Assembly (NCBI GenBank): GCA_024641965.1
Contig: JAHECC010000024.1
Coordinates: 1 to 32,293, forward strand
Reading direction: 5' to 3'
DNA: 32,293 bases
Origin: Rubrivivax sp.
GTDB lineage: Bacteria > Pseudomonadota > Gammaproteobacteria > Burkholderiales > Burkholderiaceae_C
Numbering within the stretch: position 1 is the stretch's first letter; every line of letters starts with the position of its first letter. The position numbers were made by a program, and so were the translations under genes. Positions 1 to 32,293 of the stretch are shown one piece after another. Below the pieces are notes generated by a model. It had not been told where the DNA came from. It saw nothing but the letters and a program-made list of their open reading frames with translations, and searched no databases.

Positions 1-792
1 CTGGTGGTGGACGACAACGCCACCAATCGCAAGGTGCTGGCGCTGCAGTCGGCCAAGTGGGGCATGAAGACGCGCGACACCGAATCGGCGGCCGAGGCGC
101 TGCGCTGGCTGGATGACGGCGAGAAGTTCGACCTCGGAATCCTGGACATGCACATGCCCGAGATGGACGGGCTGGCGCTGGCTGGCGAGATTCACAAGCG
201 CCAGCCGAAACTGCCGCTGGTACTGTTCAGCAGCCTGGGGCGGCGCGAGGCCGGCGACACCGAAGGCCTGTTCAGCGCCTACCTGAGCAAGCCGCTGCGC
301 CAGAGCCAGCTGTTCGACACGCTGGTGGGCCTGCTGGCGCACGACGAACCTGTGCCAGTGCCTACCGAAGCCAAAGCCAAACCGAAGATGGACCCGGGCA
401 TGGCCGCGCGCCACCCGCTGCGCATCCTGCTGGCCGAGGACAACGCGGTGAACCAGAAGCTGGCGATGCGGCTGCTGCAGCAGATGGGCTACCGCGCCGA
501 CCTGGCCAGCAACGGCGCCGAAGCCGTCGAGTGCGTCGAGCGCCAGACCTACGATGTCGTGCTGATGGACGTGCAGATGCCCGAGATGGACGGGCTGGAA
601 GCCACGCGCCGCATCACCGCCACCTGGCCGGTGGGCAAGCGTCCGCGCATCGTGGCGATGACCGCCAATGCGATGCAGGGCGACCGCGAGGCCTGCCTGA
701 CCGCCGGCATGGACGACTACATCACCAAACCGATCCGCGTGGACGCGCTGGTGGAAGCATTGAACAATGTGAGCTCACGCAAGGACACCTGA
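1..792 (+). CDS. Hybrid sensor histidine kinase, C-terminal receiver domains (5' truncated by window)
   Basis: The reading frame is open from base 1 and begins inside a receiver domain (LVVDDN), so the sensor and kinase parts lie upstream of the window. Two receiver domains are visible. The first covers roughly residues 1-110, with acidic pair D4/D5, phospho-acceptor D49 (LDMHMPEMDG) and K97. The second covers about 139-258, with acidic pair in LLAEDN, phospho-acceptor D190 (LMDVQMPEMDG), the TAN motif and K243. A Pro/Lys/Ala-rich linker joins them. Two C-terminal receivers are usual in large BarA/ArcB-type hybrid kinases. A separate Hpt gene starts one base after the stop, which implies a multistep relay from kinase to receiver to Hpt to the downstream response regulator. 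That the missing part is a kinase is inference from this arrangement; a multi-receiver protein without a kinase is less likely. Confidence 0.85.
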   Translation: MVVDDNATNRKVLALQSAKWGMKTRDTESAAEALRWLDDGEKFDLGILDMHMPEMDGLALAGEIHKRQPKLPLVLFSSLGRREAGDTEGLFSAYLSKPLRQSQLFDTLVGLLAHDEPVPVPTEAKAKPKMDPGMAARHPLRILLAEDNAVNQKLAMRLLQQMGYRADLASNGAEAVECVERQTYDVVLMDVQMPEMDGLEATRRITATWPVGKRPRIVAMTANAMQGDREACLTAGMDDYITKPIRVDALVEALNNVSSRKDT

Positions 793-793
793 C

Positions 794-1129
794 ATGCCGC
801 AACCGACCATCGACCCCGCCACCTTCGCCGAACTGCAGGCCACCGCCGGCGACGAGTTCGTCGCCGAGCTGGTCGGCACCTTTCTCGACGAAGCGCCGCA
901 GATGCTGGCCGATTTGCGCGCGGCGCAGGCGGAGAGTTCGGCCGAACGCTTCCGCCGTGCCGCGCATTCGATCAAGTCCAATGCCAACACCTTCGGCGCG
1001 CTGCAGCTGGGCGAAATGGCGCGCAAGCTGGAGCTGGGCGGGTTGATTGCCGAAGCCGAGCCGCTGGACGCGCTCGACGCCGAATATGCGCGCGCGGCCG
1101 CGGCGCTGAAGGAGCTCTCGGGTGGCTGA
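794..1129 (+). CDS. Stand-alone Hpt (histidine phosphotransfer) protein
   Basis: This 111-residue protein is almost entirely one Hpt domain. The phospho-accepting histidine is H58 in the motif AHSIKSNANTFGA, followed by the usual MARKLE-type helix. The length fits a single four-helix Hpt bundle, with no extra domain. Its gene starts one base after the hybrid-kinase stop, and its last eight bases overlap the start of the response regulator-cyclase gene, so the three are very probably translated from one mRNA. By family knowledge it would pass phosphoryl groups between receiver domains in the cytoplasm. From position it would connect the receivers of the hybrid kinase with the receiver of the cyclase; this partner assignment is inference. 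Confidence 0.9.
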   Translation: MPQPTIDPATFAELQATAGDEFVAELVGTFLDEAPQMLADLRAAQAESSAERFRRAAHSIKSNANTFGALQLGEMARKLELGGLIAEAEPLDALDAEYARAAAALKELSGG

Positions 1130-2171
1130 TCGAGGGTCTCGCCTGCTCGTCGCCGACGACAACAAGGTCAACCGGCTGCTGCTGTCGCGCAGCCTGGAGG
1201 TGCTGGGCCACCGCGTGGCCAGCGCCGAGAACGGCCGCGTCGCACTGGAGATGCTGCGCGCCGAGCATTTCGACCTGCTGCTGCTGGACATGGAAATGCC
1301 CGAGCTGGACGGCTTCCAGGTGCTGGAACAACTGGTGGCCGACAAGCACCTGCACGATCTGCCGGTCATCGTCACCAGCTCGCTCGAAGGCGTGGCGCAT
1401 GTGGCGCGCTGCATCGAGCTGGGCGCCGACGACTACCTGCCCAAGCCGGTGAACCCGGTGCTGCTGAAGGCGCGCATCAACTCCAGCCTGGAGAAGAAGC
1501 GCCTGCGCGACCAGCAGAAGGAACTGGTCAAGCGCTTCGCCACCAGCGAGGTGGCGCAGGACATGCAGCAATCGGGCTTTGCGCTGGGCGGCAAGCGCGT
1601 CACCGGCACGGTGATGTTCAGCGACATCCGCGGCTTCACCTCGATGGTGGAAGCGCAGACGCCGGAAGAGACGATCGAGCTGCTGAACACCTACTACACG
1701 CTGATGTTCGACGCCATCAGCGGGCGCGGCGGCGTCGTCAACCAGATGGTCGGAGACGGGCTGATGGCGATCTTCGGCGCACCGAAGGCGCTGGACGACA
1801 ACTGCGGCAGCGCGGTGCAGGCGGCGCTGGACATGATCGAGCTGATCGAGCTGTTCAACCTGGAGCGCGTGGCGGCGAAGAAGGCGCCGGTGCACATCGG
1901 CATCGGCATCGCCACCGGCGACATGATCGCCGGCTACACCGGCACGCAGCAGCGTGCCACCTACACCTGCATCGGCGATGCGGTGAACATCGCCGCGCGC
2001 ATGGAAGCGCACACCAAGGTGGCCGTGCGGCCGATATTGATCGACGGCGACACGCGCGCCGAACTGGGCGAGCGTTTCGCGCTGGAGCCGCTGGGCGAGG
2101 TGCTGTTCAAGGGCAAGGCGGCGGCGGTGCAGGTGTTCGCGGTGAACAAGCCCATGCCGCAGACCGATTGA
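1122..2171 (+). CDS. Response regulator with class III adenylate/guanylate cyclase output domain
   Basis: The 349-residue protein begins with a receiver domain (about 5-122; acidic pair D12/D13, phospho-acceptor D56 in LLLDMEMPELDG, K108). A short helical linker leads to a class III nucleotide cyclase domain (about 160-340). The metal-binding aspartates D168 (FSDIRGFT) and D212 (VGDGLMAIF) and the transition-state pair N289/R293 (VNIAARME) are present, so the enzyme should be catalytic. The usual substrate-selecting lysine four residues before D212 is Gln208, with Thr282 at the partner position, so ATP versus GTP preference cannot be read off. The start is GTG at 1122, overlapping the Hpt gene by eight bases. 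A C-terminal extension is absent. It most likely converts phosphorelay input into cAMP (or cGMP) synthesis; the exact nucleotide is inference. Confidence 0.9.
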   Translation: MADRGSRLLVADDNKVNRLLLSRSLEVLGHRVASAENGRVALEMLRAEHFDLLLLDMEMPELDGFQVLEQLVADKHLHDLPVIVTSSLEGVAHVARCIELGADDYLPKPVNPVLLKARINSSLEKKRLRDQQKELVKRFATSEVAQDMQQSGFALGGKRVTGTVMFSDIRGFTSMVEAQTPEETIELLNTYYTLMFDAISGRGGVVNQMVGDGLMAIFGAPKALDDNCGSAVQAALDMIELIELFNLERVAAKKAPVHIGIGIATGDMIAGYTGTQQRATYTCIGDAVNIAARMEAHTKVAVRPILIDGDTRAELGERFALEPLGEVLFKGKAAAVQVFAVNKPMPQTD

Positions 2172-2238
2172 AAGACGCCGCGACGCTGTGATAGCGTTCC
2201 GGCCGAAGATCGATACCCTCGTCAAGAAGGAGCCGACC

Positions 2239-2946
2239 ATGTCGAAGGACCGCCCCCTCCTGGGCAACGACGGCCGGCCGCTGCCACTGTTGCCGCCCGA
2301 ACGCGACGCGCGTGTCTGGGCCCGCCTGGTACGGGTGATGTTCTACACACCGGGCTTCCTGGCGCTGCTGCTGCTGAAGGTGGGCGAGCCCTCGGGTTTC
2401 GGCATCAGCGTGGAACTGTTCATGCTCGCCAGTGCCACCTCGATCGTCGGCGGGCTGTTCATCGGCGCGCAGTCGAACGGGCCGGGTGCCGACCATGCCT
2501 CGCGCATCGGCACCTGGAGCGGCGCGCTGGTGCTGGAGCTGCTGTGCGTGGTGCCGCTGCTGTGCGCGGTGCCGACGCTGTTCCATGAGCTGGCCACGAG
2601 CAAGCTGCTGCACTCCGTGGCGCCAGGCGCGGTGCCGGTCGCGCTGGGCGCGTCGCAGCTGATTCCAGCGGTGGCGATCCTGCCCTTCATGCTGTACCAG
2701 CTGGCCGGCTTCGGCACGCTGCACTTCGTAGTCTCGAACACGATGAACTGGGCCATCAACCTCGGCATCGTGGCGCTGATCCTGGCTTCGTACATCGCCA
2801 ACCGCATGGCCAACTACGATGTCGAGAAAGCCCTCGTCGGCCTGCTCGTGATCGGCATGGTGGCCACCGTGTTCCATGGCGTGCTCAAGCTGCGCCGGCT
2901 GCAGGCGTTGTACGACGAGCACCTGCCGGCGAAGGAGGCGAAATGA
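2239..2946 (+). CDS. Polytopic membrane protein of unknown function
   Basis: I do not recognise a family. I chose the ATG at 2239 instead of the longer ORF start because AAGAAGGAG lies seven bases upstream, while the extension has no Shine-Dalgarno sequence. The resulting 235-residue protein has a short, charged, proline-rich N-terminus (MSKDRPLLGNDGRPLPLLPPE) and then about six hydrophobic segments, the first around residues 35-48 (TPGFLALLLLK). It ends in a basic/acidic tail (LRRLQALYDEHLPAKEAK). No catalytic motif, cysteine cluster or signal peptide is evident. It stands alone: the upstream cyclase gene ends 67 bases before it, and the next gene is convergent with a 16-base gap. An inner-membrane location follows from the hydrophobicity; the role is unknown. 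Confidence 0.75.
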   Translation: MSKDRPLLGNDGRPLPLLPPERDARVWARLVRVMFYTPGFLALLLLKVGEPSGFGISVELFMLASATSIVGGLFIGAQSNGPGADHASRIGTWSGALVLELLCVVPLLCAVPTLFHELATSKLLHSVAPGAVPVALGASQLIPAVAILPFMLYQLAGFGTLHFVVSNTMNWAINLGIVALILASYIANRMANYDVEKALVGLLVIGMVATVFHGVLKLRRLQALYDEHLPAKEAK

Positions 2947-2962
2947 CCCAACGGGCGGGCCG

Positions 2963-3961
2963 TCAGAAATCTTCGGTATCGATCTCGGCCTGCGTGTCTT
3001 CGTTGTAGCGCGTGCCGATGACCTTGCTGCGCTGGAACAGCGCACTGGCGGCGGCCACCGTCTCGGCCGATAGCGTCACCGCATCGGCGCCGAGGTTATC
3101 TTCCAGATGCGCAAGACTCGTGGTACCCGGCAAGGCGATGACATGCTCGCCCTGCGCCAGTACCCAGGCCAGCGCCAGCTGCGCCATGCTGCAACCGCTG
3201 GCAGCGGCAAGCGTCTCGAACCCGTCCAGCAGCTTCAGGTTCTCCTCGTAGTTCTCGGCCTGGAAGCGCGGCATGCCGCGGCGCAGGTCCTTGGCGTGCA
3301 GCGCGGACACGTCGCGCAGCTTGCCCGTGAGGTAGCCGCGCGCGGTGGGGCTGAAGGCCACCAGCGAGGCGCCGATGTCGCGGCAGGCCTGCAGCACGCC
3401 GATCTCGACGTTGCGGCTCCACAGCGAATACTCAGACTGCACGGCCGCGATCGGGTGCACCGCGTGCGCAGCGCGCAGCGTTTCGGCCGACACCTCGGAC
3501 AGACCGAGCGTTCCGACCTTGCCGGCGCGTACCAGTTCGGCCATCGCGCCGACGCTGTCCTCGATGGGCACCTTCTTGTCCCAGCGGTGCAGGTAGTACA
3601 GGTCGATGTGGTCGGTGCGCAGGCGCTTCAGGCTGTCCTCGCAGTTGCGGCGGATGGCCTCGGGCCGGCCGTCGATGACCCGCTTGATGCCGTCTTCGGT
3701 CTGCACGCCGGCCATGCCGCCCTTGGTGGCCAGCCGGAAGCGCGCGCGGTGCGGCTTGAGCACCTTGCCGAGCAGGCTCTCGTTGGTACCGAAGCCGTAG
3801 AGCGCGGCGGTGTCGAACATCGTCACGCCCAGGTCGAGCGCGCGCAGCAGCAGCCGCTCGCTGTGTTCGGGCGATGGCGGCACGCCATAGGCATGGCTCA
3901 GGCTCATGCAGCCCAGGCTGATGGCCGAGACGTCGAAGGGGCCGATGGTTCGTTTTTGCAT
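2963..3961 (-). CDS. Aldo/keto reductase (general stress protein 69/YajO-type)
   Basis: The 332-residue protein is a full-length aldo/keto reductase, an NADPH-dependent cytosolic oxidoreductase with a TIM barrel. The catalytic tetrad is complete: D50 and Y55 in FDTAALYG, K80 in LATKGG, and H125 in YYLHRWD. The C-terminal cofactor-binding loop appears as ALPGTTSLAHLEDNL. The start chosen is MQKRTIGPFD at 3961, which matches the family N-terminus; the ORF track extends 24 residues further, into sequence that looks non-coding and reaches the mscS stop. The gene follows the MscS-type channel gene on the same strand with a 22-base gap, so the two may be co-transcribed. The physiological substrate cannot be deduced. 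Confidence 0.9.
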   Translation of the reverse strand: MQKRTIGPFDVSAISLGCMSLSHAYGVPPSPEHSERLLLRALDLGVTMFDTAALYGFGTNESLLGKVLKPHRARFRLATKGGMAGVQTEDGIKRVIDGRPEAIRRNCEDSLKRLRTDHIDLYYLHRWDKKVPIEDSVGAMAELVRAGKVGTLGLSEVSAETLRAAHAVHPIAAVQSEYSLWSRNVEIGVLQACRDIGASLVAFSPTARGYLTGKLRDVSALHAKDLRRGMPRFQAENYEENLKLLDGFETLAAASGCSMAQLALAWVLAQGEHVIALPGTTSLAHLEDNLGADAVTLSAETVAAASALFQRSKVIGTRYNEDTQAEIDTEDF

Positions 3962-3983
3962 GACTCGAATAGGTGGGTTGGGA

Positions 3984-5081
3984 TCAGGCAGCGCCGTTGC
4001 GCTGCAACTGCGGCGCGGGAGGGCGCAGTTCACCGCGCACGTGCGGCAACCAATCGGGGTTTTCTTGCACGTAGGCGATCAGGCGCTCACGCACATGGCA
4101 GCGCAGGTCCCACGCGATGCTGGCGTCGGGCGCACTCATCAGGGCACGCAACTCGAGTGTTTGCTCGTCGGCCTTGGTCACCTGCAGGTTCCAGACCTTC
4201 TTGTCCCAAAGCGGCGTGGCCTCGAGTATGCACTTCAATTCGTTGCGTACGCTTTCCACGGGGGTGCGGTAGTCGACGTGCACGAACACCGTGCCAAGGA
4301 TGTCGGCGGTGCGCCGCGTCCAGTTCTGGAACGGGTTTTCAATGAAATAGCTGAGCGGCACGACCAGTCGGCGCCGGTCCCAGATGCACACCACCACGAA
4401 GGTGTTGCGGATCTCCTCGATGCGGCCCCATTCGCCCTCGACGATGACCACGTCGTCGATGCGGATCGGCTGGGTCAGCGCCAGCTGCAGACCGGCCAGC
4501 ATGTTGCCGATCGACGGACGCGCCGCCAGGCCGACGACGATGCCCGCCAGGCCGGCCGAGGCCAGCAGGCTGGCGCCGACGTTTTCGATGCCGGGGATCT
4601 GCATCAGCATCAGCGCGCCGGCCACGGTGGAGATGAGCAGCGTGGCGGTGCGCTTGAGCACCTGCGTCTGCGTCTGAATCTGGCGCGCGCGCAGGTTGTC
4701 GTCGACATCGACGCGGTAGCGCGAGGTGATCCACTCAGCCAGCGCGCGCAGCACCGCGATGATGAACCAGGCACCGGCGGCAATGAAGGCGATCGACATC
4801 AAGCGCTGGGACAAACCGGGCAGCTTGAGCTGCAGGTCCAGCGACGGCCACGTCACGGCCAGCAGCATCAACGGCACCAGCAGCCGCGCCGGCGCGCGCG
4901 TGTGTTGCACCACCATGCCGTCGAGCTCGTTGCGGGTGCGCGCCGTGACCCGTTTGGCGACCGCATAGATGATCGCGTGCAGCAGCAGCCCGGCCGCGCC
5001 CAGCGCCGCCAATTCGGTGATCGACACCAGCCACGGTGTCAGCCACTCGACTGCCGAGCGTGCCAAGCCTTGCTCCATCAT
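3984..5081 (-). CDS. MscS-family mechanosensitive ion channel
   Basis: The 365-residue protein has hydrophobic segments at about 19-42, 67-81, 94-114, 142-164 and 167-201. The last is the glycine/alanine-rich pore helix of MscS (SAGLAGIVVGLAARPSIGN). It is followed by the conserved beta-domain stretch (DDVVIVEGEWGRIEEI, then RRLVVPLSYFIENPFQNW) and a C-terminal alpha/beta domain. Extra N-terminal membrane helices make it longer than the three-helix E. coli MscS, as in YnaI/YbdG-like members. It would act in the inner membrane as a tension-gated channel that releases solutes on osmotic downshift, or as a small regulated channel. Two adjacent ATG codons (5081 and 5078) are both possible starts. 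The gene is divergent from the lipoprotein gene, with a 119-base intergenic region. Confidence 0.9.
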   Translation of the reverse strand: MMEQGLARSAVEWLTPWLVSITELAALGAAGLLLHAIIYAVAKRVTARTRNELDGMVVQHTRAPARLLVPLMLLAVTWPSLDLQLKLPGLSQRLMSIAFIAAGAWFIIAVLRALAEWITSRYRVDVDDNLRARQIQTQTQVLKRTATLLISTVAGALMLMQIPGIENVGASLLASAGLAGIVVGLAARPSIGNMLAGLQLALTQPIRIDDVVIVEGEWGRIEEIRNTFVVVCIWDRRRLVVPLSYFIENPFQNWTRRTADILGTVFVHVDYRTPVESVRNELKCILEATPLWDKKVWNLQVTKADEQTLELRALMSAPDASIAWDLRCHVRERLIAYVQENPDWLPHVRGELRPPAPQLQRNGAA

Positions 5082-5200
5082 GGGCAGAGTTTAAGGCGCT
5101 TGCCAATCGGTATAGTTCGGCCGGGCCATCGCGGCACAGCGAATGCCTCGAACTCGCCTTTCTCGCACCCCAACCCACCTATCCCTCGAGAGGAGACCCC

Positions 5201-5854
5201 ATGCGTCGATTTCCCCTTTTGCTGAGCCTTGTCGCCAGTGCCGCCCTGCTGTCCGCCTGCGCCTCCATGGACGACAAGAGCAACCCGATGAGCTTCTTCG
5301 TCACCAGTACCAACATGGGCAAGGGTGCCGACCTGGGCGGGCTTGAAGGTGCCGACAAGCACTGTGCCGCGTTGGCCAAGAGCGTGGGCGCCGGCAGCGG
5401 CACCTGGCGCGCCTATCTAAGCACCACCGGATCCGGCTCGGTGAATGCGCGCGACCGCATCGGCAATGGGCCCTGGGTCAATGCCAAGGGCCTGACCGTG
5501 GCCAGCAACGTCGAGGAGCTGCACGGAAACAACCGCCTCGCCAAGGTGACCGCGCTGACCGAGAAGGGTGAGGAGGTCAAGGGCCGCGGCGACACGCCGA
5601 ACCAGCACGACATCCTCACCGGCTCGGCGCCGGACGGCAAGGCAGTGCCCGGCGACAAGGACACCACCTGCGGCAATTGGACGAAGAGCGGCGCCGGCTC
5701 GGCCATCGTCGGCCATAGCGACCGTACGGGCCTGGACGAAAGCGCACCAGCGAAGTCGTGGAACTCGTCGCACGCCACGCGCGGCTGCGACATCGCCTCG
5801 CTGAACGCCACCGGCGGCAACGGCTACTTCTACTGCTTCGCCGCCAAGCGCTGA
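5201..5854 (+). CDS. Lipoprotein with lectin-like / DUF1554-like domain
   Basis: The ATG at 5201 is preceded by GAGAGGAG and opens a lipoprotein signal peptide with the lipobox LLSAC (C20); the ORF-track extension upstream is not supported. The mature part carries a motif series resembling the DUF1554/endostatin-lectin fold: FFVTSTNMGKGADLGGLEGAD near the N-terminus, HCAALAK, then TWRAYLSTT. Further on come the cysteines of TTCGNWT, RGCDIAS and FYCFA, which could form disulfides in the periplasm or at the outer membrane. At 217 residues it is a single-domain protein. Its neighbours (a divergent channel gene and the convergent dctP gene) give no functional hint. The lipoprotein nature is clear; the domain assignment is tentative because it rests on pattern recall only. 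Confidence 0.8.
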   Translation: MRRFPLLLSLVASAALLSACASMDDKSNPMSFFVTSTNMGKGADLGGLEGADKHCAALAKSVGAGSGTWRAYLSTTGSGSVNARDRIGNGPWVNAKGLTVASNVEELHGNNRLAKVTALTEKGEEVKGRGDTPNQHDILTGSAPDGKAVPGDKDTTCGNWTKSGAGSAIVGHSDRTGLDESAPAKSWNSSHATRGCDIASLNATGGNGYFYCFAAKR

Positions 5855-5905
5855 AGCCGGGCGCGCGGCGCGGCCCGCGGGTCGCGCTGCGCGTCGATCG
5901 GTGCG

Positions 5906-6934
5906 CTACTTCTTGGCGTACTTCTCGATCAGGGTCTCGGCTTCGGCCGCAAGCTTCTGCCCATCCAGGCCCTTGGCCGCCACTTCCTTGTACCAGATGG
6001 CGCGCGTGCCGTTGGCGATGCGCTTCCAGCGCGCGGTTTCTTCCGGGCTCAGCGTGATGATGTTGTTGCCGGCCTTCTGCGCAATCGCCAGGCCGGCCTT
6101 GTCGCCTTCGTCCATCGCGCGGCCGAACATCGCCGCGGCAACCATGCCGCTGTTGGCGTCGATGACCTTCTTCAGATCGGCAGGCAGCTTGTCGTAGGCG
6201 CCCTTGTTCATCGCCACCGCGAAGGTCTGCGTGTACAGGCCCTTGCCGCCGGAAAAGCCGGTGGAATTCTTGGCGATCTGCTGCACCTTCAATGCCGGCA
6301 CCACTTCCCACGGAATGGTGGTGGCCGAGATCACGCCTTTCGACAGCGCTTCGCCCACGGCCGGCACCGGCATGCCCACCGGCACCGCGCCAAGCTGTTC
6401 GAGCATGATGTTGATGACACGCGAGCCACCACGCACCTTCATGCCTTGCAGGTCTTCGAGCTTGGCGATCGGCGTCAGGCTGTGGAACAGGCCCGGGCCA
6501 TGCACATGCACGGCGATCAGTTTGACGTCCTTGAACTCGTCCATGGCGAACTTCTGCACGTACTCCTGGAATGCGAGCGAAGCCGGTTCGGCCAAGCCGC
6601 TGCTGAACGGCAGTTCGAAGGCCTCGGTCTTCGGGAAGCGCCCCGGCGTATAACCCAGCACCGTCCAGACGATGTCGACCACGCCGTCCTTGGCCTGGTC
6701 GAACAGTTCGGGTGGCTTGCCGCCAAGCTGCATGGTGTTGAACTGCTGCACCTTGATCCTGCCGCCGCTTTCCTTCTCGACCTTCGCCGCCCAGGGCTTG
6801 ATGGCCTTGTCCGGAATCGTCGCCTGCGGCGGCAGCATCTGGTGGAAGCGCAGCGTCACGTCGGCGGCCTGAGCCACCTGCACGGCACCGAAGAGCGCGA
6901 AGGCGCCGAGTACGGACTTGATGATCGATCTCAT
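5906..6934 (-). CDS. dctP: TRAP transporter substrate-binding protein, DctP family (second copy)
   Basis: This 342-residue periplasmic binding protein starts with a typical signal peptide (MRSIIKSVLG... cleavage after VAQA) and continues ADVTLRFHQMLPPQATIPDK, as in DctP-type TRAP receptors. The stretch VRGGSRVINIMLEQLGA carries the arginine that in DctP proteins pairs with a substrate carboxylate. It is the last gene of the lig operon, 38 bases after dctM. It is very similar to the other dctP at 8939-9970; by eye about four in five mature residues agree. The ATG at 6934 has AAGGAAA upstream and gives the cleanest signal peptide. An ATG at 6961 also has a good GAGGTG and cannot be excluded. 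It would capture an organic acid, plausibly an aromatic acid given the operon, and hand it to DctQM. Confidence 0.9.
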   Translation of the reverse strand: MRSIIKSVLGAFALFGAVQVAQAADVTLRFHQMLPPQATIPDKAIKPWAAKVEKESGGRIKVQQFNTMQLGGKPPELFDQAKDGVVDIVWTVLGYTPGRFPKTEAFELPFSSGLAEPASLAFQEYVQKFAMDEFKDVKLIAVHVHGPGLFHSLTPIAKLEDLQGMKVRGGSRVINIMLEQLGAVPVGMPVPAVGEALSKGVISATTIPWEVVPALKVQQIAKNSTGFSGGKGLYTQTFAVAMNKGAYDKLPADLKKVIDANSGMVAAAMFGRAMDEGDKAGLAIAQKAGNNIITLSPEETARWKRIANGTRAIWYKEVAAKGLDGQKLAAEAETLIEKYAKK

Positions 6935-6972
6935 GGCTTGTTTCCTTGTGGTTTGATTCATTTGAAACACCT

Positions 6973-8289
6973 CTACCAACGCAACACGAACAGCGTGATC
7001 GCCGGGAACAGCACCAGCAGCACTACGCGTGCCAGGTCGCTGGCGACAAATGGCATGACGCCCTTGTAGGTCTCTGCGATGGCGATGTCCGGCGCCATCG
7101 ACTTGATGACGAACAGATTCATGCCCACCGGCGGCGTGATCAGCCCGACCTCGACCACGATCAGCACCAGGATGCCGAACCAGATGGCGGTGTGCTCGGG
7201 GCTAAGGCCGAAGTCCAGGCCCGAGATCATCGGGAAGAAGATCGGGATGGTCAACAGGATCATCGACAGCGAATCCATGACACAGCCGAAGATCAGATAG
7301 AAGATCAGGATCGCCCACAACACCGCATAGGGGCTCAGTCCCTGCTCGCCGACCCAGCCGGCCAGTTCCTGCGGCAACTGCGACAGCGCGAGGAAGGTGT
7401 TGTAGGCGGCGGCGCCGAGCACGATCAGGAACACCATCGCCGTGCCGCTGGCAGTGGATTCGAAAGCGCCGAGCAGCTTCTCGCGCGACAGGCCACCACG
7501 CCACCAGGCCAGCACGCCGGTGGCCACGGCGCCGACGGCCGCGCCTTCGGTGGGCGTGAAGATGCCGGTGTAGATGCCGCCGATCACCACCACGAAGATC
7601 AGCAGTACCGGCCACACCGCCAGCAGCGCCGTGATGCGCTCGCTCCACGGCATAGGCTCGAGCCGGCCGGCCAGCGAGGGCTTCAGCCGCACGACGATGG
7701 CGATGACGAGCATGTAGCCCAGCGCCGCCAGGATGCCGGGCACGAAGGCCGCGGCGAACATCTTGGCGATGTTCTGCTCGGCCAGGATGGCGTAGATGAC
7801 GAGCACGATCGACGGCGGGATGAGGATACCCAGCGTGCCGCCGGCGGCCAATGCGCCGGTGGCCAGGCTGCCGGCATAGCCGGCGCGGCGCAGCTCGGGC
7901 AGCGCCACCTGTCCCATCGTCGCCGCAGTGGCCAGCGAGCTGCCGCAGATCGAGCCGAAGCCGGCGCAGGCACCCACCGCCGCCATCGCCACACCACCTT
8001 TGCGATGGCCGAGAAAGGCCTCGGCCGCCTTGAACAGCGCGCGCGACATGCCGCCCAGCGTGGCCAGCTGCCCCATCAACAGGAACAGCGGCACGATCGA
8101 CAACGAATGGGTCGAGAAGGTGCTGTAGCTCAGCGTCTTCATCTGGTTGAGCAGCGGCGCGGCGCTGCCATACACCTGCCACGAGCCGAGCAGCCCCAGC
8201 GTGAGCATCGCCACACCGATGGGCACACGCAGGAAGATCAGCGCCAACAGCACCGGAAAGGACCATGCGGCAAGCCAGAGCGGGTCCAT
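6973..8289 (-). CDS. dctM: TRAP transporter large permease subunit, DctM family
   Basis: The 438-residue protein is highly hydrophobic, with about twelve predicted membrane segments, and has DctM signatures such as RVPIGVAM near the N-terminus, GFGSICGSSLATAATMG, and TLGILIPPSI. The length is normal for the family. It is the sodium-coupled transport subunit in the inner membrane and works with the small subunit DctQ and a periplasmic DctP. ATG 8289 has GGGAG upstream. The gene follows dctQ after 78 bases that contain a GC-rich repeat element, and it precedes the second dctP by 38 bases. The substrate cannot be derived from the permease; aromatic acid uptake is inferred from the lig genes in the same operon. 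Confidence 0.95.
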   Translation of the reverse strand: MDPLWLAAWSFPVLLALIFLRVPIGVAMLTLGLLGSWQVYGSAAPLLNQMKTLSYSTFSTHSLSIVPLFLLMGQLATLGGMSRALFKAAEAFLGHRKGGVAMAAVGACAGFGSICGSSLATAATMGQVALPELRRAGYAGSLATGALAAGGTLGILIPPSIVLVIYAILAEQNIAKMFAAAFVPGILAALGYMLVIAIVVRLKPSLAGRLEPMPWSERITALLAVWPVLLIFVVVIGGIYTGIFTPTEGAAVGAVATGVLAWWRGGLSREKLLGAFESTASGTAMVFLIVLGAAAYNTFLALSQLPQELAGWVGEQGLSPYAVLWAILIFYLIFGCVMDSLSMILLTIPIFFPMISGLDFGLSPEHTAIWFGILVLIVVEVGLITPPVGMNLFVIKSMAPDIAIAETYKGVMPFVASDLARVVLLVLFPAITLFVLRW

Positions 8290-8324
8290 GTCAGTGGCTC
8301 CCGGCCGACAGCAGGCATTGACGA

Positions 8325-8361
8325 ACCCCCTTGGGGAGCAGCGAACGCAGTGAGCGTGGGG
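8325..8361. repeat. GC-rich REP-like intergenic repeat unit
   Basis: Read on the minus strand, the element is CCCCACGCTCACTGCGTTCG followed by CTGCTCCCCAAGGGGGT. It holds a short CCCC-AA-GGGG hairpin next to a second imperfect dyad (CGCTCACTGCG). I recall elements of the form CCCCCACGCTCGCT...GCTGCCCCCC-AAGGGGG as frequent dispersed intergenic repeats in Comamonadaceae and relatives. The element lies between the dctQ stop and the dctM Shine-Dalgarno sequence, so on the operon mRNA it can fold between the two reading frames. Only this one copy was noticed in the window. Confidence 0.6.
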
Positions 8362-8367
8362 ACATCA

Positions 8368-8886
8368 TCAATGAGAACCCTCGGACAGCACGAAACCTTC
8401 GGGCGCACTGGCAAGGCCCAGCGTTTCGAGCAGCCGCCATGCATAGGCGATGCAGCCGATGACCGCCGGCAGCATCGATGCCGCATAACCCCACCACACG
8501 GGCATCTGCAGGATGAAGCTGACCTCGCCGTTGTCGCGGTAGTCGAGCATGGCCACGCCCATGCGCCACACCAGCAGCAGCCACACGAGCAGCATCAACG
8601 CATCGGCCACGACTTCGAGGCGACGCCGCATCGGCTTGGAGAAGCTCTTCCAGAACAGGTCCACCGACGCGTGGCCACGCTTCAGATGGCACCAAGGCAG
8701 GAAACAGAACACCGCGAGCGCGGTGCCGGCCTCGACCAGCTCGAAGTCACCCGGCACCGGGCCCAGCCCGGCGAAGGCAAATGCACGTCCGGCAATGCTG
8801 ATGACACTGATCAACGCCAGTGCAGCCAGCACAAAGGCGCCGAACCAAGCCATCAGCCGGCTCAGACTGTAGATGATGTTGTTCAT
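8368..8886 (-). CDS. dctQ: TRAP transporter small permease subunit, DctQ family
   Basis: This 172-residue membrane protein has the four-helix DctQ layout: hydrophobic segments near residues 10-38, 50-66, 85-110 and 125-148. A conserved-looking central part reads ELVEAGTALAVFCFLPWCHLKRGHASVD-like (only the ends are diagnostic: ELVEAGTA and KRGHASVDL). The ORF track extends far upstream, but the frame there overlaps the end of dctP in another frame, so I take MNNIIYSLSRL at 8886 as the start. Its Shine-Dalgarno sequence is weak. It sits 52 bases after the first dctP and 78 bases before dctM, as expected for a TRAP operon. It is the small inner-membrane subunit needed with DctM for transport. 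Confidence 0.9.
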   Translation of the reverse strand: MNNIIYSLSRLMAWFGAFVLAALALISVISIAGRAFAFAGLGPVPGDFELVEAGTALAVFCFLPWCHLKRGHASVDLFWKSFSKPMRRRLEVVADALMLLVWLLLVWRMGVAMLDYRDNGEVSFILQMPVWWGYAASMLPAVIGCIAYAWRLLETLGLASAPEGFVLSEGSH

Positions 8887-8938
8887 GAGGGACCTGAGCG
8901 CGGCGTGGCCGAAATCGTGCCACGCCTGCGGAGTCGAT

Positions 8939-9970
8939 CTACTTCTTCGAGTACTTCTCGACCAGCGCGCTGGCCTCGGCCGCCAGCTTCTGGCCGTCCA
9001 GTCCCTTGCCTCCCACTTCGGCGTACCAGATGGCGCGCGTGCCGTTGGCGGTGCGCTGCCAGCGTGCCGTCTGCTCCGCATTGAGCGTGACGATGCTGGT
9101 GCCGGACTTGATGGCCAGTGCCTCGCCGACCTTGTCGCCTGCATCCATGGCACGGCCGAACAGCGCCGCGGTCTCGCTGCCGCTGTTGGCGTCGATGACC
9201 TTCTTCAGGTCGGGCGGCAGCCTGTCGTAGGCTGACCTGTTCATGGCCACCGCGAAGGTCTGTGTGTACAGGCCCTTGCTGCCGGTAAAGCCGGTGGCGT
9301 TCTTGACGATCTGCTGCACCTTCAGCGCCGGCACCACCTCCCACGGAATGGTGGTGGCCGAAATCACCCCCTTGGACAAGGCCTCGCTTACCGCCGGCAC
9401 CGGCATGCCCACCGGCGTGGCGCCGAGTTGTTCGAGCATGATGTTGACGACGCGTGAACCACCGCGCACCTTCATGCCCTTCAGGTCCTCGAGCTTGGTG
9501 ATCGGGTCCTTGCTGTGGAACAGCCCCGGGCCGTGCACATGCACCGCGATCAGCTTGACGTCCTTGAATTCGTCCATCGCGAACTTCTCGACGTACTCCT
9601 GGAAGGCGCGTGACCCAGGTTCGGCCAGCCCCGTCGTGAAGGGCAGCTCGAAGGCCTCGGTCTTCGGGAAGCGACCCGGCGTGTAGCCCAGCACGGTCCA
9701 GACGATGTCCACCACGCCGTCCTTGGCCTGGTCGAAAAGCTCAGGCGGCCTGCCGCCCAACTGCATGGTCGGGAACTGTTGTACCTTGATGCGCCCGCCG
9801 CTGTCCTTCTCGACCTTCGCGGCCCAGGGCTTGATGGCCTTGTCCGGAATCGTCGCCTGCGGCGGCAGGAACTGGTGGAAACGCAGCGTCACGTCGGCCG
9901 CCAGCGCCGGTTGGGAGGCCGCTGCGACCAGCAGGCCCGCTGCGAGAAGGCAGCTCTGGAAGGATTTCAT
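8939..9970 (-). CDS. dctP: TRAP transporter substrate-binding protein, DctP family (first copy)
   Basis: The 343-residue protein has a signal peptide (MKSFQSCLLAAGLL..., cleavage after PALA) and the mature start ADVTLRFHQFLPPQAT. It contains the DctP arginine motif VRGGSRVVNIMLEQLGA and the conserved KGVISATTIPWEVVPALK. The ATG at 9970 has GGGAG upstream; the longer ORF-track start would put eleven polar residues in front of the signal peptide. The gene begins 29 bases after ligC on the same strand, which ties the transporter to the protocatechuate operon. It differs from its paralogue at 5906-6934 mostly in the C-terminal third, where ligand-selective differences could lie. The likely ligand is an aromatic or related carboxylate (inference from context). 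Confidence 0.93.
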   Translation of the reverse strand: MKSFQSCLLAAGLLVAAASQPALAADVTLRFHQFLPPQATIPDKAIKPWAAKVEKDSGGRIKVQQFPTMQLGGRPPELFDQAKDGVVDIVWTVLGYTPGRFPKTEAFELPFTTGLAEPGSRAFQEYVEKFAMDEFKDVKLIAVHVHGPGLFHSKDPITKLEDLKGMKVRGGSRVVNIMLEQLGATPVGMPVPAVSEALSKGVISATTIPWEVVPALKVQQIVKNATGFTGSKGLYTQTFAVAMNRSAYDRLPPDLKKVIDANSGSETAALFGRAMDAGDKVGEALAIKSGTSIVTLNAEQTARWQRTANGTRAIWYAEVGGKGLDGQKLAAEASALVEKYSKK

Positions 9971-9999
9971 GGTTCGTCTCCCTTGGGTTGAGTACGGGC

Positions 10000-12258
<2,259 letters not shown>

Positions 12259-12261
12259 TGT

Positions 12262-13179
12262 TCAGACCTCCTCTGGCCAGTACAGGCGCATCGGGTTGTC
12301 CACCAGCAGTTTCTTCTGCAGCTCCGGCGTGGTGGCGATGTGCGCAATGAAATCGACCAGCAGCCCGTCGTCGGGCATGTGGTCCTTCAGGTTCGGGTGC
12401 GGCCAGTCCGTGCCCCATAACACGCGGTCGGGGAAGGTTTCGACAATGCGCCGCGCAAAAGGCACCACGTCGCGATAGGCCTGCTGTTCGCCATCGAGCG
12501 CCTTCGGGCCGGTGAGGGACAGCCGCTCCGGGCAACTGACCTTGCTCCACACGTTGCCGTGTTCGCGCATGAACTTCACGAACAGCTCGAACTGCGGCCC
12601 GTCCACCGGCAGGCTGACATCGGGGCGACCCATGTGGTCGACCACCACCGTCGTCGGCAGCGCAGTGAAGAAGTCCCAAAGCTCGGGTAGATCCACCGCC
12701 TCGAAATAGATCACCACGTGCCAGCCCAGCGGGGCGATGCGCGTGGCAATGTCCATCAGCTCGTCCTTCGGCGTGAAGTCCACCAAACGCTTGACGAAGT
12801 TGAAGCGCACGCCACGCACGCCTGCGGCGTGCAATTGGCGAAGGTCGTCGTCGGTGACCGTGCGGCGCAGCGTGGCCACGCCCCGCGCAAGACCGTTGGA
12901 TGAGCGGCAGGCGTCGATCATGGCTCGGTTGTCGGCACCGTGGCAGGTGGCCTGCACGATGACGTTGCGCGCGAAGCCGAGATGGTCGCGCAACGCAAAC
13001 AACTGCTGCTTCGACGCATCGCAAGGCGTGTACTTGCGCTCGGGCGCAAAGGGAAATTCGGCGCCAGGTCCGAAGACATGGCAATGTGCATCGACGCTGC
13101 CGGGCGGCAGCACGAAGCGCGGCTTGCTCGGACCTGCGTACCAATCGAGCCAGCCAGGGGTCTTGGTGAATTCCATCAT
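12262..13179 (-). CDS. ligI: 2-pyrone-4,6-dicarboxylate lactonase (LigI)
   Basis: The 305-residue protein belongs to the amidohydrolase superfamily and has the LigI pattern. H32 and H34 are in VDAHCHVFGP, H182 in VVDHMGRPD, and the catalytic aspartate D258 in LWGTDWPHPN; in Sphingobium LigI the corresponding residues are, as I recall, H31, H33, H180 and D248. The family is unusual in not needing a metal. It hydrolyses 2-pyrone-4,6-dicarboxylate to 4-oxalomesaconate, the step after LigC. Two consecutive ATGs mark the start (13179/13176), seven bases after the DUF1932 gene, with GAGAG upstream. The next gene, ligA, starts three bases after the stop. Confidence 0.95.
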   Translation of the reverse strand: MMEFTKTPGWLDWYAGPSKPRFVLPPGSVDAHCHVFGPGAEFPFAPERKYTPCDASKQQLFALRDHLGFARNVIVQATCHGADNRAMIDACRSSNGLARGVATLRRTVTDDDLRQLHAAGVRGVRFNFVKRLVDFTPKDELMDIATRIAPLGWHVVIYFEAVDLPELWDFFTALPTTVVVDHMGRPDVSLPVDGPQFELFVKFMREHGNVWSKVSCPERLSLTGPKALDGEQQAYRDVVPFARRIVETFPDRVLWGTDWPHPNLKDHMPDDGLLVDFIAHIATTPELQKKLLVDNPMRLYWPEEV

Positions 13180-13186
13180 TTCGCTC

Positions 13187-14110
13187 TCAGCGATTCGGCA
13201 GCACGCTGGCGAGAATGCGGTCGGCCTCGGTGCGCCAGTCGGGGCTGTGCGCGAATTCGGCGTCGCCGCGCAGGCCGAACAGCCCCGCGTCGGCCAGATC
13301 GGCCATCCAGGCCTGGCGCTCTGCCGTGCCGGCGGCGGACCAGGGTGTCAGGCCGATCTCGCGCACGGTCTCGGCCACCTCGCGCACTTCCTCGCTGCGG
13401 CGCCGGCCATGCTCGATGACGCGCTGGAAGAAGTAGGCGCCCTGCTTCTCCCAGTCGATGCCGGGAAAGGTCTCCTTCAGCGAGGCCAGCACTGCGCCTT
13501 CGACGCCATAGGCGCGTGCGGCCGTGAAGCTTTCGATGACCATCGCCTCCAGGCCCTTGATCATCACGCTGCGGCACATCTTCGTGGCGCTGGCCACGCC
13601 CAGCTTGTCGGAGACGACCTTGGCCTCGAAACCCAGCGCCGCCAAACCCGGTTGCAGGCGCTGCGCGTCCACACCGCCCAGCAACAGCGGCACACGCAGG
13701 CGGTAGGGCGGTATCGAGGTCATGACCGCGGCTTCGACGAAGACCGTCCCGCCAGCCTCCACGGCCGCCGCAGCACGCAGCTTGGCACCCGGCGAGGCAG
13801 AGTTGAAGTCGAGGTACCAGGCCAGCGGTCGCAGCCCCGGCGCGCAGGCATGGGCCACGGCCACCGTCTGGCTGGCAGTCACGGCGGAGATCACCAGGTC
13901 CGACGCGGCGGCCAGTTCGGCATGCGAGGCGGCCAACACCACCCCATGTGCTGTTGCGTGCTCGCGAAGCGGCGCGGCGCGATCGTCGTCGAGCTTCAGG
14001 TCATAAGCCCGCACCGCGACGCCGCGTGCGCGCAGGTCCTCGGCCAGGATGCGGCCGACCTCGCCGTAGCCGACCAGGCCTACCTGCCAAAGCATGGGAT
14101 CGTCGTTCAT
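13187..14110 (-). CDS. NAD(P)-dependent oxidoreductase, 6-phosphogluconate dehydrogenase-like with DUF1932 domain
   Basis: The 307-residue protein has an N-terminal Rossmann fold (GLVGYGEVGRILA, glycines 14/16/19) like beta-hydroxyacid dehydrogenases. A C-terminal helical part of the DUF1932 type follows, with the candidate catalytic lysine K177 in GVASATKMCRS. I chose MNDDPMLWQVG at 14110, two bases after the ligK stop; a second ATG at 14095 (MLWQVGLVGYG) is equally compatible with the fold and neither has a strong Shine-Dalgarno. The gene is locked between ligK and ligI, so a role in protocatechuate or related aromatic catabolism is likely. Its reaction is not known to me. It is not homologous to the PrpF-type tautomerase LigU, so I do not assign that step to it. 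Confidence 0.85.
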   Translation of the reverse strand: MNDDPMLWQVGLVGYGEVGRILAEDLRARGVAVRAYDLKLDDDRAAPLREHATAHGVVLAASHAELAAASDLVISAVTASQTVAVAHACAPGLRPLAWYLDFNSASPGAKLRAAAAVEAGGTVFVEAAVMTSIPPYRLRVPLLLGGVDAQRLQPGLAALGFEAKVVSDKLGVASATKMCRSVMIKGLEAMVIESFTAARAYGVEGAVLASLKETFPGIDWEKQGAYFFQRVIEHGRRRSEEVREVAETVREIGLTPWSAAGTAERQAWMADLADAGLFGLRGDAEFAHSPDWRTEADRILASVLPNR

Positions 14111-14112
14111 GG

Positions 14113-14796
14113 TCAGTCGATGTACTTCAGGCCGGCCTTCTCGAGCGGGCCGCGCATGTCGTACATGTCCAAGCCCAGTACGCCAGCGGCAAGCTTGGCA
14201 CGCTTGGCGGCTTCGTTCGCCTCGCGCGCGGCGGCCGCGTCGGCCACCTTCATCGCCATCGCCGCGGGCACGACGACGACGCCATCGTCGTCGGCGACGA
14301 CCACGTCGCCGGGGTTGACCTCGGCACCGGCGCAGACCACGCGCACGTTGACCGAGCCGAGCGTGGCCTTGATCGTGCCCTTGGCGCTGATGGCCTTGCT
14401 CCACACCGGGAAGCCCATCGCCGTCAGGTCCTTGACGTCGCGACAGCCGCCGTCGATGACCAGGCCGAGCGCACCACGCGCGCGGAAGGAGGTGGCCAGC
14501 AGGTCGCCGAAGAAGCCGTCGCTGTTGTCCGCCGTGCAGGCCGCGACGACCACGTCACCGGGCTGCAATTGTTCGGCAGCGACATGCATCATCCAGTTGT
14601 CGCCCGGGTGCAGCAGCACCGTGACCGCCGTTCCGCAAAGGTGCGCGCCAGTGTAGATCGGCCGCATGTAGGGCTGCATCAGGCCGACACGGCCCATCGC
14701 CTCGTGCACGGTGGCGGCGCCGAAGGCCGCAAGTTTGCCCACCGCCGCCGGATCGGCGCGAACGATGTTGCGTTTGACGATGCCAAGTTGATACAC
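14113..14796 (-). CDS. ligK: 4-carboxy-4-hydroxy-2-oxoadipate aldolase (LigK/HMG-CHA aldolase)
   Basis: No ATG fits the family N-terminus, so I take the GTG at 14796 ([15 protein letters not shown]), which has GGGAG six bases upstream and starts one base after the ligJ stop. The 227-residue product matches the usual LigK length of about 228. Family motifs are [13 protein letters not shown] near the start and [12 protein letters not shown], whose R119/D120 correspond to the Arg-Asp pair in class II HMG/CHA aldolases. The fold is shared with RraA. It is a cytosolic, divalent-metal-dependent class II aldolase that splits 4-carboxy-4-hydroxy-2-oxoadipate to pyruvate and oxaloacetate, the last pathway step. 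The ORF-track extension to 14967 overlaps the end of ligJ and is a shadow. Confidence 0.93.
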
Positions 14797-14797
14797 C

Positions 14798-15826
14798 TCA
14801 GACTCCCTTCGCCTTGAGCGCCCGGTCGAGGCGCGGAAACACGCGGCGCGCGTTGCCTTCATAGACCTTGTGCCGGTCGTCGCCGACGACGATGGTCGAT
14901 GCCTCGATGTAGCGCTTGGTGTCGTCGTAGTAGTTTCCGGTCTCGGGGTCGATGCCACGCACCGCACCGATCATCTCGCTGGCAAAGAGGATGTTATCGA
15001 CCGGGATCACGGTGGTCAGCAGGTCGATACCCGGTTGGTGGTAGACGCAGGTGTCGAAGAAGATGTTGTTCAGCAGGTGGTCCTTGAGCAGCGGCTTCTT
15101 CAGTTCCTGCGCCAAACCGCGGAAGCGCCCCCAGTGGTAGGGCACCGCGCCGCCGCCGTGCGGGATGATGAACTTCAGCGCCGGAAAGTCCTTGAACAGG
15201 TCGCTGGTCAGGCACTGCATGAACGCCGTGGTGTCGGCGTTCAGGTAGTGCGCGCCGGTGGTGTGGAAGCAGGCGTTGCAGCTGGTACTGACGTGGATCA
15301 TCGCCGGAATGTCCAGCTCGACCATCTTCTCGTAGATCGGGTACCAGTGGCGGTCGCTCAGCGGCGGGCTGGTCCAGTGTCCGCCGGAGGGGTCGGGGTT
15401 GAGGTTGATGCCGACATTGCCGTATTGGTTGACGCATTTCTCCAGCTCGGCGATACAGGACTTGGGGTCCACGCCCGGGCTTTGCGGCAGCATCGCCGCG
15501 GGGATGAAATGGTCGGGAAAGAGCTGCGACACGCGGTAGCACAGCTCGTTGCAGATCGCCGCCCAGGTGCTGCTGACCTCGAAGTCACCGATATGGTGCG
15601 CCATGAAGCTGGCGCGCGGGCTGAAGATCGTCAGGTCGCTGCCGCGCTCCTTCATCAGCCGCAGCTGGTTCGATTCGATCGATTCGCGCAACTCGTCGTC
15701 GCTGATCTTCAGCTCCGACACCTTGGGCATCTGCGCCGCATCGGCGATGCCGGCGATCTGGCGGTTGCGCCAGTTTTCCAGCGCCTTCGGTGCGGTGGTG
15801 TAGTGGCCGTGGCAGTCGATGATCAT
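14798..15826 (-). CDS. ligJ: 4-oxalomesaconate hydratase (LigJ)
   Basis: The 342-residue protein is an amidohydrolase-superfamily hydratase. Residues expected at the metal site are in place: H6 and H8 ([11 protein letters not shown]), H178 (AMIHVSTSC), H223 ([12 protein letters not shown]) and E284 ([12 protein letters not shown]). The spacing agrees with what I recall of characterised LigJ enzymes, including the acidic ligand near 284. It adds water to the enol form of 4-oxalomesaconate to give 4-carboxy-4-hydroxy-2-oxoadipate. The start ATG at 15826 has AAGGA nine bases upstream, so the longer ORF-track start is rejected. It follows the ModA-like gene by 25 bases and precedes ligK by one base. 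Confidence 0.95.
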
Positions 15827-15851
15827 GGGGCGTGTCCTTCGTGGGCGGGCG

Positions 15852-16553
15852 TCATGCCGGCGCCATGCCGTGGCGGCGCTTGGCCTCGTCGGCGGCGGCC
15901 GAGCGTAGAAATTGCAGCAGCATGCGCACCGCGTCGCCCTGCCTCGATGCCGTGCAAAGGCCGGCCGAGAACGTGGTGACGATCTGCGCGCCTTCGGGCA
16001 TCGGGCCAAGAACGTCGATGCCGTCCAGGTGCATCAGCTCGCTCAGTTGCTGGAAGCCGATCTCGACCTGGCCTGAAGCCACCATGGCGCCCACCGGCAC
16101 ACCCGGCGGCGCCTGCCGCGTGCGTTCGCGTAGCCTGTCCGCAATGCCCCAGCGTTCGAACAGCGCCAGCAGCGCGGTGCCGCTCGGCCCGGTGGAGTAG
16201 CCGATGGACTGCGCGCGCAACAGCGTGTCGCGCAGCGCCGCCACCGATGCGATGTCCGGCCGCGCCGCACCGGCGCGCACGGCGATCGCGACACCCGAGC
16301 GCACCAGGTCCACCTTGCTGCCGGCGACCACATGGCCCTCGGCTTCGAGCTTGTCGATTGCGTCAGCCGCCAGCACCACCAGGTCGAAGGCCTCGCCAGA
16401 CGCGACACGCCGCGCCGCGTCGACACCGCCCACCGACTCGAACTCGACCTTGACCGCACCCGACACACCGCCCTGCCCGCGCCAGGCCTCAACCAACTCG
16501 GCCAACACCAGGCGGGTGGCCATAGAGGAGATTCCGTGCAGGCTTCGATTCAT
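15852..16553 (-). CDS. ModA-like substrate-binding domain protein without signal peptide
   Basis: The 233-residue protein has the layout of molybdate-type periplasmic binding proteins. The first strand reads LHGISSMATRLVLAELVEAW, followed by FESVGGVDAARRVASGEAFDLVVLAADAID, a SGVAIAVR segment, SIGYSTGPSGTALLALFERWG and GAMVASGQVEIGFQQLSEL. In the second half VLGPMPEGAQIVTTFSAGL is typical of the group. Unlike transporter receptors it has no signal peptide: the first beta-strand begins at residue 5, and the frame upstream gives no leader. It should therefore be cytoplasmic. It is the first gene of the lig operon, directly after the predicted promoter and 25 bases before ligJ. A role as a soluble ligand-binding or sensing protein is possible; the function is unknown. 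Confidence 0.8.
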   Translation of the reverse strand: MNRSLHGISSMATRLVLAELVEAWRGQGGVSGAVKVEFESVGGVDAARRVASGEAFDLVVLAADAIDKLEAEGHVVAGSKVDLVRSGVAIAVRAGAARPDIASVAALRDTLLRAQSIGYSTGPSGTALLALFERWGIADRLRERTRQAPPGVPVGAMVASGQVEIGFQQLSELMHLDGIDVLGPMPEGAQIVTTFSAGLCTASRQGDAVRMLLQFLRSAAADEAKRRHGMAPA

Positions 16554-16579
16554 GGGGCAAGGTTGCGCATCGAAGCCAA

Positions 16580-16608
16580 ATTATGGTCAGGCCAAGCCCG
16601 TCGAACAA
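16580..16608 (-). promoter_or_regulatory. Predicted sigma70-type promoter of the lig operon
   Basis: On the minus strand, TTGTTC (16603-16608) and CATAAT (16580-16585) are separated by exactly 17 bases. They match the -35 and -10 consensus in four and five of six positions. The predicted transcript would start about 20 bases ahead of the ATG of the ModA-like gene. It lies in the 124-base gap between the YihY stop and the operon's first start codon, the only sizeable gap upstream. In a high-GC genome an AT-rich -10 box in the right place is notable, but it remains a prediction. Confidence 0.6.
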
Positions 16609-16609
16609 C

Positions 16610-16643
16610 CGCAGAACGCCACTAGCAGATATCGCAGAACGGC
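16610..16643. promoter_or_regulatory. Tandem direct repeat upstream of the lig promoter (candidate activator site)
   Basis: CGCAGAACGCC (16610-16620) and CGCAGAACGGC (16633-16643) are two near-identical 11-base direct repeats with a 23-base period, close to two helical turns. The first begins two bases upstream of the predicted -35 box. This is where a transcriptional activator or repressor dimer would be expected. No regulator gene is adjacent, so the binding protein is unknown. Confidence 0.45.
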
Positions 16644-16677
16644 ATAGCCCGTCCTGCCAGATCCGGCGCGGGCAGAT

Positions 16678-17913
16678 TCACCTGCCCATCAGATCGGACA
16701 GTTTCAGTGCGCCCATTTGCGTGCGTTGCCTGAAGGCCAGCGTGCGCTCGTCCGGCGCGAGCAGAAGCTGGTCGATCAGGGCTTCGGCCGGTGTGCTTTC
16801 AGGGTCGCACAGCAGCACAAGGCGCTTTTCGCCGTCTTCGTCAAGCCGCGCCACCCAGCCGGGCGTGACCAGCATCTCGATGATCGGCTCGACCTGCAGC
16901 GGATCGGTGCGCACGCGAACAGCGAGCTGCATCGTCGTCAGTCCATGCGGCGGCTTGCCGCGTGCTTCATGCAACGCGCGCAGCAGCACCAGGGCCAGCG
17001 CAAAACGCTGGCCCGGCACGTCGCGATGGCGCACCAGGTTCATCCGCAGGCTCGGCGCATAGGCGGCGATGACGGCGCCGAAGAGCACGATCAGCCAGGA
17101 CAGGTAGATCCACAACAGCAGCAGCGGCAGTGTCGCGAAGGCGCCGTAGACCATCGAGATGCCGGGCATGGCACTGACATACCAGGCCAGCACACGTTGC
17201 GCCGCCTCGAAACCGATGGCCACGAACAGCCCGCCGGACAGCGCGTGGCGCCAGCGCACGTCGGTGTTGGGCACATAGCGGAACAACGCCGACATGCCCA
17301 GCATCAGCAGCGAGAACTCGAGCAGATCGAGCGCCACCGACAGGCCACCCGGCAGCGAGCCGACGAGGCCGCGCGAAGCCGTCAGCGCATAGGAACTCAT
17401 GCTTAGGCTGATGCCCAGCAGCAGCGGGCCCAGCGTGATCGCGGCCCAGTACACGAGCACGCGATGCGCGATCGGCCGCGGCTTGCGCACCCGCCAGATG
17501 CCGTTCAGCGTGCGGTCGATGGTCAGCATCAGCGCCAGCGCGGTGGCCAGCAGGAACACCAGGCCAGCGGTGCCCAGCCGGTTGGCCTTGGCGGCAAATT
17601 GCGTCAGCGCCGCCAGCACCGGACGGGCTATGCCGTCGGGCACCAGGCTTTGCAGGAAGTATTGCTGCAGGGCGTCCTGGAACCTGGAGAACATCGGGAA
17701 GGCCGAGAACAGCGCCAGCATCACCGTGGCCAAGGGCACCAGTGCGATCAGCGTCGTGAAGGTCAGGCTGCTGGCGGTGATGCCCAGGCGGTCTTCGCGA
17801 AAACGCAGCCGCAGGGTACGCAGCGTCTCGAACCAGGGCCAGGTGCGCAGCGTCTGCAGCAGCATGGCCGACAGCTCGGTGCCGGAGCGCCACAGCCCTT
17901 GGAGTGAACTCAT
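16678..17913 (-). CDS. YihY/virulence factor BrkB family membrane protein
   Basis: The 411-residue protein starts with a short soluble segment, then REDRLGITASSLTFTTLIALVP, the hallmark of the YihY/BrkB (formerly 'RNase BN') family. About six membrane helices follow, including LVYWAAITLGPLLLG, FRYVPNTDVRWRHAL and the ISMVYGAFATLPLLLLWIYLSW stretch. The C-terminal about 110 residues are soluble and resemble the winged-helix-like extension in betaproteobacterial members. The start at 17913 lies inside an inverted repeat shared with the divergent gene; an internal ATG at 17865 is an alternative. The family is an inner-membrane protein group of unsettled function; the old ribonuclease assignment is considered wrong. 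The ORF track runs on to 18375 over the neighbouring gene, which is a shadow. Confidence 0.9.
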   Translation of the reverse strand: MSSLQGLWRSGTELSAMLLQTLRTWPWFETLRTLRLRFREDRLGITASSLTFTTLIALVPLATVMLALFSAFPMFSRFQDALQQYFLQSLVPDGIARPVLAALTQFAAKANRLGTAGLVFLLATALALMLTIDRTLNGIWRVRKPRPIAHRVLVYWAAITLGPLLLGISLSMSSYALTASRGLVGSLPGGLSVALDLLEFSLLMLGMSALFRYVPNTDVRWRHALSGGLFVAIGFEAAQRVLAWYVSAMPGISMVYGAFATLPLLLLWIYLSWLIVLFGAVIAAYAPSLRMNLVRHRDVPGQRFALALVLLRALHEARGKPPHGLTTMQLAVRVRTDPLQVEPIIEMLVTPGWVARLDEDGEKRLVLLCDPESTPAEALIDQLLLAPDERTLAFRQRTQMGALKLSDLMGR

Positions 17914-17934
17914 GCTGGCTATGATGCCAGCATG
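17911..17934. repeat. Perfect inverted repeat spanning two divergent start codons
   Basis: CATGCTGGC-TATGAT-GCCAGCATG consists of two perfect 9-base arms around a 6-base centre. The outer CAT on the left is the ATG of the YihY gene and the outer ATG on the right is the start of the DUF2069 gene. No Shine-Dalgarno sequence fits between them. Confidence 0.85.
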
Positions 17935-18330
17935 CCCAACGACGACACGCAGCTGCAATCGACGGCGATGGACGCCACCGTGCGCTGGACGCGGCGCATC
18001 GCGCTGGGCTGCGTGCTTGGGCTGATCGTGCTGGGATTGGCTTGGGAGCTCTGGCTCGCGCCCACCGGCACGGGCACATTGGCGATCAAGGTGCTGCCGC
18101 TGCTGCTGCCGCTGCCGGGACTGTGGCGCGCGCGCCTGTACACCTACCGTTGGCTCAGCCTGCTGGTCTGGCTGTACTTCACCGAAGGCGTGGTACGCGC
18201 CGTCAGCGACCATGGCCTGTCGGCGCTGCTTGCGAGCTTGCAGGTGGCGCTTTGCCTGAGCTTGTTCACCGCCTGCGCGGTGCACGTGCGCTGGCGGCTG
18301 CACCGTGCCGCGCAGGCAGCGACGGCATGA
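17932..18330 (+). CDS. DUF2069 family membrane protein
   Basis: The 132-residue protein has four hydrophobic segments, at about residues 24-43, 50-61, 71-87 and 95-113. The central part, LPGLWRARLYTYRWLSLLVWLYFTEGVVRA, is typical of DUF2069 proteins. A short polar N-terminus (MPNDDTQLQSTAMDA) precedes the first helix. The start ATG at 17932 lies in the shared inverted repeat and has no Shine-Dalgarno sequence. M13 (17968) is another possible start but also lacks one. The stop overlaps the start of the next gene in an ATGA, so the two are translationally coupled. It is an inner-membrane protein of unknown role, found as a small membrane protein in many proteobacteria. Confidence 0.85.
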   Translation: MPNDDTQLQSTAMDATVRWTRRIALGCVLGLIVLGLAWELWLAPTGTGTLAIKVLPLLLPLPGLWRARLYTYRWLSLLVWLYFTEGVVRAVSDHGLSALLASLQVALCLSLFTACAVHVRWRLHRAAQAATA

Positions 18331-19733
18331 GCTCGGAGCTGCTGCAGGCCTTGCGCGACTGCGTCGGCGCGGCACATGTGCTGGTCGATGGCGACCTGTC
18401 GGCCTACGAACTGGACTGGCGCCGTCGTTTCCGCGGCCGCGCGCTGGCAGTGGTGCGCCCGGCCGATACGGCCGAGGTGGCGGCGCTGCTGAAACTGTGC
18501 GCGACGCAGGGTGTCAGCGTCGTGCCGCAAGGCGGCAATACCGGCCTGGTGGGCGGCGGTGTGCCCGACGCCAGCGGCACGCAGTTGCTGCTCAGCCTGA
18601 CGCGGCTGAACCGCATCCGACACATCGACAGCGCCAACCTCACGATGACGGCGGAGGCCGGCTGCGTGCTGCAGGCCGCGCAGCAGGCCGCGGCCGACGC
18701 CGGACTGATGCTGGCGCTGAGCCTGGCGGCCGAGGGCAGCTGCACGCTCGGCGGCAACCTCGCGACCAACGCTGGCGGCACGCAGGTGCTGCGCTTCGGC
18801 AATGCACGCGAGCAGTGCCTGGGGCTGGAGGTGGTGACCGCCGACGGCGACATCTGGCACGGCCTGAGCGGCCTGCGCAAGGACAACACCGGCTACGACC
18901 TGCGCGACCTGTTCATCGGCAGCGAAGGCACGCTGGGCATCATCACCGCCGCCACGTTGAAGCTGCACCCGCGAGCGGCCGCCGTGACCACCGCGCTGGC
19001 CGCTGCAGGCTCGCTGCAGCAGTGCGTGGCGCTGCTCGGGCTGGCGCAGGCGCGGCTGGGCCCGGCGCTGACAGGCTTCGAGGTGATGAACCGCTTCGCG
19101 CTCGACCTGGTGGCCAAGCACTTCCCCAGCCTGCCCCAGCCGCTGCCTGGGGCTGTGTGGACGGTGCTGCTGGAGCAGTCGGACAACGAGAGTGAGGCGC
19201 AGGCGCGCGCGCGCTTCGAGGGCCTGCTCGAAGCCGCGCTCGAGGCCGGGCACATCGAAGACGCGGTGGTCGCCGAAAGCTTGGCGCAATCACGATCGCT
19301 GTGGCAGCTGCGCGAATCGATCCCGCTGGCGCAGAGCCAGGAAGGGCCGAACATCAAGCACGACATCTCGCTGCCGGTGTCGGCCATCGCCGACTTCGTG
19401 TCGACCACCGACGCCGCGCTGGCGCGTGCCTTCCCGGGAATGCGGCTGGTGGACTTCGGCCATCTCGGTGACGGCAACCTGCACTACAACGTGCAGGCAC
19501 CCGACGGCGAGTCGGCGCAGGATTTCATGGACCGGCACGAGCACGCCGTGAACACATTGGTGTACGACGCGGTGGGCGCGCGTGGCGGCTCGATCTCGGC
19601 CGAGCATGGCGTCGGTGCGCTCAAGCGCGACGAGTTGGCCGAGCGCAAGCCCGCGGTGGCGCTGCAGATGATGCGCGCGATCAAACAGGCACTTGACCCG
19701 CACGGCAGGCTGAACCCCGGACGGGTGCTCTGA
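18327..19733 (+). CDS. FAD-binding oxidoreductase, GlcD / D-2-hydroxyglutarate dehydrogenase-like
   Basis: The 468-residue protein has a PCMH-type FAD-binding domain (about 35-215) with the FAD loop VPQGGNTGLVGGGVP and LGGNLATNAGGTQVLRFGN. A C-terminal FAD-oxidase domain follows, with GHLGDGNLHYNV (378-389) and SAEHGVGALKRDEL, where the family's metal- and substrate-binding histidines and glutamate lie. This pattern is shared by glycolate oxidase subunit D, D-lactate dehydrogenases and D-2-hydroxyglutarate dehydrogenases. A single-gene form without GlcE/GlcF neighbours favours the D-2-hydroxyglutarate dehydrogenase-like subgroup. It would oxidise a D-2-hydroxyacid and pass electrons to an acceptor such as an electron-transfer flavoprotein. 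The start at 18327 overlaps the DUF2069 stop. It ends 14 bases before the convergent LysR gene. Confidence 0.9.
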   Translation: MSSELLQALRDCVGAAHVLVDGDLSAYELDWRRRFRGRALAVVRPADTAEVAALLKLCATQGVSVVPQGGNTGLVGGGVPDASGTQLLLSLTRLNRIRHIDSANLTMTAEAGCVLQAAQQAAADAGLMLALSLAAEGSCTLGGNLATNAGGTQVLRFGNAREQCLGLEVVTADGDIWHGLSGLRKDNTGYDLRDLFIGSEGTLGIITAATLKLHPRAAAVTTALAAAGSLQQCVALLGLAQARLGPALTGFEVMNRFALDLVAKHFPSLPQPLPGAVWTVLLEQSDNESEAQARARFEGLLEAALEAGHIEDAVVAESLAQSRSLWQLRESIPLAQSQEGPNIKHDISLPVSAIADFVSTTDAALARAFPGMRLVDFGHLGDGNLHYNVQAPDGESAQDFMDRHEHAVNTLVYDAVGARGGSISAEHGVGALKRDELAERKPAVALQMMRAIKQALDPHGRLNPGRVL

Positions 19734-19747
19734 CCGCCCTGCTCTGA

Positions 19748-20665
19748 CTACCCGACGGCGCCGGCCTCGGCCACCAGCCAGGCCAGGAACTCGCGCACCT
19801 CGGGCTTCTTGCGCGACGCGTCCGACTGCAACAGGTAATAGCTGCGCGGCGATACGACGCTGCTCTTGAATGGCGTGACCAGCTTGCGCTGCGCGATCAG
19901 GTCGTTCAGCAAGGGCAACCGGCCCAGCGCCACACCCTGACCATTGACCACCGCCTGGATCATCTGGTCGTACATCGAGAAGTGCAGCACGCTGGCGGGC
20001 TTCAGGCCCTCGAGGTTCATCGCGCGCAGCCACGGCGGCCATTCCAGCAACTGCGAGCCGGGGCCGCCATCCATGTGCAGCAGGCAATGCTGGCGCAGAT
20101 CCTGCGGTGCCTTCAAAGGCCGCGCCGGATCGCGCCGCAGCTTCGGGCTGCACACCGGCAGTACCACCTCGCCGAACAGGCGCACACCCTCGGCGCCGGC
20201 TGCTTCCTGCGTGTGGTAACGGATGCCGATGTCGACACCATCGCGGTTCAGGTTGACCACGGTATTGCTGGCCGAGATGTGCACGTCCACGTCGGGATGG
20301 GAGGCGGTGAAGCCGGCAAGCCGCGGAATCAGCCACAAGCCCGCGAAACCGGCGGTGGTGGTGACGACCACGGTCTTCTTGCGCTTCTCGCCACGCAGCG
20401 CGACGCTGGCCTGGTGCAACTGCTGCAGCACTTCGACCACCGTGTGCTGCAGCAACTGGCCCTCGTCGCTGAGGCGCAACGCACGGTGCAGCCGCTTGAA
20501 CAGCGGCGCGCCGTAGAAGGCCTCCAGCGCCGCCACCTGGCGGCTGACCGCGGATTGCGTCAAGGCCAGCTCGTCGCCAGCTCGCGTGAAGCTCAGGTGT
20601 CGTGCCGCGGCCTCGAAGGCCTCGAGCTGGTCCAGCGGCGGCAGGTCGTACTGGCGGTTGCGCAT
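19748..20665 (-). CDS. LysR-family transcriptional regulator (GcvA-like)
   Basis: The 305-residue protein has an N-terminal winged helix-turn-helix (LDQLEAFEAAARHLSFTRAGDELALTQSAVSRQVAALE, residues about 10-50). A substrate-binding domain follows (about 95-300), with the LFGEVVLPVCSPKL and GQGVALGRLPLL segments common in GcvA-type regulators. I start it at MRNRQYDLPPLDQLEAF (20665), because the ORF-track extension of 22 residues lies in the intergenic region and contains the operator-like repeat. It is divergent from the DUF2917 gene, which it probably controls together with itself; LysR genes next to DUF2917 genes are a recurrent pair in Burkholderiales, as I recall. The effector is unknown. 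It is three genes away from the lig operon, so control of that operon is possible but not indicated. Confidence 0.92.
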   Translation of the reverse strand: MRNRQYDLPPLDQLEAFEAAARHLSFTRAGDELALTQSAVSRQVAALEAFYGAPLFKRLHRALRLSDEGQLLQHTVVEVLQQLHQASVALRGEKRKKTVVVTTTAGFAGLWLIPRLAGFTASHPDVDVHISASNTVVNLNRDGVDIGIRYHTQEAAGAEGVRLFGEVVLPVCSPKLRRDPARPLKAPQDLRQHCLLHMDGGPGSQLLEWPPWLRAMNLEGLKPASVLHFSMYDQMIQAVVNGQGVALGRLPLLNDLIAQRKLVTPFKSSVVSPRSYYLLQSDASRKKPEVREFLAWLVAEAGAVG

Positions 20666-20687
20666 CGATGATTGGTATTCCTGTTTC

Positions 20688-20809
20688 GCATGCAAAGCAT
20701 TCGAACATAACGTTTGAAGCGGGGCCCGCATGCGCGCAGACTTCAGTCAACCCGAGGACCGATGGGGTCATCGGGCCTAGTCTGACGAATGCATATTCTG
20801 CATGCAAAG
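20688..20809. repeat. 10-base direct repeat GCATGCAAAG in the LysR-DUF2917 intergenic region
   Basis: GCATGCAAAG occurs at 20688-20697 and again at 20800-20809, close to each gene's start. The second copy overlaps the Shine-Dalgarno region of the DUF2917 gene. It may be coincidental or part of a regulatory layout. Confidence 0.4.
20700..20718. promoter_or_regulatory. Candidate LysR operator (inverted repeat)
   Basis: TTCGAAC-ATAAC-GTTTGAA is a 7-base inverted repeat with one G.T mismatch and a 5-base centre, located 35-53 bases upstream of the LysR start in the divergent intergenic region. It is AT-rich against a GC-rich background. Location and symmetry fit an autoregulatory LysR site; which protein binds is inference. 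Confidence 0.45.
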
Positions 20810-20817
20810 GAGCCAAC

Positions 20818-21111
20818 ATGAAAAACGACCTCAAGCACGCGACCATCCGTCTGCCGCGCGGCCACCTGCATCGCGTGGACAACGGCCGCGGCACGCTTCT
20901 GCAATGCCTGGGCGGCACACTGTGGCTGACGCAGCAGGGCGATCCGCGCGACATCGTGCTCGAAGCCGGCGAAGAGGCCGTGATCGACCGCGACGGCACG
21001 AGCATCGTCAGCGCACTCAGCGACGCCAGCTTCGTGCTGTCGGGCGAGCGCAGGCCGCACGAAATGCAGCTGCGCGCGCGCCAAGCCCAGGCAGCATTAG
21101 CCGCCCATTGA
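20818..21111 (+). CDS. DUF2917 domain protein
   Basis: The 97-residue protein corresponds to one DUF2917 domain. It has HRVDNGRGTLLQCLGGTLWL, then TQQGDPRDIVLEAGEEAVID and RDGTSIVSALSDASF, a pattern suggesting a small all-beta cupin-like fold. The ATG at 20818 has a perfect AAAGGAG seven bases upstream, which settles the start against the longer ORF-track version. The last about 20 residues are basic and helical (RPHEMQLRARQAQAALAAH). It has no signal peptide or membrane segment and so is cytosolic. The function of the family is unknown. The divergent LysR gene and the shared intergenic repeats suggest it is that regulator's target. Confidence 0.85.
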   Translation: MKNDLKHATIRLPRGHLHRVDNGRGTLLQCLGGTLWLTQQGDPRDIVLEAGEEAVIDRDGTSIVSALSDASFVLSGERRPHEMQLRARQAQAALAAH

Positions 21112-21207
21112 CACCCACACTGCGGGCGGCGTGCGCTACAGCATCGAGCGGATTCCCGCGCGTTGCATCGATGTCACGCGACCGACCGAAGGCCGTCGCG
21201 CCGCTGC

Positions 21208-21672
21208 CTACTGCACCGGCCCCTTCAACGCCGCAGGCATCGGCAGCGACATGATCTCGATGCCCTCGTCGAGCAGCTGGCGGCGCTCGTCGGCGCTGGC
21301 CTGGCCGCGGATGCCGCGTGCCTCGATCTCGCCGTAGTGGATGCGGCGCGCTTCTTCGGGGAACTGCGTGCCCACGTCCTCGGTGTTGTCCAGCATGCGG
21401 CGCACGGCCTGCATCCACTGGGCCTGCAGTTGCGGCGGCGATGCATCGGCGACCGCAGCGTCGGCCACCGCAGCCGGCGGCGTGCCCTCGACGGCTTCAC
21501 GTTGACTCGAAAGGTTCAGGCGCGGTGCGCTGGGCAGGCGGCTGACGATGCGGTCGGCACACAGCGGGCACTCGATCTGCCCGCGCCCGTTCTGCGTCAT
21601 GAACTCGTCTTCCGACGCGAACCAGCCTTCGAAGCCATGGCCGTTCGTGCAGCGCAGATCCAGAACTTTCAT
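21208..21672 (-). CDS. DUF1178 family protein
   Basis: The 154-residue protein begins MKVLDLRCTNGHGFEGWFAS and continues with IECPLCADRIVSRLPSAPRLN. The two cysteine sites (C8 with nearby H12, and CPLC) look like a zinc ribbon. A variable linker follows, then the conserved C-terminal helix region (DNTEDVGTQFPEEARRIHYG and GIRGQASADERRQLLDEGI). Length and layout agree with DUF1178 (COG5319-like) proteins. The start overlaps the stop of the Nudix gene in an ATGA, so the gene is translationally coupled to the end of the nuo operon. I know no assigned function for it. It is followed by 96 bases without a recognisable feature before the DUF2917 stop on the other strand. Confidence 0.9.
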   Translation of the reverse strand: MKVLDLRCTNGHGFEGWFASEDEFMTQNGRGQIECPLCADRIVSRLPSAPRLNLSSQREAVEGTPPAAVADAAVADASPPQLQAQWMQAVRRMLDNTEDVGTQFPEEARRIHYGEIEARGIRGQASADERRQLLDEGIEIMSLPMPAALKGPVQ

Positions 21673-22310
21673 CGCGCCATTATCGCCGTCGTGCCCGCGG
21701 GAGCTTGCATCCAGTCCAGCGTCCAGTGTCCGGCGCGCCACTTCTGCAGCCACATCAGCGCAATCAGCGTCTTCACGTCGCTGATCTCGCCCGCTGCGGC
21801 GTGGGCGTCCAGCTCGGCCTCGTTCATCAGGCACAGTTCGATGAACTCGCCCGGGTCCAGCTGCTGCGCACCGCCGCTCAAGCCGCGCGCGAACCAGATC
21901 TCGATGATCTCGGTGGAGTAGGCAGCGGCGTTGTGTACCAGGCCGGCACGGGCCCATTGCTGCGCGCTGTAGCCGGTTTCCTCGAGCAGTTCGCGCATGG
22001 CGCATTGCAGCGTGGGTTCACCGGCATCGATCTTCCCGGCCGGGATCTCCAGCATCACCTGGCCCACCGGGTAGCGGAACTGCCGCTCCAGCACCACGCG
22101 GCCGTCGTCGAGCAGCGGCACGATGGCCACGGCGCCTGGATGCACCACGTATTCGCGTGTTGCCGTGGCGCCATCGGGCAGGCGCACATGGTCGCGTCGC
22201 ACTTCCAGAAAGTTGCCCTTGTGGAGCAGTTCGCTGCGCTGGCGGTGCTCGCGCAGATGGCCGTCGATCAGCGCATCGTCACCGTCCGCCGGCAGTCGCG
22301 GCGCACTCAA
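21669..22310 (-). CDS. Nudix hydrolase (ADP-ribose pyrophosphatase-like)
   Basis: The protein has a complete Nudix box (GKIDAGEPTLQCAMRELLEE, then TGY), positions about 92-114. Around it are the ADP-ribose pyrophosphatase-like features VVHPGAVAIVPLLDDG and ERQFRYPVGQVMLEIPAG. It would hydrolyse ADP-ribose or a similar nucleoside diphosphate derivative in the cytosol with Mg2+. There is no ATG in a suitable place; the most likely start is TTG at 22310, whose bases form TTGA with the nuoN stop, giving 213 residues. The ORF track merges this frame with a shadow of nuoN. Linkage of such a Nudix gene to nuoN is common in Burkholderiales, and NADH-related housekeeping is a plausible but unproven reason. 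The domain call is firm; the start is less so. Confidence 0.88.
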   Translation of the reverse strand: MSAPRLPADGDDALIDGHLREHRQRSELLHKGNFLEVRRDHVRLPDGATATREYVVHPGAVAIVPLLDDGRVVLERQFRYPVGQVMLEIPAGKIDAGEPTLQCAMRELLEETGYSAQQWARAGLVHNAAAYSTEIIEIWFARGLSGGAQQLDPGEFIELCLMNEAELDAHAAAGEISDVKTLIALMWLQKWRAGHWTLDWMQAPAGTTAIMAR

Positions 22311-23788
22311 CTGGCCAAGGCCTTGACGATCGCGTCGCGGCACAGGTTCATCAGCCCGCCGGGCAGCAGGCCGAAGACCAGAACCGCCAGGCCGTTCAGC
22401 GCCAGCAAGGCGCTGACGCCCCGGCCGCGTTCGATGGCCGTGTCGTGCGCGGGTGCATCGAAGTACATGACCTTGACCACGCGCAGGTAGTAGTACGCGC
22501 CGACCAGGGACATCAACACCGCGAACACCGCGAGACCGATATAGACCGGCTGGTGGCTGGACACCAGCGCCTGCAGGATCGACAGCTTGGCGTAGAAGCC
22601 CACCAGCGGCGGTACGCCGGCCAGCGAGAACATGAACACGGTCATCACGCCAGCCACCCATGGGCTGCGCTGCGCCAGGCCGGCCAGGTCGCCGATCTCC
22701 TCGCTTTCGAAGCCCTGCGCCGACAGGTACAGGATCAGGCCGAAGGTGCCCAGCGTGGTGAGCACGTAGGTGACGACATAGAACATGGCCGAGCTGTAGG
22801 CGTTGCCGGCCGAGAAGGTGTTGCCGCCGATCACGCCCGCGCTCATGCCCAGCAGCACGAAACCCATCTGCGCGATGGTGGAATAGGCCAGCATGCGCTT
22901 CAGGTTGCTCTGCGCGATGGCCGCGAGGTTGCCCACCATCAGCGAGGCCACCGCCATGACGATGAACATCTGCTGCCAGTCCGGCGCCAGGCCCGACATG
23001 CCGTCGACCAGCAGCCGGATGATGATGGCAAAGGCCGCCAGCTTGGGCGCGCCGCCGATGAGCAGCGTGACCGCCGTCGGCGCGCCCTGGTAGACATCGG
23101 GCACCCACATGTGGAAGGGCACGACGCCGAGCTTGAAGGCCAGGCCGGCAACCACGAAGACCACGCCGAAGGTCAGCACTTCCTTGTTGATGCGGCCGGT
23201 GCCGATGGCCTTGAAGACTTCGCCCAGGTCCAGTGAGCCGGTGGCGCCATACATCATCGACAGGCCGTAGAGCAGGAAGCCGCTGGCCAGCGCGCCGAGC
23301 ACGAAGTACTTCATCGCCGCCTCGGTGGCCACGCCATGGTCGCGACGCATCGCGGTCAGAGCGTACAGCGACAGGCTCATCAGTTCCAAGCCGAGATAGA
23401 TGACGAGGAAATTGTTGGCCGACACCATCACCGAGATGCCGAGGTAGACGAACAGCGACAAGGTGAAGAACTCGCCCTTGAGCATGTCGCGCGAAGCCAG
23501 GTAGGGCTGCGCGTAGGCGATGCTGACCATCATCGCCACGGCGGCGAAGAAGGCCAGCAAGTGGCCCATCGGATCGGCCACCACCATGGCCTGCATTCCG
23601 TACAGCGTGACGCCGTCGTTGAAGTAGCTCAGGTGCATCAGCGCCACCGCCGCCAGCGTGGCCTGGGTCAGCCACAGCGTGACTCGGCGGCGCTCGTCGC
23701 TGACCCACAGGTCGACCAGCGTGACGATGCAGGCCATCGTCAGCAGCAGCATCTCCGGGTAGAGCACGAGCCAGTTCATCTCTTTCAT
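22307..23788 (-). CDS. nuoN: NADH-quinone oxidoreductase subunit N
   Basis: The 493-residue polytopic protein is the antiporter-like NuoN subunit of complex I, in the proton-pumping membrane arm. Typical segments are FKLGVVPFHMWVPDVYQGAP, TLLIGGAPKLAAF with the pump lysine, and the C-terminal RVVKVMYFD. About 14 membrane helices are expected from the hydrophobicity. The first ATG (MKEMNWLVLYP) is used; M4 at 23779 is an alternative. It starts 13 bases after the nuoM stop and overlaps the presumed start of the Nudix gene. The length is normal for the family and nothing looks broken. Confidence 0.97.
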   Translation of the reverse strand: MKEMNWLVLYPEMLLLTMACIVTLVDLWVSDERRRVTLWLTQATLAAVALMHLSYFNDGVTLYGMQAMVVADPMGHLLAFFAAVAMMVSIAYAQPYLASRDMLKGEFFTLSLFVYLGISVMVSANNFLVIYLGLELMSLSLYALTAMRRDHGVATEAAMKYFVLGALASGFLLYGLSMMYGATGSLDLGEVFKAIGTGRINKEVLTFGVVFVVAGLAFKLGVVPFHMWVPDVYQGAPTAVTLLIGGAPKLAAFAIIIRLLVDGMSGLAPDWQQMFIVMAVASLMVGNLAAIAQSNLKRMLAYSTIAQMGFVLLGMSAGVIGGNTFSAGNAYSSAMFYVVTYVLTTLGTFGLILYLSAQGFESEEIGDLAGLAQRSPWVAGVMTVFMFSLAGVPPLVGFYAKLSILQALVSSHQPVYIGLAVFAVLMSLVGAYYYLRVVKVMYFDAPAHDTAIERGRGVSALLALNGLAVLVFGLLPGGLMNLCRDAIVKALAS

Positions 23789-23801
23789 GGGGCAGGTCTC
23801 G

Positions 23802-25277
23802 TCAGTTCAGTTTGGACACAGCCACATGCCTGAGCAGCTCGGTCACTGAGACGTGCATCACGTCGGTGAAAGGCTTCGGGTACACGCCCATCCACAGCAC
23901 CGCGACGGCGAGCAGCGCCAGCATCAGGAACTCGCGGCTGTTGATGTCGGTCAGTGCCTTCACGTGGTCGTTGGCCACCGCGCCGAAGTACACCCGCTTG
24001 ACCATCCACAAGGTGTAGGCGGCGCCGAACACCAGCGCGGTAGCGGCCAGCGCCGCGAGCCAGAAGTTCGCCTGCACCGCGCCGAGGATGACCATCCATT
24101 CGCCGACAAAGCCGGCGGTGCCCGGCAGGCCGCAGTTGGCCATCGCAAAGAGCATGACGAAGGCGGTGAATTTGGGCATGGTGTTGACCACGCCGCCATA
24201 GGCCGCGATGTCGCGCGAGTGCACACGGTCGTAGAGCACGCCGATGCACAGGAACATCGCGCCGGAGACGAAGCCGTGCGAGATCATCTGCACGATGCCA
24301 CCGGACACGCCGAGCTCGTTGAAGATGAAGAAGCCGAGCGTGACGAAACCCATGTGCGCAATCGACGAATAGGCCACCAGCTTCTTCATGTCCTGCTGCA
24401 CCAGTGCCACCAGGCCGATGTAGATCACCGCAATCAGGCTCAGGCCGATGATCAGCCAGGCCCATTCGCGGCTGGCATCGGGCGCGATCGGCATCGAGAA
24501 GCGCAGGAAGCCATAGGCGCCGAGCTTGAGCATGATCGCCGCCAGCACGACCGAGCCGCCGGTCGGCGCCTCGACGTGCGCATCGGGCAGCCAGGTGTGC
24601 ACCGGCCACATCGGCACCTTCACCGAGAAGGCCGCGAAGAAGGCGAAGAACAGCAGCGCCTGTGCATTCATCGGCAGCGGCAGCTTGTGCCAGGCGAGGA
24701 TGTCGAAGCTGCCGCCGGACTTGATGTACAGATAGACCAGCGCCACCAGCATCAGCAGCGAGCCAAGCAGCGTGTAGAGGAAGAACTTGAAGGCCGCGTA
24801 GACCCGGTTGGGCCCGCCCCACACGCCGATGATGATGTACATCGGGATCAGCGTGGCCTCGAAGAAGACGTAGAACAGCAGCCCGTCGACGGCGCAGAAC
24901 ACACCCACCAGCAGGCCCGACAGCAACAGGAAGGCACCCATGTACTGGTTCACGCGCTGGGTGATCACCTCCCAGCCGGCGATGACGACGATGACGGTGA
25001 TGAAGGCGGTGAGCAGCACGAACCACACCGAGATGCCGTCGACGCCGAGCGCATAGCGCACATTGAAGCGAGAGATCCAGGGCAGGTTCTCCTGGAACTG
25101 CATGGCGGCGGTACCGGTGTCGAAGCCGGTGACCAGCGGGATCGTGACCAGGAAGCTGGCGATCGCCGCCAGCAGCGCAATGACGCGCACCATCGATGCG
25201 TGCTCATCCCGCCCCAGCGCCAGCAGCAGCGTGCCGGCGAAGATCGGCAGCCAGATGGCGACACTCAGAAGACCCAT
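23802..25277 (-). CDS. nuoM: NADH-quinone oxidoreductase subunit M
   Basis: The 491-residue membrane protein carries NuoM hallmarks: the N-terminal VAIWLPIFAGTLLLALG, FYVFFEATLIPMYIIIG with the conserved helix-5 glutamate, PVHTWLPDAHVEAPTGGSV followed by LAAIMLKLGAYGFLRF with the pump lysine, and AHMGFVTLGFF. It is one of the three antiporter-like subunits that move protons in the distal membrane arm. It lies 28 bases after nuoL and 13 bases before nuoN, in the standard nuo order. No frameshift or missing motif was seen. Confidence 0.97.
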   Translation of the reverse strand: MGLLSVAIWLPIFAGTLLLALGRDEHASMVRVIALLAAIASFLVTIPLVTGFDTGTAAMQFQENLPWISRFNVRYALGVDGISVWFVLLTAFITVIVVIAGWEVITQRVNQYMGAFLLLSGLLVGVFCAVDGLLFYVFFEATLIPMYIIIGVWGGPNRVYAAFKFFLYTLLGSLLMLVALVYLYIKSGGSFDILAWHKLPLPMNAQALLFFAFFAAFSVKVPMWPVHTWLPDAHVEAPTGGSVVLAAIMLKLGAYGFLRFSMPIAPDASREWAWLIIGLSLIAVIYIGLVALVQQDMKKLVAYSSIAHMGFVTLGFFIFNELGVSGGIVQMISHGFVSGAMFLCIGVLYDRVHSRDIAAYGGVVNTMPKFTAFVMLFAMANCGLPGTAGFVGEWMVILGAVQANFWLAALAATALVFGAAYTLWMVKRVYFGAVANDHVKALTDINSREFLMLALLAVAVLWMGVYPKPFTDVMHVSVTELLRHVAVSKLN

Positions 25278-25305
25278 TTTCTTGTTCTCCGCCGCGGCTG
25301 CCCGT

Positions 25306-27339
25306 TCAACGGCCGATCAGGCCCGAAAGATAGGGCCACAGCTGCCAGCTCAGCAGTGCGAACACGCCGAGCACCATGACCAGCGCGTACCAGTAGAGGA
25401 AGCCGCTCTGCAGCCGGCGCACGACCGAGGCGACGCCGCCGACGGCACGCGCCGAGCCGTTGATCAGGCCGTCGATGACGGCCACGTCGCCGCCCTTCCA
25501 CAGCCCTTGGCCCAAACCGCGTGCCGCTGCGGCGAGCACGTTCTCGTTGAACCAGTCGAAGTAGTACTTGCTGTCCATCAGCCGATAGACGAAATCGAAG
25601 CGCGCGCGCAGCATGGCCGGAATCGCGGTCCACTTCAGGTACAGCGTCCAGGCCACGACCACGCCGGCCACCATCAGCCAGAACGGCAGGGTGCTGACCG
25701 AATGCATCGCCATGCCCCAGGCACCGCGGAACTCGTGCGCCATCTCGGCCATGGCCGGGTGCGCCTGCAGCACGGCGATCGAATCCTTGAAGAAGCCGCC
25801 GTAGAGCATCGGCTCGATCATCAGGTAGCCGATACCCACCGAGGCGACGGCCAGCAGGATCAACGGCACCGTCACCACCGCCGGCGACTCGTGCGGCTCG
25901 TGCACGTGCACATGCCCGTGCGCGTCGGCGTGGTCGTGCTCGCCCGGGAAGGGCTTGTGGCGGAAGCGCTCCGGCCCGTGGAACACCAGGAAGTACATGC
26001 GGAAGCTGTACAGCGCGGTGACGAACACGCTGGCCACCACCGCGAAGTAGGCGAAGCCCGCGCCCGGCAACTCGCTGAAGTGCACCGCCTCGATGATGCT
26101 GTCCTTGGAATAGAAGCCGGCGAAGAAGGGCACTGCAATCAACGCCATCGAGCCCAGCAGCGAGGTGATCCAGGTGATCGGCATGTACTTGCGCAGCCCG
26201 CCCATGTTGCGGATGTCCTGGTCGTGGTGCATGCCCAGGATCACCGAGCCGGCCGCCAGGAACAGCAGCGCCTTGAAGAAGGCATGCGTCATCAGGTGGA
26301 ACACGGCCACCGAATAGGCCGAGGCGCCGAGGGCCACCGTCATGTAGCCCAGCTGCGACAGCGTGGAGTACGCCACCACGCGCTTGATGTCGTTCTGGAT
26401 CACGCCGAGGAAGCCCATGAACAGCGCGGTGATCGCGCCGATCACCAGCACCAGGTTCAGCGCCGTGTCGGACAGCTCGAACAGCGGCGACATGCGCGCC
26501 ACCATGAAGATGCCGGCGGTGACCATCGTCGCGGCGTGGATCAGCGCCGAGATCGGCGTCGGGCCTTCCATCGAATCGGGAAGCCACACGTGCAGCGGCA
26601 CCTGCGCGCTCTTGCCCATCGCTCCGATGAACAGGCAGATGCAGATCACGGTGATCAGCATCCAGTCGTTTCCGGGAAAGCTCATGCCGCCGAGCTCGCC
26701 GGCCTTGGCGAAGGTCTCGCCGTAGTTCAGCGTGCCGGCATAGGCCGCGATCAACCCGATGCCGAGGATGAAGCCGAAATCGCCGACGCGGTTGACGATG
26801 AACGCCTTCATGTTCGCGAAGATCGCCGTCGGCTTCGCGTAGTAGTAGCCGATCAGCAGATACGACACCAGGCCCACCGCTTCCCAGCCGAAGAACAGCT
26901 GCAGGAAGTTGTTGCTCATCACCAGCATCAGCATGCTGAAGGTGAACAGGCTGATGTAACTGAAGAAACGCTGGTAGCCGCCGGGCGAGGTGTCATCGTC
27001 GGCCATGTAGCCGATGGTGTAGATGTGCACCATCAGCGACACGAAGGTGACGACGCACATCATCATCGCGGACAGGCCGTCGATGAGGAAGCCGATTTCC
27101 ATCTTCAGGTCGCCCACCACCATCCATTCGTATACGGTGGCGTTGAAGCGTGCGCCGTGATTGGCCACATCGTTGAGCACGAAGGCCGAGGCGATGAAGG
27201 ACACCAGCACACCGAGGATGGTGACGCTGTGCGCACCGCGGCGGCCGACAGCCTGACCGGCCAGGCCGGCCACCAGCGAGCCGGCCAAAGGTGCCAGCGC
27301 GATCAGCAGCAGCAGGCTCGGGGACAGGGTGGCTTGCAT
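25306..27339 (-). CDS. nuoL: NADH-quinone oxidoreductase subunit L
   Basis: The 677-residue protein is the largest antiporter-like subunit, with the core FFGWEAVGLVSYLLIGYYY, SAQVPLHVWLPDSMEGPTP and ALIHAATMVTAGIFMVARM. The C-terminal extension holds the long lateral helix that clamps the membrane arm in known complex I structures. A loop at about residues 466-483 is rich in histidine (seven His in HDHADAHGHVHVHEPH). The family is around 610-680 residues long, so this is at the upper end. It starts seven bases after the nuoK stop. The large plus-strand ORF over it (25063-27381) is a GC-rich shadow. Confidence 0.97.
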   Translation of the reverse strand: MQATLSPSLLLLIALAPLAGSLVAGLAGQAVGRRGAHSVTILGVLVSFIASAFVLNDVANHGARFNATVYEWMVVGDLKMEIGFLIDGLSAMMMCVVTFVSLMVHIYTIGYMADDDTSPGGYQRFFSYISLFTFSMLMLVMSNNFLQLFFGWEAVGLVSYLLIGYYYAKPTAIFANMKAFIVNRVGDFGFILGIGLIAAYAGTLNYGETFAKAGELGGMSFPGNDWMLITVICICLFIGAMGKSAQVPLHVWLPDSMEGPTPISALIHAATMVTAGIFMVARMSPLFELSDTALNLVLVIGAITALFMGFLGVIQNDIKRVVAYSTLSQLGYMTVALGASAYSVAVFHLMTHAFFKALLFLAAGSVILGMHHDQDIRNMGGLRKYMPITWITSLLGSMALIAVPFFAGFYSKDSIIEAVHFSELPGAGFAYFAVVASVFVTALYSFRMYFLVFHGPERFRHKPFPGEHDHADAHGHVHVHEPHESPAVVTVPLILLAVASVGIGYLMIEPMLYGGFFKDSIAVLQAHPAMAEMAHEFRGAWGMAMHSVSTLPFWLMVAGVVVAWTLYLKWTAIPAMLRARFDFVYRLMDSKYYFDWFNENVLAAAARGLGQGLWKGGDVAVIDGLINGSARAVGGVASVVRRLQSGFLYWYALVMVLGVFALLSWQLWPYLSGLIGR

Positions 27340-27346
27340 GGCGGCG

Positions 27347-27664
27347 CTACCCCTTCAGTGCGTCGAGCTCGTCGACGTTGATCGTGGCGCGGTTGCGGAA
27401 CAGAACCACCAGGATCGCCAGCCCGATGGCCGATTCGGCCGCCGCCACGGTGAGGATGAAGAACACGAACACCTGCCCGCCCATGTCGCCCAAGTAATAC
27501 GAAAACGCGATGAAGTTCAGGTTCACCGCCAGCAGCATGAGTTCGATGGCCATCAGCAACACGATCAGGTTGCGGCGGTTGAGAAAGATGCCGACCACCG
27601 ACAACGCGAACAGGATGCCGCCCAGTGACAGGAAGTGACCCAGCGTGACCGTGCCGAAGCTCAT
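27347..27664 (-). CDS. nuoK: NADH-quinone oxidoreductase subunit K
   Basis: The 105-residue protein has three membrane helices. The conserved membrane glutamates are E41 ([13 protein letters not shown]) and E77 ([13 protein letters not shown]), equivalent to the two essential glutamates of E. coli NuoK. The start at 27664 ([15 protein letters not shown]) overlaps the nuoJ stop in an ATGA. The ORF-track entry that reaches 28177 is a fusion with the shadow of nuoJ and is not real. NuoK links the Q-module to the antiporter subunits in the proton path. Confidence 0.97.
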
Positions 27665-28305
27665 GTCTGCGCCTCCTTGCCGTCCGCAGGTGCCGCGGAT
27701 GGATCGGGCTCGACCGTGGCGCGCATCTTCACGACGCGCAGTCGATCGGCCTTCTTCACCCTGACCTGCGCGCTCGGGTCCATGTGGCGGCTGTCCTTGC
27801 GCTGGCGCAGCGTCAGCGCGATCGCGGCGATGATGGCCACCAGCAGCAGCACCGCCGCCACCTGCAGCGGATAGAGGTAGTTGGTGTAGATCTCGATGCC
27901 GAGCACCTTGCTGTTGCCCAGCTTGAGCAGCAAGGGGTCGGGCGCGGGCGCCTCGGTCAGCCGGAAGCCGCCCATCAGCACCAGCGCCATCTCCAGTGCG
28001 ATCAACGCACCGACGAAGCCGGCCAACGGAAAATGCTTCCAGAAACCCTGGCGCACGCTGTCGACTTCGACATCGAGCATCATCACGACGAACAGGAACA
28101 GCACCATCACCGCGCCCACGTATACCAGCACCAGCGCGATGGCCAGGAACTCGGCGCGCAGCAGCATCCACAGGCACGACGCGGTGCCGAAGGCCAGCAC
28201 CAGATACAGCGCCGCATGCACCGTGCTGCGCGCGGTGATGACGCGGAAGGCTGCAAACAGCAGCACGACCGAGAAGAGGTAGAAAAGCGCGCTCGAGATG
28301 TTCAT
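27661..28305 (-). CDS. nuoJ: NADH-quinone oxidoreductase subunit J
   Basis: The 214-residue protein has five membrane helices. The conserved third-helix region is [21 protein letters not shown]-like (here [18 protein letters not shown]), followed by MLDVE. After the last helix there is a soluble, basic and then acidic tail of about 45 residues ([20 protein letters not shown]...), longer than in E. coli but common in this bacterial group as far as I recall. ATG 28305 ([11 protein letters not shown]) fits the family; the ORF-track start 30 residues upstream adds an Arg-rich non-homologous stretch. The gene overlaps nuoK by four bases. Confidence 0.96.
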
Positions 28306-28336
28306 GGGGATGGTGCGCCCGAAGGCCCGCTGCGCG

Positions 28337-28834
28337 TCAGCGGTACTTGGCGTCGGCCTCCTTCGCAGCAGCGATCTCTTTCTCGTAGCGGTCACCCACG
28401 GCGAGCAGCATGTCCTTGGTGAAGTACAGGTCGCCGCGCTTTTCGCCGTGGTACTCGAGGATGTGGGTTTCGACGATCGAATCGACCGGGCAACTTTCTT
28501 CGCAGAAGCCGCAGAAGATGCATTTCGTCAGGTCGATGTCGTAGCGCGTGGTGCGGCGCGAGCCGTCGTCGCGCACATCGGACTCGATGGTGATGGCCAA
28601 GGCCGGGCAGACCGCCTCGCACAGCTTGCAGGCGATGCAGCGCTCCTCGCCGTTTTCATAGCGGCGCAGTGCGTGCAGGCCACGAAATCGCGGCGACAGC
28701 GGTGTTTTTTCCTCCGGGTACTGCACCGTGATCTTGCGCGCCCAGAAGTACTTGCCGGTGATGCGCAGACCCTTCAGCAGTTCCACCAGCATGAAGCTGG
28801 AGGCGAAGTCCTTGAATGAAGCTACGGCTGACAT
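28337..28834 (-). CDS. nuoI: NADH-quinone oxidoreductase subunit I (two [4Fe-4S] clusters)
   Basis: The 165-residue ferredoxin-like subunit binds clusters N6a and N6b through two intact motifs, [12 protein letters not shown] (C66, C69, C72, C76) and [12 protein letters not shown] (C105, C108, C111, C115). It passes electrons from the peripheral arm towards the quinone site. The N-terminal amphipathic part ([18 protein letters not shown]) anchors it on the membrane. It lies between nuoH (13 bases) and nuoJ (31 bases) in standard order. Confidence 0.98.
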
Positions 28835-28847
28835 GGTCGTATTCCTT

Positions 28848-29915
28848 TCACAACCAGATGTTCAGCGGCGACTGGATCCACAGCCCCACGACGACCAGCC
28901 ACACCAGCGTGACCGGGATGAAGATCTTCCAACCCAGTCGCATGATCTGGTCGTAGCGGTAGCGCGGGAAGGTGGCGCGCACCCACAGGAACATCGTGAC
29001 CACGACGAAGGTCTTGATGCAGATCCAGATCCAGCCGGGGATGGCGTTGAACACGGCGCTGTCGATCGGGCTGAGCCAGCCACCGAGGAACATGATCACC
29101 ACCAGCATCGACACCAGGATCATGTTGGCGTATTCGGCCAGGAAGAACATCGCGAAGGACATGCCCGAGTATTCGATCATGTGGCCGGCGACGATCTCGG
29201 ACTCGCCCTCGACCACGTCGAAGGGGTGGCGGTTGGTCTCGGCCAGCCCGGAGATGAAATAGACCAGGAAGATCGGCAGCAGCGGCAGCCAGTTCCACGA
29301 CAGGAAGTTCAGCCCCATGTCGGCGAAGCGGCCCCGGTCCTGCGACAGCACGATGTCGCTCATGTTCAGGCTGGCCGAGACCATCAGTACCACCACCAGC
29401 GCGAAGCCCATCGCGATCTCGTAGCTGACCATCTGCGCCGAGGCGCGCAGCGCGCCAAGGAAGGCGTACTTCGAGTTGCTGGCCCAGCCGGCGATGATCA
29501 CGCCGTAGACCTCAAGCGAGGTGATGGCCATCAGGAACAGCAGGCCCGCATTGATGTTGGCCAGCGCCACCTCGGGCCCGAAGGGAATCACCGCCCACGC
29601 CGCCAGCGCCGGCATGATGGTCATCACCGGGCCGAGGAAGAACAGCGGCTTGTTCGCCGCGGTCGGACGAATGATCTCCTTGAACATCAGCTTGACCGCA
29701 TCGGCGATCGGCGTCAGCAGGCCCAGCGGGCCGACGCGGTTCGGCCCCGGGCGCAGCTGCGTGAAGCCGATGCCCTTGCGTTCCCACAGCGTCAGGTAGG
29801 CCACCGCGCCCATCAGCGGCGCCAGCAGCGCGACGATCTTGATCAGGCTCCAGACGACGGCCCAAAGCGTCGCGCCCATCAGCGACACACCGAACTGGTT
29901 GACGGTTTCGAGCAT
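28848..29915 (-). CDS. nuoH: NADH-quinone oxidoreductase subunit H
   Basis: The 355-residue membrane subunit forms part of the quinone-binding cavity. Conserved landmarks are [19 protein letters not shown] at the first matrix/cytoplasmic loop, [32 protein letters not shown] with its acidic residues, and [13 protein letters not shown] near the end. It has about eight membrane helices. It starts nine bases after nuoG. All landmarks are intact. Confidence 0.98.
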
Positions 29916-29924
29916 GTGCGGTCC

Positions 29925-32246
29925 TCAGGCCCGTTCGACGTTCAAGGGACCGAACATCGCGCCCAGGCCAGCCGTGCCGGCATGACCGGCACTGATGCGC
30001 ACCGCCGTGCCGGCCAGGCTGGCGTCTTCGACCGCCGGCAACACGATCGACGCAGCACCTTGTGACACGCGCACCGACGCGCCGGACTGCAGGCCGAGCC
30101 GCTGCCACAAATCGCGGGGCAGCCCAGCGTGCGGTGCGCGGGCGTCGGCCGTTCGCTGCAGCGCCTCGGCGCGGCGCACCAGCGCATCGGTAGCATAGAT
30201 CGGCACATCGGCAACGCGCTCGAGTGCCAGGGGATCGCCGACGATGGTGGGCAGGGCCGCGCTGCGGTTGTCCAGCCGGTTGCCGAGTGCTGCCACGTCG
30301 CCCAGTGCCTCGGCGCGCACCTGTTCAGCGCTGTCATGTTTGAAGCCGGGCAGTCCGAGCAGGTTGCCCAGCACGCGCAGCACCTTCCAGGCCGGGCGCG
30401 TGTCACCGAGCGGGGCCACCACGCCGTTGAAGCTCTGCAGACGCCCTTCGGCGTTGACGAAGCTGCCGGCGGTTTCGCTGAAAGGCGCGATCGGCAGCAG
30501 CACGTCAGCGTTGGCGACCGCGGCGTCCTTGAATGCGGTCAGCGCCACCACCAGTCCGCTGCCCTGCAAGGCGGCATCCGCGGCCAGCGGATTGGCGGCG
30601 TCGAGGCTCGGCTCGACGTTGAGCAGCAGCAGCGCCTTCATCGGCTGCGAGAGCATCTGCGCCGCATTCAGACCGCCCTCGCCCGGCAACGCGCCGACAA
30701 GCTGGGCACCCACGCTGTTGGCGGCTTCACTCAAGTAACCCACCGTGGCGCCGGTGTGTTCTCCGATCCAGTTCGACAGCGCCAGCAATTCGGCGGCGCG
30801 TGGATGCTGCGCGGCTGCATTGCCCAGCAGCAGCGCCTTGCGTTCGGCATTCAGCAGCGACTGCGCAATGGTCTTCGCGACCTCGCCGGCTTTCGCAGGC
30901 AGCGGAGCGTCGACACCCCTGGCCGTTGCCACCGCGGCGGCGATCTCGGCCAGCGACTGCAGCCAGGCGCTGGGTGCCGCCACCACGCTGGCCCCCATCG
31001 GCATCAGCCAGTCATCGTTCAACGCGTGCAGGCTATGGACGGCCGCGCCCTTGCGCGCGGCCTGGCGCAGCCGCTGCGCGAACAGCGGATGATCCTTGCG
31101 CAGGAACGAGCCGATGACCAGCGCGCTGTTCAGCGTGGACAGAGACGCGATCGAGGTGCCGAGCCAGCGTGCAGCACCGGCGGGCGCGGTGTTCGACAGG
31201 TCGGCATGGCGCAGGCGGTGGTCGACATTCGCGCTGCCCAGGCCACGCACCAGTTCACCCAGCAGGTACAGCTCTTCGACCGTGTTGTGCGCACTGCCCA
31301 GCGCACCGATGCCGTCGGCACCGAACTCGCTCTTGATGCGCTTCAGCCCGTCGGCCACGTAACCGAGCGCCGTGCTCCAGTCGACGGCCTGCCATTGCCC
31401 GCCCTGCTTGATCATCGGCATGCTCAGTCGCGACTCGCTGTTCAGTGCCTCGTAGGAGAAGCGGTCGCGGTCGGCGATCCAGCATTCGTTGACATCTTCG
31501 TTTTCCAGCGGCACCACGCGCATGACCTTGTTCGCCTTGGTCTGCACGATGAGGTTGGCCCCGGTCGAGTCGTGCGGGCTGATGCTCTTGCGGCGTGCCA
31601 GTTCCCAGGTGCGTGCGCTGTAGCGGAAGGGCTTGCTGGTCAGCGCGCCGACCGGGCAGATGTCGATCATGTTGCCCGACAGTTCTGAATCGATGGTGCC
31701 GCCTTTGACCGTGGTGATCTCCGAATGCTCGCCGCGATGGATCATGCCCAGTTCCATCACGCCGGCGACCTCCTGGCCGAAGCGCACGCAACGGGTGCAA
31801 TGGATGCAGCGGCTCATTTCCTGCATCGAGACCAATGGGCCAACGTCCTTGTGGAAGACGACGCGCTTTTCCTCGGTGTAGCGGCTGGCGCTGCCTCCAT
31901 AACCCACCGCCAGGTCCTGAAGCTGGCATTCGCCGCCCTGGTCGCAGATCGGGCAATCCAGCGGGTGGTTGATGAGCAGGAACTCCATCACCGACTTCTG
32001 CGCCGCCAGCGCCTTCTCGCTCTTCGTGTGCACCACCATGCCGGCGCCCACCGGCGTGGCGCAGGCCGGCATCGGCTTGGGCGCCTTCTCGATGTCCACC
32101 AGGCACATGCGGCAGTTGGCCGCGATGCTCAGTTTCTTGTGATAGCAGAAGTGCGGCACGTACACGCCCGCCGCGTCCGCGGCATGCATGACCATGCTGC
32201 CGGGGGCGATGCTGACCGTCTGGCCGTCGAGGGTCAGTTCGATCAT
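29925..32246 (-). CDS. nuoG: NADH-quinone oxidoreductase subunit G
   Basis: This 773-residue subunit has three cluster sites in its N-terminal third. A [2Fe-2S] site is formed by C34, C45, C48 and C62 (HFCYHKK, NCRMC, PACATP). A His-Cys3 [4Fe-4S] site is formed by H94, C98, C101 and C107 (NHPLDCPICDQGGEC). A second [4Fe-4S] site uses C147, C150, C153 and C197 (CIHCTRCVRFG, ICPVGAL). The rest is a molybdopterin oxidoreductase-like domain without catalytic function in complex I. The extra N7 cluster seen in some bacteria is not apparent. The start overlaps the nuoF stop in an ATGA. The gene is complete within the window. Confidence 0.97.
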   Translation of the reverse strand: MIELTLDGQTVSIAPGSMVMHAADAAGVYVPHFCYHKKLSIAANCRMCLVDIEKAPKPMPACATPVGAGMVVHTKSEKALAAQKSVMEFLLINHPLDCPICDQGGECQLQDLAVGYGGSASRYTEEKRVVFHKDVGPLVSMQEMSRCIHCTRCVRFGQEVAGVMELGMIHRGEHSEITTVKGGTIDSELSGNMIDICPVGALTSKPFRYSARTWELARRKSISPHDSTGANLIVQTKANKVMRVVPLENEDVNECWIADRDRFSYEALNSESRLSMPMIKQGGQWQAVDWSTALGYVADGLKRIKSEFGADGIGALGSAHNTVEELYLLGELVRGLGSANVDHRLRHADLSNTAPAGAARWLGTSIASLSTLNSALVIGSFLRKDHPLFAQRLRQAARKGAAVHSLHALNDDWLMPMGASVVAAPSAWLQSLAEIAAAVATARGVDAPLPAKAGEVAKTIAQSLLNAERKALLLGNAAAQHPRAAELLALSNWIGEHTGATVGYLSEAANSVGAQLVGALPGEGGLNAAQMLSQPMKALLLLNVEPSLDAANPLAADAALQGSGLVVALTAFKDAAVANADVLLPIAPFSETAGSFVNAEGRLQSFNGVVAPLGDTRPAWKVLRVLGNLLGLPGFKHDSAEQVRAEALGDVAALGNRLDNRSAALPTIVGDPLALERVADVPIYATDALVRRAEALQRTADARAPHAGLPRDLWQRLGLQSGASVRVSQGAASIVLPAVEDASLAGTAVRISAGHAGTAGLGAMFGPLNVERA

Positions 32247-32293
32247 GTCGTGGCCACCGGCTGTGCGACGAGGCAGCGCCTGTGCTCGATGTG
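32243..32293 (-). CDS. nuoF: NADH-quinone oxidoreductase subunit F, C-terminal end (partial)
   Basis: Seventeen codons are visible, reading HIEHRRCLVAQPVATT and a stop that overlaps the nuoG start (ATGA). The HIEHRR segment matches the end of NuoF proteins (usually a Y-x-I-E-H-K/R-R pattern), and nuoF precedes nuoG in the standard operon. The rest of the gene lies beyond the right edge. The identification relies mainly on position and this short motif. Confidence 0.8.
   Translation of the reverse strand, partial: HIEHRRCLVAQPVATT

Follow-up and report, generated by a model that had tools for sequence, protein, structure and literature searches.

A gene for a DUF1932 protein lies between ligK and ligI in this protocatechuate 4,5-cleavage operon, and no ligU accompanies it. 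The locus raises two questions: what the DUF1932 protein does, and which protein carries out the 4-oxalomesaconate (OMA) tautomerase step of LigU. Among the routes that take up aromatics from lignin, the protocatechuate-4,5 pathway is a main one, and it also supplies PDC, a polymer precursor; many of its clusters nevertheless come without the LigU step.

Operon layout and the LigU step

The window, meaning the whole stretch of 32,293 nucleotides that was analysed, is contig C117 of a 4.42 Mb genome assembled in 342 contigs (97.3% complete). Its pathway genes form a tightly packed minus-strand operon in the order SBP_bac_11 gene, ligJ, ligK, DUF1932 gene, ligI, ligA, ligB, ligC and TRAP DctPQM, with the following features:

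15852..16553, minus strand: SBPcyt, a cytosolic ModA-like (SBP_bac_11) protein of 233 aa, N-terminus MNRSLHGISSMATR (PF13531, 149 bits)
14798..15826, minus strand: ligJ, KCH/4-oxalomesaconate hydratase, amidohydrolase type (PF04909, operon position)
14113..14796, minus strand: ligK, CHA aldolase/oxaloacetate decarboxylase (TIGR02798, 405 bits, cut-off 304.5)
13187..14110, minus strand: DUF1932 NAD-binding beta-hydroxyacid-dehydrogenase-like protein, 307 aa (PF09130, PF03446, AlphaFold2 model, nearest folds)
12262..13179, minus strand: ligI, 2-pyrone-4,6-dicarboxylate hydrolase (PF04909, 209 bits; synteny)
11821..12258, minus strand: ligA, protocatechuate 4,5-dioxygenase alpha subunit (TIGR02792, 226 bits)
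10953..11819, minus strand: ligB, protocatechuate 4,5-dioxygenase beta subunit (PF02900, 275 bits; NF009903, 584 bits)
10000..10956, minus strand: ligC, CHMS dehydrogenase of the Gfo/Idh/MocA type (PF19858, 311 bits; PF01408, 85 bits; position)
8939..9970, minus strand: TRAP transporter DctP (PF03480, 133 bits)
6973..8940, minus strand: TRAP transporter DctQ and DctM genes (PF04290, 66 bits; PF06808, 306 bits)

The ligJ product is 83-92% identical to LigJ of pmd/lig clusters, ligI is syntenic and 71-88% identical in sister operons, and ligK begins with a GTG codon, as read from the sequence. A divergent second LigA-LigB pair (35-45% identity) is often present near the lig operon in relatives, at nine named loci and others. 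Elsewhere in the genome, positions 975-1088 of contig C332 hold a remnant that resembles the N-terminus of LigI (59% over 37 residues, after which similarity ends) and shares its strand with a gene for a pobA-like 4-hydroxybenzoate hydroxylase. The remnant appears to be either what is left of a second ligI or a junction in the assembly; at about 25-30 codons near the pobA-like gene, it was rejected as a second ligI.

An earlier reading of this DNA, made from the sequence only, had reported that the window holds no LigU homologue, and our search likewise found no LigU/PrpF gene there. Its proposal that LigU might be encoded elsewhere in the genome was not borne out, since a whole-genome PrpF/LigU search detected no LigU in the assembly (97% complete) and a single PrpF-family gene, on contig C161. 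This gene scores 667 bits against TIGR02334 (prpF; cut-off 441) and 283 bits against NF033377 (OMA tautomerase; cut-off 440), and its closest PDB structures are methylaconitate isomerases, with LigU (6P3H/J/K) far behind. By the NCBIfam cut-offs and the PDB ranking it is a true PrpF, and was rejected as a hidden LigU; it may act as a moonlighting tautomerase. On C161 (220-2288) the gene next after prpF belongs to the PEP-mutase/isocitrate-lyase family and scores 268 bits, below the prpB cut-off of 354. Seven further genomes, G028 among them, gave no PrpF-family match at the thresholds used.

The sequence-only reading had also taken the ligK-ligI slot as the expected place of LigU, citing the order ligK-ligU-ligI of SYK-6. 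SYK-6 does possess a ligKUI operon (PMC6888825), but the expectation was not confirmed for the operon type of the window. SYK-6-type sphingomonad loci (two plasmids and nine genomes) carry ligK-ligU-ligI or ligK-ligU divergent from DUF1932-ligJ-ligA-ligB-ligC, so that LigU and DUF1932 are both present; at one of them, L317, ligI is part of the ligJ half of the locus. Where Burkholderiales and several Alphaproteobacteria have LigU in the operon, it sits 5' of ligJ, and many of these operons have DUF1932 between ligK and ligI as well; in such Burkholderiales, ligK and ligI have either nothing or this same DUF1932 gene between them. Within this part of the sphingomonad clusters, a DUF2218 gene was observed between ligJ and ligA in Sphingobium CAP-1 (L243, 9014-9310) and on several Sphingobium plasmids.

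The DUF1932 protein and its predicted place in the pathway

The Rossmann/DUF1932 protein described between ligK and ligI is encoded by an intact frame running from ATG to TGA, which starts 2 nt past the ligK stop, ends 7 nt ahead of the ligI start and is the only DUF1932 gene of the genome. It matches PF09130 (DUF1932; 64.8 bits, cut-off 25) and PF03446 (NAD_binding_2; 37.1 bits, cut-off 21); its remaining profile matches are to other Rossmann families, with none to the PrpF superfamily (PF04303 or NF033377). The AlphaFold2 model (pLDDT 97.1) has as nearest folds 4EZB, 3QSG and 1I36, all three of unknown function, followed by beta-hydroxyacid dehydrogenases. In the literature collection that we searched, no paper dealt with the function of DUF1932.

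The protein contains a GxGxxG Rossmann motif and an Asp37 after strand 2, the latter indicating NAD preference. Across 20 homologues, G14, G16, D37 and K177 are invariant and G19 almost so, and Lys177, a catalytic-type lysine, stands at the start of the long inter-domain helix (residues 172-201) of the model. R180, S181, R230, H234, R237 and R238 are likewise invariant and make up a positive set where a polycarboxylate could sit. The combination of a Rossmann and an all-helical domain, the lysine and the overall fold are shared with the dehydrogenases of 3-hydroxyisobutyrate, tartronate semialdehyde and gamma-hydroxybutyrate. In contrast to these characterised enzymes, the protein has Arg180-Ser181 where they have Asn-Asn after the lysine, carries VEAAVMTS in place of their DAPVSGG-type glycine-rich substrate loop, and groups with the DUF1932 branch (4EZB, 3QSG, 1I36) apart from them.

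Because the genome is without LigU and the gene occupies the ligK-ligI position, as its counterparts do in the majority of DUF1932 loci of this kind (45), the Rossmann protein might itself isomerise OMA, a replacement that the sequence-only reading had implied. A substitute would be expected to exclude LigU, and the two instead coexist. Among 108 non-redundant ligJ+ligK loci, DUF1932 is found in the same cluster as LigU at 29 of 42 LigU loci, SYK-6-type clusters included, and at 33 of the 47 loci with SBPcyt and without LigU; DUF1932 served as bait in fetching 80 loci, which inflates both shares. The unbaited order sample gave 3/8 genomes with LigU and 6/12 without (Fisher p = 0.67), so that DUF1932 proved equally common with and without LigU. 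Moreover, four genomes (G109, G208, G189, G124) hold full ligIJKABC clusters with SBPcyt that have neither LigU nor DUF1932. We rejected the DUF1932 protein as a LigU substitute on this co-occurrence and regard such a role as highly improbable. DUF1932 is a common optional member of these clusters, independent of the type of tautomerase.

The earlier idea that the dehydrogenase handles a related intermediate holds in part: a role on a neighbouring intermediate is plausible, and CHMS and PDC are disfavoured. As a predicted NAD enzyme adjoining ligI, the protein could in principle be an alternative CHMS dehydrogenase or a PDC-related enzyme. However, the operon already has a ligC, and homologues, though no more than 39-50% identical to the window's protein, sit in gallate clusters of Klebsiella (which carries GalA), Sodalis, P. 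oryzihabitans and B. pyrrocinia. Since these clusters have no CHMS or PDC steps, CHMS and PDC are unlikely substrates, and we consider this assignment improbable.

The gallate-cluster occurrences, together with the neighbours most often found beside DUF1932 in the 108-locus set (ligK and ligI, between which it lies in 45 loci, the window type included), place the protein on the OMA-KCH-CHA trunk. It is plausibly an accessory NAD-dependent enzyme of the beta-hydroxyacid-dehydrogenase type, predicted to serve the route OMA to KCH to CHA to pyruvate plus oxaloacetate that the protocatechuate-4,5 and gallate pathways have in common. Such an enzyme would most likely oxidise or reduce a tricarboxylic hydroxy or oxo acid, either CHA itself or a close neighbour, for instance to rescue CHA or OMA that has been reduced to a dead-end product; the substrate named here is a guess. 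This result corrects a wrong expectation about the protein's role and draws attention to an uncharacterised dehydrogenase that is widespread and linked with the OMA-CHA trunk.

In Bradyrhizobium (nine named loci and others), clusters with a DUF1932 protein 71-74% identical to the window's also encode a LigI-like amidohydrolase, a dicarboxylate symporter, GalB, LigK and a 4,5-dihydroxyphthalate-decarboxylase-like protein, with no LigU/GalD or SBPcyt nearby. They form a variant that is possibly entered from a phthalate-like acid.

A cytosolic ModA-like family and its relation to LigU

The likeliest answer to the missing LigU step was passed over by the sequence-only reading: the ModA-like gene at 15852-16553 lies directly 5' of ligJ, the place that LigU holds in sister operons, and is never found with LigU at a locus. 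We define SBPcyt as the ModA-like subfamily that lacks a signal peptide and has the motif ISSMATR in its N-terminal part. The 60 unique homologues with the motif all begin 1-23 residues ahead of it, and none has a signal peptide; related proteins without the motif often do. The DctP of the same operon, used as a control, has a signal peptide (hydropathy 2.54). Other invariant motifs of the subfamily are STGPSG, GGV and QQ..E, and S10, S124, Q168, Q169 and E172 are among its invariant residues.

The SBPcyt model (pLDDT 96.2) has the ModA fold, with Foldseek matches to 4KD5 and 1WOD and a TM-score of up to 0.85. Proteins with the ModA fold are usually oxyanion binders that serve transport. Given this fold and the Pfam SBP_bac_11 match, SBPcyt could be a transport receptor or molybdate-binding protein whose start is misplaced or which is secreted by another route. 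The 60 homologues without signal peptide speak against this, as does the window, where no ABC permease or ATPase gene adjoins SBPcyt. Sequence identity to ModA is 14-19%, and a profile alignment at this level, of moderate certainty, places Ala12, Gly43 and Gln169 of SBPcyt at the ModA ligand residues Ser12, Ser39 and Tyr170, so that the oxyanion ligands are replaced. The NCBIfam modA score of 23.4 bits is far under the cut-off of 62.5, and unlike ModA the subfamily is embedded in ligJ clusters. A transport or molybdate function is accordingly hard to credit.

SBPcyt instead shares the genomic role of LigU/GalD (PrpF superfamily, NF033377), standing 5' of ligJ in protocatechuate clusters or beside ligK in gallate clusters, with LigU/GalD absent. 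The proteins themselves are dissimilar: LigU/GalD have the PrpF fold and about 360 aa, whereas SBPcyt has a type-2 periplasmic-binding fold and about 230 aa.

To compare the distribution of the two families, we used the 108 non-redundant ligJ+ligK loci, whose sampling was partly baited: LigU is present at 42, SBPcyt at 47, both at 0 and neither at 19. Among these 19, 11 have SBPcyt elsewhere in the genome, L141 has a truncated SBPcyt copy at a contig edge, and L238 is cut off by the end of a plasmid; the genomes of L049 and L163 contain neither gene, and four were judged at the locus only. The order sample of 20 ligI genomes yielded 8 with LigU, 11 with SBPcyt, one with neither and none with both (p = 7e-5). 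A separately drawn phylum sample (398 genomes, 40 of them with ligJ), some of whose genomes are common to the order sample, yielded 20 with LigU, 13 with SBPcyt and none with both (Fisher p = 1.3e-5). Furthermore, SBPcyt was found in 0 of 15 genomes with a cluster LigU that could be reached from named contigs.

A tree of 78 LigJ proteins shows 11-12 changes of state between LigU and SBPcyt, at least 6 of which are forced by supported branches. All six supported independent pairs are opposite in state (p = 0.031), so that phylogenetically corrected support for the exclusion is modest.

NF033377 genes unlinked to the cluster score over the cut-off in seven SBPcyt genomes. They form a separate group with a mean of about 47% identity to cluster LigU, and E. 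coli also matches NF033377. This LigU-like clade was seen at twelve loci, several of its members passing the NF033377 cut-off, and in the three contexts read (L224-L226) its neighbours are tripartite-tricarboxylate SBPs and a LysR gene, with no ligJ. It probably represents another tricarboxylate isomerase mislabelled as OMA tautomerase.

Gallate operons provide a second line of evidence. GalA-(MFS)-LigJ-LigK-SBPcyt operons occur in Burkholderia multivorans, Caballeronia, B. pyrrocinia and two further genomes (G162 and G534) and contain no GalD, so that the tautomerase is the sole step without an assigned enzyme. SBPcyt with ligJ/ligK also recurs on plasmids of Streptomyces, Methylobacterium and Sphaerotilus.

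Pseudarthrobacter phenanthrenivorans Sphe3 grows on protocatechuate, which induces pcaA, and its pathway genes form one transcriptional unit with no ligU listed and with pcaT annotated as an ABC-type molybdate transport system (PMC8431788). In our comparison, Sphe3 pcaT is a member of SBPcyt, with 43% identity and the ISSMATR motif. As in the window, SBPcyt is thus part of a protocatechuate-4,5 operon without ligU; it lies at the 3' end of the Sphe3 operon, whereas in the window it is 5' of ligJ. Growth of Sphe3 alone is no proof of function, since this strain also has a 3,4-cleavage route.

Proposed tautomerase and related proteins

The mutual exclusion with LigU, the gallate operons without a tautomerase and the recurrent swaps on the LigJ tree single out SBPcyt as a strong candidate for the 4-oxalomesaconate tautomerase, one not orthologous to LigU, a proposal drawn from genomic comparison. 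The two-lobed cleft of SBPcyt would take up OMA, a tricarboxylate, and a shift of the double bond there would yield KCH for LigJ. On balance we favour a putative cytosolic ModA-fold family of 1,3-allylic OMA isomerases that would have swapped repeatedly with LigU and would serve pathways of the LigJ type, for protocatechuate and for gallate, in many Burkholderiales as well as some Alphaproteobacteria and Actinobacteria.

The main competing explanation is that OMA tautomerises spontaneously or through LigJ, SBPcyt being an accessory binding protein or sensor whose exclusion of LigU is historical. Genomes G028 and G253 hold a lig cluster with neither LigU nor SBPcyt in the genome, which leaves room for spontaneous tautomerisation or a third enzyme, and by NMR the related product of ring cleavage undergoes rapid keto-enol exchange (PMC8431788). 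Spontaneous chemistry does not, however, predict SBPcyt wherever LigU is missing, over repeated swaps. In addition, LigU is reported as a 1,3-allylic isomerase and not a simple keto-enol tautomerase (Hogancamp and Raushel 2018, cited in PMC6888825 and PMC12314914). We regard the spontaneous or LigJ-dependent route as a real but unlikely alternative.

We therefore prefer a joint explanation, to which we assign a probability of roughly 0.6: the DUF1932 protein would be an optional trunk enzyme and not a substitute for LigU, and the LigU step would be performed by SBPcyt, both catalytic activities being what we infer from gene order, distribution and fold. If SBPcyt is indeed the isomerase, many proteins now mis-annotated as "molybdate-binding" would acquire a function, pathway models that rely on gap-filling would be completed, and the periplasmic-binding fold would gain a new chemistry.

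A possible precedent for a cytosolic SBP-like enzyme in related clusters comes, by analogy, from Bradyrhizobium, where the gene between ligK and the 71-74% identical DUF1932 encodes a homologue of 4,5-dihydroxyphthalate decarboxylase (9JP7), an enzyme that presumably shares the periplasmic-binding fold. Like SBPcyt, this homologue (L112) is without a signal peptide, and it has a weak NMT1/substrate-binding Pfam match; between the 9JP7 family and SBPcyt we found no detectable sequence relation. Other SBP_bac_11 subfamilies apparently without a signal peptide were observed at four loci (L200, L206, L208, L212), and further cytosolic ModA-fold proteins may therefore exist.
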